Of a stretch of 64,000 nt of DNA, positions 1 through 64,000 are shown piece after piece. Numbering within the stretch: the first letter of the stretch is position 1; the number at the start of each line of letters is the position of its first letter. The notes below the pieces were generated by a model that did no database searches, was not told the DNA's origin, and worked only from the letters and a program-made list of their open reading frames with translations. Both the position numbers and the translations under genes were made by a program. This DNA comes from Nitrospirota bacterium (GTDB lineage Bacteria > Nitrospirota > Thermodesulfovibrionia > Thermodesulfovibrionales > Dissulfurispiraceae): contig WSNO01000022.1 of NCBI GenBank assembly GCA_009773415.1, forward strand, positions 1-64,000. The letters run 5' to 3'.

Positions 1-1
1 T

Positions 2-67
2 CTGGGATACCTGACACCCAATGAATTTGTCAGGCTTGAGGAAGAAAAACTGGTTGCGACCACTTAA
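2..67 (+). pseudogene. 3' end of an IS3-family transposase (OrfB)
   Basis: The reading frame entering from the left edge gives LGYLTPNEFVRLEEEK and stops at 65-67. This closely resembles the C-terminus of IS3-family OrfB transposases, where a GY.(T/S)P..F motif lies just before the end. Only the last 21 codons are in the window, so it is not possible to say whether the element upstream is intact. The following bases up to about position 100 (a G-rich stretch ending GGTAGGTCA) are the likely right end of the element. Confidence 0.6.
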
Positions 68-239
68 TTGAACGTGGCACTATGACTGGGGGTAGGTCAG
101 TTACAAATGACTGTAATTCTTTTTCAGTATATGCAGGTGTGCCAGCGCGCTTTGTGAAGAAAATCGAGTAAAAAGCCGATGAGAGCTGAAAGAAGCAGGC
201 ACCAAAGTTCAGCACAATACTTGATGCTGAGGTGGAGCA

Positions 240-354
240 ATGGAGAGAATCCCGCGAGGGCGGACCACGAAGGAATTTCGGCTGGAAGCAGTGAAATTAT
301 ATGTCGCCGGCTGCCTTTGAGAGAAAGCTCTATAAAGAACTGCTCGCTGCCTGA
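240..354 (+). pseudogene. internally deleted IS3-type transposase relic
   Basis: From ATG 240 the sequence encodes TTKEFRLEAVKL, typical of the start of IS3 OrfA proteins. It then runs almost directly, in another frame, into MSPAAFERKLYKELLAA and a stop (301-354), typical of the end of OrfB. About a kilobase of transposase must be missing. Together with the fragment at the left edge it shows that this boundary of the polysaccharide locus has seen transposon activity. Confidence 0.55.
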
Positions 355-389
355 ATGCTTTGGGGTCTGCTATTGACAGCAGGGGTCAG

Positions 390-2174
390 ATGCGCCATAC
401 AAAACTAAACCTAATTTTTGTATTGCCCGAAATGCCTCCAGATACTTTTCAGGAGGAGTTTTTCGTTGGCGCTTGGCATCCGAGCGCTGATCTGTCGGTC
501 ACCGTGCCGGACCATCTGAGTTCGAATATCGCTGTCTCGCAGGGCAGAAACTGGTTCATTATGAGCAGTCGGTCTCCTTTTCATTCCACGCCAAATGGCC
601 TTGTCCATAGACTGCCCTGTAAGTCTCAAAGCACTGATAACAGTCCCCGTGAGGTTGTCGCTTTTCGGGGCTACATTCTTGAGCCTGCCATTCACTCCTG
701 GTCAGCATCGACGGACATTATTAATTATTGGAGCAGCGCGCGAAGCCGGCATAACGGCGTATTTGCAACGGCAATTATTGGTGCACGGGGAGATCAAATC
801 GCATTTATTACCGATGCATTTGGTGTTGCATCACTATACTATCGCGAGTTTGAAGGTGGTTTGATCTTCTCGACAAATACCCGCTTTCTATCCATGGCAA
901 ATGATACGATTGATTACAGTTCTGCCAGAATACTGCTGCACACCCGATCTGTTTACGGAGATCGCAGTCTGGCAGCAGGAGTCCATCGTTTCCCGCCGGG
1001 TTCGGTATGCGAATGGGGGAACGGCAGGGTGACGAAAAAGAGATGGTTTAATCCTTCCGATTTGCCACAGGGAACTGAGCCAGTATCTTCCGACAGGCTT
1101 CGCGATGTTGAACTGTCTTTTCAGGCTGCCATTGATCGCTGTCTGCGTTTGCAGGCAGCCGGCTGCGTGCTGCCTCTCAGCAGTGGACATGACAGCCGCC
1201 GCATCCTCGCTGCGCTTTATGCCAGAGAGATTCCCTTTCATTCCTTGACTGTCCGCGTGCTCCATAAGGACTATCGCGATCTTGATGCTCATTGGGCGTC
1301 TGTCATGGCACGTGACATCGGATTTAAACATCAGGTGGTGGAATTGCCTGCTCCGGATGAGTTTGCGGTCTTGGATTATACGCGCCGGCTATTGGTTGAT
1401 TCACACAACACTGAACATACATGGTTTTTGAGCATGTATCCACATTACCCTGAACGACAGAGTCTGATCTTTGATGGGCTCGGAGGCGATATCTGGGGAA
1501 ATACAGGATTTGGCGACAAAGAGTTAATTGTTTGTGAAGAGTCGGTCAAGCTCCAGAAAATAGCGGAAACGGAAATTACAGATGTTTACGACAGGATAGT
1601 AAGCAGAAAAAAATGGCCGAGCAGTCAGTCTGTGCGTCAGGTGCTCGTGGATTATCTTGCCTGGCTGCCGGATGGCAGGAACAAAAGCTGTTTGGCTTTC
1701 ATGCTTATGCGTGCACGATCCGGCACGGGCATGTGCTTTCAGCGGCTGGTTCCCGCGGGGCATGTAACAGTATATCCTTATTGCGATCTCGATTATATCA
1801 GCACAACACTTGCAGTTGACCCTCAGGAAAAAATACCTCCGCACACCCTTCAGGCCCGTTGTCTGGAACTCTTCTGGCCGCAGTATTATGCTTTTCCCGG
1901 CAGCAGGAGAATTCCCGCCGACTCCCGGCCGGGCAGCGGGGCGTTTGATGAGAGCCTCAAGCATGCATGTTTCCACCAGCTTTGGGAGGAAGCGGGGCCT
2001 CATATGGCAGGAGCCTTGTATAGTTTGCTGACCGCCCGCGCATACGCAATTGCCTGCATGTCGCGTGTTCACAAGGGATTGCAGCGCAGGGCACGCTGGT
2101 GGTTGAATCCTTTGCTGATGATAGTGGCAAAGCAGGCTGCCGGGAAAATATGTTGGACTAAGGATCGGCTTTAG
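390..2174 (+). CDS. asparagine-synthetase-like amidotransferase/ligase domain protein
   Basis: A protein of about 594 residues related to asparagine synthase C-terminal (PP-loop ATP pyrophosphatase) enzymes. The ATP-binding loop reads LPLSSGHDSRR around residue 265, and a second family motif, FDGLGGDIWG, lies near residue 360. The N-terminal half resembles a class II glutamine amidotransferase fold but does not begin Met-Cys, so the catalytic Cys2 needed to release ammonia from glutamine is absent. It may use free ammonia or another amine. A TTG at 360 is in frame, but ATG 390 lies just outside the transposase relic and is preferred. It is first in a run with a carboxyethylornithine-synthase-like enzyme and a second PP-loop protein at the edge of a polysaccharide locus, suggesting amidation or amino-acid decoration of a glycan precursor. 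The substrate is unknown. Confidence 0.75.
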   Translation: MRHTKLNLIFVLPEMPPDTFQEEFFVGAWHPSADLSVTVPDHLSSNIAVSQGRNWFIMSSRSPFHSTPNGLVHRLPCKSQSTDNSPREVVAFRGYILEPAIHSWSASTDIINYWSSARSRHNGVFATAIIGARGDQIAFITDAFGVASLYYREFEGGLIFSTNTRFLSMANDTIDYSSARILLHTRSVYGDRSLAAGVHRFPPGSVCEWGNGRVTKKRWFNPSDLPQGTEPVSSDRLRDVELSFQAAIDRCLRLQAAGCVLPLSSGHDSRRILAALYAREIPFHSLTVRVLHKDYRDLDAHWASVMARDIGFKHQVVELPAPDEFAVLDYTRRLLVDSHNTEHTWFLSMYPHYPERQSLIFDGLGGDIWGNTGFGDKELIVCEESVKLQKIAETEITDVYDRIVSRKKWPSSQSVRQVLVDYLAWLPDGRNKSCLAFMLMRARSGTGMCFQRLVPAGHVTVYPYCDLDYISTTLAVDPQEKIPPHTLQARCLELFWPQYYAFPGSRRIPADSRPGSGAFDESLKHACFHQLWEEAGPHMAGALYSLLTARAYAIACMSRVHKGLQRRARWWLNPLLMIVAKQAAGKICWTKDRL

Positions 2175-2221
2175 GCCGCAGTATGGCGGCATCCTTGGGG
2201 GAATGTGCTATGCACGGAGCG

Positions 2222-2285
2222 ATCACGGTGCAGAGGAGGATGCAATGAAAACAATCACGGTACAGAGGAGGATGCAATGAAAACA
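2222..2285 (+). repeat. 32-bp tandem duplication covering RBS and start codon
   Basis: Two adjacent 32-bp copies (2222-2253 and 2254-2285) differ at one base. Each contains a good Shine-Dalgarno (GAGGAGG) and an ATGAAAACA start. The upstream start opens an 11-codon frame whose TGA overlaps the real start at 2277 as ATGA, so the duplication has created a tiny leader ORF in front of the dehydrogenase gene. Confidence 0.9.
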
Positions 2286-3236
2286 ATAGGTTTCGTTATT
2301 AGCGGAAAAGAGAATGAAAAAAGACGCGCACTGCTTCCTGAGCATGTTCGGCGAATCAAAAACAGAGAATTGCTTAGTTTTGAAGAGGGGTATGCAACGC
2401 ACTTGGGGATAGATGATTCGGAGTATGAAGCTCTTGGATGTGTCATCAGGCAAAAGCCGGAAGTTTATGATTGTGACGTTATCTGCAATCCGAAGGCACC
2501 TGAACCGGACGAGCGGGCCTTGTTCAGTACCGGACAGACCCTCTTCGGCTGGATTCATGCAGTGCAGGGGCGCATAATTACAGACTTCCTCATTGATCGC
2601 CAAATGACCGGGATAGCATGGGAAGACATGTATGAAAACGGACGCCACTGTTTTTGGCGCAATAATGAAATAGCAGGCGAGGCCGCGGTCATTCATGCTA
2701 TGCAGTGCCTTGGCAGGCATCCCCAGGGACTTGATGTTGCAATCATAGGACGAGGAAACTGCGCACGGGGGGCGTATAAAACCTTCTCGCAGCTTGGGGC
2801 GAACATAACCAATTATGACCGCTCTACCGAGAAATTGTTGCGGCAGGAAGTTGATAGGTTTGATGTTATCGTCAACGCGGTATTATGGGATGTTTTGCGG
2901 AAGGATCACATTCTTTATATAGAAGATCTGAAGCGAATGAGGCAAGGAAGCTTGATCATAGATATTAGTTGTGATGAGCACATGGGGATAGAGTCAAGTG
3001 TGGCAACGACCATTGGCGATCCCGTTTACATGCGAGACGGCATAATGCACTATGCAGTAGATCATACGCCTGCAATTTTTTACCGCACAGCAACAGAAGA
3101 GATAAGCAAGGTGGTTGCAGACTACATAGACGAGATTGCAGAGAATCGTCATGGAGCCTGCCTGAAAAAAGCAACTGTTGTGGAGCGCGGAAAAATTCTC
3201 GATGAGCGGGTGCTCAAGTTTCAGAACAGGAGATAA
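2277..3236 (+). CDS. N5-(carboxyethyl)ornithine synthase-like dehydrogenase
   Basis: A 319-residue member of the alanine dehydrogenase/NAD(P) transhydrogenase superfamily, most like N5-(carboxyethyl)ornithine synthase, which reductively condenses pyruvate with the side-chain amine of ornithine or lysine. The start MKTIGFVISGKENEKRRALL and the length match that family. A nucleotide-binding loop, IIGRGNCARGAY, lies near residue 157, and a conserved-looking GWIHA segment near residue 95. ATG 2277 is chosen because a strong Shine-Dalgarno sits in front of it and the family N-terminus begins there; an upstream in-frame start adds only junk-like sequence. Its place between an asparagine-synthetase-like enzyme and a PP-loop ATPase suggests it makes an opine-like amino acid used to decorate a sugar. 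Carboxyethyl-lysine substituents are known on some bacterial polysaccharides. Confidence 0.75.
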   Translation: MKTIGFVISGKENEKRRALLPEHVRRIKNRELLSFEEGYATHLGIDDSEYEALGCVIRQKPEVYDCDVICNPKAPEPDERALFSTGQTLFGWIHAVQGRIITDFLIDRQMTGIAWEDMYENGRHCFWRNNEIAGEAAVIHAMQCLGRHPQGLDVAIIGRGNCARGAYKTFSQLGANITNYDRSTEKLLRQEVDRFDVIVNAVLWDVLRKDHILYIEDLKRMRQGSLIIDISCDEHMGIESSVATTIGDPVYMRDGIMHYAVDHTPAIFYRTATEEISKVVADYIDEIAENRHGACLKKATVVERGKILDERVLKFQNRR

Positions 3237-3292
3237 AGCCATTGCAGAGTTTTGTAAGCGACAGAGCGGATTTCAGTAAGCAGTAACTGTCA

Positions 3293-4477
3293 ATGGAACT
3301 CTTAAGAACCGACCTGCGAGAGGGCGACGAGGGATCACAGCGGCTGGTTGGAACAGTCCGCTATGATGACGGCAGTGAAGAGGAGTACTGGTTCGAGTCC
3401 TCGCACGATTATCCGCTCACACGATCGGGCAGTCCCTGGCTCGCCGCGCTTCTTCCGCTTGCGGCGACGATAAATGAGTCAATTCGCATAAGCCTGCCTG
3501 TAGATTCAGTTTTTCTCGCGAATGCAAAGGCACTAGTGCGCTTATGGAAAAGCTGGTACCCGTGGACCCATATTGACAGCATAGATGCGGAGTCGGAAAG
3601 CATGAGCGGCAAGCATGGGAAGCCGACAGCCAGCTTCTTTTCCGGCGGAGTTGATTCCTTTTTTACTGTATTGAAGCATCCTGAAGCCACACATTGGCTT
3701 GTTTGGCTCGGGTTTGATATGCCAATCACGCACCGGCCTGCTTATCATCGACACTGTGCCCGGTTGCTGCATATCGCTTCTGAACTGGATAAGACTCTTA
3801 TCACAGGGGCAACCAACCTTCGTCAGACACGCTGGAGACAAGCACCGTGGGAATTGCTTTCCTTCGGCCCCCTTCTCGGGACGGCAGCACTTTTTTATGA
3901 AGAGCATTTCTCTCATGTCCTAATTCCGTCATCATTTTCGATTCAGCATTTGCACCCGTGGGGTTCTCATCCTCTGTCTGACGTATTGTTTTCTTCGAGC
4001 GTAATGGAAGTAGTTCACGATGGGGTAGAATTTACGCGCCTGGAGAAGACGGCATATCTCTGTCAGACTGACGTCGCGCTTCCTTATCTGCACGTTTGTT
4101 ATCGAGGCCAGGGCTATTCCGGGCAGGACGACACAAACTGCTGCGCGTGTCAAAAGTGCTACCGGACCATGACCGCACTTGAATTATACGGCAAGCTTGA
4201 AAAAGCACGTTTATTTGATGCCCGGCAATTCACGAGGGATCGTCTCGCATCCGTATTTGCCAGTGAAACCGAGATCCCCTTTTTGAAAGAATTACAGACT
4301 TTGGCATGCGAGAAAGGGCGGCAAGACCTTGCATGCGCTATTGAAGAAAGTCTTGCAAGATCCAGAAGATCGCGATGCCTGATAAAAATTGCAGACAAAC
4401 TTGGGGGATTGCGATTCTTTTGGCGGTTTGGAGAAAAAATGAAAAAACACGCACTTGCCGGGATGATTTGGCGGTGA
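3293..4477 (+). CDS. PP-loop ATP pyrophosphatase-like protein with Cys motif
   Basis: A 394-residue protein with an N-type ATP-pyrophosphatase loop, FFSGGVDSFF, near residue 118, and a late cysteine cluster, NCCACQKCYRT, near residue 285, that could bind zinc. Overall it recalls QueC/ExsB-like and other PP-loop enzymes that adenylate a carboxyl or carbonyl group before attack by an amine or sulfur. About 110 N-terminal residues precede the loop and have no recognisable fold. It follows the carboxyethylornithine-synthase-like gene by 56 bp and probably shares its transcript. I infer amide bond formation or activation of an amino-acid-type substituent; the true substrate cannot be read from the sequence. 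Confidence 0.65.
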   Translation: MELLRTDLREGDEGSQRLVGTVRYDDGSEEEYWFESSHDYPLTRSGSPWLAALLPLAATINESIRISLPVDSVFLANAKALVRLWKSWYPWTHIDSIDAESESMSGKHGKPTASFFSGGVDSFFTVLKHPEATHWLVWLGFDMPITHRPAYHRHCARLLHIASELDKTLITGATNLRQTRWRQAPWELLSFGPLLGTAALFYEEHFSHVLIPSSFSIQHLHPWGSHPLSDVLFSSSVMEVVHDGVEFTRLEKTAYLCQTDVALPYLHVCYRGQGYSGQDDTNCCACQKCYRTMTALELYGKLEKARLFDARQFTRDRLASVFASETEIPFLKELQTLACEKGRQDLACAIEESLARSRRSRCLIKIADKLGGLRFFWRFGEKMKKHALAGMIWR

Positions 4478-4673
4478 AGGTAAAAATGATGAGGTTATTT
4501 TGAATATCTCAAGAACAGTAACAACAGAGTCAACTTCTGCGTTGAAATATTCATTTGCAAAGGATGAAAGGCGTGTACTTGCAGGAAATGACAGTCAAAA
4601 GAAAAGACTCAGTGTCGCTGCGATGATGTTGCCGAACTGAACAAATGCATGTGAAACAAGGATCTCCCTCAGG

Positions 4674-6218
4674 TTGAGCACTATCAATTCCATCAGAAAA
4701 AGCGTTGTATTCAATGTCGGCGGTTATGTCGTTTCGCTCCTTGTCGCTTTTTTGATAACACCGATAACAATCCATACGCTCGGCGACACCCGATATGGTG
4801 CGTGGGCACTCGTGGCTGAGTTAATAGGCTACTATGGATTGCTGGATCTCGGCATTCGCGGAGCGGTCACATACTATGTGGCACGGCATTCGGCTCTCAA
4901 TCAGCAGGAAGATATTAAGGAAATGCTCTCTTCGGCTTTTTGGTTCCTCTCTGCGTGTGGTTTTATTGCCCTGCTCATTGGAGTTGGCTTTACTGCAGGA
5001 TTTCCGTACTTATTTAAAACAGAGGCTTTGGATCTTGCTGAAGTGCAGCAATCGCTTTTGATTATGACGACTCTGATTGCTTTCAGTCTGCCGATGAATG
5101 CATTTAGTGGCGCACTCGTCGGGAAACAGCGCTTTGATGTCGTTTCTGGGGTGGAGATAGTGAATCGGATAATTACCGGACTATTTACCTACATCGCACT
5201 GAAGGCAGGCGGCGGACTTGTCGCCCTTGCCCTTGTACAAGCCGCTGGGCGGGCTATTAGCTGGGGAATGACTCTTGCGGCGTGCAGGATGATTCTCGGA
5301 GGAGTATTTACACGGTTACTATGGCTGAAAAAACAGAGAGTTCGGTCATTGGTGACGTACGGATTTCAAAACGCACTGGGAAATGTGGCACTGATGGTCA
5401 TTTACCGGCTGGATATTGTTGTAGTAGCGATGTTCGCAGGAATCGACCGGGTGGTTTTCTATTCAATTGCGAGCACACTTGTTTTATACGCATCAAGTCT
5501 TTGCTCCAGTATTTCTTTTGTATTCACTCCCCGATTCACACAGCTTGATTCACAACGCGAAGACGATACATTGCAGAAATTATATTTATTCGGCACTCGA
5601 GCAACAGGGATGGTTGTTACGGGAATGGTTGCGGGGATTCTGGTCTTTGGAAAAGATTTTATTAAGCTCTGGCTGGGAGCGTCTTATGTGAGTGGCCCTT
5701 TGACTGATCGTAGCGATGTAATATTGACTGTTCTTATTTTGGCAAGCGTGCCGCGCATGCTGCAGGGGATATCCCGACAGCGTTTATATGGCACAGGTCA
5801 TGTGCGGTTTCTGATGTGGTTGAATATATTTGAAGCTATCGCAAATCTCGGGTTGAGTATTTTGCTTGTCCGCCATTACGGACCATTGGGAGTGGCGTTC
5901 GGGACATTGCTCCCCCTGCTTGTATCGCAAATAGTGATTCTCCCCGTTTACAGCAGTCGTGTTTTTAAACTCCCGTTGTGGCAACTTTTCTCCAAAGGGT
6001 TTTCCAAGCCGCTTATTGTGGGTGTGCTGATGGTCGCTATAAACCTGGCATGCATTTATATTGCACCTCCTGCTTCGTGGTTGATTTTTTTCTGCGATGT
6101 GTTCGTTGCGGTTATACTGGGGGGCATTGTGTGTATCGGAATCGGATTGAGCCGCGAGGAGCGCCAGGAGTACCTGACGCGCTTTCTTAAACGTCCGCAG
6201 GCTCATGCGCATTCATAA
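4674..6218 (+). CDS. Wzx-type polysaccharide flippase
   Basis: A 514-residue, very hydrophobic protein with about 12-14 predicted membrane segments, of the MATE/MVF superfamily of lipid-linked oligosaccharide flippases. The N-terminus (SVVFNVGGYVVSLLVAFLIT, then HTLGDTRYGAW) is typical. It would move undecaprenyl-linked repeat units to the outer face of the inner membrane. The start is a TTG with an AAGGA about 11 bases upstream; there is no ATG nearby that would keep the first helix intact. The 196 bp before it hold no convincing gene. Glycosyltransferases and a ligase/polymerase-like protein follow, so the locus has the parts of a Wzx/Wzy-dependent pathway. Confidence 0.85.
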   Translation: MSTINSIRKSVVFNVGGYVVSLLVAFLITPITIHTLGDTRYGAWALVAELIGYYGLLDLGIRGAVTYYVARHSALNQQEDIKEMLSSAFWFLSACGFIALLIGVGFTAGFPYLFKTEALDLAEVQQSLLIMTTLIAFSLPMNAFSGALVGKQRFDVVSGVEIVNRIITGLFTYIALKAGGGLVALALVQAAGRAISWGMTLAACRMILGGVFTRLLWLKKQRVRSLVTYGFQNALGNVALMVIYRLDIVVVAMFAGIDRVVFYSIASTLVLYASSLCSSISFVFTPRFTQLDSQREDDTLQKLYLFGTRATGMVVTGMVAGILVFGKDFIKLWLGASYVSGPLTDRSDVILTVLILASVPRMLQGISRQRLYGTGHVRFLMWLNIFEAIANLGLSILLVRHYGPLGVAFGTLLPLLVSQIVILPVYSSRVFKLPLWQLFSKGFSKPLIVGVLMVAINLACIYIAPPASWLIFFCDVFVAVILGGIVCIGIGLSREERQEYLTRFLKRPQAHAHS

Positions 6219-6396
6219 AGCGCGGGCAATAGCTGCCCATGCTTCATCGGCGGCGCAACGAATGCAGCATGTGCACTTCCTGATCGTATTTCAAAGTCTT
6301 GCCAGAGTTCGGACATTTGGCGCAGAAAAGTCTGCGATTCGGATATGCGGAAACAATGAAGCAGTGATTGCTGGCGAAGACAGCAATGCATAAAGA

Positions 6397-7743
6397 ATGA
6401 TCAATGCCATAAAAAAAATGCTCGTTATTTCTTATCATTATCCGCCGGATACGTCTGTAGGCAGGCTGCGCGCACTGCATTTTGCCGCGCAGATGAAGAG
6501 ACTGGGAATCCAACCGTTTGTTGTGACCGTAAAAGCAGGATATTACGCTAATGCTTTGAATGCTCATGAAGCAGATTCTCATCAAGAAGTATTTCGCACC
6601 TTTATGTTCGGCAGTCCCCTGAATGTATATAAGAGAATAAAGACGCTTTTGAGGAAGAACTCGTATGCTGAAAGAAGTGCAAATAGCTCAGCTTGTGATG
6701 ACAGAATCGGGAGAAAAGGGATCAAGCAGACGATTCTCTCGCTCTTCTTTTTGCCGGATGAGAAGATCGGCTGGTTACTGCCAGCCGTTGTGAAAGGACT
6801 TCATCTGATAAGACGACATGGAATAGACGCCATTATAACAACCAGCCCGCCGCATTCGACACACCTTATCGGACTTATTTTAAAGAAGATAGCCGGCGTC
6901 AGATGGATTGCTGACTTTCGCGACCCCTGGCTTATCGGTGACAGATTAGACTCGTATGGACCGTGCAGTTCAGAGTATTCAGAAGCAATTCAGCGGAAGA
7001 TGGGAACGTCTGTCCTTCACGGCTGCGATGTCCTGGTTGCCAATAATCCAAGACTATGCGCAGAGTTTCTGAACCATTTTGCATTTCTCGATAGCCGCAA
7101 GTGCATGACTCTGTTATCCGGTTTCAATGAGAGCGTCATCAGTCAGTATGAACGGGTGGCTCCGGAGGAGAGATTCACGGTTGCCTACGCGGGCAATTTT
7201 TTCTTTAAAAGAAATCCGATTCCATTGTTTCAAGCAATCAGCGGCCTGAAATCGGACGGAACTTTTCATGGAAAAAATGCTCAGTTTAGATTTATTGGTG
7301 ATTGCGGGTCTTATAACAATGTGAATCTGGCTGAGGAAGCAAAAAAGCTTGGCATTGCTGATTTAGTTGAGTTCTGCGGGCGATTGTCTCAAAAGGAAAC
7401 TTTGACACTCCTTGCAAGATCGCACGTCTGTGTGATTTTAGCGCCCGACCAGCCGTTGCAGATTCCTACAAAAACCTATGAGCTTATCGGATTGAAACGC
7501 AGGATATTGGCACTCACCGGAGCGGGGGCGACCGCTGATTTGTTGAAGAACTATCAATATGCCGTTTCCGCTCCGCATGACGATGTTGATGCTATCAAGA
7601 ACGCTCTGCGCGAACTCTATCAAAACAGCATGGCAGGGACAGAGAGCATTACTGACGATGATGTGCGGCGATATTCAGTGGAGTATCTGTATGAGAACTT
7701 CTTTGCCGAATTGTTTGAGAAGGGGGAAGGCGATGTCAGATAG
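6397..7743 (+). CDS. GT4-family glycosyltransferase
   Basis: A 448-residue GT-B-fold glycosyltransferase. It opens with MLVISYHYPPDTSVGRLR, a signature of GT4 enzymes with the YYPP(D/E) element, followed later by a segment DFRDPWLIGD and a C-terminal sugar-nucleotide domain with VAYAGNFF and LEQ-type nucleotide contacts that I cannot assign exactly. It is cytoplasmic or peripheral at the inner membrane and would add one sugar to the lipid-linked repeat. The first of three closely spaced Met codons is used here; ATG 6418 is also possible. Its end overlaps the next gene by 11 bases. Donor and acceptor are unknown. Confidence 0.8.
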   Translation: MINAIKKMLVISYHYPPDTSVGRLRALHFAAQMKRLGIQPFVVTVKAGYYANALNAHEADSHQEVFRTFMFGSPLNVYKRIKTLLRKNSYAERSANSSACDDRIGRKGIKQTILSLFFLPDEKIGWLLPAVVKGLHLIRRHGIDAIITTSPPHSTHLIGLILKKIAGVRWIADFRDPWLIGDRLDSYGPCSSEYSEAIQRKMGTSVLHGCDVLVANNPRLCAEFLNHFAFLDSRKCMTLLSGFNESVISQYERVAPEERFTVAYAGNFFFKRNPIPLFQAISGLKSDGTFHGKNAQFRFIGDCGSYNNVNLAEEAKKLGIADLVEFCGRLSQKETLTLLARSHVCVILAPDQPLQIPTKTYELIGLKRRILALTGAGATADLLKNYQYAVSAPHDDVDAIKNALRELYQNSMAGTESITDDDVRRYSVEYLYENFFAELFEKGEGDVR

Positions 7744-8632
7744 CGCGCTTGTTAGCATCATCGTTCCCATATATAACGCATCGCGATTTATTGACAACGT
7801 TATGGGATCCATTGCACAGCAAGACTATGAAAACTACGAAGTAATATTTATTGATGACGGCTCTACGGATGATTCTGTTCGAAAAATCGAGGCTTATAAC
7901 TCTTCCAAAGTAAAAATATTTTCTAAGGAAAACGAAGGTCCTGCGAAGGCGCGCAATTTCGGCATTTTGCAGGCAGGCGGCAAGTTTATTGCGTTTCATG
8001 ATGCCGATGACGCTTGGCATACATCAAAGCTGTCTAAGCAGGTGGCACTTTTTGTAACGCGCCCGTCATTGGGGCTCGTTTTTTCCAATGCCCATTATGT
8101 CGTTATGGACTCCGGAAAGATATCGGGAGAGTCTGTCCCTTCGGGGCTGGACGTGAAGAATATCACCAAAGAATTGATGACGCGCGGGTGCTTCATTTTA
8201 ACGTCATCGGTGATTATCAGAAGGGACCCCTTGCTTTCCGTTGGCATGTTCGACAGCTCATTGACCTTTGCCGAAGACTGGGATCTCTTTTTCCGGATAT
8301 CGCAGCGATATGAAGTTGATTACGTCCGCGAGGTTCTGCTCGAACAGCGCGCGCACCGGGGAAGTATCACCAGCGATGAGAGCAAACGGCAGACGAGGAT
8401 TCTGGACGAGCGGCGGGTCGTTGAAAAAATGTACGCGCATGCGACGCTTTATGGACTGACGGACAAAGACAAGAAAAACATGCTTCAAAAGCTTTTGCTG
8501 TTCAATGCCGACAGATGCCTTTTCGACGGCAACCGTGCATTGGCGAGAAAGTATCTGAACGATGCTTTCCTTTTAAATCCCCTGAATGGAGCGTTCTATA
8601 AACTTTATGCGCACGTTATCCTATCTCGCTGA
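7733..8632 (+). CDS. GT2-family glycosyltransferase
   Basis: A 299-residue GT-A-fold family 2 glycosyltransferase. The N-terminal nucleotide-binding strand (VSIIVPIYNAS), the IDDGSTDDS motif and the metal-binding DADD segment near residue 87 are all present, followed by an acceptor-side ED motif in FAEDWDLF. ATG 7733 is preferred over a more upstream in-frame Met because it follows a strong GGGGGAAGG ribosome site and matches family N-termini. It overlaps both neighbours, implying translational coupling in one operon. Confidence 0.88.
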   Translation: MSDSALVSIIVPIYNASRFIDNVMGSIAQQDYENYEVIFIDDGSTDDSVRKIEAYNSSKVKIFSKENEGPAKARNFGILQAGGKFIAFHDADDAWHTSKLSKQVALFVTRPSLGLVFSNAHYVVMDSGKISGESVPSGLDVKNITKELMTRGCFILTSSVIIRRDPLLSVGMFDSSLTFAEDWDLFFRISQRYEVDYVREVLLEQRAHRGSITSDESKRQTRILDERRVVEKMYAHATLYGLTDKDKKNMLQKLLLFNADRCLFDGNRALARKYLNDAFLLNPLNGAFYKLYAHVILSR

Positions 8633-9887
8633 TTCCGCATCATCCGGGAAACGCATGCCAGTCGGCCCCGCTCTCTGGTTTGTTTTATTTTTTACGTTTG
8701 TTCTCTACATATCGCCGCAAAGTTATCTTCCCTTTTTGGAGAAGCTTCATATCGCGAAGGTGGCGGCAATCCTTGCTCTCATCTCGTTTTTTCTGGCGGC
8801 ACGCAACCAATCAGTGAGCATGACGAAGCCTGAGAAATATGTGCTTGTACTGGCATTTTTAGCGTTGTGTTCGATTCCTTTTTCCTCGTGGAGCGGCGGA
8901 AGTTTTGCCTATTTTGTAGATATGTTTTCAAAGGTGCTGATTATCTATTTTCTTATGTCAAGAGTGCTGGTCACCGAGCGGCATCTGGAAATTATGTTCG
9001 CGCTTCTTGTGGCCTGCAATGTTTTTTTTGCGATAGTGGCATTGTCAAATTATGCGGACGGCGTATATCTGAAAGGCGCGCGTATCGGAGGCCCGCAGGG
9101 TGGTATCGCGCACGACCCCAATGACTTGGCGCTTTCGCTTGTTACGGTCTTTCCCCTCGCGCTGTGCCTTGCTAAAATAGCGACTTCTCGATTCAAGAAA
9201 ACTCTTTATTATTTATGTGCTGGTCTTATGGTTTGCGGTATTGTCGTGTCTTTTTCACGGGGAGGGTTTCTGGCGCTCGTGGTTGCCGGATTTGTTCTTC
9301 TGATGCATCTGCCAAAGAGAAAAATCGTCCGGATAGTTTTTATCGGCTTGCTGGCACTGCCGCTTATTATAGCTGTTCTGCCCGACACATATTTAGAACG
9401 ACTTGTTACCATAGTGGACATTGAAAAAGATCCGCACGGCACTGCAGGCGTCAGATTTGATGACATGCGTGATTCCATGAAAGCTGTTTTGGAGAATCCG
9501 TTGTTGGGAGCCGGGCTTGGCATGAATACATTAGGGCTGCAGGAAGTCCGCGGCCGGATGTACTGGGGAGGGGTTCATTCTGCTCCTCTGCAGATTGCTT
9601 CGGAGCTTGGGATTCCCGCTTTGCTTGCATACATTGCACTGATGGTAGTGTTGCTCAAGGAATTGGCGCGGTTGCGGTCGGTGGCGTGCGGGGATGCACT
9701 GTCCGATCGTCTTTCCCCCATGGCAGGCTATTTGCAAGCGGCCCTTTGGGGGTTCATCGTTGCCGGCATATTCCTGCCGGTAGCATATCGATGGTATTTT
9801 TTCTATCTGGCGGGCATGGCGACTGCGCTGATCCGTATTCATAAATCTCTTGGTGATGCAAAAAAAACTTACCGGGTCGGCACATGA
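8586..9887 (+). CDS. O-antigen ligase/polymerase-like membrane protein
   Basis: A 433-residue multi-pass membrane protein with about 11 hydrophobic segments and a large periplasmic loop, as in the Wzy/WaaL/O-antigen-ligase superfamily. The SFSRGG motif before a membrane segment and the late GGVHSAPLQIASELG motif are typical of the Wzy_C domain. It would polymerise the repeat units or ligate the glycan to its carrier. ATG 8586 overlaps the GT2 gene by 47 bases and has no clear ribosome site. ATG 8607 or 8655 could be the real start without losing a membrane segment. Confidence 0.75.
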   Translation: MERSINFMRTLSYLADSASSGKRMPVGPALWFVLFFTFVLYISPQSYLPFLEKLHIAKVAAILALISFFLAARNQSVSMTKPEKYVLVLAFLALCSIPFSSWSGGSFAYFVDMFSKVLIIYFLMSRVLVTERHLEIMFALLVACNVFFAIVALSNYADGVYLKGARIGGPQGGIAHDPNDLALSLVTVFPLALCLAKIATSRFKKTLYYLCAGLMVCGIVVSFSRGGFLALVVAGFVLLMHLPKRKIVRIVFIGLLALPLIIAVLPDTYLERLVTIVDIEKDPHGTAGVRFDDMRDSMKAVLENPLLGAGLGMNTLGLQEVRGRMYWGGVHSAPLQIASELGIPALLAYIALMVVLLKELARLRSVACGDALSDRLSPMAGYLQAALWGFIVAGIFLPVAYRWYFFYLAGMATALIRIHKSLGDAKKTYRVGT

Positions 9888-10090
9888 GTTTTCTGCAGAT
9901 AATAGTGATGAAGATCAAGCGAAAAGACAACCGTGTATATGCCCTGTTGCATGATCTCTACCGGGCAATGAAGCGCATTGAAGTGCCGACAATTCGGCCC
10001 CTTCATGCCTTATTGTATTATGAACGGGCGGCACGACGCTCATCATTAAAGAAATCTGGTTCGCTTGTTGTACTACGAGCCGCTTTTTAA
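9884..10090 (+). pseudogene. 5' part of a frameshifted acetyltransferase gene
   Basis: A 68-codon frame overlaps the previous stop codon by four bases (ATGA), as a proper next gene in the operon would. Its product (MSFLQIIVMKIKRKD, then LYRAMKRIEV and LHALLYYERAA) looks like the helical N-terminus of the hexapeptide acetyltransferase encoded just downstream in another frame. A short piece, IIKEIW, in the third frame at 10042-10059 appears to bridge the two. Two single-base indels near 10035 and 10062 would join all three into one gene. Either the gene is decaying or the sequence has errors here. Confidence 0.5.
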
Positions 10091-10610
10091 GGCCCGGTGC
10101 GCGAGGGTTGGACGGGGCTGCCGGCTGGTGCAGGCAATACCGCTTGTGAGCGGCAATCTGCAGATTTACTTAGGCGATCGAGTTACTATTGACGGGACCA
10201 ATACGTTTGAGTCAACTGCTGTGTTCGATGCTCCTGTTCTGCATATCGGAACAAACACAACCATAGCGTATCATGTAGCGATCAGCGTTGCCAAAGAAGT
10301 GACTATCGGAGAGAATTGTTTTATTGCCAAGGAAGTCACAATCGTGGACAACGATGGACATCCGCTTGACCCGGCAAAAAGAGCTCTGCATGAAAGAGTC
10401 AGCCCCGACGACGTAAGGCCGGTGCATATAGGGAATGATGTATGGATCGGCAGTTATGCGATGATTCTTAAGGGAGTGTCAATCGGCGACGGTGCTGTAA
10501 TTGGCGCGCACAGTTTAGTGACCAAGGACATTCCTCCACATTGCATCGCAGCAGGGAATCCCGCGAAGGTTATAAAGCAGCTACCGCACAGTGAACTCTC
10601 AGAACCCTAA
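10065..10610 (+). CDS. hexapeptide-repeat (LbH) acyltransferase
   Basis: A 181-residue left-handed beta-helix acetyltransferase of the xenobiotic/maltose/NodL type. It carries imperfect hexapeptide repeats from about residue 40, the VTIVDNDGHPL active-site-like segment with its histidine, and the ending VTKDIPPHCIAAGNPAKVIK typical of the family. The TTG start at 10065 is only where the frame opens; MLYYEPLFKARC is normally preceded by a helical N-terminal arm, found here in other frames (9884-10060). It probably O-acetylates a sugar of the repeat unit. Its end overlaps the next gene. Confidence 0.75.
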   Translation: MLYYEPLFKARCARVGRGCRLVQAIPLVSGNLQIYLGDRVTIDGTNTFESTAVFDAPVLHIGTNTTIAYHVAISVAKEVTIGENCFIAKEVTIVDNDGHPLDPAKRALHERVSPDDVRPVHIGNDVWIGSYAMILKGVSIGDGAVIGAHSLVTKDIPPHCIAAGNPAKVIKQLPHSELSEP

Positions 10611-11721
10611 AATATTACTCGTAATCCAGTCATTTAATATGGGAGGGGCGGAGCATCTTTCCCTCATTATTTCCGATTATCTGGCGAGGAACACTTCAAT
10701 TGAGCCGATTGTATGCGCGCTCGAAAGCTGCGGGCCTTTACGGGAAAAACTTGTGGCGGCTAAAATCCGCACATTCGATGTCGGGAAGCGGGCCGGAATC
10801 GACATTGGCGCTTCTCTGCGCCTGAGATCATTTCTGAAAAAAGAAAATATCAGCATTATGCACGTTCATAATCTGGGGCCCCTGCTGTATGGTTTCCTTG
10901 CAACGCGCTTTATGGCAAAGCGTCCGCGCTTTCTTTATACGGAACATGTCCGGCTGGAGCAGGAAGTTTTTCGCCCATCGCTCTTGTTTGTGCATCGACT
11001 GATAGCGCAACAGGTCGATCTGTTTGTCAGCATCGCCCAGCACATCTCGGAATATGCTTCTGAACGCATGGGTCTGCCGGAAAAAAAAATAGTAACGATA
11101 CCGAACGGCATAGACATCGAAAAATACAGCACACATGAGGTGGCCGCCGATTTATTAGCGCTGAAAGCGTCGGGGAAAGTGCTCATTGGGTGTATTGCAG
11201 CCCTGAGACCGCAGAAAAACCATGAGACTCTGATTCGGAGCATGTCGATTGTCTCCGGCAGCATACCCGATGCCGTGCTCGTGCTTGTCGGTGATGGGCC
11301 ATGCAGGAAGCAACTGGAGGCTTTGGTTGAAGATCGGGGACTCGCCCGAAACGTTATATTTGCCGGATATCGCCCCAATATTCCCGCCATGCTAAAGGCT
11401 TTTGATGTGGTTGCTCTGTCGTCTTTGTATGAAGGATTGTCTCTGTCTGCCCTTGAGGCCATGGCGGCTGGAAAATCGGTTGTGCTTTCCGATGTATACG
11501 GCAATTCCGAGCTTATTCAAGATGAGACTGTGGGGCTGCTGGTAGCCCCGCAATCCCCTGAAGAGATGGCGAAGGCGCTTATGGTGCTTCTTCAGAATGA
11601 ACCGCTTCGCAAACGAATGGGGGCTGCCGCCCGGCAGTTGGTAGCTGAAAGATATGATGTGAGAACTATGCTCAAATCATATGCCGATCTCTATGAATCC
11701 CTCAGCGAACAAGGAGAATAG
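10591..11721 (+). CDS. GT4-family glycosyltransferase
   Basis: A 376-residue retaining GT4 glycosyltransferase with complete family features: IQSFNMGGAEH at the N-terminus, VTIPNGIDIEKY at the domain junction, IAALRPQKNH for nucleotide phosphate contact, and the E-x7-E pair in SLYEGLSLSALEAMAAG. It begins at a GTG that overlaps the acetyltransferase gene by 20 bases. The donor sugar cannot be inferred. It is one of at least five glycosyltransferases in the locus, so the repeat unit probably has four or more sugars. Confidence 0.88.
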   Translation: MNSQNPKILLVIQSFNMGGAEHLSLIISDYLARNTSIEPIVCALESCGPLREKLVAAKIRTFDVGKRAGIDIGASLRLRSFLKKENISIMHVHNLGPLLYGFLATRFMAKRPRFLYTEHVRLEQEVFRPSLLFVHRLIAQQVDLFVSIAQHISEYASERMGLPEKKIVTIPNGIDIEKYSTHEVAADLLALKASGKVLIGCIAALRPQKNHETLIRSMSIVSGSIPDAVLVLVGDGPCRKQLEALVEDRGLARNVIFAGYRPNIPAMLKAFDVVALSSLYEGLSLSALEAMAAGKSVVLSDVYGNSELIQDETVGLLVAPQSPEEMAKALMVLLQNEPLRKRMGAAARQLVAERYDVRTMLKSYADLYESLSEQGE

Positions 11722-11725
11722 ACTA

Positions 11726-13276
11726 ATGATACGATATTGTTTGGCCGTGGCATGTCTTGTGACTTTAATGCTCGCTACCCCTCTGTCTGGCAGGTGTTGC
11801 TGGGCTGCCGACTATTATGTAAACCCGAATCCTTCCCTGGGGAACGACATCTACGACGGGTCTGCGCCCAAATACAAAAGCGGCAAGCAGGGGCCAAAAC
11901 GGACGCTCGGTTCACTTGTCAGGATTGCCCGGGCCGGCGATACAATTTATCTCATGGGGGGTGTTTATGGAAATGACCAGCATTGGTTTACCAATAAAAA
12001 CATCGGCAATGACGGCACTGCTGACAAACCTATCACAATAAAACGCTATCAGGATGAAGTTCCGGTATTTAAAAGCAAGGGACTCTATGATGTTGTCTTT
12101 TCTCTCGCTCGTGATTGGATGGTCCTCGACGGACTTGTGTTTGATACGTGCGCAGGAACAAATATTGTCATAGTGCTTGAGGGAAACAATAACATAATAC
12201 GCAATTGCACTGTCAGGAATACCACAACCTTCATCAGGCTGGATAAGGGAAGCGGCAATCGCATCGAGAAGAATACAGCCTATAATATTGGAGATAACGC
12301 GAAAGGTTTTGGCGGCGGGGAGTTTATTTTTATTCGGGGCGGTGAAAACAATGAAATATCCGGCAATACGATTGATGGTTCAGGGCATGCTGCGATAATG
12401 ATTATAGATTATCCTAATTATCAGAAAATGGCCAGATACAACAAAATAAGGGACAACATAATCGATCAAAAGAATGGCGGTGGGGGAATTTATATTGCCA
12501 GAGGTTCTTCATATAACCTGATAGACGGCAATATCATCAAGAATGCCGGTCAGATGGCAGGGTTGACCCAGAATAAGGCAGGAATATTCATTTCCGCCCC
12601 TCATAATTCCGCCAGGAGAAACATAATACTCAATTTTGGCGTGCAGGGAAGCGATGCTCATCGAGGCATTATGCTTGCCTCGGCATCTCCCTTTGACAAC
12701 AAAAATTGCTCGAATAATTTTGTGTACAACAATTTTATTTATGGAGGCTTTGGGCTGCCGGTTTATTACCGGGAAGGAGTCGGGGGCCGAGATAAGGGGT
12801 ATGTAGTAAAAGAGAACGTGTTTGCAAATAACATCATTTATAACTCACCAACTAGAAAAATTGAACATAAAAATTATGTAGGCATGTATACTCCCGCCGA
12901 GTTTTATCCCATTTATATCGGCATATACACCGGAGGCTCCTGGAATAAGTTTGCCAGCGAAAATGTATTTAAAAATAATCTGATATTCAACAAGAACGGC
13001 AAAAGTTTCATTGGCTACTATTATGGAAACGGCGGGTGGAGTTTGCCAGTTGATCAGGCCCAGAAAAAATTCCCCGAAGTTTTTTCGGGCAACGTGTATG
13101 GCGTTCATCCACAGATAAAGGATAAATCGCCGGTGACAGGGAAGCCTGAGAAAAACAGCCCTGTGGTGGATGCGGGCCGCTTTATTGATGATGCAAACGG
13201 CAAGGTTGGCGGGTGGTCTAATCTGAAATTTTGCGGCAAGGCGCCGGATATAGGTGCTCATGAATTATGCGACTGA
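11726..13276 (+). CDS. secreted right-handed beta-helix protein (polysaccharide lyase-like)
   Basis: A 516-residue exported protein: a hydrophobic signal peptide of about 30 residues ends near CCWAAD, followed by YYVNPNPS. The rest is rich in short N-containing turns (GNNNIIRNCTV, NNEISGNTIDG, YNLIDGNIIKNAG) that define right-handed parallel beta-helix rungs, as in pectate-lyase and mannuronan-epimerase-like proteins. It may trim, modify or bind the polysaccharide in the periplasm. No catalytic residues can be assigned. ATG 11726 follows AAGGAG; an upstream in-frame Met overlapping the glycosyltransferase gene is less likely because it would precede the signal peptide. Confidence 0.78.
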   Translation: MIRYCLAVACLVTLMLATPLSGRCCWAADYYVNPNPSLGNDIYDGSAPKYKSGKQGPKRTLGSLVRIARAGDTIYLMGGVYGNDQHWFTNKNIGNDGTADKPITIKRYQDEVPVFKSKGLYDVVFSLARDWMVLDGLVFDTCAGTNIVIVLEGNNNIIRNCTVRNTTTFIRLDKGSGNRIEKNTAYNIGDNAKGFGGGEFIFIRGGENNEISGNTIDGSGHAAIMIIDYPNYQKMARYNKIRDNIIDQKNGGGGIYIARGSSYNLIDGNIIKNAGQMAGLTQNKAGIFISAPHNSARRNIILNFGVQGSDAHRGIMLASASPFDNKNCSNNFVYNNFIYGGFGLPVYYREGVGGRDKGYVVKENVFANNIIYNSPTRKIEHKNYVGMYTPAEFYPIYIGIYTGGSWNKFASENVFKNNLIFNKNGKSFIGYYYGNGGWSLPVDQAQKKFPEVFSGNVYGVHPQIKDKSPVTGKPEKNSPVVDAGRFIDDANGKVGGWSNLKFCGKAPDIGAHELCD

Positions 13277-13303
13277 AGTGCAATTGTCAGTGAAGCCAAC
13301 TGC

Positions 13304-13327
13304 ATTGCACTCACTCCTGAGTGCAAT
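13304..13327 (+). terminator. perfect hairpin between operon segments
   Basis: ATTGCACTCA and TGAGTGCAAT form a perfect 10-bp stem with a CTCC loop. A further GTGCAAT at 13278 can pair with the left arm, giving a choice of two structures. There is no U-tract behind it, so it may be a processing or attenuation hairpin and not an intrinsic terminator. It lies in the 96-bp gap between two genes whose base composition differs. Confidence 0.4.
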
Positions 13328-13372
13328 GTCCGTCACATCTTCTTTTCTTATTTCATGCAAAGGAATTGATAT

Positions 13373-15520
13373 ATGAAACAAGTTGTTCGAAAAGGTCTGA
13401 AAGAAATAGTCGTTGTCGAAGTGGCCGATCCGGTTGTTTCTCAGAATCATGTTTTGGTCCGTCCTTTTTATTCGCTGATTAGTCCCGGAACGGAGACGGC
13501 CGACATTCACGCCGGAAGCATTGTTAAAGAAGTAGCCGACAATCCGTCGCATTTGCAAACTGTCTGGAATGTGATGAAAAAGACAGACCCGGTAAGCACC
13601 TACAACGAGGTTCGGGCGAAATTCAAGGATTACGCCGTGTTGGGCTATTCCGGAGCGGGAATCATCGTCGAGGCAGGCGAAAAGATAACGGATTTGAAAA
13701 TTGGTCAGCGTGTGGCGTACGGCGGTGAAGGCACAGGACACGGCGAAACGATAAATGTCGGGAGAAATCTGACTGCCCGAGTGCCTGATGCGGTTTCATT
13801 TCAGGAAGCCTGCTTTACAACACTGGGCGCTATTGCGATGAATTCCGTCAGGCTTTCAGAAATTACTGTCGGTGAAACCGTTGCAGTTATCGGCCTGGGG
13901 TTGATCGGGCAATTAGTCGCCCAGCTTGTCCGCTGTCAGGGAGGCATAGTAATTGCAATCGACCTTGATGAAAATCGGGTTGCTTTGGCAAGGGAAACAG
14001 GCGCGGATTACGGGTTGATTGCTCGTGATACGACAGTTCAGGAAGTGAAGGCGTTAACTGAGGGACGTGGCGCGGATTGTGTCATCATCGCCGCAGCTTC
14101 GCGTTCGGCAATGCCCTTGCAGGACGGCGTTGCGATGAGCCGCGATAGAGGAAGGGTTGTGATGGTCGGCGCGTGTCCGATTGATATTCCGCGCGCTGAC
14201 ATGTATGTCAAAGAGTTGCGTTTTATGGTTTCACGTGCCTACGGTCCCGGAAGTTACGATCCGAAATACGAAAAACAGGGAATTGATTATCCGATTTCCT
14301 ACGTTCGCTGGACAGAGAATCGCAATATGGAAGAATTCCTGCGGTTGATGGCGGTTGGAAAAGTGAATGTAAAGCCGCTGATATCGCATGAGTTTGCGCT
14401 TGATGACGCACAAAAAGCTTATGAAGCCATCATGCACGACAACGGAAAAACGAGTCTTGCGGTCGTTTTGAAATATCCGTTTAACGGGATTGATAACACA
14501 CTGGCCGCGTATAAGCCAATACGGAAAATCATTGTCAGTGAATTGCCGATTAACAATAACGAAATTAAATTTGGTTTGGTAGGGGCAGGGAATTTAGCTA
14601 AATGGGCGCACCTTCCGGCGATTAAGAAAATTAAAAACGCCAGTCTGCACGCAGTTTGTTCAAATAGTGGCGCACGCGGGAAATCGTATGCACTGCGTTT
14701 CAATGCAAACTACGCGACGTCTGATTTCGAGGTGATTCTGAACGATAAAGATATTGATGCGATTTTGATTGTGAGTCGGCATAAAGAACATGCCAAACAA
14801 GCGATTGAAGCCTTGAATGCGGGCAAGCACGTTTTTGTAGAAAAGCCGATGGCGATTACAGTCGAGGAATGCCGTTCGATTTATGACGCTGTCCGGTCAA
14901 GCGGAAAGCGATTGATGGTTGGTTTTAATCGGCGATTTGCGCCGTTTTATGTCGAAATGAAGAAAATCCTGAAAGGGAGAACCAGTCCGTTGGTTGTTTC
15001 AGCGCTGATGAATTCGCCGGGGATCGAAAACGGGTGGGCTGCTGAAGCCGGGCAGGGCGGAGTCGTTTTGGGCGAAGGCTGTCATTTTGTAGATTTGATG
15101 TATTGGCTTACGGAAAGCGAACCTGTGTCTGTTTCAGCGTACGGCTTTGGTGAACATAATGTTTCGGCAACGCTTAAATTTGCAGACGGTTCAATCGGCA
15201 ATTTCATTTACACGGTTGTTGGAAGCGAAGCATCGGCCGGCGAAAAAGTCGAAGTTTTTGCGCAGGGTGTGAGCGTTTTGAGCCAGGATTTCAAGAGTCT
15301 CGTCGTTAAGAAAAAGAAACGTGATGTGCGAAGCAAATTATTTGCGGCAAAAGGCTATCAGGAGCAACTTCAATCTTTTGTCACCAGTCTGAAAAACGGA
15401 GCGGAAACGGACGTTACTGTGATTGATGGAACTCGCGCAACATTGGGCTGTTTGCTGATGCTGGAATCGGTACGAACGGGTAACGCGCAAGAGTTCAATC
15501 TTGATATGATTTTGAGTTAG
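13373..15520 (+). CDS. two-domain dehydrogenase: MDR/ADH-like fused to Gfo/Idh/MocA
   Basis: A 715-residue fusion. Residues 1-360 form a zinc-type alcohol dehydrogenase-like (MDR) domain with the NAD loop GLGLIGQLVAQ near residue 178. Residues from about 395 form a Gfo/Idh/MocA oxidoreductase with GLVGAGNLAKW, the EKP motif (HVFVEKPMA) and the downstream family domain. This fusion recurs in polysaccharide gene clusters beside glycosyltransferases and heparinase-like proteins. It probably oxidises or isomerises a nucleotide sugar or lipid-linked sugar; the substrate is not established. A ribosome site AAAGGA precedes ATG. The next gene starts four bases after its stop. Confidence 0.85.
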   Translation: MKQVVRKGLKEIVVVEVADPVVSQNHVLVRPFYSLISPGTETADIHAGSIVKEVADNPSHLQTVWNVMKKTDPVSTYNEVRAKFKDYAVLGYSGAGIIVEAGEKITDLKIGQRVAYGGEGTGHGETINVGRNLTARVPDAVSFQEACFTTLGAIAMNSVRLSEITVGETVAVIGLGLIGQLVAQLVRCQGGIVIAIDLDENRVALARETGADYGLIARDTTVQEVKALTEGRGADCVIIAAASRSAMPLQDGVAMSRDRGRVVMVGACPIDIPRADMYVKELRFMVSRAYGPGSYDPKYEKQGIDYPISYVRWTENRNMEEFLRLMAVGKVNVKPLISHEFALDDAQKAYEAIMHDNGKTSLAVVLKYPFNGIDNTLAAYKPIRKIIVSELPINNNEIKFGLVGAGNLAKWAHLPAIKKIKNASLHAVCSNSGARGKSYALRFNANYATSDFEVILNDKDIDAILIVSRHKEHAKQAIEALNAGKHVFVEKPMAITVEECRSIYDAVRSSGKRLMVGFNRRFAPFYVEMKKILKGRTSPLVVSALMNSPGIENGWAAEAGQGGVVLGEGCHFVDLMYWLTESEPVSVSAYGFGEHNVSATLKFADGSIGNFIYTVVGSEASAGEKVEVFAQGVSVLSQDFKSLVVKKKKRDVRSKLFAAKGYQEQLQSFVTSLKNGAETDVTVIDGTRATLGCLLMLESVRTGNAQEFNLDMILS

Positions 15521-15524
15521 AAAA

Positions 15525-16586
15525 ATGCACGTTTTGCAACTCGGACCGTATCCGCCGCCCGAAGGCGGAATTACGCGCAATCTTTTGGCGATTCGTGAAG
15601 AATTGCAGAAATCGGGGCATACGTGTTCAGTAGTCGTCATCGCAAAAAGCAGCAAGGTCGTGCCTGACCCGGGCATTTATCACCCGCAAAGCCCTTTCGC
15701 CTTAATTAAGCTGCTCTCCACACTTCACTACGACATTCTGCATCTCCATATTGGCGGTGATATTACGTGGCGAATTTTGGGCTTAATGACAGTGTGCGCT
15801 TTGTTCGGCAGAGGGAAAAGCGTTGTGACGGTTCATTCAGGCGGATTTGCTGTTTCTGAAAATGCAAATAATGCGAAGCCATTTTCTTTGCACGGCTTTG
15901 TTTTTCGACTGTTTGAGAGGGTCATCTGCGTCAATAAATTAATGTTTGCAGTCTTTGAAAAATACGGCCTGGCGCGAGAGAGAGTGCGGCTGATTTATCC
16001 GTTTGCCGGCAGAAAGCCCGACAAAGGAGTCCAAATTCCGGACAATCTCAAAGTATTTGCTGTAAATCACAAGCCGTTTCTGTTAACGGTTGGGCTTTTG
16101 GAAGACGCCTATGATTTGTTTATGCAAATCGACGCAATGGAGCGAATTATTGAACAAATGCCCGAAGCAGGCTTGATGATCGCCGGTTCGGGTTCTCTAG
16201 AACAAGACTTAAAACGCGCTATTGCCGACAAAGCTTTTTTTTCGCACATTTTATTGGCGGGAGATGTGGAGCACTCCATTACGCTGCATTTGATAAACGA
16301 TTGCGATATTCTTTTGCGAACGACAAAATTTGATGGCGACGCGATTTCTATCCGCGAAGCCTTGCACCTGGGAACACCTGTGATAGCCACTGACAATGGT
16401 ATGCGACCTGAAGGCGTCCATCTGATACCGGTTCATGATGCCAATGCGTTAGTTGAAGCAACAGTAAAATTAGCCAAATCAGAACAAAAGGCGTGCGGTG
16501 AAAGAGTTGAGGACAGAAGTAATATCGAAGCAGTTCTGTATCTGTATGAAGAAATTCTGAAACGATGTCCGAGTCGATTGCGGTGA
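15525..16586 (+). CDS. GT4-family glycosyltransferase
   Basis: A 353-residue GT-B glycosyltransferase. It begins MHVLQLGPYPPPEGGITRN, a glycine-rich acceptor-side loop seen in GT4 enzymes, and ends with the DAISIREALHLGTPVIAT segment in which the family glutamate binds the sugar nucleotide. An FLLTVGLLEDAY strand takes the place of the usual V(G)R motif. It is tightly coupled to the two-domain dehydrogenase before it, and the two may have moved together: both look more AT-rich than the genes after 16691. Confidence 0.82.
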   Translation: MHVLQLGPYPPPEGGITRNLLAIREELQKSGHTCSVVVIAKSSKVVPDPGIYHPQSPFALIKLLSTLHYDILHLHIGGDITWRILGLMTVCALFGRGKSVVTVHSGGFAVSENANNAKPFSLHGFVFRLFERVICVNKLMFAVFEKYGLARERVRLIYPFAGRKPDKGVQIPDNLKVFAVNHKPFLLTVGLLEDAYDLFMQIDAMERIIEQMPEAGLMIAGSGSLEQDLKRAIADKAFFSHILLAGDVEHSITLHLINDCDILLRTTKFDGDAISIREALHLGTPVIATDNGMRPEGVHLIPVHDANALVEATVKLAKSEQKACGERVEDRSNIEAVLYLYEEILKRCPSRLR

Positions 16587-16690
16587 GTTCGTATGATTGT
16601 CATTTCTCAGAGTCCTGCCAAGACTATGAAACAGGAAGGATTACATTGGGAATGAATATGCTGATTGTATCGCATGTGCATTCAGGATAA

Positions 16691-18772
16691 ATGGGTATGG
16701 GTATACAACGCAGACTGATAGCGAAACGGGATGGGCTTACCCCGAAGGAGGTGGCGTTCAGGATTCGTCAACACGCGTGGAATCTGGCCGATCGCATGAG
16801 AACGACAGCCGGACTGCACACCCCTGAGGCCGCGGCTGGAGACTGGACGAAGACCGGCCGGTTCTTTATTGATCAAGCAGATGGTGACAGCATCCGCGCA
16901 CTCTATGCGGCTCATCCGGAGCGCCGGCAGGCGTTGCTTGATCGCGCTGATGCTGTCTGTGCAGGGAGATACCGGCTTCTTGGATACACGGATCTCCGTT
17001 TTGTCCGGAACGGCTCGCTCAACTGGCACTATGATCCGGTCAGCGAGGCTTCTGTGCAGCGAAAATGGTGGCAGCAGATGCTGTCTGCGGAATCCATGAA
17101 CGGAGCTGATCCGAAGGTCATCTGGGAGTTTAACCGGCATCAGCATCTGGTGACGCTTGCACAGGCGTTTGTTGTGAGTGGTGATGAGCAATACCGTGCC
17201 GAGATAGTGCGCCAGTTGCAGAGCTGGATGGACGCGAATCCGCCGAAGTACGGCGTAAACTGGACGAGCAGCCTTGAGCTTGCCTTCCGGTCGATTTCCT
17301 GGCTCTGGGCGTGGTTTCTCTGCGGCGGAGGGGATGCGTTTGGGAAGCTGACGGATCGGTTCTTTGCCATGCTCGGCATTCATGCGGAGCATGTTGAAAA
17401 CAATCTCTCGGTCTATTTCAGCCCGAACACGCATCTCAGCGGCGAGGCATTGGGTTTGTATTATATTGGGACGCTGCTGCCGGACCTTAACGGAGCGGAG
17501 CGCTGGCGCAGCATTGGCGAGCGGTGGCTCATGCATTGTGTCAACACCCATGTACTTGCTGACGGCGGGTATATGGAGAGGACGTTCTGGTATCACCGGT
17601 ATGCGACCGATATATTTCTCCATTTTTACGTACTGAGTCTGAAAAGCGGGCGCGAACTCGCTATTGATGTAAAGGAGCGGCTGAGTACTCTCGGACAGTT
17701 TTTGCGCTGTTCGCTCAGGCCGGACGGGCGGATTCCGCATATCGGGGACGATGACGGCGGAAGACTCCTGCCGCTGGACGGCCTGCCGGGCGATGATGCA
17801 CAGGGTGTGCTGCAGTGCCTGGCGCTCACGGCCGGATGCGACATCTGCACCACGAGAGCTGACGCACTCCCTGAAGAAGTGCTCTGGCTGCTCGGCCCTG
17901 ATGCGGCCGGCTTAGTACAGCAGCATGCGGACATCGTTCCCGATGAGAATGTTCATCTGTTTGCGGAGAGCGGGTACGCGTTTCTGCGGAGCGGATGGGG
18001 ACCAGAGGATACTTATATCAGCTTTGACTGCGGACCGCATGGGTGGCTGAACTGCGGCCATGCCCATGCGGATATGCTGAGCATTCAAATTTACAAAGGC
18101 GGCGAGGCGGTGGTCATCGACCCCGGAACGTTCCGATATCAGTCTCCCTGGCGCGACTGGTTTCGCAGGGCGGAGGCCCATGCCGTAATCCGCGTGAACG
18201 GTGAATATCCGGCGATTCCGGCAGCGCCGTTTCAGTGGAACGGCGTGCCGGAGCATAGGAATATGCGCATGCTCTCCCAAAACAGCATCACGTCTGTCGG
18301 CGGCATGATGCATGCCGGCTCGTGGCAGCATGACCGGGAGGTCTTTCTTCTCGGACGGGAGCTGATCGTGCTGCTCGATACGGTAGCTGTTCAGGGAGAG
18401 AGCGAAATTGAAGTGCGCTTTCCGCTTGCGGGCAGTGACTGGCAGGTGAGCGGAGATTCCTGCAGCAGGCCGGGAGCAGGCATCCGGTGGAACTTTGGCG
18501 TTGCGGCGCATGCGCGATGCGAGGATGGCTGGTTGTCGGAGTATTACGGTGAGTGTGTGCCTGCGACGGTTTTGGTGCTGACCATTCGGGCGCATGGACC
18601 GGTTACACTGGCAACGCTCGTTACTCTCGGGGCAGAGGCGCATGACATTCGGCGAATAGACCACGAGGGAAAGAAGTCGCTGCTCATTGAGCGTCGCAAG
18701 GATGCTCATGCCGTTGCTACGCTGGCACTTTCAATGAACGGGGAATCAGCATGTGCGGCATCTGCGGAATAG
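16691..18772 (+). CDS. heparinase II/III-family polysaccharide lyase-like protein
   Basis: A 693-residue protein with the two parts of heparinase II/III enzymes. An N-terminal alpha-toroid contains FSPNTHLSGEALGLYYIG near residue 240. A C-terminal beta-sandwich contains FDCGPHGWLNCGHAHADML near residue 445, where GHxHAD is the family signature. Such proteins are found in exosortase-linked polysaccharide loci and are thought to trim uronic-acid-containing glycans. No signal peptide is evident, which is odd for a lyase, so it may act in the cytoplasm or be exported in another way. A stop codon lies directly before ATG 16691 in the same frame, fixing the start. It overlaps the amidotransferase gene by 22 bases. 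Confidence 0.82.
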   Translation: MGMGIQRRLIAKRDGLTPKEVAFRIRQHAWNLADRMRTTAGLHTPEAAAGDWTKTGRFFIDQADGDSIRALYAAHPERRQALLDRADAVCAGRYRLLGYTDLRFVRNGSLNWHYDPVSEASVQRKWWQQMLSAESMNGADPKVIWEFNRHQHLVTLAQAFVVSGDEQYRAEIVRQLQSWMDANPPKYGVNWTSSLELAFRSISWLWAWFLCGGGDAFGKLTDRFFAMLGIHAEHVENNLSVYFSPNTHLSGEALGLYYIGTLLPDLNGAERWRSIGERWLMHCVNTHVLADGGYMERTFWYHRYATDIFLHFYVLSLKSGRELAIDVKERLSTLGQFLRCSLRPDGRIPHIGDDDGGRLLPLDGLPGDDAQGVLQCLALTAGCDICTTRADALPEEVLWLLGPDAAGLVQQHADIVPDENVHLFAESGYAFLRSGWGPEDTYISFDCGPHGWLNCGHAHADMLSIQIYKGGEAVVIDPGTFRYQSPWRDWFRRAEAHAVIRVNGEYPAIPAAPFQWNGVPEHRNMRMLSQNSITSVGGMMHAGSWQHDREVFLLGRELIVLLDTVAVQGESEIEVRFPLAGSDWQVSGDSCSRPGAGIRWNFGVAAHARCEDGWLSEYYGECVPATVLVLTIRAHGPVTLATLVTLGAEAHDIRRIDHEGKKSLLIERRKDAHAVATLALSMNGESACAASAE

Positions 18773-20598
18773 TTTCGCTGCGTGGCGCTCCGGTCAGGTC
18801 TGAGGATCTGCTGGCGATGCGCGATCGCATGGTGCATCGCGGACCTGACGATGCCGGCATGTTCCTCAACGGAAGCGTTGCGCTCGGCCATCGGAGACTG
18901 AGCATTATTGATCTCTCATCGGGGCACCAGCCGATGACCAATGAGGATGGCAGCGTTGTCATTGTGTATAACGGGGAGCTCTACAATTACCTCGACTTGA
19001 GAAGTGAGCTGATTGCAAAGGGGCATGTGTTTGCTACTCGTTCGGATACCGAAGTTATCGTGCATGCTTATGAAGAATTCGGCGACGGATGCCTCGAATA
19101 TTTTCGCGGCATGTTCGCCTTTGCGATATGGGATGGCAGGAAGCGCAGGCTGTTTATGGCACGGGATCGGCTGGGCGAGAAGCCGTTGTACTATGCCCAA
19201 TGGGGCGATACGTTTCTTTTTGCGTCGGAGATCAAGTCGCTGCTGGCGCACCCTGACGCACGGCGGGAGGTGGATGATGAGGCGCTTGACCTCTATTTCG
19301 GCTTCCGGTATGTGCCGGGTCCGCGTACTATGTTCCGGGGGGTTGCCAAGCTTCTGCCGGGATACACGCTTGCGGTGGAGGGCAGCGTGGCGCGGATAAA
19401 GCCCTACTGGGATATGGATACGATCACTACCCGTGCAATCTCGCTTGATGAGGCGCAGGAAGGTTTTGTCTCGTTGCTGAAGGAGTCTGTCCGAATGCGG
19501 CTGATGAGTGAAGTGCCGCTTGGGGTGTTTCTGAGCGGGGGCGTGGATTCGAGCGCCGTTGTTGCCTTGATGAGCGAAATCGTGCCGGGGCCGATCAAGA
19601 CGTTTTCTGTCGGCTATGCGGATGGCGCGGCGGAAAATGAGTTTGAGTATGCGCGCATGGTCGCAACCCGGTATCAGACAGATCATCACGAGTTTCGCCT
19701 GACCGCGGATGATTTTCTCGGATTTCTGCCCAAACTGGTATGGCATCTCGATGAGCCGATTGCCAACGCCTCGACTATCCCGCTGTTTTACATCTCCCAG
19801 CTTGCCAAAGAGCATGTGACGGTGGTGCTGTCGGGTGAGGGGGCGGATGAACTGCTCGGCGGTTACTACATCTATAAAAAAATGCTGCTGATTGACACCG
19901 TGCGAACTCTGCCCGGTGCGAGCCTGCTGGCTGGTCTGGCAGCAGGGGCAGCCGGCGTTGTCGGGAACCGCAAGGCTGAGCGCTACGCGTCGCTGATGCG
20001 GAAGCCTCTGGAGGAGCGGTATTTCGGGGTTGCCAGTGCATTGAGCGATGCTGAGCGCTCCGCGCTCTTTGGGGGCAGACAGCCTGCTTCGTGTTCTGCT
20101 GTCACCCGGCCGTATTATGAACGGGTTCGGCACCGGGAACCGCTGAACAGGATGCTGTATGTGGACACCAAGGTCTGGCTGCCGGACGATCTTCTGATGA
20201 AGGCGGACAAGATGACTATGGCTACGTCGGTGGAGCTGCGGGTGCCGTTTCTGGATCATAAGCTGGTGGAGTATGCCGCATCGCTGCCGGTGTCGCACAA
20301 GATTCATGACAATGAAACCAAATATCTCCTGAAGCGGGCCATGGAGTCGCGCCTGCCGCATGAGGTGCTGTACCGGCCCAAAAAAGGTTTTCCGGTGCCG
20401 ATCAGCCGGTGGTTCCGGGAAAAGGCAAGCGGTCTGCGCGAAGTCCTGCTTGATTCGGGCAGCGCCAGCCGGCAGTTTTTTGCTCCGGGGGTTCTTGAGG
20501 GGCTTATGCAGCAGCATGAAAAACAGCACAATGATATGAGCGATGTGCTCTTGCCGTTTCTGGTGTTTGAATACTGGCATAATGTTTATATCAAATAA
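18751..20598 (+). CDS. asnB: asparagine synthase (glutamine-hydrolysing), exosortase-locus type amidotransferase
   Basis: A 615-residue glutamine-dependent amidotransferase with all catalytic features. It starts MCGICGIVSL, so Cys2 is the glutaminase nucleophile, with RLSIIDLSSGHQPM and YNGELYNY in the class II domain. The synthetase PP-loop FLSGGVDSSAV is near residue 262, and GEGADELLGGY follows. Proteins of this type occur in polysaccharide clusters of exosortase (XrtA) organisms, where they are believed to amidate a sugar acid or amino-acid substituent and not to make free asparagine. The UDP-sugar dehydrogenase nearby supplies a possible uronic acid target. Confidence 0.88.
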   Translation: MCGICGIVSLRGAPVRSEDLLAMRDRMVHRGPDDAGMFLNGSVALGHRRLSIIDLSSGHQPMTNEDGSVVIVYNGELYNYLDLRSELIAKGHVFATRSDTEVIVHAYEEFGDGCLEYFRGMFAFAIWDGRKRRLFMARDRLGEKPLYYAQWGDTFLFASEIKSLLAHPDARREVDDEALDLYFGFRYVPGPRTMFRGVAKLLPGYTLAVEGSVARIKPYWDMDTITTRAISLDEAQEGFVSLLKESVRMRLMSEVPLGVFLSGGVDSSAVVALMSEIVPGPIKTFSVGYADGAAENEFEYARMVATRYQTDHHEFRLTADDFLGFLPKLVWHLDEPIANASTIPLFYISQLAKEHVTVVLSGEGADELLGGYYIYKKMLLIDTVRTLPGASLLAGLAAGAAGVVGNRKAERYASLMRKPLEERYFGVASALSDAERSALFGGRQPASCSAVTRPYYERVRHREPLNRMLYVDTKVWLPDDLLMKADKMTMATSVELRVPFLDHKLVEYAASLPVSHKIHDNETKYLLKRAMESRLPHEVLYRPKKGFPVPISRWFREKASGLREVLLDSGSASRQFFAPGVLEGLMQQHEKQHNDMSDVLLPFLVFEYWHNVYIK

Positions 20599-20611
20599 TG
20601 CAGGGGCGTGA

Positions 20612-21763
20612 ATGATACAAGGAAAGGACATACTCTGTTTTGCCAATGACTGGCACAATGATCCGACGAGCAAGCATCAGGTGATGAAGCTGCTCTCGAA
20701 AAACAATCGGATACTCTGGATTAACTCGATCGGCATGCGGAAGCCGAGTGTTTCAAGCACTGACCTTCAGCGCATCATCGGCAAACTGAAAAGCTGGATG
20801 AAGGGGCTGGAGCAGATCAATGAGAACCTGCATGTCTTCACTCCTATCGTGCTGCCCTTCCCGTCATCGGAGCTTGCGCGGCGGATCAATACCCTGCTGC
20901 TTCGGTCTTCACTCTGGCATTACCGCAAGCAGCTCGGCATGCGGAATTTCCAGCTCTGGACATTTGTGCCGACGATGGTTGATCTGGCGGGCACGATGGG
21001 TGAAGATAAGCTGATTTACTACTGCGTGGATGAGTGGTCGAAGTTTTCGTTCATGGACAGTGCGGCCATGCGGGATATGGAAATCAGGCTGATAATGAAG
21101 TCCGATGTTGTTTTTACAACAGCAGATCATCTGTACCGGGACAAGCGGCAGTTCAATGAAAATACGTATCTGATAGAGCACGGGGTGGATCATGCACATT
21201 TTTCGACTGCCCTGAGCGCAGAACATCCGGTGCCGGATGACGTGAAGGATGTGCCCCGCCCTATCCTCGGCTTTTTCGGGCTTATTCATGAGTGGATTGA
21301 TCTGGACCTGATCGAGCATGTTGCGCGCATGAGACCGGACTGGTCCATCGTGATGATCGGGAAAAGCTCGGTGGATATCAGCCGGTTTGCGAAGTATCGC
21401 AATGTCTTTTTTCTGGGGCAGAAGCCGTATGGAGTGCTGCCCTCGTACTGCAGTTTTTTTAGTGTAGGTCTGATTCCGTTCGCAGTTAACGAACTGACTA
21501 TTAATGTAAATCCCATCAAGCTCAGGGAGTATCTCTCTGGCGGACTGCCGGTTGTCTCGACGCGGTTGCCTGAGTGCGAGAAGTACCATGACATCGTTCA
21601 AATTGCAGGTACATATGATGATTTTGTCACGTCTGTTGAACAGGCGCTTGCTGCTGACTCCCGCGAGGCGCGTCAGGCGAGGTCGGACCGCATGGCGGCG
21701 GAGACGTGGGATGCAAAGGTTGAACGCATTTCAGACTGCATTGAGGGAAGGGCTCTGAAGTAA
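20612..21763 (+). CDS. glycosyltransferase of the exosortase locus
   Basis: A 383-residue GT-B glycosyltransferase. The N-terminus (ILCFANDWHNDPTSKHQVM) and the C-terminal donor site (VNPIKLREYLSGGLPVVST) resemble GT4-like enzymes that recur beside exosortase genes. ILGFFGLIHEWIDLDLI marks the start of the second Rossmann domain. It follows asnB by 13 bp with a modest ribosome site (AGGGGCG) and belongs to the same transcript. Substrate unknown. Confidence 0.8.
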   Translation: MIQGKDILCFANDWHNDPTSKHQVMKLLSKNNRILWINSIGMRKPSVSSTDLQRIIGKLKSWMKGLEQINENLHVFTPIVLPFPSSELARRINTLLLRSSLWHYRKQLGMRNFQLWTFVPTMVDLAGTMGEDKLIYYCVDEWSKFSFMDSAAMRDMEIRLIMKSDVVFTTADHLYRDKRQFNENTYLIEHGVDHAHFSTALSAEHPVPDDVKDVPRPILGFFGLIHEWIDLDLIEHVARMRPDWSIVMIGKSSVDISRFAKYRNVFFLGQKPYGVLPSYCSFFSVGLIPFAVNELTINVNPIKLREYLSGGLPVVSTRLPECEKYHDIVQIAGTYDDFVTSVEQALAADSREARQARSDRMAAETWDAKVERISDCIEGRALK

Positions 21764-21837
21764 AATGGGACGGCTCTCTTGAAAGCAAAGAGAAAAAACA
21801 GCAGGATATTCCGATACTCAGGGAGGGAACTGAAACA

Positions 21838-23145
21838 GTGAGCCTTATAGAGAAGGTAAAATCAAAAGAAGCAGTTGTCGGCATCATCGGACTTGGGTAC
21901 GTCGGGTTGCCGCTGGTCATCGAATTCTGCAGGGCAGGCTTCAGGGTGACGGGATTTGATCTTGACGTGAAGAAAATCGAGGCGCTGGCGAAGGGGAAGA
22001 GCTATATCAAACACATCGACTCAGCGAAGATTAAAGAGTGCGCCGGAACATTTTCCCCGACGAGCGACTTTTCAAAACTTGCGGAGATGGACTGCATCCT
22101 CATCTGCGTGCCGACTCCTCTCAGCAAGTATCGGGAGCCGGATTTGTCGTATGTGCTGAGCACCACAACGACAATCGCAGAGCATCTCCGCTTTGGACAG
22201 CTCATCGTGCTGGAATCGACGACCTATCCGGGCACTACTGATGAAGACATGAGGCGCATTCTGGAGCGGACAGGCCTGAAGGCGGGCAAGGATTTTTATC
22301 TGGCGTTCTCGCCCGAGCGTGAAGACCCGAACAACCGGGATTTCAGCACATCGACGATTCCGAAAGTAGTGGGCGGTTACACAAAAGCGTGCCTTGCCGC
22401 AGCAAAAGCACTGTATGAACAGGTGATAGTGAAGGTCGTTCCGGTTTCGTCCACCCGTGCGGCGGAGGCGACGAAGCTGCTCGAAAATATTTACCGTGCT
22501 GTGAACATCGCCATGGTCAATGAGCTGAAGATGCTGTTCGACCGTATGGACATTGATGTTTGGGAAGTGATTGAAGCGGCAAAGACGAAGCCGTTCGGGT
22601 TTCAGGCGTTTTATCCGGGGCCGGGTCTTGGCGGGCATTGCATCCCCGTTGATCCCTTTTATCTGACATGGAAGGCGCGCGGGTACGAATTTGCGACACG
22701 TTTTATTGAGCTTGCCGGGGAAATCAACACGTCCATGCCTCACTATGTGATTGATCGTGTCGGAGAGGTGCTGAACGCGGCAGGCCTCCCGCTGCGGGGT
22801 GCGAAGATACTGGTGCTCGGCATGGCGTATAAGAAGGACGTCGACGATCAGCGTGAGTCGCCGTCGCTCCGGATTGTCCAGCTGCTGCGCGACCGGGGGG
22901 CAAAAGTGCGCTATAATGATCCTCATGTGCCGGTCTGCCAGGGGCACCGGCGCTATCCCACCATTTCCCTGCGGTCGGCAAAGCTGACGCCTGCAGTGCT
23001 GTCTGGCGCCGATGTGGTGTTGCTGCTGACCGACCACAGCGCGTATGACTACGCCTTTATTGCACAGCATGCCAGGCGCATTGTGGATACGCGCAACGCT
23101 TTTTCGCGTCATGGGGTGCGGAGCAAAAAAATAAAAAAAGCATAA
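21838..23145 (+). CDS. UDP-glucose/UDP-N-acetyl-hexosamine 6-dehydrogenase family protein
   Basis: A 435-residue nucleotide-sugar dehydrogenase. The NAD loop GIIGLGYVGLPL is at residue 14-25. The catalytic cysteine lies in GPGLGGHCIPVDPFYL near residue 268, and the C-terminal Rossmann domain includes LGMAYKKDVDDQRESPS. The last motif resembles WbpA/TviB-type UDP-N-acetylglucosamine or N-acetylgalactosamine 6-dehydrogenases more than UDP-glucose dehydrogenase. It supplies an activated uronic acid. The start is GTG after a GGGAGG ribosome site. A uronic acid product fits with the heparinase-like lyase and the amidotransferase upstream. Confidence 0.85.
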   Translation: MSLIEKVKSKEAVVGIIGLGYVGLPLVIEFCRAGFRVTGFDLDVKKIEALAKGKSYIKHIDSAKIKECAGTFSPTSDFSKLAEMDCILICVPTPLSKYREPDLSYVLSTTTTIAEHLRFGQLIVLESTTYPGTTDEDMRRILERTGLKAGKDFYLAFSPEREDPNNRDFSTSTIPKVVGGYTKACLAAAKALYEQVIVKVVPVSSTRAAEATKLLENIYRAVNIAMVNELKMLFDRMDIDVWEVIEAAKTKPFGFQAFYPGPGLGGHCIPVDPFYLTWKARGYEFATRFIELAGEINTSMPHYVIDRVGEVLNAAGLPLRGAKILVLGMAYKKDVDDQRESPSLRIVQLLRDRGAKVRYNDPHVPVCQGHRRYPTISLRSAKLTPAVLSGADVVLLLTDHSAYDYAFIAQHARRIVDTRNAFSRHGVRSKKIKKA

Positions 23146-23301
23146 CCAGACTTCAAACCCAAAAAGTACAGCTTATCGAACAAATTCATTTGAATGAACT
23201 GGCGCAAGGTCGGAAATTGCAGATAACGGACAATAGCCCACAGAGCTGCCCTCTGACATCAGCAAAAGGCAACTGCCGGGGCAGAGGACAGGAGATGCCG
23301 G

Positions 23302-24324
23302 ATGAAAAATTCTGAGAAAAAAATTCTCGTTACCGGAGCGGCGGGATTTATAGGCAGCGCGCTCAGCAAGCGCCTGCTTGACCGCGGTGACTGCGTTGTC
23401 GGCATAGACAATATGAACGACTACTATGACGTTACGCTGAAGGAGGCTCGCCTTGCCAGACTGCAGGGTGTGCCGGGTTTTACGTTTGTGAAGCTTGATA
23501 TAGCAGATCGGGCCGGCATGGAGAAGCTCTTTGCAGAGCAGCGGTTCAACGCGGTCATGAACCTTGCCGCACAGGCGGGAGTGCGGTATTCGCTGATCAA
23601 TCCGTTTTCCTATGTCGACAGTAATGTCATGGGATTTGCGAATATTCTGGAGGGCTGCCGACATACCGGCGTACAGCATCTTGTGTATGCCTCATCAAGC
23701 TCGGTTTACGGCGCCAATACGAATATGCCGTTTTCGGTTCATCATAACGTTGACCATCCGGTATCGCTGTATGCTGCTTCCAAAAAGGCAAACGAGCTGA
23801 TGGCGCATACCTATTCGCACCTATACACTATCCCGACCACCGGCCTGCGGTTTTTCACCGTCTACGGCCCGTGGGGAAGACCGGATATGGCTCTTTTCCT
23901 CTTTACGAAGGCGATTCTCGAGGGCAGGCCGATTGATGTCTTCAACTACGGGAGGATGCGGCGCGACTTTACGTACATCGATGACATTGTCGAGGGAGTG
24001 GTTCGTGTCATTGACCGCGTTGCAGAGCCGAATCCCCGGTGGAGCGGCGACGCGCCCGACCCGGCAACGAGCTATGCGCCCTATCGCATCTACAACATCG
24101 GCAACAACAATCCGGTGGAGCTGATGAGGTATATTGAGGTGCTGGAAGATTGTCTTGGCAGGAAGGCAGAGAAGAATCTGCTGCCGATGCAGCCGGGCGA
24201 TGTTCCTGCCACCTATGCCGATGTTGATGATCTGATTCAAGATGTCGACTTCAAACCGGATACGCCGATTGCCGAGGGCATCCGGAAGTTTGTGGAGTGG
24301 TACAGCAGCTACTACAGGGTGTAA
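23302..24324 (+). CDS. nucleotide-sugar 4-epimerase (UDP-glucuronate epimerase-like)
   Basis: A 340-residue extended short-chain dehydrogenase. The NAD loop is [15 protein letters not shown] gives the catalytic Ser, and YAASKK gives the Tyr-Lys pair. The motif [16 protein letters not shown] is characteristic of UDP-glucuronate 4-epimerases (CapI type). It would convert the UDP-uronic acid made by the preceding dehydrogenase to its C4 epimer. Its ATG follows AGGAG. The 156 bp before it contain no gene that I can recognise. Confidence 0.85.
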
Positions 24325-24422
24325 AACAGGATTCAGGGATTCGAAATGCATATGTCAGGCAGCTGCGAGAGCAGGATTTTTTATATCCAGGCCTTTATTA
24401 ACCTTTCAGTGATGGAGAAATC

Positions 24423-25277
24423 ATGGAACAGAGCAACATTTTAACGGTGGCGCAGACGCTGCGGCGGTATCGCATTGAGCTGGGTCTGCTGATGCTTTTG
24501 CTGGCAGTGCTTTATGCAAAAATCTTCCCTCAGATGGTAATGCAATGGAGCAGCGATGAGAACTACTCACACGGATTCATTGTTCCGTTCATTGCCGGGT
24601 ACTTTTTCTGGCAGCGCCGCCGCGAAATTATGGAACTGCGAGCAGATCAGAACTGGCTGGGGCTGGTCGTTATCGGATTCGGACTGTTTATGCTGCTGCT
24701 GGGTTTCCTCGCTACAGAGTACTTCACGATGCGATCCTCGTTTGTGGTGCTGCTGATCGGCATGACGTTATTCTTTCTCGGCAGGGAAGTGCTGAAGGCG
24801 ATGGCGCTTCCGCTGGGGTATCTCTTTTTCATGGTACCGATCCCCTATATCATTTATGACGCCGCGGCGTTTCCCCTGAAGCTTTTTGTGGCAAAAGTCT
24901 CGGTTTTTATCCTGAAGATTTCGGGGGTGATGGTGCTGCGTGAAGGCAACATCATCATGCTCGCGAACACGACGCTTGAGGTCGCTGATGCCTGCAGCGG
25001 GCTTCGGTCGCTGATGTCGCTTATCGCGCTGGCGGTTGCCTATGCCTTTATGACCCAGAATGGATGGATTAAGCGGACAATTGTGATAGCATCGGCCTTG
25101 CCGATTGCGATTATGACTAATATGTTCAGAGTGATAGCGACCGGCTTCTTGGCCCAATACTGGGGGGCAAGCGTCGCAGAAGGTTTCTTTCATGAATTTG
25201 CCGGGCTTGCGGTTTTCGGCGTGGCGATGGTGCTGCTGGTCGCGACCGGTGAGGTGCTGAGGAGGTTCGGAAGATGA
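24423..25277 (+). CDS. exosortase (XrtA-like)
   Basis: A 284-residue membrane protein with about eight hydrophobic helices and the exosortase catalytic triad: Cys near residue 190 in VADACSGLRSL, Arg near 232 in TNMFRVIA, and His near 256 in EGFFHEFAG. Exosortases are thought to cleave the PEP-CTERM sorting signal and hand the protein to a surface destination. The EpsI domain, often fused to XrtA, is here a separate downstream gene overlapping by four bases. The presence of PrsK/PrsR and a PEP-CTERM protein 8 kb downstream supports the XrtA subtype. Confidence 0.92.
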   Translation: MEQSNILTVAQTLRRYRIELGLLMLLLAVLYAKIFPQMVMQWSSDENYSHGFIVPFIAGYFFWQRRREIMELRADQNWLGLVVIGFGLFMLLLGFLATEYFTMRSSFVVLLIGMTLFFLGREVLKAMALPLGYLFFMVPIPYIIYDAAAFPLKLFVAKVSVFILKISGVMVLREGNIIMLANTTLEVADACSGLRSLMSLIALAVAYAFMTQNGWIKRTIVIASALPIAIMTNMFRVIATGFLAQYWGASVAEGFFHEFAGLAVFGVAMVLLVATGEVLRRFGR

Positions 25278-25906
25278 ACATGAGAACTCGCTTTATTGTT
25301 GTCGGGGTATTGTTTGCAGTTTTTGCCGCATTTGTTCACACGCATGCAAATATGGCAGTGCCCATGAACAGACCGTTCATGGAATTTCCGATCGTTGTGG
25401 GCGACTGGAGGATGACAAACCAGTCCATTTTTTCGGATGCGGTGCTGAAGTCTCTCAAGCCGTCGGACTATCTCGCCCGCGAGTATACCAGCGCTGACGG
25501 CACGCGCGCTTACCTTTATATCGGATATCATGACGGCGGCCCGGGAGGAGGAGGCATTCACTCGCCGAAACACTGCCTGCCCGGAAGCGGCTGGTTCCGC
25601 ATATCGGAGGTGACGGAGACGGTTGATCTCGGAGCGAGAAAAGTCCGGCTTGTCCGGACTGTATACGAGAAGGGCAGCCAGAAGGAACTCTTCCTCTACT
25701 GGTTTCAGATGCGCGATAAAACCATTACGAGCGAGTATGAGCTGAAAGTACAGGAGATGATGAACTCAGTGTTCCATCGGCGCAAGGATGAGTCATTTAT
25801 TCGCCTTTCTGTCCGGTTTGATGCCGATGAGCAGAAGGCATATGCACAGGGAATTCTTTTTCTGAAAACCTTTGACCCGCTGATAAGCGGCTTTCTGCCG
25901 AAATGA
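25274..25906 (+). CDS. epsI: EpsI-family exosortase-associated protein
   Basis: A 210-residue protein with an N-terminal membrane anchor and the EpsI (exosortase C-terminal-associated) domain: WRMTNQSIFSD, then YLYIGYHDGGPGGGGIHSP with HCLPGSGW, and YWFQMRDKTITSEY. It starts within the exosortase stop codon (ATGA), so the two are translationally coupled and likely made in fixed ratio. EpsI-type proteins are periplasmic partners of exosortase-linked polysaccharide export; their exact activity is not known. Confidence 0.9.
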   Translation: MNMRTRFIVVGVLFAVFAAFVHTHANMAVPMNRPFMEFPIVVGDWRMTNQSIFSDAVLKSLKPSDYLAREYTSADGTRAYLYIGYHDGGPGGGGIHSPKHCLPGSGWFRISEVTETVDLGARKVRLVRTVYEKGSQKELFLYWFQMRDKTITSEYELKVQEMMNSVFHRRKDESFIRLSVRFDADEQKAYAQGILFLKTFDPLISGFLPK

Positions 25907-25972
25907 CGAGAGAGAAACAACAGCAAAGGCAGGGGGCAGGTGCGGAAGTTGAGGCGGTAAAGGTCTGAAGCC

Positions 25973-28018
25973 ATGATTATCACAGGCCTTTCATTTCTTG
26001 CCGCCCTGGCGGCCGCAGGCTATGCTGTGCTGCAGCTTGCGCAGCCTCGGCGGGGCCGCATTCAATACAGCATTGCGGCTGTCTGCTGTGCGCTCACGGC
26101 TGTTGAGATTTTTGATTCTCTGACACTGCTGATGCCTGACTCCCTGACGCTCTGGCGCAAGGCCGCACTCATTGCCGAGTCGCTGCTTCCCGGACTCTTT
26201 CTTGTTCATTCGTATATCTATTCACGGGATGAGAAGCGGTTTAGGTTTGCGGCGCATGCCGGATTTGCATTGTCGGCAGTGCTGCCCGCTGTCGTGGTCA
26301 TGCAGCCGCCGGCGTTTTTTGCGTATTCTCCTGACTTTCAGGCTGAGCGCGTGCTGTTTCTCACCACGCCGGGATTTCTGCTCGCAGTTTCAATGCTCGT
26401 GCTCTTTGTCTGGTCTCTGGTGAATCTTGAAACAACGTATCGCGCAGCGCCGAGGGCCGAACGCTGGCGGATTCGCTATCATGTGCTCGGCGCAGGGGCT
26501 CTGCTCGCCGTGCTCTGTTTTTATTACAGTCACGGTCTTCTGTATCGGTCCATCAGCCTCCATCTGGTGCCGCTTCGTTCTCTTTTTATTCTGATTGCGG
26601 TTGCCTGCATGCTCTGGTCGGATATGCGGAGCAGGGAGCAGGTGCGCTTGCAGGTGTCGAGCCAGATGGCGTACCGGTCTGCCGTGATAATGGCCGTCGG
26701 CGCATATCTGGTTTTTCTCGGGCTGCTCGGCGAGGGGATGAAGTACCTTGGCGGCGCACAGCAGCGCCTTGTCGTCACGGCTCTCATGTTTCTGTCCGGC
26801 ATGGGACTGCTTCTGCTGCTGCTTTCCGAAAGAGTGCGGCGACAGGCGCGTGTCTTCATAGCGAGACATTTTTATGCGAACAAATATGATTATCGGATTG
26901 AATGGCAGAAGTTTACGGACAGGCTTTCCGTGGCGCAGTCAAAAGAGGCGCTCGAACAGACGATTCTCTTGGCATTTGCCGAGACCTTCGGCATGAGCGG
27001 AGCTGCTCTGTTTCTCCGGAAGCCGGACAGCGACGCCTATGCGTCCGTTGCCCGGTATGAGTGGAAAGAACCCCTGATGAGCTTCGCTCCGGAGAGCAGT
27101 CTTGTGCGGCACCTCGCGGAGACTCGGCGTGTCCTCAATGCCGCGGAGTCTGAGGAACCGTTGCATGAGTACGGCTCCTTTTTTTCGGACAACCGGATTG
27201 CGTTTCTCGTGCCGCTGACCAGCCAGGATACGCTGGCGGGATTCATCATGCTCCGCAGCCGCCTTGACGAGAGTGAGCCTGTTACTTTTGAGGATTACGA
27301 CCTGATGAAGGCACTGGCGCAGCACGCATGCTCCGCACTGCTGACGCGCACCATGGCGGAAGAGCTGGCAGAGTCGCGGGAACTCGCTGCGGTTGCGAAG
27401 CTTTCGACGTTTGTGATTCACGACCTCAAGAACCAGGTCTCGGGGCTGTCTCTGGTCGTGCAGAACGCCGCAGATTTTCTTGACGATCCGGATTTCCGGC
27501 AGGATATGGTGCGTTCGGTGTCCGGCACGGTAAAGCGCATGCAGGACCTGATTGCCCGGCTGAATGATTTGCGGGAAAAGCGCCATCTGAAATTGGCGCC
27601 GGTAGACTTGACCGGGCTTTCATCCGAGATAACGAAATTGCTGAAAACGGATCGACTTTCTGTTGAGGGGAGTGCTGTTGTTGCAGAAGCAGACCGGGAG
27701 GAAATCGGCAAGGTCATACTGAATCTTGTAATAAATGCCGTTGAGTCCTCTGATGACGGTTCCCATGTGCGCGTGGAGACCGGAGCAATGGACGGGCAGG
27801 CCTTTGTGCGGGTGCACGACAGGGGAGCAGGCATGTCGGCGGAGTTTATCCGGAACCATCTTTTCCGGCCTTTTCACACAACGAAAAAACAGGGGCTCGG
27901 CATCGGTCTCTATCAGTGCAGGCAGATTGTCGAGGCGCACGGAGGAAGGATAGACGTTGAGAGCAGGCAGGGTGAGGGGAGTGCGTTTACGGTGCTGCTG
28001 CCGCTCTGTACTAAATAG
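25973..28018 (+). CDS. prsK: PEP-CTERM system sensor histidine kinase PrsK
   Basis: A 681-residue membrane histidine kinase of the PrsK type. About eight to nine N-terminal membrane segments (residues 1-300) come first, then a GAF domain (about 330-470). The phosphoacceptor segment FVIHDLKNQVSGLS follows (His near residue 483), and the ATPase domain has VINAVESS, DRGAGMS and GLGIGLYQ. PrsK is known only from exosortase/PEP-CTERM organisms and pairs with PrsR, encoded 45 bp downstream. It probably senses a cell-envelope or polysaccharide state and controls sigma-54 promoters of PEP-CTERM genes. Confidence 0.9.
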   Translation: MIITGLSFLAALAAAGYAVLQLAQPRRGRIQYSIAAVCCALTAVEIFDSLTLLMPDSLTLWRKAALIAESLLPGLFLVHSYIYSRDEKRFRFAAHAGFALSAVLPAVVVMQPPAFFAYSPDFQAERVLFLTTPGFLLAVSMLVLFVWSLVNLETTYRAAPRAERWRIRYHVLGAGALLAVLCFYYSHGLLYRSISLHLVPLRSLFILIAVACMLWSDMRSREQVRLQVSSQMAYRSAVIMAVGAYLVFLGLLGEGMKYLGGAQQRLVVTALMFLSGMGLLLLLLSERVRRQARVFIARHFYANKYDYRIEWQKFTDRLSVAQSKEALEQTILLAFAETFGMSGAALFLRKPDSDAYASVARYEWKEPLMSFAPESSLVRHLAETRRVLNAAESEEPLHEYGSFFSDNRIAFLVPLTSQDTLAGFIMLRSRLDESEPVTFEDYDLMKALAQHACSALLTRTMAEELAESRELAAVAKLSTFVIHDLKNQVSGLSLVVQNAADFLDDPDFRQDMVRSVSGTVKRMQDLIARLNDLREKRHLKLAPVDLTGLSSEITKLLKTDRLSVEGSAVVAEADREEIGKVILNLVINAVESSDDGSHVRVETGAMDGQAFVRVHDRGAGMSAEFIRNHLFRPFHTTKKQGLGIGLYQCRQIVEAHGGRIDVESRQGEGSAFTVLLPLCTK

Positions 28019-28063
28019 GCATTTTCGGTTAGACTTCGAGAGAAAAACAGGAACGGGAGCATT

Positions 28064-29428
28064 ATGGAAAAACTGCTGATCGTAGACGATCAGGAAGCAA
28101 TCAGAACCCAGCTAAAGTGGGGGTTCGCAAAGGAGTACTCGGTAACGCTCGCGGGCAGCGCAGAGGATGCAATGGCCGCTTTTCACAAGCATCGCCCCCG
28201 GGTTGTGACGCTTGATCTCGGGTTGCCGCCGCAGGAAGACGGCGCTGAAGAGGGGCTGCGCTGTCTGGGCGAGATGCTCAGGATTCAGCCGCAAGCCAAG
28301 ATTATCGTCGTCACCGGCAACACCGACCGGGAAAACGCCTTGCGCGCAATCCAGATCGGAGCCTACGATTTTTATCATAAACCGATAGAGCTTGCGGAGC
28401 TGAAAGTTATTGTGGGCCGAGCATTCCATCTTGCACACCTTGAGGATGAGCTTTCAGGCCTGCAGAAGAAGCTGGCGAAAACAGATGGACTCGGTATGAT
28501 TGGGCAATGCATGGAAATGCAGCATGTTTTTTCGATGGTCCGAAAGGTGGCTGCTTCTGAAGCATCCGTACTCATTCAGGGAGAGAGCGGCACCGGCAAA
28601 GAATTGGTGGCCCGTGCGCTGCACGCAATGAGCATGCGGAAAGACGGACCGTTTATTGCGATTAACTGCGGGGCGATTCCGGACAACCTTCTGGAGTCAG
28701 AATTTTTCGGCCATGAAAAAGGCGCATTTACCGGCGCAGTCGGAACGGTGCAGGGCAAGTTTGAGTATGCCGAGGGCGGAACGCTCTTTCTGGACGAGAT
28801 TGGCGAACTCTCCGCCCCCCTGCAGGTGAAACTGCTGCGCTTTCTGCAGGAAAAGACAATACAACGCGTCGGCGGCCGGCATGATATTTCGGTGAACACC
28901 CGCATTGTTGCAGCTACCAACAGCAATATTGAGCAGGCGATTCTCGACGGCACGTTCCGTGACGACCTTTATTACCGCATTGGCGTCATTGTTCTGAAGC
29001 TGCCGCCGCTCCGTGAGCGCGGTGATGATGTCCAGCTGCTGGCGAATGTGTTTCTGAAGCGGTTTGCCGACGTATACGGCAAAAAGATCCGCGGGTTCAG
29101 CCCTGCGGCTGCCGATATGCTCCGGCACTACTCATGGCCCGGCAATGTGCGCGAGCTTGAAAATCGCCTGCAGCGTGCAGTGATTCTTTCCGAGCAGAAC
29201 ACGGTGGATCTTGCCGATCTCAATATCGGGAACGCGACGGTGGCGACGCTTAAGAGTATTCGCGAAGGGATGTCGCTGCGAGAGGCGCGGGAGCAGGTTG
29301 AGCGCGATATGATCCGCTGGGCGCTCGAGAAAAACAAGGGTAATATAGCGAAGGCGGCGGATATGCTCAGCGTGAGTCGTCCGACGCTGTACGACCTGAT
29401 GAAGAAATACAGCTTGAGCGCCGAATAG
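28064..29428 (+). CDS. prsR: sigma-54-dependent response regulator PrsR
   Basis: A 454-residue AtoC/NtrC-like regulator. The receiver domain has its phosphoacceptor Asp in VVTLDLGLPP. The AAA+ domain has Walker A GESGTGKELVARA, the sigma-54 contact loop GAFTGA, and GTLFLDEIGE. A Fis-type helix-turn-helix (NIAKAADMLSVSRPTLYDLM) closes the protein. All elements needed for activation of sigma-54 polymerase are present. It is cognate to PrsK by position. Its likely target is the sigma-54 promoter in front of the PEP-CTERM gene at 33267. Confidence 0.92.
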   Translation: MEKLLIVDDQEAIRTQLKWGFAKEYSVTLAGSAEDAMAAFHKHRPRVVTLDLGLPPQEDGAEEGLRCLGEMLRIQPQAKIIVVTGNTDRENALRAIQIGAYDFYHKPIELAELKVIVGRAFHLAHLEDELSGLQKKLAKTDGLGMIGQCMEMQHVFSMVRKVAASEASVLIQGESGTGKELVARALHAMSMRKDGPFIAINCGAIPDNLLESEFFGHEKGAFTGAVGTVQGKFEYAEGGTLFLDEIGELSAPLQVKLLRFLQEKTIQRVGGRHDISVNTRIVAATNSNIEQAILDGTFRDDLYYRIGVIVLKLPPLRERGDDVQLLANVFLKRFADVYGKKIRGFSPAAADMLRHYSWPGNVRELENRLQRAVILSEQNTVDLADLNIGNATVATLKSIREGMSLREAREQVERDMIRWALEKNKGNIAKAADMLSVSRPTLYDLMKKYSLSAE

Positions 29429-29513
29429 GAGATACGAACGGAACAGTATTCGCAGCAATCCGAATTCCCCGCTTTCCTCTGCCCGCTGCTTTCCTTGCTG
29501 CATTCCTGCACTG

Positions 29514-30293
29514 TTACTTTGTCTCTTCAGAGCTTTGTTTGCTTTTGAGCCGCGCAACCCGCTCGCCCAAAAGTGAAATAATCTCTGTGGCGGCGCCGAG
29601 TATTTCATCCGTGCCGAAGCCCGCCCTGGTCATTTCACGGTAAAAGGTGCGCGAGAGAATCTTCGCCATTTCCGGAGCGTTTCTGCCGTCAAGCGTGATG
29701 GTGCCGTCCGTGAAAGGTGCGGATTCCTGAGAAATCGCGAAGTGCAGATACCGGGATTTCATGAGGTTCTGGAGCTGTGCGACCTGCAGCGATCTGCCGA
29801 TAAGCAGGCCGCTCAGCCTCGCGAGCAACAGGTCGTGTTCGGTAAATACCTTTCTTTCGAGGGGCTCTGCAAAATTGATGACGCCCGCAATCTTTTCGAA
29901 CATCGGAATCGGCGCAGACATAAAACAGGTGTTTCCTGATCGGGGGCGGCGTGCTTTTTGAGCATACGCGGACGAATTAATATCGTCAACGAGGATTGCT
30001 TTGCCGGTTATCACGACCTGACCCGCAATGCTTTCATCAAGCCCGGTTTCCTGCGTGACAGTCTGTTCGTCAAGGTGGCCGCTATGAGAAAACACCTTCA
30101 GGCGAAACTGCTTCGCGCTCTCGTGATGTTTCAGCAGCATGAGAGAACAATGCGCTGCCTTGAGCGCGGCAGCGGCCAAACCAACCAGCTCATGATGTGA
30201 TTCTTCAAGCTGCTCCTGCCGCTCAATGAAAGCCGCAATGCCGGCGAGTCTGTCGACGACGTCATTATCCGGAGCATCTTCGCGGCTTTTCAC
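29514..30293 (-). CDS. GAF-domain protein
   Basis: A 259-residue soluble protein with a single clear GAF domain (about residues 35-165, including ETGLDESIAGQVVITGKAIL and NTCFMSAPIPMFEKIAGVIN). A C-terminal region of about 90 residues with predicted helices has no catalytic motif that I recognise. It converges on prsR and lies downstream of the larger GAF/HD-GYP-like gene on the same strand, 169 bp away. The GAF pockets resemble those of its neighbour, suggesting a shared ligand or an adaptor role. Confidence 0.75.
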   Translation of the reverse strand: MKSREDAPDNDVVDRLAGIAAFIERQEQLEESHHELVGLAAAALKAAHCSLMLLKHHESAKQFRLKVFSHSGHLDEQTVTQETGLDESIAGQVVITGKAILVDDINSSAYAQKARRPRSGNTCFMSAPIPMFEKIAGVINFAEPLERKVFTEHDLLLARLSGLLIGRSLQVAQLQNLMKSRYLHFAISQESAPFTDGTITLDGRNAPEMAKILSRTFYREMTRAGFGTDEILGAATEIISLLGERVARLKSKQSSEETK

Positions 30294-30462
30294 GATTGCC
30301 TCAGTTTTTTCCTGACAATGACTTTAAGAATGCCGTCAGCCGTCAAGGCGTCCCTGCCGCAACAGCGGCGGACGGAATAGCAAATACCTGGTGACCTTGC
30401 TTCTTGCCGTCCATTCCGGCTCGTCTGTAATCCCAAATCCTGGAACAAGGCAGGCAGCCGTC

Positions 30463-32769
30463 TCAGGCGTTCCCTGAACGACCCTGAAGATACAAAGCTG
30501 AAGAATTCCCCCTGATTACCTGCTGAAACGCCGCAACAACTGCGGGGTCGTATAGCTCTCCTGCGCCGGCGATAATCTCCCCAAGCGCTTTTTCGGCACT
30601 GAAGGTCTTGCGGTAAACCCGCTCAGAGGTCATGGCGGTATAGGCATCGACAACCGCAAGCATGCGTGAAATGAGCGGAATCTCCTCTCCGCGGAGGCCG
30701 TCGGGATAGCCGGTGCCGTTGTACCGTTCGTGGTGATGGAGAATGATTCTGCAGACCTCATCCGAAATTTCGAATTGATTGATGAGGTTGATTGTGCTTG
30801 TCGGATGTGCGCGAATGACGGTGAGATCGGCAGGATCGAGCGCTGTCTTCTCAGTGATGCGCTTGTTGAGAACAGAAAGTCCGAGATCGAACAGAAGTGA
30901 AACATAAAGCGCCTGCTGCAAATCTTCCTGGGAAAGCCGGAGTGCACGCGCGAGGTCGCGCATGATGCCGAAAACAGCGCTTCGACCAGGCGGCGAGCTC
31001 TGCACCGCACTGATGAGATTGTCGAGCGAGTCGAGGTGGATCTTGCAGTCGCTTTCGGTGAGCGACGAACTGATCATCCCTTCGACGAGATTGGTGATGC
31101 GGGCGCCAATCGCAGTGGATAAAGCAAGGTCTGCCTCGGTGAAAGCCTCTCCAGATCGCTTGTTGTTCAGGTTCAGCACACCAAACACCCGCCCGTTCTT
31201 GATAAGCGGCACAGAGAGGAGCGACCGCGTGTTGTAGTGCGGCCGGTTGAGTTTCATCGTCGAGGGGTCTGTTTCGACATTTTCGATTAACAGGGGTTTG
31301 CCTTTGGCCGCAACCTGCCCGGCAATATGCTCTCCCATCTCAAGGCGCGTTGAGCGGAATATTTCAGGACTGATACCGTGAGCTCCATGAATGGTAAGCT
31401 GGGTGGTCAGCGGGTCGATTACCATAATCGAACAGGTGTTGAGCGCAAGAAGCTCACAGACGAACTCAGCAAAGCGGTTCAGAACTTTGCGGAAGACTCT
31501 CTCGCGGCTGGAGCGGGTGTTTTTCGGCACCGAAACTGTCAGTTCGAGTCCGCCGGTTCTGTTTTCCGCCTGCAGTTCCCATCGGTTGGCGTCGATGAGT
31601 TTGCGGACAGAGCTGATGCGCAGCCGAAGGTCGAGCCTCTCGAAACTGCTGTCTCGTGCGCTCTCATTCAGCAGCGATACAACGGGCTCAGGCAGGGGGC
31701 GTGGGAAAAGGATGCGGAGCTGAGCGTGCGAGTTGTCGGATGCATGCAGCGCGATGCTGTCTCCTTTCTGCAGATACGGCACCGTCAATTCCATGACGTT
31801 CATGAAGAGTTCGGTGTACCGGTTTTTATCGACCACAACATCCGCAGGAAACTCTTTCAGTCTGGATGTCAGCCGTACTGATGCCTGAGCAAGCATAGTG
31901 CGCAGCGCTTTCGTGCTGGTGATATGTTCGATGAGCTCACGGAAATTGATTGGCATCGGATTGCCGGCGCGGCTTTCATCCTGTGGCTGCAAGACTGTCA
32001 GGAGCGTCTGAACGGTCTGGAGCATCCGTTCTGAATCCTGACTGATAATCTGGTAAAATTCGTGCTGGTCTGTTCTTGTAATATTCGCTGACTTTTGAAG
32101 GAAAAGAGCCGCCCCCCTGATGGCATTGAGCGGTGTCCGGAGCTCGTGCGAACAGCGCATCGCGAACTCCGTCTCCATCTCTTTTGCCCGGATGATGCGG
32201 GCGTTGGCATCCTCGAGTTCGGCGATTTTTGCTTTGAGTTGTCCAATAAGGAAAGCCCGGTCAAACGCAGCCGCGGCCTGGTTGGCAAGCATCTGAATGA
32301 CGGCAAAGTCAGTGGAGCTGAATGCGGACCGATCTTTTTTGTCTGCGACGTTGAGCACGCCAACCGGGGCATTGTTGGAAATAATCGGACAGGAGATGAA
32401 TGAATTAGTTCGATATTTCGCTTTTTTTAATGGTCGGAGACTCTCGTCGCGGCTGATGTCCTGTGTCCAGCACGGCGTTTTTGACCTGATGACCTGAGCG
32501 ACAATCCCTCTGTCGTCTTTTACGATGCGATCACGCGCAACCTGGCGGTCAAGTCCGCGGGCGGCGACGATGTAGAATTCATTTTCGGGGCGGGGGAGCA
32601 TGATTGAGGCGCGTTCGGCGTTCGTCAGCGACGTGGCGCAATTAAGCATGAGGTTGCCTATGGTGCCGATATCATCGGTGCAGAGCATCGCCGACGAGAG
32701 TTCCTGCAGCGCAGCAAGCCTGTGGTCCGGCATGAAGGACATTTCTGAGTATGCGGTGTCTTCAACCAT
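30463..32769 (-). CDS. GAF - HisKA-like - GAF - HD-GYP-like protein with degenerate catalytic sites
   Basis: About 768 residues, with the domain order GAF (roughly 20-165), coiled coil plus HisKA (RCSHELRTPLNAIRG, His near residue 215), a decayed ATPase region (about 290-410), a second GAF (about 420-560) and an HD-GYP-like domain (about 590-760). The HisKA phosphoacceptor is intact. The ATPase region lacks the N-box asparagine, the DxGxG and the GxGxG, so it is unlikely to bind ATP. In the last domain the HHERYNGTGYP motif is present, but the leading HD is FD (LLFDLGL), so the first metal ligand is missing. It may be a signalling adaptor. ATG 32769 is preferred to an upstream in-frame TTG at 32796. 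Confidence 0.75.
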   Translation of the reverse strand: MVEDTAYSEMSFMPDHRLAALQELSSAMLCTDDIGTIGNLMLNCATSLTNAERASIMLPRPENEFYIVAARGLDRQVARDRIVKDDRGIVAQVIRSKTPCWTQDISRDESLRPLKKAKYRTNSFISCPIISNNAPVGVLNVADKKDRSAFSSTDFAVIQMLANQAAAAFDRAFLIGQLKAKIAELEDANARIIRAKEMETEFAMRCSHELRTPLNAIRGAALFLQKSANITRTDQHEFYQIISQDSERMLQTVQTLLTVLQPQDESRAGNPMPINFRELIEHITSTKALRTMLAQASVRLTSRLKEFPADVVVDKNRYTELFMNVMELTVPYLQKGDSIALHASDNSHAQLRILFPRPLPEPVVSLLNESARDSSFERLDLRLRISSVRKLIDANRWELQAENRTGGLELTVSVPKNTRSSRERVFRKVLNRFAEFVCELLALNTCSIMVIDPLTTQLTIHGAHGISPEIFRSTRLEMGEHIAGQVAAKGKPLLIENVETDPSTMKLNRPHYNTRSLLSVPLIKNGRVFGVLNLNNKRSGEAFTEADLALSTAIGARITNLVEGMISSSLTESDCKIHLDSLDNLISAVQSSPPGRSAVFGIMRDLARALRLSQEDLQQALYVSLLFDLGLSVLNKRITEKTALDPADLTVIRAHPTSTINLINQFEISDEVCRIILHHHERYNGTGYPDGLRGEEIPLISRMLAVVDAYTAMTSERVYRKTFSAEKALGEIIAGAGELYDPAVVAAFQQVIRGNSSALYLQGRSGNA

Positions 32770-33091
32770 AAATAACTCTGCAATTAAGTGTTGCAATAAT
32801 TATTCCCGAAAGGAAACGGTTTAAAATCAATAATACGCACAAGAGTTCGACGCTTCTTATGCCAATCATTCCCGACAATGTGTCAAGAAAACCGACAGAT
32901 GCTTCGGGATTTTCGCGAATCATTCACAAATGCCGCCTTTGGTTCTCATTACCAGCATGAAAAGGCACCTTGCCGGGTCGTCCCGGAGCAGACCAAGCGC
33001 ACCGATGAGACTGTCAGTGCAACCTCATGAACAGGTTTGATGATAACGGGAAGTCTGACAAAGGCGATTCCGTTTTTGTGTTTGGAAGAAG

Positions 33092-33120
33092 TGTAAAGCC
33101 TTTTGTCGGATTTGTTTACA
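33092..33120 (+). promoter_or_regulatory. candidate activator (PrsR) binding site
   Basis: TGTAAA and TTTACA form an inverted repeat with a 17-base spacer, centred about 77 bp upstream of the sigma-54 -24 element, that is roughly 100 bp before the expected transcription start. That is the usual distance for an enhancer site of an NtrC-like activator such as PrsR. The assignment to PrsR is inference. Confidence 0.45.
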
Positions 33121-33180
33121 AGATTTGAGGCGCGAACGTGCTGTGAGCGAAAAAATTATTATAAATCAATGAAAATATGC

Positions 33181-33197
33181 TTGGCACCGTTTTTGCA
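33181..33197 (+). promoter_or_regulatory. sigma-54 (-24/-12) promoter of the PEP-CTERM gene
   Basis: TTGGCACCGTTTTTGCA matches the sigma-54 consensus (TGGCAC-N4-TTGCW), with the invariant GG and GC exactly ten bases apart. Transcription should start about 12 bases after the GC, near 33208, giving a leader of roughly 60 bases to the ATG at 33267. Confidence 0.88.
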
Positions 33198-33266
33198 ATA
33201 AAAATTTGACAAGGCTCGTTTTAGCTATGAAAATGGTATGCAAAATTAAAAAAAGGAGGTTTTATT

Positions 33267-34031
33267 ATGAAAAGGTTGCTGGGTTTGGCATGTGTGGTTA
33301 TGTTGCTATTTGCGGTGCCGGCATGGGCAGGCTTCGTGAACGGCGGATTCGAAGACGGCACCTTTAACGGATGGACAAAGGATGGCGGCTACTGGGGGGG
33401 TGGTAGCAGTTATAACTATTCTGGAGATCCGGGTCTTTCTGCAATCATGACGGCAGGAACAGATGCTTTGAGCGGCAATAAACTGCAAAAGGTTCTTCCG
33501 GGATATGGAACGTATTCAGCGCGCATAAATGACGAACTCTGGGATGCTCATTTCTCGACGCTTTCGCAGAAAGTAACCTGGAACGACGATGCAATTTATT
33601 TTGCTTTCGCAGCTGTCCTTGAAGAACCAGGCAACCTACATCCAGATGACGCTGCGCCTCACTTTTCCATTACCCTGAAGAATGTTACAACGAATACGGT
33701 TTTATACTCGAAGGCGTATCAGGTCTATGGTCTGGACGCCTCCTGGAAAAAAGGCATTTATGGCGGCCCCAATGATTCTAGTGCCCAATGGTGGTACAGG
33801 GACTGGGAAATTGTCTCCATCAACACATCCGCATACAAGGGCAATGAGTTACTCCTGACACTTTTAGCGTCAGACTGCGGCTGGGGGGGGCACGGCGGCT
33901 ATGCATACCTGGATGGCTTTGGCGCTGTTCGTCCGCCCGATGTCGGCGCCATTCCTGAGCCGTCAACCTACATGCTGATGGCGGCGGGTGTTGCGGGGCT
34001 TGTGTTTTTCCGGAAGCGTTTCCAGAAATAA
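33267..34031 (+). CDS. PEP-CTERM sorting-domain surface protein
   Basis: A 254-residue exported protein. The signal peptide (MKRLLGLACVVMLLFAVPAWA) is followed by a beta-rich domain beginning NGGFEDGTFNGW, typical of small PEP-CTERM proteins. It ends with the sorting signal IPEPSTYMLMAAGVAGLVFF and a basic tail RKRFQK. The exosortase at 24423 should recognise this tail. It has its own sigma-54 promoter and a strong intrinsic terminator, so it forms a single-gene unit controlled separately from the polysaccharide operon. The function of the mature domain is unknown; secreted adhesin or floc/biofilm matrix protein is the usual guess for such proteins. Confidence 0.93.
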   Translation: MKRLLGLACVVMLLFAVPAWAGFVNGGFEDGTFNGWTKDGGYWGGGSSYNYSGDPGLSAIMTAGTDALSGNKLQKVLPGYGTYSARINDELWDAHFSTLSQKVTWNDDAIYFAFAAVLEEPGNLHPDDAAPHFSITLKNVTTNTVLYSKAYQVYGLDASWKKGIYGGPNDSSAQWWYRDWEIVSINTSAYKGNELLLTLLASDCGWGGHGGYAYLDGFGAVRPPDVGAIPEPSTYMLMAAGVAGLVFFRKRFQK

Positions 34032-34054
34032 CCTTTCAGCAAGATGCATAGCGT

Positions 34055-34096
34055 GAGCGGAGCGGGAGCTGTCTCCCGCTCCGCTCTGTTTTTTTA
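34055..34096 (+). terminator. intrinsic terminator after the PEP-CTERM gene
   Basis: A perfect 14-bp GC-rich stem (34055-34068 with 34073-34086, CTGT loop) is followed by TGTTTTTTT. It lies 24 bases after the stop codon and before the convergent gene ending at 34118. Confidence 0.92.
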
Positions 34097-34117
34097 TCCC
34101 TGAAGTCCTTTTGTTTG

Positions 34118-34633
34118 TCAGTTGCACGCCCGCAGCAGCATCTTGGCGCGCACTCTCTGCAGTTCCTGAAACGCTGCATGAAACGCCCGCACCTTTTTTG
34201 CAGGCAGGGTCTGCAGGTGCGCTATCAGCGCCTCGCAGAAGTGCCAGGTGCAGCGGAAGGGGCGCTGGTGGCGCGGCAGCCGGCACCCGGCGGCATCGAG
34301 GAACTGGCAGGGGTCGGTCTCGTTCCGGTGGCGCTCATAGCGCGGTACGGGCAGTTGCAGGCAGAAGGCGTACACAAGATCATGCAGGTCAAACGAGCCG
34401 TGGCGGTCGATGCAGCAGACGTTGGTGCAGCGCGGGCAGATGACGGCGGTCTGCTCCTGGAGGAACGGATCGACTGCATTGATCAGCTCGCGCACACGCT
34501 CTGCCGCCTGCCGCGAGGCAGCATGTTCAGGAGAGTCGGGGCAAAAGAGGTCAGATAATGCCTGAATAGCTGCGTCCCACTGTTCGGTGTCTCGCCACGA
34601 AATATCCCACGCTATGCCCCCGAAATGATTCAT
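34118..34633 (-). CDS. YkgJ-like cysteine-cluster protein
   Basis: A 171-residue protein with a cysteine-rich core: CPRCTNVCC near residue 65, CQFLDAAGC near 108, and CTWHFC near 128. The spacing follows the YkgJ-type zinc or iron-sulfur binding pattern, including the RPFRC segment. The outer regions are helical. Function of the family is not known. The gene stands alone between the PEP-CTERM gene and the divergent small dual-CXXC gene. An overlapping frame on the other strand is a shadow, because the cysteine pattern is only in this one. Confidence 0.7.
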   Translation of the reverse strand: MNHFGGIAWDISWRDTEQWDAAIQALSDLFCPDSPEHAASRQAAERVRELINAVDPFLQEQTAVICPRCTNVCCIDRHGSFDLHDLVYAFCLQLPVPRYERHRNETDPCQFLDAAGCRLPRHQRPFRCTWHFCEALIAHLQTLPAKKVRAFHAAFQELQRVRAKMLLRACN

Positions 34634-34710
34634 TTCACTATGGTATAGTAAACCGATATGCCCGCGCTACAGATTGCCTGCTCCGCCGATGAGAGAAGGG
34701 AGATTGCCAC

Positions 34711-34878
34711 GTGAAATGCCGCTCCTGTCAGGCGCCGCTCCGCTTGGTAATCGGCTGAGCCCGCGTGCTTTTAGCCTGCGCGTCGTGCGGGCAGGTCTTC
34801 CCGGTTCAGGAATATCTTGACGAGATTGACGAAGATGCGTGGCGGCGCATTGGCGAGCGGCCCTGCAACCGGGCATGA
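34711..34878 (+). CDS. small dual-CXXC protein, probable selenoprotein (in-frame UGA read as Sec)
   Basis: From GTG 34711, eight bases after a GGGAG ribosome site, a 55-residue protein can be read if the TGA at 34756-34758 (codon 16) is decoded as selenocysteine. The parts are MKCRSCQAPLRLVIG, then Sec, then ARVLLACASCGQVFPVQEYL and an acidic tail ending before TGA 34876. The two CXXC pairs (residues 3/6 and about 23/26) lie on opposite sides of the TGA in one frame, so the downstream half is clearly the continuation. A hairpin starts at the base after the TGA, as in bacterial SECIS elements. From memory, small dual-CXXC (seleno)proteins of this kind are annotated in anaerobic bacteria; the function is unknown, though thiol/selenol redox or zinc-ribbon chemistry is likely. 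Standard gene finding will miss it or call two fragments. Confidence 0.72.
34759..34792 (+). promoter_or_regulatory. candidate bacterial SECIS hairpin
   Basis: GCCCGC (34759-34764) pairs perfectly with GCGGGC (34787-34792). An inner stem GUGC/GCGC can extend it to an apical loop of about nine bases, UUUUAGCCU. The hairpin begins immediately after the in-frame UGA, and its loop lies about 11-19 bases downstream, close to the range used by SelB. It is also part of the coding sequence. Confidence 0.6.
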
Positions 34879-35060
34879 ACATGACAACAGGGATCAATGG
34901 TTCGGGATGCAAGGATGAACAATCAAGCCTTGAGGCTTTGTTCCTCATGCTGAATGCTCAATGTGTGGTGAGTTTCGGAAATGACGCGTCTGAAAGAAGT
35001 TCGCACTGTGCAGCATCGGAACTGGTGAGGAAGGTCTGCCATAGCATCGATCATCATTGA
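34875..35060 (+). CDS. possible small ORF coupled to the selenoprotein gene
   Basis: A 61-codon frame opens at an ATG overlapping the selenoprotein stop (ATGA) and runs to 35060, past the start of the NYN gene. The product (MNMTTGINGSGCKDEQSS, and so on) is like no family known to me and has no clear domain. The overlap arrangement is the only support. It may be chance. Confidence 0.2.
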   Translation: MNMTTGINGSGCKDEQSSLEALFLMLNAQCVVSFGNDASERSSHCAASELVRKVCHSIDHH

Positions 35061-35568
35061 CGGATATAACCTGATCGGCACCGGCCACCGAAATCTCGAA
35101 AAGGCACGCGAGCTTCTCTGCGAAAGGCTGTTTGCCTATCATCGCCTGGGAAGGTATGATATTACCCTCGTGTTCGACGGGCACAAGGGGGGGCTGGTCC
35201 TGGGCAGCAGGGAGAAGCGCGGCGGCATCATGGTCATTTATACGGGCAGGGGAGAATCTGCCGACGATGCAATAAAGCGCATCATCGCGCAGGAGCGGCG
35301 CGAATGGATTGTGATAAGCTCCGACCGGGCGATTGAGCAGTATGCATGGTCGCACGACGCCGTGCCGGTTTCGTCCGCCCGGTTTGAGGCAATTCTTGAA
35401 CGCGCATCGGCAGTGCCATTGAATCAGGAATCGGGCGAATCTGACGAAGAATCAGCAATGCCGGGGCAGGATGATGAATATGAAGACTATGATAGTGCCC
35501 GTTCAGGGAATCCGCACCGGCTTTCAAAAAAAGACCGGGCTCTGCAGCGGGCGCTGAGCAAATTGTGA
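35041..35568 (+). CDS. YacP-like NYN-domain ribonuclease with a non-standard start
   Basis: About 175 residues of the YacP/NYN (PIN-like) family, putative RNases. The N-terminal catalytic Asp lies in SIIIDGYNLIG, the second acidic site in ITLVFDGHKGG, and later motifs ADDAIKRII and VISSDRAIEQYA follow. The tail is long and acidic, then basic. The conserved IDGYN motif sits only five codons after position 35041, and no ATG, GTG or TTG lies between it and the in-frame stop at 35026. The likely start is ATA 35041, six bases after GAGGAAGG. A GTG at 35170 would remove the active-site strand. A one-base error (ATG read as ATA) is an alternative. Confidence 0.75.
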   Translation: MASIIIDGYNLIGTGHRNLEKARELLCERLFAYHRLGRYDITLVFDGHKGGLVLGSREKRGGIMVIYTGRGESADDAIKRIIAQERREWIVISSDRAIEQYAWSHDAVPVSSARFEAILERASAVPLNQESGESDEESAMPGQDDEYEDYDSARSGNPHRLSKKDRALQRALSKL

Positions 35569-35632
35569 GCCGCTGTAAAAAGATCTGCCAGTTTCCTTGC
35601 ATGCGCATGAAAATAAGGACGGGCGATAACCC

Positions 35633-36532
35633 GTGAATCCGACCGTTTCAAAGCATGTCCTGAGGCCTTCCGACAGCATCAACATCGGATTTGCCCTGTT
35701 CCTGTTCTGCCTGACGCTCTTCTTTCGCGAGCAGATTCCGGCGGCAAACACGCTTCTGCTCATCTACGCATCGCTCATCGTGTTTCAGATCATTCTTGTC
35801 AGGATAGGTCAATGGAGTAGGGCGCTCCAGATTATCCGTGACATCGTCTTTCCGGTCGTGGCAGTCATGGTGATGTTTGACAGCCTCGGGCTGGTTGTCC
35901 ACTACGTCAATCCGCAGGACATCGACCATCTGCTCATCCGGCTTGATTATCAGCTCTTCGGCTTCCACCCGACGGTTTCGCTTGAAGCTATCATGCATCC
36001 GCTGCTGTCGGATATCCTCCAGATCGCTTACACCACGTATTATTTTCTTCCCATTGCCATGGGGGTGTCGCTCTGGCGGCAGGGGAATCATGACGCGTTT
36101 CATTTTTTCGTCTTCATGATTCTGCTCTGTTTTTATCTGACGTATATAGGATACCTGTTGTTTCCGGCGCTGGGACCGCGCTATGCAATGGCGCATCTGC
36201 AGACGGCAGACCTTCCCGGCAGCATTGTCACCCATTCGATTCAGTCGGCGCTGAATTGGCTGGAGGGGGTAAAGCGTGACGCATTTCCGAGCGGGCACAC
36301 GGGCATTGCACTGACAGCGCTGCTTCTGGCATGGCGTTTCGACCAGCGGCTCTTCCGGATTTTTGCGGTGCCGGTGCTGCTGCTGGTTGCCGCGACGGTC
36401 TATTGCCGGTATCACTATGTGGTGGATGTATTCGGCGGAATCGCGCTGGTGGTTGTCACATGGGTTCTCGGAGGCGTATATTATACATTCTGGGCGCGGC
36501 GCAATGGATATTCCCTGCCGGAAAGCAAGTGA
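35633..36532 (+). CDS. PAP2-superfamily membrane phosphatase/phosphotransferase
   Basis: A 299-residue membrane protein with about six helices. It has the PAP2 signature KRDAFPSGHTGI (C2) and YCRYHYVVDVFGG (C3). The C1 lysine motif is in the looser form found in inositol-phosphotransferase-like (Aur1/Ipt1) members. It would hydrolyse or transfer a phosphate or phospholipid head group at the membrane, for example undecaprenyl pyrophosphate or a lipid phosphate. The start is GTG. Its 3' end overlaps the YggU gene by 29 bases, so it belongs to the operon that continues through yicC. Confidence 0.78.
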   Translation: MNPTVSKHVLRPSDSINIGFALFLFCLTLFFREQIPAANTLLLIYASLIVFQIILVRIGQWSRALQIIRDIVFPVVAVMVMFDSLGLVVHYVNPQDIDHLLIRLDYQLFGFHPTVSLEAIMHPLLSDILQIAYTTYYFLPIAMGVSLWRQGNHDAFHFFVFMILLCFYLTYIGYLLFPALGPRYAMAHLQTADLPGSIVTHSIQSALNWLEGVKRDAFPSGHTGIALTALLLAWRFDQRLFRIFAVPVLLLVAATVYCRYHYVVDVFGGIALVVVTWVLGGVYYTFWARRNGYSLPESK

Positions 36533-36767
36533 CGGCATCATTATCGAGGTGAAGGTGACTCCGCGGTCGTCAAAAAAGGGCGTTGCCGGTCTGACTGGCG
36601 GCTGTCTCGCGGTAAAGCTGACGGCTCCTCCTGTTGACGGTGAGGCCAATGCGCAGTTGAGAGAAGTCCTTGCGGATCATTTTGCGGTTTGCAGGAGTGA
36701 TGTCGAGATAATCAAGGGCGCATCATCGCGCCGCAAGACGGTAAAACTGAGAGGGGTGACAGTATGA
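36504..36767 (+). CDS. DUF167/YggU-family protein
   Basis: An 87-residue protein of the YggU (DUF167) family: the core VKVTPRSSKKGVAG, LAVKLTAPPVDGEAN and SRRKTVKL match it throughout. The biochemical role is unknown. The chosen ATG lies inside the PAP2 gene; it has no strong ribosome site, so coupling to upstream translation is likely. The stop overlaps the next start (ATGA). Confidence 0.82.
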   Translation: MDIPCRKASDGIIIEVKVTPRSSKKGVAGLTGGCLAVKLTAPPVDGEANAQLREVLADHFAVCRSDVEIIKGASSRRKTVKLRGVTV

Positions 36768-37615
36768 TTCAGAGCATGACCGGCTATGGTGCTACCGAAG
36801 AGGATGGCTATAAGGTCGAGATACGTTCGGTCAATCAGAAAGGACTCGATATCGGCGTGCGCATGCCGTCACTTCTCATGCAGCATGAGGTTGAAATTCG
36901 CAACCGCATTCGCGAGGCGTTTCAGCGGGGTAAAATTGATGTGATAATTTCTCTGACGGAGCAGCGGCAGCCGGGAGTGGCGGTAAACCGCGAGTTGGCA
37001 AAAAGCATGTATGAGGCGTTCGGAAGACTCCAGCAGGAACTTTCGCTGCCGGGGCAGATTGGCATCGAATTCTTTTCGGGCTATCGGGATTTGATAGTGC
37101 AGTCCGAGCCCTCGCGTGACTCTACGGCGCTCTTCACGGCGCTTGCCGAGGCCATTTATCGTCTCCGGACGATGCGGGAGACCGAAGGGGCCGCCATGGC
37201 TGCCGAACTATGCCGGATACTGGACGGATTTGAAGCCGATTACCTGTCGCTCTGTTCGATTGCTGACGGAGTTGTTGCACGGCTGCGCGAGAAGATGGCT
37301 GCAAAGGTTGCTGAACTGCTGGGGAACACCGAGCTGGATGAAACACGCCTGGCTCAGGAAGTGGCGCTCATTGCCCAGCGGAGCGATATCGCGGAGGAAA
37401 TTGCGCGGCTCAGAAGCCATGTCGATCAGGTTCGCAAAGCGCTGAGCGCGGGAGATAGCGCTGTGGGCCGTCGCCTCGACTTTCTGCTGCAGGAGATGCA
37501 CCGTGAAGTGAATACTATCGGGTCGAAGGCGGATGAGATAGGGATTATATCTCTCACGATTGAGATGAAAAACGCGGTCGGCAGATTGCGCGAGCAGTCG
37601 CTGAACATACAATAA
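36764..37615 (+). CDS. yicC: YicC-family endoribonuclease
   Basis: A 283-residue protein with both YicC domains: the N-terminal MIQSMTGYGATEEDGYKVEIRS with SVNQKGLDIGVRMP, and the C-terminal DUF1732 ending RRLDFLLQEMHREVNTIGSK. YicC/YloC proteins are endoribonucleases involved in RNA turnover under stress. It precedes gmk and rpoZ, a common gene order in several bacterial phyla. Confidence 0.93.
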   Translation: MIQSMTGYGATEEDGYKVEIRSVNQKGLDIGVRMPSLLMQHEVEIRNRIREAFQRGKIDVIISLTEQRQPGVAVNRELAKSMYEAFGRLQQELSLPGQIGIEFFSGYRDLIVQSEPSRDSTALFTALAEAIYRLRTMRETEGAAMAAELCRILDGFEADYLSLCSIADGVVARLREKMAAKVAELLGNTELDETRLAQEVALIAQRSDIAEEIARLRSHVDQVRKALSAGDSAVGRRLDFLLQEMHREVNTIGSKADEIGIISLTIEMKNAVGRLREQSLNIQ

Positions 37616-37699
37616 ACGGCACAGGGGTCGGGACTCGGGAAAGACAGCGGATTGCAGCACAACACGACGCAGGCTAAAGGCTGAAACACGGGGGCAGTG

Positions 37700-38323
37700 A
37701 TGCGGAAACGGACAGGGAATCTTATCGTAATTTCGGCGCCGTCGGGTGCGGGCAAGACAACACTCTGCCAGAAACTGCTTCAGATCATGACTGATGTGAA
37801 GATGTCAGTTTCCTATACCACGCGCGGAGCCCGGCAGGAAGAGGCGGATGGTGTCCATTACTCATTTATATCGGCGGAACAGTTTCGCGAGATGATCGGG
37901 GAGGGAACGTTTGTTGAGTGGGCCGAGGTGCACGGCAACTATTACGGGACGTCGAAGCTCAGGATTCAGGAAATTCTCAGCTCCGGAGCGGATGTCATCC
38001 TTGATATCGATGTGCAGGGAGCTCGGCAGATACGGCAGCACTTTCCGGACAGTGTCCACGTTTTTATCCTGCCGCCGTCCATGGATGTTCTGAAGCGCCG
38101 GCTGGAAGGCCGCATGAGCGATGCGCCGGACGTCATCGTTCGGCGGCTGCTGAAAGCCCGGGACGAGATTCGGGGGTACCGGGATTATAATTATGTTATA
38201 ATAAACGACATTGTGGACGAGGCTCTTCAGGAGCTGCTGTCCGTAGTGCGTGCCGAACGGGCCCGGGTCGAGCGGTTTGACCATGCCTGGGCGGCCGCGA
38301 GTTTTTTGAAGGAGGAGCAGTAA
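37700..38323 (+). CDS. gmk: guanylate kinase
   Basis: A 207-residue guanylate kinase (GMP + ATP to GDP + ADP). The P-loop is SAPSGAGKTTL near residue 14. The GMP-binding region has SVSYTTRGARQEE and DGVHYSFIS, and LDIDVQGARQI follows. A GTG three bases upstream (37697) could also start it; ATG 37700 is better placed behind the GGGGG ribosome site. Its stop codon is directly followed by the rpoZ ATG. Confidence 0.95.
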   Translation: MRKRTGNLIVISAPSGAGKTTLCQKLLQIMTDVKMSVSYTTRGARQEEADGVHYSFISAEQFREMIGEGTFVEWAEVHGNYYGTSKLRIQEILSSGADVILDIDVQGARQIRQHFPDSVHVFILPPSMDVLKRRLEGRMSDAPDVIVRRLLKARDEIRGYRDYNYVIINDIVDEALQELLSVVRAERARVERFDHAWAAASFLKEEQ

Positions 38324-38731
38324 ATGGATATTATTACCTTGCCGGTGGAATATGACAAAAAAAAGATAGAGAGCAAGTACCGCCTTGCGGTTGCCGGTGC
38401 GCAGCGGGCCCGGGAGCTGGCAGTCGGCGCGGATCCGAAGGTTCCGAAGAAGGCGAAGAAAGTGACAACGACGGCTCTCATTGAGACCCTGAAGGGCGAT
38501 ATCAAATTCATGATTGGCGATGAAGCCGCTGCTGCGCTCGAGAAGGCGGGGCGCATCGACTTCAAGAAGCTGATCGAGGAGAAGCGCAAGAGCAGTATCG
38601 CGAATCTCTCGGAGCTTGAAAAAGACCTGAAAGTATATCTTCATGAGCGCGAAGGCGCGTCTGAACGTGCGCTTGAAGAGCTCTTCAACGACACTGATGC
38701 TGACGAGGGCGATGAGTCTATATCTATATAA
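38324..38731 (+). CDS. rpoZ: RNA polymerase omega subunit, extended form
   Basis: A 135-residue omega subunit. The N-terminal core (KIESKYRLAVAGAQRARELAVGA, then VTTTALIETLKG) is the conserved part that braces the beta-prime subunit. A C-terminal extension of about 65 charged residues (including LSELEKDLKVYLHERE and an acidic end) goes beyond the 70-90 residues usual in proteobacteria. I associate this long form with Nitrospirota-like lineages. It follows gmk without a gap, behind AAGGAGGAG. Confidence 0.88.
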   Translation: MDIITLPVEYDKKKIESKYRLAVAGAQRARELAVGADPKVPKKAKKVTTTALIETLKGDIKFMIGDEAAAALEKAGRIDFKKLIEEKRKSSIANLSELEKDLKVYLHEREGASERALEELFNDTDADEGDESISI

Positions 38732-38787
38732 ACTCATCGTTCCTATTGCAGTGAAACACATTCCGACACCCCTCTCCCGATGACCGC

Positions 38788-39975
38788 ATGCTGAAGGGCA
38801 AGACCATTCTGGTTGGGATTACCGGCAGTGTCGCCGCTTACAAGGCGGTAGACCTGATCCGTCGTCTGCGCGATGCGGGTGCGACGGTAAAGGCAATCAT
38901 GACTGATAAGTCCAAAAACTTTATCACACCGCTCTCCGTATCTCTTGCATGCGGAGCCCCGGTGGCTGCCGACATGTTCGAAGAACCGTTCTCGCATATC
39001 GACGGCCCCGCACAGGCTGATGTTTTCGTGGTGGCGCCTGCGACGGCAAACAGCATCGGCAAGTTTGCGGGCGGCATTGCAGACGATCTGCTCAGCACAT
39101 CATTTCTGGTATTCCGGGGCGGGTTCGTTCTTGCGCCTGCAATGAACTGGCGCATGTACGAACATCCGGTTGTCAAAAAGAACCTTGCATCGCTTCTCTC
39201 GCAGGGAGCAGTGCTGGTGGAACCTCAGCGCGGAACGCTTGCATGCGGCGAAGAGGGCGTCGGCAAGATGGCGGGTGTGGACGCCATTATCGAAGCAATT
39301 ATTGCTGTGGTGACACCCAAAGACCTTTCCGGCGAGCATATCCTGATTACTGCCGGACCGACGCGTGAGCCGATAGATCCGGTCAGGTTCTTCTCAAACA
39401 GGTCTTCCGGAAAGATGGGCTATGCTTTTGCACGGGTTGCCCGGCGCCGGGGCGCTGTCGTCACCCTTGTCTCCGGACCCACAGCAATTTCCGCTCCGGA
39501 GGGTGTTGACGTTGTCCGGGTCGAAACCGCGTCAGAAATGTATTCGGCGGTTATGGGGCGGATTGACACCGCAAGCATTGCTGTCATGACTGCCGCCGTG
39601 TCTGACTTTTGCGTCGCTGAGCAACGGAGCGAAAAGGCGGACAAGGCGGATATCGCTCTGCTGAAGCTGGATAGAACGCCCGATATTCTTGCAGCCGTGG
39701 GCGCGCTTTCCCGGCGTCCGTTTACGGTGGGGTTTGCGGCGGAAACCGGCGCGCGTATTGAACGCGCCGAGCGGAAGCTCATCTCCAAGGGTGCCGACAT
39801 GATAGTCTTCAACGACGTACTCGCGGAGGGGGCAGGATTCGAGACCGACACCAATGTCGTCACGATCATCACCCGCAACGCGGACGCTACCTGCCAGAAA
39901 GAGTACCTGCCGCTGAGCCACAAAGAGGCGGTCGCCTCTGCTATCATCGATTCCATCATTGCCCGCAGGGCATGA
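38788..39975 (+). CDS. coaBC: bifunctional phosphopantothenoylcysteine decarboxylase/synthetase
   Basis: A 395-residue CoaBC of coenzyme A biosynthesis. The CoaC flavoprotein half (residues 1-185) starts LVGITGSVAAYKA and has the catalytic-lid AMNWRMYEHP and the VEPQRGTLACGEEGVGKM cysteine motif. The CoaB half follows with ITAGPTREPIDPVRFFSN, AAVSDF and FAAET. Length and domain order are complete. It overlaps the next gene by four bases. Confidence 0.95.
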   Translation: MLKGKTILVGITGSVAAYKAVDLIRRLRDAGATVKAIMTDKSKNFITPLSVSLACGAPVAADMFEEPFSHIDGPAQADVFVVAPATANSIGKFAGGIADDLLSTSFLVFRGGFVLAPAMNWRMYEHPVVKKNLASLLSQGAVLVEPQRGTLACGEEGVGKMAGVDAIIEAIIAVVTPKDLSGEHILITAGPTREPIDPVRFFSNRSSGKMGYAFARVARRRGAVVTLVSGPTAISAPEGVDVVRVETASEMYSAVMGRIDTASIAVMTAAVSDFCVAEQRSEKADKADIALLKLDRTPDILAAVGALSRRPFTVGFAAETGARIERAERKLISKGADMIVFNDVLAEGAGFETDTNVVTIITRNADATCQKEYLPLSHKEAVASAIIDSIIARRA

Positions 39976-41060
39976 CCCCGGAGCAGCCCATATCATCGGA
40001 CCGCATCGGGCGCGTCCGGAAAATCCTCAATGCAAAAGGGTTCGATGCCCTGCTGATTACAAATATGAAAAATGTCCGCTATCTGAGCGGATTTACCGGG
40101 TCATCCGGCTTTCTTCTTGTCCTGCCGAAGCAGATCATTTTTGCGACCGATTTCCGCTATCAGGAGCAGGCTGCGCGGGAGGTCCGCGCTGCAGAAATAA
40201 TTATCGAGCGGGGGAAGCGGATAATCCTGATCCGTTCTTTGATCAAAAAACTTGGCATACAGAAGCTCGGGTTTGAATTTTCAGCGAGCTACGCGATGTT
40301 TGACCAGCTTCAGTCTTGCGGGGCAGTGCCGACACCGCTGAAAGATGCCGTCGAAAAATTGCGGGCTGTCAAGGATGCCGATGAGATTGCAATAATTCAG
40401 CGCGCTGTTCTCCGGGCGGAGGCTGCGTACCGGACTGTACGCAGCCGGATTCGCGCGGGGGTTCGTGAGGTCGAGATTGCACGGCGGCTCGACGAAGCGC
40501 TCAGAAAGCAGGGATGCAGGCATGCTGCGTTTGAAATCATTGTTGCCGCGGGTCCGAATTCGTCTATGCCGCACGCCCGGCCCACGGAGCGGAAAATAGC
40601 AGCCGGAGACCTTGTTATTGTCGACTGGGGAGGCGAGGCGGACGGGTATTATTCCGACATGACCAGGACGGTGCTGGTTCCGGGTGAAATACATCCCAAA
40701 AAACGCGAAATATACAGCATAGTCAACCATGCCCGCGAAAAAGCGATTAAAGCGGTGGAGATCGGAAAGAAGACACAGGATATTGACGCGGTTGCCAGAA
40801 CTCACATCAGAAATGCCGGGTATGGTGATCACTTCGGCCACAGCCTCGGCCATGGAATCGGGCTTGATGTTCACGAATATCCTTATGTATCATGGACAAG
40901 GGGGCAACGGGTGCGTGACGGCATGCTCTTTACCATTGAACCGGGCATTTACCTTCCCGGCCTCGGAGGCGTCCGCATTGAAGATGTTCTTCTGGTGAGA
41001 GACGGGTCTGTCTCGATCCTTACGAATCTCGGCAGGGAAGCAGAAGGAGGAGTTGAGTGA
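39972..41060 (+). CDS. M24-family Xaa-Pro peptidase
   Basis: A 362-residue aminopeptidase P/prolidase-like enzyme. The N-terminal creatinase-like domain has MKNVRYLSGFTGSSGF. The C-terminal pita-bread fold has the metal ligands in VIVDWGGEADGYYSDMTRT (two Asp), GHSLGHGIGLDVHE (His), TIEPGIYLPG (Glu) and VRIEDV (Glu). It releases N-terminal residues preceding proline. It starts within the coaBC stop (ATGA) and its own stop overlaps the efp start; M24 peptidase next to efp is a recurrent arrangement. Confidence 0.92.
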   Translation: MTPEQPISSDRIGRVRKILNAKGFDALLITNMKNVRYLSGFTGSSGFLLVLPKQIIFATDFRYQEQAAREVRAAEIIIERGKRIILIRSLIKKLGIQKLGFEFSASYAMFDQLQSCGAVPTPLKDAVEKLRAVKDADEIAIIQRAVLRAEAAYRTVRSRIRAGVREVEIARRLDEALRKQGCRHAAFEIIVAAGPNSSMPHARPTERKIAAGDLVIVDWGGEADGYYSDMTRTVLVPGEIHPKKREIYSIVNHAREKAIKAVEIGKKTQDIDAVARTHIRNAGYGDHFGHSLGHGIGLDVHEYPYVSWTRGQRVRDGMLFTIEPGIYLPGLGGVRIEDVLLVRDGSVSILTNLGREAEGGVE

Positions 41061-41617
41061 TTTCAACAGCTGATTTCAGAAAAGGCGCAAAGATCGAGTA
41101 CAAGGGGGAGCCCTTCGAAATCGTCGATTTCCAGCACTCCAAGGTCGGCCGCGGGGGGGCGGTTGTCCGCACCAGGATGAAGAGCATGCGGACAGGTGCG
41201 GTGCTGGAAGATACGTTCCGCTCCGGCGACAAGTTTGATCAGCCGGCTCTTGAACAGCGCCAGATGCAGTATCTCTATGAGCAGGACGGCCTCAGCTACT
41301 TCATGGACATGGAGTCATTTGAACAGATTCCGCTGACCCCTGAGCAGATTGGCGCGGCAAAAAAATACATCAAGGACAACATGGTGGTGTCGATGCTTAC
41401 TTACCGTGGAGAGCCGATGACCATTGAAGCCCCGATGTTTGTCGAGCTTGCGGTTGCCGAAACCGAACCATCGTTCCGCGGCGATACTGCTTCGGGTTCG
41501 ACCAAGCCGGCAAAAATGGAAACCGGCCTCGCCATCAGGGTGCCGTTTCATATCCAGATCGGTGACGTTCTGAAGATCGACACCAGAACAGACGACTACA
41601 TCGAAAAGGTGAAGTAG
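41057..41617 (+). CDS. efp: translation elongation factor P
   Basis: A 186-residue EF-P with all three beta-barrel domains. The loop that carries the modifiable residue reads [15 protein letters not shown], so position 34 is Arg in place of the common Lys (KPGKG). This suggests the arginine-type EF-P that is rhamnosylated by EarP; no earP gene is in the window. EF-P relieves ribosome stalling at polyproline. It starts at GTG (GTGA overlap) after GGAGG. Confidence 0.93.
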
Positions 41618-41678
41618 CGCTGTTTTCGAAGACGCCCGTGCTCCGGGCGTCCGGCATGATAATTACAGGGAGGAACAG

Positions 41679-42122
41679 ATGGAACTTGACGAGATAAAAG
41701 AACTCATGGGGCTTCTGAAGGAGACCGACATCACAGAGGTTCAGATAGAAAAAGAGGGGATCAAGCTCAAGATTAAACGTGAAAGGCGTTTCGGTCATGT
41801 CGAGATGCCGCATAGTGTTGTCACGGCGACGAAAGCGGAAGCCGCGCAGCCGGCAGTTGAGGATAAAGCCCCGGCGCTTCATTACACCACCGTCACCGCC
41901 CCTATCGTCGGCACGTTCTATTTGTCACCCGCACCGGACGCATCGCCGTTTGTCGAAGTGGGCAGCCGCGTGAAGAAGGGACAGATTCTCTGCATTATCG
42001 AGGCGATGAAGCTCATGAACGAGATCGAGAGCGATGTGGACGGTATCGTTGCAAAGATTCTTGTTGAGAGCAGCAATCCTGTTCAATACGGGCAGCCGAT
42101 ATTCCTGGTGGAGCCGGTATAG
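41679..42122 (+). CDS. accB: biotin carboxyl carrier protein of acetyl-CoA carboxylase
   Basis: A 147-residue BCCP. An N-terminal alpha-helical segment ([27 protein letters not shown]) comes first, then a short linker and the biotinyl domain with the biotinylation motif [12 protein letters not shown] near residue 110. It carries the carboxylated biotin between AccC and AccAD in fatty acid synthesis. GGGAGG precedes ATG. The accC gene starts five bases after its stop. Confidence 0.95.
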
Positions 42123-42126
42123 CACT

Positions 42127-43515
42127 ATGGAACTCTTCAAAAAAATACTGATTGCGAACCGCGGCGAGATTGCGGTTCGTGTTATCCGGGCATGTCATGA
42201 ACTCGGCATTAAGGCTGCTGTCGTCTATTCCGACGTCGAAAAAGATGCTCTGCATGTGAAACTGGCTGATGAGGCTATCTGCATAGGACCCTCTTCTGCC
42301 GCGCTGAGCTATCTGAATATTCCGGCGATTATCAGCGCTGCGGATATTGCAGACGCAGAGGCGATTCATCCCGGCTACGGCTTTTTATCCGAAAACACTC
42401 ACTTTGCAGAGGCATGCGCTACATCGGGCATCACCTTTATTGGACCTTCTGCCGAGGCGATCAGGGTCGGCGGAGACAAAGCAAAGGCACGCCAGTTGAT
42501 GAAACGCAAGGGTATTCCCGTCATTCCCGGAAGCGACGGTCCGGTGAGCACTGAGGAGACAGCGGTAAAGATCGCAAAAAAAATCGGCTTTCCAGTCATT
42601 ATCAAGGCATCTGCAGGCGGGGGCGGCAGAGGAATGCGGATTGTCCGCGAGGAACAGGAGCTTTCGCAGGCCTTCATGATGGCGCAGCGCGAGGCGCTGG
42701 CCGCATTCGGCAACGGAGAGCTCTACGTTGAAAAATACCTCCCTTCAATCCGGCATGTGGAAGTTCAGATTCTTGCGGACGCAAAGGGCGATATCATTCA
42801 TCTTGGCGAGCGCGACTGCACGGTGCAACGCCGGCACCAGAAGCTTGTAGAGGAGTCGCCGTCGCCGATTGCGACCGAGAAGTTCCGCAAGCGGATCGGC
42901 GAATGCGCAATAAAGGCTGCCAAGGCGCTGAAATACCGGAATGCAGGCACCATAGAGTTTATTGTCGATGACGAACAGAACATCTATTTCATGGAAGTGA
43001 ATACCCGCATTCAGGTCGAGCATACGGTTACCGAAGAGGTATACGGGGTTGATTTGATCAAAGAGCAGATTCGTATTGCTGCGGGACTGCCGCTTTCACT
43101 CCGGCAGAGTCAGGTGAGACCAAGCGGCCACGCCATCGAAGTGCGTATCAATGCCGAGGATCCTGAACGCTTTGTCCCGTGTCCGGGCAGGATTGTGGTC
43201 TTTAACCAGCCGGGAGGGCCGGGAGTCCGCGTTGATACGTGCGCCTATGCCGGATGGACGGTACCGCCTTTTTACGACTCCATGATTGCGAAGCTGATCG
43301 TTCATGCGAAGACTCGAGATGAAGCAATCGCGCGGATGAAACGTGCTCTGGATGAGTTTTCGATTGAGGGCATTAAAACGACGATTCCTTTTTTCGTGAA
43401 GATATTTAATCATCCTGATTTTATGAAGGGCATTTTCAATACGGCTTTTGTTGAGCGAGTGCTGAACCCGGAAAAAAGTGCGGGTGTGCAAAACGGGAAG
43501 CAGGGCGGGAAGTAA
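42127..43515 (+). CDS. accC: biotin carboxylase subunit of acetyl-CoA carboxylase
   Basis: A 462-residue biotin carboxylase with MELFKKILIANRGEIAVRVIR at the N-terminus, the glycine-rich ATP lid KASAGGGGRGMRIV, the catalytic ERDCTVQRRHQKLVEE, and the FMEVNTRIQVEHTVTEE metal-binding stretch. ATG 42127 matches family N-termini; a longer in-frame start inside accB is discarded. It forms acetyl-CoA carboxylase with AccB; accA and accD are not in the window. Confidence 0.95.
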   Translation: MELFKKILIANRGEIAVRVIRACHELGIKAAVVYSDVEKDALHVKLADEAICIGPSSAALSYLNIPAIISAADIADAEAIHPGYGFLSENTHFAEACATSGITFIGPSAEAIRVGGDKAKARQLMKRKGIPVIPGSDGPVSTEETAVKIAKKIGFPVIIKASAGGGGRGMRIVREEQELSQAFMMAQREALAAFGNGELYVEKYLPSIRHVEVQILADAKGDIIHLGERDCTVQRRHQKLVEESPSPIATEKFRKRIGECAIKAAKALKYRNAGTIEFIVDDEQNIYFMEVNTRIQVEHTVTEEVYGVDLIKEQIRIAAGLPLSLRQSQVRPSGHAIEVRINAEDPERFVPCPGRIVVFNQPGGPGVRVDTCAYAGWTVPPFYDSMIAKLIVHAKTRDEAIARMKRALDEFSIEGIKTTIPFFVKIFNHPDFMKGIFNTAFVERVLNPEKSAGVQNGKQGGK

Positions 43516-43525
43516 AGCGGCGCTG

Positions 43526-44155
43526 ATGCAGGCAGATCGTCAGGTCTTTCCACTCTGTTTTTTAACTGATTTTGCCGGCGGTAAGGAGCAGCTTCTGCAG
43601 TTCCTCACAGCCGGCGTTTTATGGGTTCAGTATCGTGACAAGGGGAGTTCGCGCCGCACTCTTTATCGCAATGCTCTGCACATCAGAGCGCTTACGCGGG
43701 AATGCGGGGCTTTTTTTGTGGTGAACGATCATGCAGATATCGCGGTCGCCGTGGATGCGGACGGACTGCATCTTGGCCAGGATGATCTGCCGATTGTCGC
43801 AGCGCGTCGGATTGCAGGCGACAAGGTGATAGGCATTTCTACGCATAGCCGCGAAGAAGCTCTTGCGGCTGCAGCAGGCGGAGCGGACTATATAGGATTC
43901 GGGCCGGTCTTTCCTACGAAAACAAAGGATGCTGGTCCGCCGAAGGGACCGGATGCCCTCGCTGAAATCAGGACGCTGGTGCCGATTCCGATTATTGCCA
44001 TTGGCGGGATTACCTCCGAGACATGCGGCAGCGTATTGGATGCCGGGGCTTCAGGAGTTGCGGTAGCCGCAGCGCTTCATGAGGGGCCGGTTCCCCATGC
44101 GGTCAATCGGTTTCTTGCGGCCCTGCGCGGAGTTCGGCCGCTGATCTTTGCATAA
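43526..44155 (+). CDS. thiE: thiamine-phosphate synthase
   Basis: A 209-residue TIM-barrel thiamine phosphate synthase that joins HMP-pyrophosphate to thiazole phosphate. Family motifs are VQYRDKGSSRRTLY, FFVVNDHADIAVAVDADGLHLGQ, GISTHSREEA, DYIGFGPVFPTKTK, and IAIGGITSETC. ATG 43526 lies 11 bases past the accC stop. Some proteins with this fold are TenI-like; the intact VNDH and GFGPVFPT motifs favour ThiE. Confidence 0.88.
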   Translation: MQADRQVFPLCFLTDFAGGKEQLLQFLTAGVLWVQYRDKGSSRRTLYRNALHIRALTRECGAFFVVNDHADIAVAVDADGLHLGQDDLPIVAARRIAGDKVIGISTHSREEALAAAAGGADYIGFGPVFPTKTKDAGPPKGPDALAEIRTLVPIPIIAIGGITSETCGSVLDAGASGVAVAAALHEGPVPHAVNRFLAALRGVRPLIFA

Positions 44156-44178
44156 GCGCCGTTTTTATTGATTTTTCA

Positions 44179-44208
44179 TTGACACCGGCTTTTCTTCAGT
44201 GCTATATT
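44179..44208 (+). promoter_or_regulatory. sigma-70-type promoter for the chemosensory unit
   Basis: TTGACA (44179-44184) and TATATT (44203-44208) are separated by 18 bases. Transcription would start near 44215, about 90 bases before the response regulator start at 44303. The gap after thiE supports a new transcription unit here. Confidence 0.6.
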
Positions 44209-44302
44209 TGTGCAATTGCAACGTAGACCATGCGCAGACTTGGGTGTATTGTATAAAGCGGCAGTGCTATGGGCTGTCAGACGGAAACCGAGGAGATTGA
44301 GG

Positions 44303-45262
44303 ATGAGCAAAGGAAAAGTGCTGGTCATCGATGATAGTCCTATTGTCAGGAAATTGGCAGAGATGGCGCTTGTTGATGATGGTTACCAGGTAGTCACTGC
44401 TGAAAACGGCGAAGACGGACTTCGCCTGGCCGAAGAGATACACCCTTCCCTCATTCTTGTAGACTTCATCATGCCGCGAATGAGCGGATATCAGTTCTGC
44501 CAGCTTGTACGTGAGGACCAGACGCTTAAGGACATTCCGATTATTCTCATTACGGCGAAGGGCGATGATGTGGGCCGCAAATTCTCCGAGCGGTTTGCGG
44601 TGTCGGATTATTTCATCAAACCATTTAAGTCTGAAGCGCTTGTCGACAAGGTCAATTCGATAGTGCTCGGCAAAAGTGCGGAGGCAAAACGTGACGCGAT
44701 GTTTGAGACTCCAAAGCCGTTTGCCGAAGAGCCTGCAGTTGCGATCCCGTTCTCTTTTGATGTGAAACAGCCGGCTGCACAGCCGTTTGCCGAGCCTGCA
44801 CCTGCCGCGACGGCTGCGCCGTTTGCCTATGCCTTTGAGCCGGAGGCTGAACAGCCCTTAGCGCCTGCACCGTTTGCCTTTGAGCCGCCGCAGGATTTCG
44901 ATATTCCGACGACGTTTGACGCGTCAGCATTTTCTGTGGAGCCAGTTGCTGAGCCGCGGATTGAGGAGCCTGCACCTGCCGCGACGGCTGCGCCGTTTGC
45001 CTATGCCTTTGAGCCGGAGGCTGAACAGCCCGAAGTGCCTGCACCGTTTGCCTTTGAGCCGCCGCAGGATTTCGATATTCCGACGACGTTTGACGCGTCA
45101 GCATTTTCTGTGCACCGTTTGCCTTTGAGCCGCCGATGGAGGAGCCTGCGGAGTATGAGCAGCCGGTCTTTGCACTGCCTTCTGTGCAGACTGATACGGT
45201 TTTTGAGATGGAGACATCGCATCAAGCAGACAGCCTGGCTGCAGTGCCGTACGACCAGGTAA
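44303..45262 (+). CDS. response regulator (receiver + repeat linker), frameshifted from its C-terminal part
   Basis: The N-terminal 120 residues are a complete CheY-like receiver: VLVIDDSP, the phosphoacceptor Asp in LILVDFIMPRMSG, ILITAKG, and FIKPFKSE. A long linker follows, rich in Ala, Pro, Glu and Phe, containing two near-identical 49-residue copies (AAPFAYAFEPEAEQP, then FEPPQDFDIPTTFDASAFSV). After the second copy the frame degenerates into RLPLSRRWRSLRSMSSRS, a clear shift: the expected APFAFEPPMEEPAEYEQP continues in the frame of the next entry. The true protein would be receiver-linker-DUF4388 of about 600 residues. ATG 44303 follows GAGGATTGAGG. Confidence 0.75.
   Translation: MSKGKVLVIDDSPIVRKLAEMALVDDGYQVVTAENGEDGLRLAEEIHPSLILVDFIMPRMSGYQFCQLVREDQTLKDIPIILITAKGDDVGRKFSERFAVSDYFIKPFKSEALVDKVNSIVLGKSAEAKRDAMFETPKPFAEEPAVAIPFSFDVKQPAAQPFAEPAPAATAAPFAYAFEPEAEQPLAPAPFAFEPPQDFDIPTTFDASAFSVEPVAEPRIEEPAPAATAAPFAYAFEPEAEQPEVPAPFAFEPPQDFDIPTTFDASAFSVHRLPLSRRWRSLRSMSSRSLHCLLCRLIRFLRWRHRIKQTAWLQCRTTR
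44792..45112 (+). repeat. two 147-bp direct repeats in the response-regulator linker
   Basis: Copies at 44792-44938 and 44966-45112 are identical except for a few bases near their middle, at a period of 174 bp. A third, truncated copy starts at about 45111 with the piece TGCACCGTTTGCC, joined out of phase directly after the second copy. The joint lies at a short shared TG, as expected from a deletion between repeats or from repeat collapse in assembly. Confidence 0.9.
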
Positions 45263-46113
45263 CAGTAGATGCTGAAGAAATGTCTGTTGCTGAGCCGCTT
45301 GTCCCGGCAGAAACTTATGCGGTATCTGCAGCGGCAGTTGCTCCGGCCAGTGGGGTGCCGGCAGCGACCGGCCGAGATGAGTCGCTGGAAGAGCCGGTGC
45401 AGGCTCTCATACCTGTTGAGGAGATTACCCGTTATCTTGAGACGACGCTGCCGTTTATCGTCCAGAAGAGCGTCGATAACATTTTGAAACAGAACGGTGT
45501 CGTGCGTAACAGCGCCGTCGTTCTTTCGGGCGATTTGGCGGTCTGTGATATCTGCGATGTTATCCGTATCATAGAGACCTCACGGATCAGCGGCAAATTG
45601 TTTGCTTTCCTGCCCACGATGAGTGCTGAGATTTTCTTTGACCAAGGAAAAGCCGCCGGCGCTGCCGTGAGTATGTTCAACGGGGTACGGAAAAGTGAAG
45701 CGCAGAAAACCGGCAGAGACATGATGCGTATGAAAGCTCTGCTTATCGATACTGTTGCGGATATTATCGAAGCATTGTCCGGCACATTCTCGGTTGAGCA
45801 GGGGCCGCTGCAGGATGGGGCGCTTGAGATTCCTTTGCGGCTTGGCAGCATGGAATTGATTCATGCCGCCCTCGCAAAAGTTTCTCCGGAGAGCACATCC
45901 GGACGTCTTGACGACGGGGTCCGGCTACAGCAGGCTGTCGGTCAATCCGTTCTTGGCCGGATGCCGCTTGGCGAGGCGGAGCGTGCTGTGCTCAGTGCGT
46001 GTGACGGACACAGGACGACTGCTGAGATTGTAGAACATAACGGCGGAAATGCTACCGCGCGGCATGCTGTATTTGCGTTGATTAAGCTGGGTGTGCTTAG
46101 GGATATCGGATAG
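45136..46113 (+). CDS. DUF4388 (PATAN)-domain C-terminal part of the response regulator
   Basis: 325 codons from an internal ATG continue the Pro/Glu-rich linker (MEEPAEYEQPVFALPSV), then a helical segment (EEITRYLETTLPFIVQ) and a DUF4388/PATAN domain (LSGDLAVCDICDVIRIIETSRISGKLFAF and EIFFDQGKAAGAAV). A winged-helix-like end follows (DGHRTTAEIVEHNGGNATARHAVFALIKLG). PATAN-type domains occur with receivers in gliding and pilus regulators. No ribosome site precedes 45136, so on its own it is unlikely to be made; it is best read as the rest of the gene that starts at 44303. Confidence 0.7.
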   Translation: MEEPAEYEQPVFALPSVQTDTVFEMETSHQADSLAAVPYDQVTVDAEEMSVAEPLVPAETYAVSAAAVAPASGVPAATGRDESLEEPVQALIPVEEITRYLETTLPFIVQKSVDNILKQNGVVRNSAVVLSGDLAVCDICDVIRIIETSRISGKLFAFLPTMSAEIFFDQGKAAGAAVSMFNGVRKSEAQKTGRDMMRMKALLIDTVADIIEALSGTFSVEQGPLQDGALEIPLRLGSMELIHAALAKVSPESTSGRLDDGVRLQQAVGQSVLGRMPLGEAERAVLSACDGHRTTAEIVEHNGGNATARHAVFALIKLGVLRDIG

Positions 46114-46125
46114 GGAGGAAGCCTC

Positions 46126-46491
46126 ATGGCAAAGATTCTTGTAGCGGAAGACAGCACGACTGATGTTCATTTTCTGCAGTCGGTGCTGAGCGCAAAAGGG
46201 CATCAACTGACAGTGGCGCGCGATGGGGAAGAGGCTGAGCGATATGTAAAGAGCGAGCCGTTTGACCTATACATTCTCGATGTGGTGATGCCGAAGAAAA
46301 ACGGATTTCAACTCTGCCGCGAAATCAAGCGTGACGAGCGGTTGAAGAACATGCCGGTTATTCTTCTGACCTCCAAGAATCAGGAGAGCGATCGTCTCTG
46401 GGGGGAGAAGCAGGGCGCAGATATTTACCTGACAAAGCCCTGTGAAGCAACGGATTTGCTTTTTGCCGTGAACAAGTGCCTGAGCCGATGA
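46126..46491 (+). CDS. CheY/PilH-like response regulator
   Basis: A 121-residue single receiver domain: acidic pair in LVAEDSTTD, phosphoacceptor Asp in LYILDVVMPKKNG, Thr in VILLTSKNQ, and Lys in YLTKPCEA. The sequence style (KNGFQLCREIKRDE) is like PilG/PilH of pilus-control systems. It follows a strong GGGAGGAAG site, 12 bases after the previous gene, and its stop overlaps the CheW start. Confidence 0.88.
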   Translation: MAKILVAEDSTTDVHFLQSVLSAKGHQLTVARDGEEAERYVKSEPFDLYILDVVMPKKNGFQLCREIKRDERLKNMPVILLTSKNQESDRLWGEKQGADIYLTKPCEATDLLFAVNKCLSR

Positions 46492-46883
46492 AAGACAAAT
46501 CACAAGCAAGATCGTCAGGGGAAAAGACATACTGCGTTTTCAGCGTGAGCGAGCGGGAATTCCTCATTCAGTCTGATGCCGTGCGTGAAGTGGTCGAGAT
46601 TACCCGCATATTTCCAATCCCGGGGGCGCCCGATTACATATATGGAGCGCTGCCGTTACGGGGAAGGATCATCCCTGCCGTTGACCTCGCAAAGATTTAT
46701 CCGATTGAAAAGCCGTCATACCAGAATGCGAAGCTTCTGGTTGTTGATGTGGAAAATGAGAATATCGGATTTCTCTCGGAGTCTTCGCCCTTTTTTGTGA
46801 CGTTTGATTCGGAAATTGCCGTCGACGATCTTATCGATCTTAAATCCTTTTTTGAAACCTACCGGATTAAAGGGGCAGGTTAA
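46488..46883 (+). CDS. CheW-like coupling protein
   Basis: A 131-residue CheW-domain protein (YCVFSVSEREFLIQSDAVREVVE, GALPLRGRIIPAVDLAKIY, and LLVVDVENENIGFL). It would join the MCP and the CheA-like kinase. It is similar in role to PilI. It starts in the stop codon of the receiver gene (ATGA). Confidence 0.88.
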   Translation: MKDKSQARSSGEKTYCVFSVSEREFLIQSDAVREVVEITRIFPIPGAPDYIYGALPLRGRIIPAVDLAKIYPIEKPSYQNAKLLVVDVENENIGFLSESSPFFVTFDSEIAVDDLIDLKSFFETYRIKGAG

Positions 46884-46891
46884 GCGCTGTC

Positions 46892-49201
46892 ATGCGTGAA
46901 CAGGAGCTGCTGGAGTACTTTCTTCTTGAGGCAGAGGAGCATCTTGCCTCGCTGCATAAGGGAATCGCCGAGCTCGACCCCGGAGCGGATTGTGAAGCTC
47001 TAATTGAGGATATTTTCCGCGCAGCTCACACGCTCAAGGGTTCTGCCGCTATCGTCAAACTGAATGTCACCAGTGCCATCGCACATCGGATGGAGGACAT
47101 CCTCGAGGCAATCAAAGATCGTGAAATAGCGCTTTCCTTGTCTGCTGTTGAACTGGTAACTTCCATGACCGAAGCCATCAGCAGCATCGTCAGCGGACTC
47201 AGCAAAGGAATGAGCGAGCCAGAAGACATTGTTGACGGTTTTGTGAAGCAGGCAGAGGAGTTTCTCGCCCGCGAGCGGGTCTCTGCTGCTGAGGAGCCGG
47301 CTGCTGCCGTCTCTGCGCCCGCGCTTCACCGACAGGCTCCGTCCGTGCAGGCGGCAGCTTCTGAGCGTTCCGATCGCAGAAAAGCCCCTGATGACGGGGA
47401 GCTCTACTACGGCAACTTCATCCGCATCGATATTCAGAAGATCGAGACGATGCTCAACCTCATCGGTGAAGTTACCATCAAGAAAAACTTTCTGGTGCAG
47501 CGTTCACGCGAGGCACAGGACATCATTGAGGAAATCACCTTTGCCGGCAACCGGCTGTTGAAGGAAGTCGGCGATTTTTCCGAGCGATATGCCTATTCTT
47601 ATTCTCCGCAGGACTCCGGAAAGTTTGCGGACATTTTTTTTACAGGGTTCGGCGAGCTAGAGTTCGACAGGTATGATGAGAGCAATATTTTTTCGCGGAA
47701 GCTGCAGGAAATTACAAACGATATCCATGAAGGACTGAAGCAGCTTTCCCGTCTTTATGAGACCTACACGCAGGATGTCCGGGCGATGGATCATGATATC
47801 CGCATGCTGAGGTCCGATATATCGGAAACCCGCATGATTCCGGTAGGTCGCCTGTTCCAGCGCTTTAACAAGGCGGTCAAGGAGATGGCCCGGGCGCATG
47901 GCAAGCGGGCTGAGCTCAAGATTCAGGGCGGCGATACCAAGATTGACCGAGTCGTCTTTGAGCGGTTGTTTGACCCGCTGATGCATATTGTCCGCAACGC
48001 GATTGCGCACGGCATTGAAGATGCCGAGGCGAGACGCGAACTTGGCAAGCCGGAGCAGGGTGAAATTGCCCTTTCGGCGACGCAGGAAGGCAATGTGATT
48101 GTCATTCAGGTGCGCGATGACGGCCGGGGAATCGACGTCGACCGGCTCCGGCACGAGGCGATCAAGCGGGGCATGATCCGTGAGAACGATGAGGTCACGA
48201 AGGAAGAACTGTTCGGACTTATCTTCCATGCAGGATTTTCGACTCGCGACGACGCGGACATGACGTCAGGACGCGGTATCGGCATGAACGCGGTTCGCAG
48301 TCAGGTCTCCGCTCTGAGCGGTGTCGTTGAGGTCGATTCCGAGAAAGACCGGTTTGCGGTTTTCAAGCTTCATGTTCCGACAACGCTGGCCATTTCGAAT
48401 GTTGTTGTTTTCAGCAGCCACAATGCCGAATTTGCCATACCTGTCACACTGATGGCAGAAGTAACGCAGCTCGATATCATGGACGGACTTGAATCAGGGC
48501 ATGGCTCGATAAACTATCGCGGCCGGCGCATTCTGGCAAAGAGCATAGCGGACTTTTTCGGCAGCAGCCGCATTGAGGACCTTCTGAACAAGTTCGTTAT
48601 TATCTGCAATATCTCCGACAAAAAGGTCGGCATTATCGTTGATACAATTGTTTGTCAGGAAGAGACAATTATCAAACCGCTCAACCATTTTCTTGACGGA
48701 CTGTCGATTTATTCCGGCATGACGATTTCCGGAGACGGCAAGGTTCGCTTCGTCATCAATCCAATGACGCTTTTCGAAGCCGATCTCCGTCCCCGGTTCG
48801 ACAGTGCCGAAAAGTTTGGTGAAGATGTATCGCCGAAGATTCTGATTGTCGACGACTCTCTCAGTGTCCGCAAGTATGTTGCGAATTTTGTCGAAAATCA
48901 AGGGTATAAAGCGCTTGCAGCTTCAAACGGCCACGAGGCACTGAACGTTCTGCACGGGAATAAGGTGGATCTGGTTATTACGGATCTTGAAATGCCGGTC
49001 ATGCACGGGTACGAACTTATCCGGCGTGTCCGAAGCATTGAATATCTGCGTGATACCCCCATCATCGTTCTCACCTCTCGCGGCACGAAGAAGCATCGTC
49101 AGATGGCGCTGGAGACCGGAGCTGACGACTTTCTGGTCAAGCCGTTTGACGAGAAAGCGCTGGCCGACGTTATCGCACGTTACGTTATGCGAAACGTGTG
49201 A
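46892..49201 (+). CDS. hybrid CheA-like chemosensory kinase with receiver
   Basis: A 769-residue CheA-type kinase. An Hpt domain (phosphoacceptor His in RAAHTLKGSAAI near residue 47) is followed by a Pro/Ala linker and a dimerisation helix pair. The ATPase domain has HIVRNAIAHGIED, RDDGRGIDVDRL and TSGRGIGMNAV. A CheW-like domain comes next, and a C-terminal receiver with Asp in LVITDLEMPVMHG. The Hpt-kinase-CheW-REC order is that of ChpA/FrzE-type systems that control surface motility or other non-flagellar outputs. There is no separate P2 (CheY-binding) domain. No CheR or CheB is encoded nearby. Confidence 0.9.
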   Translation: MREQELLEYFLLEAEEHLASLHKGIAELDPGADCEALIEDIFRAAHTLKGSAAIVKLNVTSAIAHRMEDILEAIKDREIALSLSAVELVTSMTEAISSIVSGLSKGMSEPEDIVDGFVKQAEEFLARERVSAAEEPAAAVSAPALHRQAPSVQAAASERSDRRKAPDDGELYYGNFIRIDIQKIETMLNLIGEVTIKKNFLVQRSREAQDIIEEITFAGNRLLKEVGDFSERYAYSYSPQDSGKFADIFFTGFGELEFDRYDESNIFSRKLQEITNDIHEGLKQLSRLYETYTQDVRAMDHDIRMLRSDISETRMIPVGRLFQRFNKAVKEMARAHGKRAELKIQGGDTKIDRVVFERLFDPLMHIVRNAIAHGIEDAEARRELGKPEQGEIALSATQEGNVIVIQVRDDGRGIDVDRLRHEAIKRGMIRENDEVTKEELFGLIFHAGFSTRDDADMTSGRGIGMNAVRSQVSALSGVVEVDSEKDRFAVFKLHVPTTLAISNVVVFSSHNAEFAIPVTLMAEVTQLDIMDGLESGHGSINYRGRRILAKSIADFFGSSRIEDLLNKFVIICNISDKKVGIIVDTIVCQEETIIKPLNHFLDGLSIYSGMTISGDGKVRFVINPMTLFEADLRPRFDSAEKFGEDVSPKILIVDDSLSVRKYVANFVENQGYKALAASNGHEALNVLHGNKVDLVITDLEMPVMHGYELIRRVRSIEYLRDTPIIVLTSRGTKKHRQMALETGADDFLVKPFDEKALADVIARYVMRNV

Positions 49202-49253
49202 TTCCATGGCAGCTGCTGCACAACCAAGAATGAAATAACGATCAGTAATGTGA

Positions 49254-49309
49254 CGCACAAACGATAAAAGAGGATGCAGGCTTTCGCATCCTCTTTTATC
49301 GTTTGTGCG
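49254..49309 (+). terminator. bidirectional intrinsic terminator
   Basis: A perfect 24-bp inverted repeat (49254-49277 and 49286-49309) with an 8-base loop. Its core GAGGATGC/GCATCCTC is flanked by AAAA and TTTT, so it can stop transcription from either side between the convergent cheA-like and MCP genes. Confidence 0.9.
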
Positions 49310-49317
49310 AATGAGAA

Positions 49318-50757
49318 TCAGAACTTGAACTTGGTTGTCGACTTTGCGAGTGATTGTGCGGTGACCGAGAGCGTATCGGCGATGCCGGTAAGTTCCTGAA
49401 CAACGCTCTGGACTTCTCGAGAAACACGCTGAACCTCATCCATCGAGACCGCGACTTTGCCGGTCAGCTCGCGCTGCTCGTCGGTGGACGTGTTAATCTC
49501 GGAGCTGAGGCTTTCAATCTTTCGGATAATGCCGTTGATTTCATTGAAGATCAAACCTGTGTCGGCTGCCATTTTCGTTTCCATTTCAACGAGGTTTGTC
49601 TCTTCTTCAAGGTGCTTGGTGACGCCTGCTGCTTCACCCTGAATTGCATTGATGATTTCGGCGATCTGCTTGGTTGATTTCGATGAACGCTCTGAAAGAT
49701 TGCGAATTTCTTCTGCAATGACGACAAAGCCTTTGCCCTGATCGCCGGCCCGCGCGGCTTCAATGGAGGCATTGAGAGCAAGGAGATTTGTTCTGTTTGC
49801 AATTTCAGAAATGAGCTGGGAGATAGTGCCGATTTCCATAAGTTTTTCGGCCAACGCCTTCATTCGCTTATTGATTGCCTGAACGGTGCTTCTGATGACC
49901 TGGATTCCGTTCATGGAGTCGTTCACTATTTTGCCGCCCTTTTCTGCAGCTTCGGTAGCATTTTCAGAAATCTGACGCGCGAGGGTCGTTTTTTCGGCAA
50001 TCACGAGTGCCGACCGTGCGGAGTCCTGAACAAATGAGGATGCGCTTCGGATTTCATTTTCCTGCCTGCCTGCGCCTGATGCAAGCTTGTCGGTAATTTT
50101 CACGAGCGCCACGCTCTTCTCATTTGCCTCTTTTGCAGACTTCTGAACCTCTTCTATGAGTTCTGCGAGCCCTTCTGCCATAAGGTTAAAGGCGTCAGCA
50201 AGGGAGCCGAATACGTCCGGAGTAACTTCCGCTTTCTTGGTGAGGTCTCCTTCGGATGCAGCCGAAAGAATTTCGAGGAATGTCATCATATCTTCCTGCA
50301 TCTTGCGCCGCTCATCCTCAGTCTGAATCAGCGTGGTAATCTTGTCCATTGTTTCATTGAACGCCTGGGCAATATCATGAAATTCATCGCGGCTGTTGAT
50401 GGTGATGCGAGCCGAATAGTTCCCTTTCTTGATTTCCTCGATGCCCGCTTCAATTACCGACAGGGGGGCGGAGATGCGTTTTTTAAACCAGGCATACAGA
50501 GAAAGACCCAAAACAGTCCATGAGAGAAGGGTGACAACGAGGGCGGGGAGAAGATTCAGCAGCGTGGTTGATATGTCCATTTTCCTGAACTCTTCCAACT
50601 CGCCGAACATATCGTAAATAGCAACAAAAGTTCCGGCGATGAACGTCGCAGAAACCAGAGTTCCGAAAATCAGATAGATAACAAAAAAGCGCTTGTGGAT
50701 AGCTTGATGCGCTCTTTTTTCTTTTAGTAGTGCTTCAAGCGGTTCGCTTGCTGCCAT
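49318..50757 (-). CDS. methyl-accepting chemotaxis-like protein without a periplasmic sensor domain
   Basis: A 479-residue MCP. Two membrane helices (about residues 24-46 and 66-88) are separated by only some 20 residues, so there is no room for a ligand domain outside the membrane. A HAMP domain follows, then the signalling tip with the hairpin motif [37 protein letters not shown]. It ends with KFKF and not with a CheR-binding pentapeptide. This suggests sensing inside the membrane or cytoplasm, or through a partner, like PilJ-associated systems. It probably feeds the CheW/CheA unit on the opposite strand. Confidence 0.9.
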
Positions 50758-50883
50758 GAATGCCCCCCCATGACGTGTTGTTTATAAATACAACAGACAA
50801 TTTGAACATACTACAACAATGCGGAAGCTTTGTCAACGAAACAGCATCTGCGGAAAGCGCCGAAAAAAGGGCGTCGAGGACGA

Positions 50884-52740
50884 TTAATCTTCAAATGTGA
50901 CACGCACGAGTTCATCGACGGACGTATGTCCTTCCAGCACCTTGCGAATGCCACTCTGCCGGAGGGTCAACATGCCTATCCTGATGGCCTCGCGCTTTAC
51001 CTCATGTGCCGATGCTCCCTGGAGGATAAGATCTTTAAGTTCTTCCTTAATAGGCATAACCTCGTAGATTGCGAGTCGCCCGCGAAAGCCGGTATTGGCG
51101 CATGAGGGACATCCTCCTCCGACATAGCATCTGGCGTGCTCAAGCATGTCTTCCGAGAACCCGAGCTTGAGAAGCGCCTCGGGGGAAACCTTCTGTTCGC
51201 GCTTGCAGTCCGGACATATGCGCCGCGCCAGTCTCTGGGCGATGACCATGACGAGCGAAGACGAGATAAGAAACGGTTCAATCCCCATGTTTACAAGGCG
51301 CGTGACCGCACCGGGAGCATCGTTGGTGTGGAGCGTACTCAATACAAGGTGTCCGGTGAGAGCAGCCTTGACGGCGATTTCGGCCGTTTCAAAGTCGCGG
51401 ATTTCGCCGACCATGATAATGTCCGGATCCTGCCGAAGAAATGAGCGAAGCGATGCAGCAAATGAGAGACCGATCTCTTCACGGACCTGCACCTGGTTGA
51501 TGCCGAAAAAATTATATTCGACAGGGTCTTCTGCTGTCATGATGTTGATTCCCGGCCGGTTCAGGCGGTTCAGGGCCGAATAGAGAGTCGTCGTTTTACC
51601 GCTTCCCGTCGGACCGGTAACGAGAATCATACCGTACGGCTTGTCGAGAGCATCAAAAAAGCTTTGAAGCGCATCAGGTTCCATGCCAATCGCATTCAGA
51701 TCAAGCTTCAGGTTTGCCTTGTCGAGAATTCTCATAACGACTTTTTCGCCGAAAATTGTGGGCAGTGTTGAGACGCGGAAGTCTATTTCGCGGCCCTTGC
51801 CGAATTTCAGCTTAAATCGTCCGTCCTGCGGCAGGCGGCGCTCCGAAATGTCGAGGTGCGACAGAATCTTGATGCGCGATGTCAGGGCATTCTTGATTTT
51901 CGCGGGAAGTTTGAGAACCGAGTGCAGAACGCCGTCTACGCGATACCGTACCTGCAGCAACTGCTCTGAAGGTTCGATATGGATGTCACTGGCCCGAGCC
52001 CGGATCGCCTCATAAAAAATATTATTCGCAAGCTTGACAATGGGGGCGTCGCCCGCGCGCATCGCGTCTTCTTCCTTGCGCGACTTTTCATCAACAACAG
52101 TGACCTCATCAAGAGCGCTGCCGACGACCTCATCAAGGTCATCCATCTGCAATTGATCAACCGGGTATTGATCGCTCGTGTCCTGTATCGGATCAAAGTC
52201 CGGATCGGAGACAAAGCTTTTTTCTTTTTTGAGCAGGCTTATGGTGTCGGGTGACGGCGGTGGCGGGAGAGGGGCATCCCCATTGAGCGGCTTTTGAAGC
52301 GATTTTCCTTTGTAGTAAGTTTCGACGACACTTTCGATGTCGGATTCTGATGCAATAACAACACTGACCTTCAGCCCGGTAAGAAATTTTACATGATCAA
52401 CGGCGAATGTATCAGAGGGATCAGCCATGGCAATGACGACCGTATCTCCCTGTTTTGCAACAGGCATGATCTGGTAACGCTTCGCCGTGTCATAAGAAAT
52501 GGTCTTCAGAAGACTGTGGTCAATTTTTTGTTGCGGGAGCTTGACGGAAGGAATATTGTATTGCCGGCTCAGAATAGCGGTCAGGGAATCTTCCGAAACA
52601 TATCCGAGCTTGATGAGAACCGAGCTCAGTCGCTTGCCCTTTATCTTTTGTTCCTTGAGCGCATCAAGAAGCTGTTCTTCCGTGAGCAGTTTCTCTTTGA
52701 GCAAAAGGTTTCCGAGTGCGGAAGCTCCAAGTATCGCCAT
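50884..52740 (-). CDS. GspE/PilB-type secretion/pilus assembly ATPase
   Basis: A 618-residue hexameric ATPase. An N-terminal MshEN (GspE N) domain (residues 1-150) may bind cyclic-di-GMP. The core has Walker A VTGPTGSGKTTTLYSAL, the Asp box IMTAEDPVEYNF, a Walker B-like DPDIIMVGEIRD and a His box STLHTNDAPGAVTRL. A tetracysteine zinc site (CPDCK, then CPSC) lies near residues 530-565. It drives pilin polymerisation or type II secretion. No other pilus gene is in the window. Proximity to the chemosensory unit suggests type IV pili as its target. Confidence 0.92.
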   Translation of the reverse strand: MAILGASALGNLLLKEKLLTEEQLLDALKEQKIKGKRLSSVLIKLGYVSEDSLTAILSRQYNIPSVKLPQQKIDHSLLKTISYDTAKRYQIMPVAKQGDTVVIAMADPSDTFAVDHVKFLTGLKVSVVIASESDIESVVETYYKGKSLQKPLNGDAPLPPPPSPDTISLLKKEKSFVSDPDFDPIQDTSDQYPVDQLQMDDLDEVVGSALDEVTVVDEKSRKEEDAMRAGDAPIVKLANNIFYEAIRARASDIHIEPSEQLLQVRYRVDGVLHSVLKLPAKIKNALTSRIKILSHLDISERRLPQDGRFKLKFGKGREIDFRVSTLPTIFGEKVVMRILDKANLKLDLNAIGMEPDALQSFFDALDKPYGMILVTGPTGSGKTTTLYSALNRLNRPGINIMTAEDPVEYNFFGINQVQVREEIGLSFAASLRSFLRQDPDIIMVGEIRDFETAEIAVKAALTGHLVLSTLHTNDAPGAVTRLVNMGIEPFLISSSLVMVIAQRLARRICPDCKREQKVSPEALLKLGFSEDMLEHARCYVGGGCPSCANTGFRGRLAIYEVMPIKEELKDLILQGASAHEVKREAIRIGMLTLRQSGIRKVLEGHTSVDELVRVTFED

Positions 52741-53291
52741 GTCTATGTTTATACTCTAACTATCCAAAGGAAGTCAACGGGTGAATAAGGATATCTTTCG
52801 GGCAGACTTCAGCGACTGCCGGAACAGCGGGCGCCGCTGTTTCACAGCGAGAATAAAAATGCCGTTTTCTGTTCAGCAATGAGCAAGGTCGGCGGATGCC
52901 TGATTATCCGCCGACGCGCAGTAAGCCGCGTGCGGGGAGCAATCTTTTGCGAGAGATTCCTTTCCGTGTGAGTAGATTTTTGCGAGGCTTATCGCATAGT
53001 ATTTATACACGTTTAGCCGGTTCCGACGCCAGGATAGGCTCTGATTTCAGAAACGGCGTTGCAATTGCGGTTGAGGAGTGCAATGCCGGAGGCGGCACGC
53101 TTGGCTCTGTCAAGTTCAATGAGAAGGAAAACGTCAGCCAGCCTCCCTTATGTGTCTGGGTCCCTGTTCATTGAATACTGGAGACCATTGCGGGCACGTC
53201 GATTTCTTTTTACGACGGCTTTTGGGTAAACTATCTCTTTATCTCAAGGGATTGAGCATATTCGTCCCAAATGAAAGGCGACCGGACTGAT
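52741..53291. other. 551-bp gap with a binding-protein relic and a hairpin
   Basis: No intact gene. A perfect 10-bp stem (52888-52897 with 52906-52915) has no U-tract. Within an open frame from 52896, the segment at about 53019-53098 encodes SDARIGSDFRNGVAIAVEECNAGGG, broken by unrelated sequence on both sides. This pattern is typical of the N-terminal lobe of type 1 periplasmic binding proteins (branched-chain amino-acid receptor-like), so it is probably a gene remnant. Confidence 0.45.
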
Positions 53292-53600
53292 ATGGCAGTG
53301 ACAATCCGCATTCCGTCGCCGTTTCAAAGATATGCCGACGGACGTGAGGCGATTGAAGTTGGTCCGGGAACGCTTGCAGATGTGCTTGCATCGCTTGAGC
53401 AGCAGTGTCCCGGCATTGCTGAGCGCATTCTTGAAAACGGCAGGACGCGCTCATTTCTCAATGTATATGTAAATGAGGAAGACATCAGATTCCTTCAGGG
53501 CGAGCGCACCGAGGTGCGGGACGGGGATGAAGTGGTCATTCTCCCGGCCATCGCCGGGGGCGGATACCGGCGGGGCTGTCGCGATGAAGCCGCATGGTAA
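53292..53600 (+). CDS. MoaD/ThiS-like sulfur carrier with C-terminal extension
   Basis: A 102-residue ubiquitin-fold protein (VTIRIPSPFQRYADGREAIEV, SFLNVYVNEEDIRFLQG, and DGDEVVILPAIAGGG). Sulfur carriers of this family normally end in Gly-Gly, but here 12 residues (YRRGCRDEAAW and neighbours) follow the glycines. Either the tail is removed by a protease, as happens for some ThiS-like carriers with JAMM-type proteases, or the 3' end carries a frameshift. The next gene encodes a NIL-domain protein, a pair seen with sulfur-transfer steps of methionine or cysteine synthesis. No activating ThiF/MoeB-like gene is nearby. Confidence 0.75.
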   Translation: MAVTIRIPSPFQRYADGREAIEVGPGTLADVLASLEQQCPGIAERILENGRTRSFLNVYVNEEDIRFLQGERTEVRDGDEVVILPAIAGGGYRRGCRDEAAW

Positions 53601-53609
53601 GGAGGCGCC

Positions 53610-53849
53610 GTGAAAAAGCGGGTCAAGCTTGTGTTCCCTCCGCATCTGGTCAAGGAGCCCATTCTTTTTACTATTGCAAAGCGGTTTGATGTCATGCCGA
53701 ACATCAGGCGCGCTCGCGTCACTGACGCTGTCGGAGAAATGATTCTCGAACTGGAAGGCCAGGAGAGCCTCCTGCAGCAAAGCATCGAGACGCTGCGGTC
53801 GCAAGGCATTGAGGTGGAGTATATTGAGGGAGAGATTTTTGAAGCATAG
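53610..53849 (+). CDS. NIL-domain protein
   Basis: A 79-residue protein consisting of one NIL domain (ferredoxin-like fold also found at the C-terminus of MetN transporters): VKLVFPPHLVKEPILFTIAKRF, IRRARVTDAVGEMILELEG, and IETLRSQGIEVEYIEG. It starts at GTG behind AAGGAGG, nine bases after the MoaD-like stop. Stand-alone NIL proteins are linked to homocysteine/methionine sulfur metabolism in anaerobes; a regulatory or ligand-binding role is inferred. Confidence 0.82.
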   Translation: MKKRVKLVFPPHLVKEPILFTIAKRFDVMPNIRRARVTDAVGEMILELEGQESLLQQSIETLRSQGIEVEYIEGEIFEA

Positions 53850-53934
53850 CCTGCGATTTCGTCATTCTTAAGGCACGCCTGCTCATTATCTGCTCTTTAT
53901 TCTTTATTCTGAAATTGGAACGAACGGAGTGTTT

Positions 53935-54090
53935 ATGCGAACAGAAGCGCAAAGCAATCACAGTTGTATCCGGCTGGGCTTAATCGGTCAGTACCGCTGC
54001 CTTTTCCCCGTCACTGAGTCCGCCCCCGTCATTAATCTGTATGAAGGGACCCCCCCGGCGATTCAGCAGGTCATCGAGAAAGTTCTATGA
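53935..54090 (+). pseudogene. in-frame deletion relic of threonine synthase, coupled to apgM
   Basis: A 51-codon frame from ATG 53935 encodes LGLIGQYRCLFPVTESAPV and NLYEGTPPAIQQV. This is the start of threonine synthase (family pattern GLI..YR..LPVT...PV..L.EGNTPLI), joined in frame to a short tail ending IEKVL. The stop overlaps the apgM start (ATGA). About 900 bp of coding sequence would be missing. The relic keeps a ribosome site and the overlap, so it may still serve as a translated leader for apgM. A second threonine synthase begins at 63619. Confidence 0.5.
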
Positions 54091-55298
54091 AATATGTCGT
54101 GATTATCGGCGACGGCATGGCGGACCGCCCGATTGCGGAACTGGGCGGACTGACTCCGCTGCAGAAGGCGCACACGCCGAACATGGATCGCCTTGCGCAG
54201 CAGGGCATCATCGGCATTTCTCACACAATCCCCCAGGGATTCCATCCCGGTTCGGATGTCGCCAATCTGAGCATTATGGGTTACGACCCTGCGCGCTATT
54301 ACACCGGCCGGGCGCCGCTTGAAGCCGCGAGCATCGGCGTTGCCATGAATGACACGGATGTTGCCTACCGCTGCAATCTCGTTACGCTCAGAACCGAATC
54401 CGATGCGAGCATGACCATGGAGGATTACAGCAGCGGCCATATTACGACCGAGGAAGCCGGCGCAATCATCACCACGCTGGCGCATGAGCTCAAGAGCGAT
54501 GCTTTTGACCTCTATCCCGGCGTAAGCTATCGTCACCTGCTTGTCTGGCATAACGGCAGCACCTCGCCGGTCTGCATCGCCCCGCACGACATCCTCGAGA
54601 AGAGGGTGGCAGAGTACCTTCCGTCGGGCAAGGGGAGCGATTTTATCCGTGATTTGATGAATCGCTCGGTTGCGATACTCGCTCAGCATTCTGTCAATAA
54701 AAAACGCATAGCCGAGGGCAAGCGCCCTGCAACGAGCATCTGGCTCTGGGGACAGGGGAAACGTCCTGCGCTGCCGAGCTATCAAGAGCAATACGGCATC
54801 AGCGGCGCACTTGTTTCCGCAGTTGATCTGACCAAAGGGCTCGGGATTTATGCCGGGTTTGAGATTCTGAAGGTGCCGGGCGTTACCGGCTGGATTGATA
54901 CCAATTACGCGGGCAAGGCACAGTATGCGCTTGACGCGCTTGAACGTGTGGATTATGTATACATCCATGTCGAAGCGCCTGACGAAGCCGGGCACTCCGG
55001 CAATGTGCAGTACAAGCTGCAGGCCATTGAGGATCTTGATGCCAAAGTTGTCGGTCCGGTGCTGAAGGGTCTGAAAGAGCGCTTCTCTGAATACCGCGTT
55101 CTGCTCATGCCTGACCATGCGACACCGATTTTTGCCAGGACGCACACCAGCGAACCGGTGCCGTTTGTCATCTTTGACAGCCGCAAGCCGCTGAACCAGG
55201 CGGACCGCACCTATGACGAGCGCATTGCGGATCGGGAAGACAGCGTTGTTTTTGAGCGCGGCTTCACGCTGATGAATTTCTTTATTCGCGGCCAATGA
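54087..55298 (+). CDS. apgM: cofactor-independent phosphoglycerate mutase (archaeal/ApgM type)
   Basis: A 403-residue metal-dependent mutase (3-phosphoglycerate to 2-phosphoglycerate) of the alkaline phosphatase superfamily. [16 protein letters not shown] holds the first metal Asp, [17 protein letters not shown] the nucleophile Ser region, [13 protein letters not shown] the His/Asp ligands, and [10 protein letters not shown] the last ligands. Length is standard. It is coupled to the threonine-synthase relic upstream and to a DedA gene downstream by four-base overlaps. Confidence 0.93.
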
Positions 55299-55933
55299 TC
55301 TCTCCGGCTGAAGTTGTCGACTTTATCCTGCATATTGACCGTTACCTGCAGATGTTCATTCATGCCTATGGAGTCTGGACGTATGCAATTCTTTTTTTGA
55401 TTGTCTTCAGCGAGACCGGTCTTGTGGTGGCTCCGTTTCTGCCGGGTGATTCGCTGCTGTTTGTCTGCGGCGCACTTGCCGCGACCGGCGCATTTGACCT
55501 CGCCACCCTCATCGGCGTGCTGAGCGTCGCTGCGATTCTCGGCAATATCGTCAACTATCAGGTCGGCGCCATGCTCGGACCGAAGGTCTTTTCTGAGAGG
55601 GTTCGTTTTCTGAAGAAGGAATACCTTGACCGGACGCAACAGTTTTATGAAAAACACGGCGGCAAGACGATTGTCATTGCCCGTTTCATGCCCATCATCC
55701 GCACCTTTGCGCCGTTTGTCGCCGGCATCGGCCGCATGCACTACGGCAAGTTCACGTTCTACACTGTGGTCGGATGTTTTGCGTGGATACTGTCATTTGT
55801 CTTTGGCGGCTATTATTTCGGCAACATCCCGGTTGTCAAGAACAATCTTACCCTTGTTATCTTCATCATTATCGTTCTTTCGGTTTTGCCGAGCGTGATC
55901 GAAATTATCCGCCACCGGCGGGCACAGAAATAA
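55295..55933 (+). CDS. DedA-family membrane protein
   Basis: A 212-residue DedA protein with about five membrane segments. The family signature is [20 protein letters not shown] near residue 48, and the amphipathic re-entrant stretch [28 protein letters not shown] carries the conserved Arg residues. DedA proteins are lipid (undecaprenyl phosphate or phosphatidylethanolamine) translocators or support membrane potential. It follows apgM with an ATGA overlap. Confidence 0.9.
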
Positions 55934-56144
55934 GAATCATCCCGGAATAGTCATTAGCCCGACAGGACGAGCAACGCCGCTCATTCCCGGACGGCAGCTG
56001 CATCCCTGCAAGTGCCGCTTCGCCGAATAAATCCGCTTTGTTGCCCGTTCCGCCTTGCTTTGAGCGCATTGGGCTATTGCCAATGATAATTTTGGGATTA
56101 TATTTTTGAACTGTGCAATCTGAGCATTTTCGGAGCGGTGCTGA

Positions 56145-56591
56145 CTACCTGTGAATTTCGAGTTCCAGATCGTGGATGTGCAACAGGAGATGCCCGCTTT
56201 TTTCGGTTACGCTCACAACGAGAGGGTATATAGTGGTCACGGGGAAAAGCTGGGTCATCAGGTAGCCGACAATCTTCCCTTTGTAGGTTACTGTTTCCGC
56301 ATCAATTCTCAGAGGCCCCGGCATTTTGGTCATGAAGTCCATTGCTTCGCTATATGTGCCGCGCGCAAGCGTTATGTCCGGCTGGGCAATCCTGATCGGA
56401 ACAGGGCTGTCCGGGTGCTTCAGAAAGGCTATCCGCCAGAGCCAGCCCGTGCCGGATTCAAAAAGATAGGTTTCAAACTGCATAGCAGCCGGCGGAGCGG
56501 TTTTCAGGTCGGCTCGCTGTATGGATCCTGTCGTACAGCCTGTCATGAAAATCAGAAATACGCAGATAACAAGAAAAAAACGCAGACGCAT
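56145..56591 (-). CDS. lipoprotein of unknown function
   Basis: A 148-residue lipoprotein: a signal peptide with lipobox FMTGC (Cys near residue 19), then a soluble, beta-rich domain of about 125 residues that I do not recognise. It lies 105 bp downstream of glnA on the same strand. Position 2 after the Cys is Thr, so outer-membrane delivery is likely by the usual rule. Confidence 0.75.
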   Translation of the reverse strand: MRLRFFLVICVFLIFMTGCTTGSIQRADLKTAPPAAMQFETYLFESGTGWLWRIAFLKHPDSPVPIRIAQPDITLARGTYSEAMDFMTKMPGPLRIDAETVTYKGKIVGYLMTQLFPVTTIYPLVVSVTEKSGHLLLHIHDLELEIHR

Positions 56592-56696
56592 GCGTCACCT
56601 CACATTGATATTATCTTTACAGTATACAGGAAGCGGGGCAGGCAAGAAAAAAGCCGGGGAGTGATCCCCGGCCTTGAGACGCGGAAATGCTTTGGT

Positions 56697-58109
56697 TTAA
56701 ATATCGTAATAGAGAAAGAACTCGTAGGGATGAGGGCGCAGACGGAGGGCATCCACTTCCTTTGAGCGCTTATAGCTGATCCATGTCTCGATAGCATCCT
56801 CGGTGAAGACGTTGCCCTTGAGGAGGAACTCATGGTCTTCTTCAAGGCAATTGAGGGCTTCATCGAGGCTTGCCGGCATGGTCGGAACGGATGCAAGTTC
56901 CTCAGGACCGAGCTCGTAGATGTCTTTGTCGAGCGGCTCGCCGGGATGGATCTTGTTTTCGATGCCGTCAAGACCTGCCATGAGCATCGCAGCAAACGCA
57001 AGGTAGCCGTTGCAGGACGGATCCGGGAAGCGAACCTCAATTCTCTTCGCCTTTGGGCTGGGAGAGTAAGTTGGGATTCTGATCGAAGCGGAGCGGTTGC
57101 GGGCTGAATACGCAAGATTGACCGGCGCTTCGAAACCGGGAGTCAGTCTCTTGTATGAATTGGTGGTCGGGTTGGTCAGCGCTGCAAGAGCCTTGGCGTG
57201 CTTCAGAACGCCGCCGATGTAATACAAGGCATTGTCGCTGAGGCCTGCGTAGCCGTTGCCCGCAAAGGTCGGCTTGCCGCCCTTCCAGATCGACTGGTGG
57301 CAATGCATTCCGGAGCCGTTGTCGCCGAAAATCGGCTTCGGCATGAAGGTGACGGTTTTATTGTGGCGTCGGGCGACATTTTTTATGATGTACTTGAAGA
57401 GCATTAACTTGTCGGCCATGCGGACAAGCGAGTCGAAGCGCATGTCGATTTCTGCCTGGCCGGCGGTTGCAACTTCATGATGCTCACGCTCGACATAAAT
57501 GCCGCACTTCTGCATTTCCATGCACATTTCGGTGCGGATATCAACCATGCTGTCGGTCGGGGGAACCGGGAAGTAGCCTTCCTTGTGGCGAGGCTTGTAT
57601 CCGAGGTTCGGATTCTCGTCTCGGCCCGTGTTCCAGATGCCTTCGGCAGAGTCTATGAAATAGTAGCCGCTGTGGGCGTTCTGGTCAAACTGGATGCCGT
57701 CGAAAATGAAAAATTCTGCTTCCGGCCCGAAATAAACGGTATCGCCAATGCCGGTAGACTGCAGATACGCTTCCGCCTTCTGGGCGATGTAGCGCGGGTC
57801 TCTGGAATACGTTTCCTTGGTGATCGGATCGACGATGTTGCAGATAAGGCTGATCGTCGGATACTGCATGAACGGATCCATGAATGCAGTGGTCGCATCC
57901 GGAACAATCAGCATGTCTGAAGTATGAATCGCCTTCCAGCCGCGGATGGAAGACCCGTCAAATCCGAGGCCTGCCTCAAAAACCTCTTCGGTCAGTTCAG
58001 CGATCGGAACAGCAAAATGTTGCCAGATGCCCGGGAAGTCAAGGAACTTGAAGTTCACCATGACGGCCTTGTTTTCCTGGGCCATTTTGATTACGTCTTT
58101 CGGTGTCAT
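56697..58109 (-). CDS. glnA: glutamine synthetase type I
   Basis: A 470-residue GSI (glutamate + NH3 + ATP to glutamine). It has [14 protein letters not shown], the metal ligands in [30 protein letters not shown], and the adenylylation-site loop with Tyr in [10 protein letters not shown], so it is of the beta type and probably controlled by adenylylation. ATG 58109 is chosen because AAGGAGG precedes it; a longer frame to 58148 has no ribosome site. It is the last of the amt, amidotransferase, glnB, glnA series. Confidence 0.95.
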
Positions 58110-58222
58110 GCACATCCTCCTTGTGTAGTGATGGTTGCCTGATTGCACAGATTGCAGATGGTGAAAAGCGGCTGTTCACAACAGCCTGTCCAGCACCCAC
58201 CCGCAGCCGTATTTTTACATTG

Positions 58223-59289
<1,067 letters not shown>

Positions 59290-59410
59290 AATAATAGTAT
59301 TAAGCATTTTCCATGCCTGCAAAAAAATGCTTTTTTATCAATCAGCAGCATTCAGAATGCGTCGCGGTCTGCTGTTTTGTTGAGCAGCCTGTGCTGAAAA
59401 AAGAGGCAGG

Positions 59411-60730
59411 CTACAATTGATAGCCTTTTTCTCCATGCTGCGAGAGGTCAAGGCCGACGACTTCATCTTCCTCATCGACGCGGAGTCCCATGCTGATATC
59501 AATAAGCGTCAGCAAACCTATCGTAGCGCCGAAGGAGTAAAGGGCACTGACGCCGACCGCAAGAAGCTGGGTGCCGAAGAACCTGAAGTCCCCGAAGAGC
59601 AGACCGTTTGCGCCGGCATCATTTACTGCTTTCTGTGCAAGCAGGCCGAGCGCAAGGGTGCCGAGCATTCCGCCGACCCCGTGAACGCCGAATGCATCGA
59701 GCGAATCGTCATAGCCGAGTTTGCCTTTGACCATCAGCGCACAATAACAGATGCCGCCGGCCAGGAGCCCAATCAGCATTGCGGACATCGGACTTACAAA
59801 GCCTGCTGCCGGGGTTATGGTTGCCAGTCCGGCTATGGCTCCGGTAGCCGCACCGAACATGGTCGGCTTGCCGCGATGTATCCATTCGATCAGCACCCAG
59901 GCAAGTGTTGCAGAAACCGCCGATGCATGTGTTGTCACAAAAGCAGATGCAGCAAGCGCACCGGACGAAAGGGCGCTTCCGGCATTGAACCCGAACCAGC
60001 CGAACCAGAGCAGCCCGGCACCGAGCACCGTCATCGGCAGATTGTGCGGATAGATGGCTTCCCGCAGATAGCCGCTTCGCTTGCCGAGAACCATCGCTGC
60101 CGCCAGCGCTGAAATACCGGAAGAAATATGAACGACGATTCCTCCTGCAAAATCAAGGGCGCCCATGGTCCGAAGCCAGCCGCCGCTGCCCCAGACCCAG
60201 TGTGCAAGCGGATCGTACACAATTGTCGACCATGCCAGCGTAAAGACAAGGAAAGAAGAGAATTTCATGCGCTCAGCGACTGCTCCGCTGATGAGCGCGG
60301 GCGTGATCACCGCGAACATCGCCTGATAGATCATAAAGGCCAAGTGAGGCACGGTCGCGGCATAGTCGGTATTCGGTTCGACTCCGACGCCGCGGAGAAA
60401 TGCCCAGTCGAGACTGCCGATAATGCCGCCAATGTCAGGTCCAAATGCGAGGCTGTAACCGAAAAGAACCCATTGCACAGAAATAAGCGCGATGGCAACA
60501 AAGCTCTGCATAAGAGTGCCGAGGATGTTTTTGCCGCGCACCATGCCGCCGTAAAAGAGAGCAAGTCCCGGCGTCATGAGCATGACAAGTGCCGCCGAAA
60601 TAAGCAGAAATGCGGTGTCGCCGGTGTCTATCTTTGCAGGAGCGATGGCAGCCGGCTCAGCAAACGCAAATGCGGGAAGGAGCAGTATGCCTGAAATCGT
60701 CAGAATGGATTCCAGTAGTTTTTTCTTCAT
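59411..60730 (-). CDS. amt: ammonium transporter
   Basis: A 439-residue Amt/MEP/Rh channel with a cleaved signal peptide (MKKKLLESILTISGILLLPAFAFA) and eleven membrane helices. Family signatures are present: PGLALFYGGMVRGKNILGTLMQ, DFAGGIVVHISSG and DAFGVHGVGGMLG (twin-His pore residues). It imports ammonium and is gated by the P-II protein, fitting its place upstream of glnB. The 121 bp between amt and the amidotransferase hold no obvious terminator. Confidence 0.94.
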   Translation of the reverse strand: MKKKLLESILTISGILLLPAFAFAEPAAIAPAKIDTGDTAFLLISAALVMLMTPGLALFYGGMVRGKNILGTLMQSFVAIALISVQWVLFGYSLAFGPDIGGIIGSLDWAFLRGVGVEPNTDYAATVPHLAFMIYQAMFAVITPALISGAVAERMKFSSFLVFTLAWSTIVYDPLAHWVWGSGGWLRTMGALDFAGGIVVHISSGISALAAAMVLGKRSGYLREAIYPHNLPMTVLGAGLLWFGWFGFNAGSALSSGALAASAFVTTHASAVSATLAWVLIEWIHRGKPTMFGAATGAIAGLATITPAAGFVSPMSAMLIGLLAGGICYCALMVKGKLGYDDSLDAFGVHGVGGMLGTLALGLLAQKAVNDAGANGLLFGDFRFFGTQLLAVGVSALYSFGATIGLLTLIDISMGLRVDEEDEVVGLDLSQHGEKGYQL

Positions 60731-60990
60731 GATGCCTCCTTGTGAAAGCGGAAAATGGATCAGACAGCAGGTCTGGACTATGAGCGAAAGTCATGCCTGC
60801 TCATAACTAGTTGGAAAATAAAGATAGTTCTTTTGGCCTTCTTTGCAATCCAATACAAAAATGTCGTAAAAAAGAGCAATAATGAATCTATTTGCAACAA
60901 AAACAGCCGGATAGAAAAGCAGGCGCAATAATGTCTCGGCTACAATAATGTAGCAAGAATTCTTGAGGAATATGGCCGCCGCAACTCCTG

Positions 60991-61659
60991 TCAGCGGCTT
61001 TTTCTGCTATACATGTTTGCGATAAAGAGAAAGGTCCCTGCCATCAGGGTAAGCAGAGCGACCATGCCTGTGGCCTGATGCCAGTCTCCGCTGCCGGCAA
61101 GGGAGTATATGGCAAGAGGCATGGTATCGGTCTTTCCGGGGATATTTCCGGCAAGCATCAGCGTGGCGCCAAATTCGCCGAGCGCACGCGTAAACGACAG
61201 CACCGCTCCCGCCAGAAGTCCCCTCCTGGCAAGCGGCAGGGTGACATGAAGCGCGGCGGAGAATTCAGAATGACCGAGCGCATACGCGGCGGTTATCATG
61301 TTTTTATCGACCGACTCGATTGCTGCCCTTCCTGCCTTGATCATGAGCGGCAATGCCACGACAAACGAAGCGAGAACCGCCGCATGCCAGGTAAACATGA
61401 TGCTATAGTCCAGCCATTCATGCAGATACCGGCCGATGAATCCGTTTCTCCCGAATGCGATGACAAGATAATAGCCGGTCACGGTCGGCGGCAGTACGAG
61501 CGGCAGCGTCAGGAGGATGTCGAGCAATTCCTTTCCCGGAAATTCCTTTCGGGCGAGCAGGTAGGCAAAACCGGTGCCGACGAGCACAACCAGAAATGTC
61601 GCGACCACAGCAACCTGCAGGGAAAGACGGAGCGAAAAGAATGCCGACTCGTCGAGCAT
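60991..61659 (-). CDS. modB: molybdate ABC transporter permease
   Basis: A 222-residue ABC permease with five to six membrane helices and the EAA-type loop (RAAIESVDKNMITAAYALGHSEFSAALHVTLPLARRGLLAG). The N-terminal pattern LTLPLVLPPTVTGYYL is typical of ModB. It begins two bases after the modA stop. No modC (ATPase) follows: the next 260 bp are non-coding and then amt begins. The ATPase must therefore be elsewhere. Confidence 0.92.
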   Translation of the reverse strand: MLDESAFFSLRLSLQVAVVATFLVVLVGTGFAYLLARKEFPGKELLDILLTLPLVLPPTVTGYYLVIAFGRNGFIGRYLHEWLDYSIMFTWHAAVLASFVVALPLMIKAGRAAIESVDKNMITAAYALGHSEFSAALHVTLPLARRGLLAGAVLSFTRALGEFGATLMLAGNIPGKTDTMPLAIYSLAGSGDWHQATGMVALLTLMAGTFLFIANMYSRKSR

Positions 61660-61661
61660 GG

Positions 61662-62444
61662 CTATTTCATGGAGGCAAAGCCATGCCTTCTGAGAATCGA
61701 CTGCCCCTCCACGGAAAGCAGGGTGGCGATGAATGCACTTGCTGCAGCCGGGCTTGGAGAGCTTTTTGTGACGGCGACCGGATACATTATGGCCTCGTGA
61801 CTCTCCGCTGCGGCCACTGTTGCGATCATGCTGTCGTGTGGGCGGGCGGCAGCGTCGGATGCAAAGACGATTCCGGCATCCACCTCGCCGCGGGCAACGT
61901 AGTCCATGACCTGTCGTACGTTTTCTGCAAAGATTAGCTTGCTCTTTGTCGCTTCGGCAACCAAATAATAAGAAAGCGTCTCCATGGCATACCGCCCCGC
62001 CGGTGACGTCTTCGGATTCGTTATGGCAATACGCTTTACCGACGCGGAGGCAAGATCGCCGAAAGCAGCCAGGCGCGGCCCCTGTTTAGGGGTGACGAGC
62101 ACCAAGCTGTTTCGGGTGAAGTTTACCCGCGTCGCCGGGGCAATCAACCCTTTAACTGCGAGATCATTCATTTCTTTCTGAGCGGCTGAGGCAAAGGCAT
62201 CAATCGGTGCTCCGCCGGCAATCTGGCGGGCAAGATCGCCGGACGCTCCAAAATTGAACCGCACCTTGGAGCCCGGATGCCTTGTCTCATAGGCTCTGCC
62301 GATTTCCTCAAACGCTCCCATGAGGCTCATGGCTGCGGATACGGTAATATCGGCAGCGGCGACCGAACCGGTCAGCAGAGTCGACAGCAGCGCAAGCGAG
62401 GAAAAAAAGGTCGTCAGCGGGCGCATCATCATCGGTATCGCCAT
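61662..62444 (-). CDS. modA: molybdate-binding periplasmic protein
   Basis: A 260-residue exported binding protein (signal peptide to about residue 30, ending GSVAAADI). ModA motifs are present: VSAAMSLMGAFEEIG, FNFGASGDLARQI, GAPIDAFASA and ITNPKTSPAG. It captures molybdate, or tungstate, for ModB. AGGAGG precedes its ATG, which lies ten bases after the nifB stop. Being in one transcript with nifB, it supplies molybdenum for the nitrogenase cofactor. Confidence 0.92.
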   Translation of the reverse strand: MAIPMMMRPLTTFFSSLALLSTLLTGSVAAADITVSAAMSLMGAFEEIGRAYETRHPGSKVRFNFGASGDLARQIAGGAPIDAFASAAQKEMNDLAVKGLIAPATRVNFTRNSLVLVTPKQGPRLAAFGDLASASVKRIAITNPKTSPAGRYAMETLSYYLVAEATKSKLIFAENVRQVMDYVARGEVDAGIVFASDAAARPHDSMIATVAAAESHEAIMYPVAVTKSSPSPAAASAFIATLLSVEGQSILRRHGFASMK

Positions 62445-62453
62445 GGAGTCCTC

Positions 62454-63332
62454 CTAATTCATCATTTCATATGCCTCGCCGATCCGGGCGGCGAGGACTT
62501 CCGTTTCCATGTCCTTGTTGTCATCGAGTGTTCCGCAGGCATCAGCGCGACATTGGCGGCAGTGGCTCATCTGCTGCAGATGTGTTCCGCAGATGAGCCT
62601 CAGCAGGTGGATCTCCTCCCGTGACGGACGCGACAGATGCGAGAACTCCGCCTGCGGATTGAGCGGTATGATGTTGTGGATATCCGCTCCTGCTTTGCCG
62701 GCTTTTTCGGCGACCAGCGGGATTTCGGCGTCATTCACGCCGGGAATCAGCACGCTGTTGATCTTGATGAGAAATCCTGCATTGATCGCATTGGCAAGTC
62801 CTGACCACTGATTGGCGACCAGAAGCTCCGCCGCCGCCCGTCCCTCATATCGTCTGCCCCGGTAGTTCACCCAGCGGTAGATTCGCTCCGCAATTTCCGG
62901 CCGTGTGGCGTTGATCGTCACGGTAACACTTTTCACGCCGCACTTCATCAGATCCTCGATGCGATCATTCAGCGCGAGCCCGTTCGTCGATACACAGAGG
63001 ATCAGGTGCGGAAACTCGCGATTGATCAGTCGCATGGCTTCGAACGTCGCATCGTTTGCAAGCGGATCTCCTGGTCCTGCAATGCCGATAACCGTGAGCC
63101 GCAGATCGCGCTCAACCAGATTGCGCACCCGCTCAACTGCTTCGCCGGAATTCAGCACCATGCTGGTGACGCCCGGTCTCGATTCATTGGCGCAGTCATA
63201 TTTCCTCAGGCAGTACCGGCACTGGACATTGCAGGCAGGTGCCACCGGCAGGTGAATGCGCCCGGTCTTGCCATGGGCATCTCGTGAGAAGCAGGGATGA
63301 TTTTTCATCAGCGATGTATGGTCACGATGCAT
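62454..63332 (-). CDS. nifB: NifB, nitrogenase cofactor radical SAM enzyme (short form)
   Basis: A 292-residue radical SAM enzyme that forms the 8Fe-9S-carbide precursor of nitrogenase cofactor. The [4Fe-4S] motif is in VAPACNVQCRYCLRKYDC, followed by NESRPGVTS and GIAGPGDPLAN, which are NifB signatures, and late CRQCRADACG cysteines that hold a second cluster. It lacks the NafY/NifX-like C-terminal domain of the longer proteobacterial form. ATG 63332 lies behind AGGAGG. A sigma-54 promoter directly upstream, and modA-modB behind it, link cofactor assembly to molybdenum supply. Confidence 0.93.
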   Translation of the reverse strand: MHRDHTSLMKNHPCFSRDAHGKTGRIHLPVAPACNVQCRYCLRKYDCANESRPGVTSMVLNSGEAVERVRNLVERDLRLTVIGIAGPGDPLANDATFEAMRLINREFPHLILCVSTNGLALNDRIEDLMKCGVKSVTVTINATRPEIAERIYRWVNYRGRRYEGRAAAELLVANQWSGLANAINAGFLIKINSVLIPGVNDAEIPLVAEKAGKAGADIHNIIPLNPQAEFSHLSRPSREEIHLLRLICGTHLQQMSHCRQCRADACGTLDDNKDMETEVLAARIGEAYEMMN

Positions 63333-63364
63333 GCTGTCCTCCTGAACGTCAGTCATGATAGGAA

Positions 63365-63382
63365 AAGCAAGACCGATGCCAA
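63365..63382 (-). promoter_or_regulatory. sigma-54 promoter of nifB-modA-modB
   Basis: Read on the minus strand the site is TTGGCATCGGTCTTGCTT, with the invariant GG and GC ten bases apart. The start of transcription would fall near 63353, about 20 bases before the nifB ATG. NifA or a similar activator is expected. Confidence 0.82.
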
Positions 63383-63426
63383 CGGAAAAAACGTGACAAA
63401 ACAAGATTGAGATGTTTTATGAGAAC

Positions 63427-63493
63427 AAATTCAGAGACAATAAAGTAGAATATGCAACAAAAATGATATAAATGTGTATTCGTCTCTGAATTT
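63427..63493. promoter_or_regulatory. inverted repeat upstream of the nifB promoter
   Basis: AAATTCAGAGAC (63427-63438) and GTCTCTGAATTT (63482-63493) are perfect 12-bp arms, 43 bases apart, placed about 75-140 bp before the expected nifB start. They may be paired binding sites for an enhancer-binding protein. They do not match the NifA consensus (TGT-N10-ACA). They also lie 126-192 bases upstream of the divergent threonine synthase gene. Confidence 0.45.
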
Positions 63494-63618
63494 TGTCGGA
63501 GATCATTCACGCAGCACAATGGTTGTGCTGTCGGCAGGGTTCTCATCAGGCCGCACTACCACCTGGCCATAACTAACATGGTACACTATTTGATTGCAGA
63601 AAAAGGAAGGTTTTCACC

Positions 63619-64000
63619 ATGTCAGCAAAAATTTTTACGACCGATCAGACCCAGCTTCGCTGCATTCAGTGCTCCCACGTTGCGGACCTGCTCAAGGAGC
63701 GGAAGTTCCAGTGTCCGAAGTGCGGAGACCTGTACGATGTTGTCCATGATTTCAAACCGCTCAAAAAATCCTTCAGCAGTTATACCGCGATGTTTGACAG
63801 CAGGGCAGCACGTGCATTCAGCGCGAGCGGAAGCCTGCTTGAGCGTTCGGGGGTATGGCGTTTCAAGGAATGGATCATGCCGTATCTGCCCGAAAAATAT
63901 ATTGTCTCTCTTGGGGAAGGCAACGTCCCGATCGTGCCGGCCGGCAATCATCTGCGGAAGTGGATCGGCGGCGGCGATGTCTGGATGATTCTTGAAGGCA
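63619..64000 (+). CDS. thrC: threonine synthase (5' part, runs off the window)
   Basis: The first 127 residues of a threonine synthase with an N-terminal zinc ribbon (CIQC, then CPKCGDLYDVV) followed by FKEWIMPYLPEKYIVSLGEGNVPIVPA, the family entry to the PLP domain. The PLP lysine lies beyond the window edge. ATG 63619 is eight bases after AAGGAAGG. The enzyme converts O-phosphohomoserine to threonine. Confidence 0.88.
   Translation, partial: MSAKIFTTDQTQLRCIQCSHVADLLKERKFQCPKCGDLYDVVHDFKPLKKSFSSYTAMFDSRAARAFSASGSLLERSGVWRFKEWIMPYLPEKYIVSLGEGNVPIVPAGNHLRKWIGGGDVWMILEG

Follow-up and report, generated by a model that had tools for sequence, protein, structure and literature searches.

Small proteins with two CXXC pairs and either selenocysteine or cysteine between them already form a curated family. 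NCBIfam holds it as NF041197 (CxxC_Se_CxxC, 'dual CXXC motif small (seleno)protein') with a cut-off of 40 bits, and a 2026 review has two entries for it, the hypothetical proteins OS_HP3 and DW (PMC13188914). OS_HP3 is listed also in PMC12013277 and PMC9312934. A gene of this kind is found in the window, which is the whole stretch of 64,000 nucleotides that was analysed. The homology search called for by an earlier note on this DNA was run across the internal TGA, and the translation of 55 residues matches the NF041197 model above its cut-off (60.4 bits, E 1.4e-16, positions 1-52 of 53), so that the kind of gene was already known. This match, and the residues kept on either side of the TGA in relatives (see below), exceed chance by far. 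The window protein resembles the family in length, in its two CXXC pairs and in having selenocysteine (Sec) in the place where family members have Sec or Cys. It differs from most relatives, which carry R22 and M24, by having A22 and A24, with compensating bases in the hairpin described below; otherwise there is no substantial difference. There is very little doubt that 34711-34878 encodes a true selenoprotein and that the gene belongs to the known family NF041197 (OS_HP3). The gene is real, yet the family is already catalogued by NCBI and by reviews and is not new; what is new is limited to this member, a corrected hairpin and a lead from the neighbouring genes.

The gene and its elements are as follows.

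34711-34878, forward strand: gene for the small selenoprotein with two CXXC pairs, 55 residues, start codon GTG (34711-34875 coding, stop codon TGA at 34876-34878)
34756-34758, forward strand: in-frame UGA, selenocysteine 16 (UGA or Cys in the relatives read)
34717-34728, forward strand: first CXXC pair (C3, C6), invariant in 36 sequences
34777-34788, forward strand: second CXXC pair (C23, C26), invariant in 36 sequences and overlapping the hairpin
34692-34703, forward strand: likely ribosome-binding site, GAAGGGAGATT region, by sequence inspection

With the GTG start taken as M, the translation of 34711-34878 is MKCRSCQAPLRLVIG-U-ARVLLACASCGQVFPVQEYLDEIDEDAWRRIGERPCNRA, and a CXXC pair is found on each side of the internal TGA. 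The earlier note had described all of this correctly: the frame and where it ends, the GTG start, the cysteine pairs C3/C6 and C23/C26, and only one internal TGA, at residue 16. The gene is thus confirmed, the note's reading of it as a selenoprotein is supported, and it would be missed or truncated by ordinary gene callers.

An AlphaFold model computed with 36 sequences (pLDDT 82.9) has strands at residues 9-14, 19-23 and 29-31 and a helix at 41-48. A strand-turn-strand unit joins the two CXXC pairs and is followed by the helix. Among solved chains, zinc-ribbon subunits of RNA polymerase come nearest, as weak matches (best VIA Z 4.2, best Foldseek E 0.05), and the PDB sequence search returned chiefly short zinc-finger-like matches. 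Comparison with the structure library gave no strong match, which is no proof of a new fold. The zinc-ribbon proteins (RPB9/RPC10, MJ0042-type finger) have the layout CXXC-beta-hairpin-CXXC that is predicted for the window protein, and a weak fold similarity to it. However, the window protein scores below the curated cut-offs, including those of the Pfam zinc ribbons, it carries a Sec where they have none, and it adds a C-terminal helix region with the motif YxDEID..W..I. Going by the model, the small protein probably resembles a zinc ribbon, with Sec16 placed at the turn that joins its first two strands. One metal would then be bound by the two CXXC knuckles, and Sec16 may be an exposed redox nucleophile that is separate from the metal ligands; both assignments lean on a model of moderate confidence. 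Another role for the residue has to be weighed, in which Sec16 would be a fifth metal ligand together with the two CXXC pairs and the protein would be a metal chaperone or sensor, not a redox enzyme, while still being a selenoprotein. In favour of this, the protein is small and cysteine-rich and has cysteine-cluster genes adjoining it, but the model puts Sec16 on the turn of strands 9-14 and 19-23, at what would be the end of the zinc ribbon pointing away from the metal. We therefore consider a ligand role improbable and prefer an exposed Sec16 distinct from the metal site.

Two genes upstream of the selenoprotein gene are the following.

34118-34633, reverse strand: divergent neighbour, cysteine-cluster protein of 171 residues with CPRCTNVCC ... 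C ... C ... RPFRC, a YkgJ/PF03692-like motif
33267-34031, forward strand: PEP-CTERM sorting-domain protein (TIGR02595 over cut-off)

The protein encoded by 34118-34633 has no Pfam match at E 0.01, and at E 0.001 no second copy of it was found in the genome. Its gene is retained beside the selenoprotein gene in many relatives. A gene of the CxxCxxxCC type was found within 2 kb of the selenoprotein gene in 23 of 41 loci and farther off in one, counts which have to be read with the differing flank lengths and the relatedness of the loci in mind. In several loci (e.g. L050, L052, L062) there is a cysteine-cluster gene on each side, and the two belong to different families. Downstream in the window there is a YacP-like NYN gene, and there are further genes that near relatives conserve. 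The adjacency to CxxCxxxCC genes is a lead that is possibly unreported. The selenoprotein might be a redox or metal-delivery partner of the adjoining CxxCxxxCC, YkgJ-like proteins, a proposal that we put forward tentatively and think has perhaps one chance in a few of being correct. If true, this partnership would be the first functional link for the OS_HP3 family, and the adjoining cysteine-cluster genes provide a testable lead on the function of NF041197.

Within one order of Nitrospirota the family is near universal and, as a rule, has the Sec form. It was found in 150 of the 176 genomes of this order (137 over the cut-off), and nearly all matches in this order have exactly one internal TGA. 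One genome of the window's genus gave no family match, though selA is present there. Contigs were scanned for relatives with a query profile made from closer family members, and the named contigs that carry the family are nearly all from Nitrospirota, including Thermodesulfovibrio and Thermodesulfovibrionales bins, which makes this order the most likely source of the window. These relatives bear on the possibility that translation really ends at the UGA and that what follows is a decayed or separate frame, i.e. that the locus is a pseudogene. A standard gene caller would indeed halt after 15 residues, and the list of open reading frames has no entry here in this frame. However, 36 aligned sequences keep both halves in one frame with 35-60% identity to the window protein, and the internal stop is TGA, never TAA or TAG, among the matches listed. 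No variation occurs among these 36 Sec sequences at C3, C6, residue 16 (UGA), C23, C26, G27, Y35 and W44. Since residues before and after the UGA are conserved throughout an order, the pseudogene is refuted; we assign hardly any probability to it and follow the reading as a selenoprotein gene.

Nine full-length matches have no stop in the column of residue 16, and all seven that were read from DNA have Cys there (L020, L021, L022, L023, L027, L030, L033). The homologues checked at this residue thus have UGA or Cys, and no homologue that was read stops at it. According to a hand tally among the matches listed, selA is absent from about 5 of 9 genomes with the Cys form and from about 13 of 140 with the Sec form. 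Lack of selA goes with a higher share of the Cys form (Fisher p about 0.001, a value that ignores relatedness and genome incompleteness). The source genomes of L020, L027 and L030, which have the Cys form, keep selA, so the exchange of Sec and Cys is not strictly tied to loss of the machinery.

The genome from which the window comes codes for the complete machinery. The search for selA, selB, selD and selC that had been proposed found all of them: selA (614 bits), selB (345 bits), selD (333 bits) and, as selC, a tRNA-Sec with a UCA anticodon. The selD gene has an in-frame UGA of its own (L016, C59:99593-100507), which brings the selenoproteins of the genome to at least two. Decoding of the UGA as another residue (Trp, or a reassigned code) would account for the open frame and for nothing else, and we regard it as the least credible alternative, practically negligible, because the Sec machinery is complete, Cys is the replacement in relatives, selD contains a UGA too and the gene's own stop codon is TGA.

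Selenocysteine insertion brings us to the RNA downstream of the UGA, where the following element was located from RNAalifold and pair counts on 36 sequences, a wider set and Cys controls.

34774-34792, forward strand: likely SECIS hairpin, arms GCCUGC (34774-34779) and GCGGGC (34787-34792), loop GCGUCGU (34780-34786)

The earlier note had placed a SECIS directly after the TGA, with the six-base arms GCCCGC/GCGGGC. These arms exist, but the conserved hairpin starts 15 bases 3' of the TGA. We do not take the pairing of GCCCGC (34759-34764) with GCGGGC (34787-34792) for the conserved element, since relatives do not conserve its 5' arm, which in addition would lie within the ribosome while the A site holds the UGA. 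In the RNAalifold consensus of the 36 sequences, columns 20-25, numbered from the TGA, pair with columns 31-36; the window helix equals this consensus helix plus one extra pair below. Five named pairs (columns 20-24 with 32-36) are standard pairs in 99.4% of cells in the 36 sequences, and pairing falls to 22-69% when the partner is shifted by 1-3 columns. Pair 20-36 occurs as G-C, C-G (in the window), U-A and U-G, with three two-sided changes, that of the window among them. Column 20 is the second codon position of residue 22 (Arg, Ala, Leu or Val) while column 36 is the third codon position of Gly27, and therefore protein constraint alone is insufficient to explain the match of this pair. A hairpin about 15-36 bases past the UGA would recruit SelB and Sec-tRNA, by which selenocysteine would be inserted at residue 16.

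In the wider set, all five pairs are formed in 55 of 64 Sec genes as compared to 2 of 7 Cys genes. Predicted energies of 33-base segments are between -9.1 and -14.8 kcal/mol in seven of eight genes of the Sec form (-3.6 in the eighth) and between -3.6 and -4.3 kcal/mol in three Cys genes. The energy of the window hairpin alone is not better than that of shuffles (z -0.5), and two rival pairings of this sequence, one of them that of the earlier note, have probabilities of about 0.3 and 0.27 in isolation, with only 34774-34779/34787-34792 being conserved. An Rfam scan of 34600-35000 gave no match, so no standard SECIS family applies; a conserved stem-loop is nevertheless present shortly downstream of the UGA. 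One of the five pairs is missing in 9 of the 64 Sec-form genes, some of which could pair in a shifted register. In L092 and L093, both of the Sec form, the hairpin is apparently in such a register (e.g. CUCCGC/GCGGAG in L092), which suggests that its position can slide within the gene.
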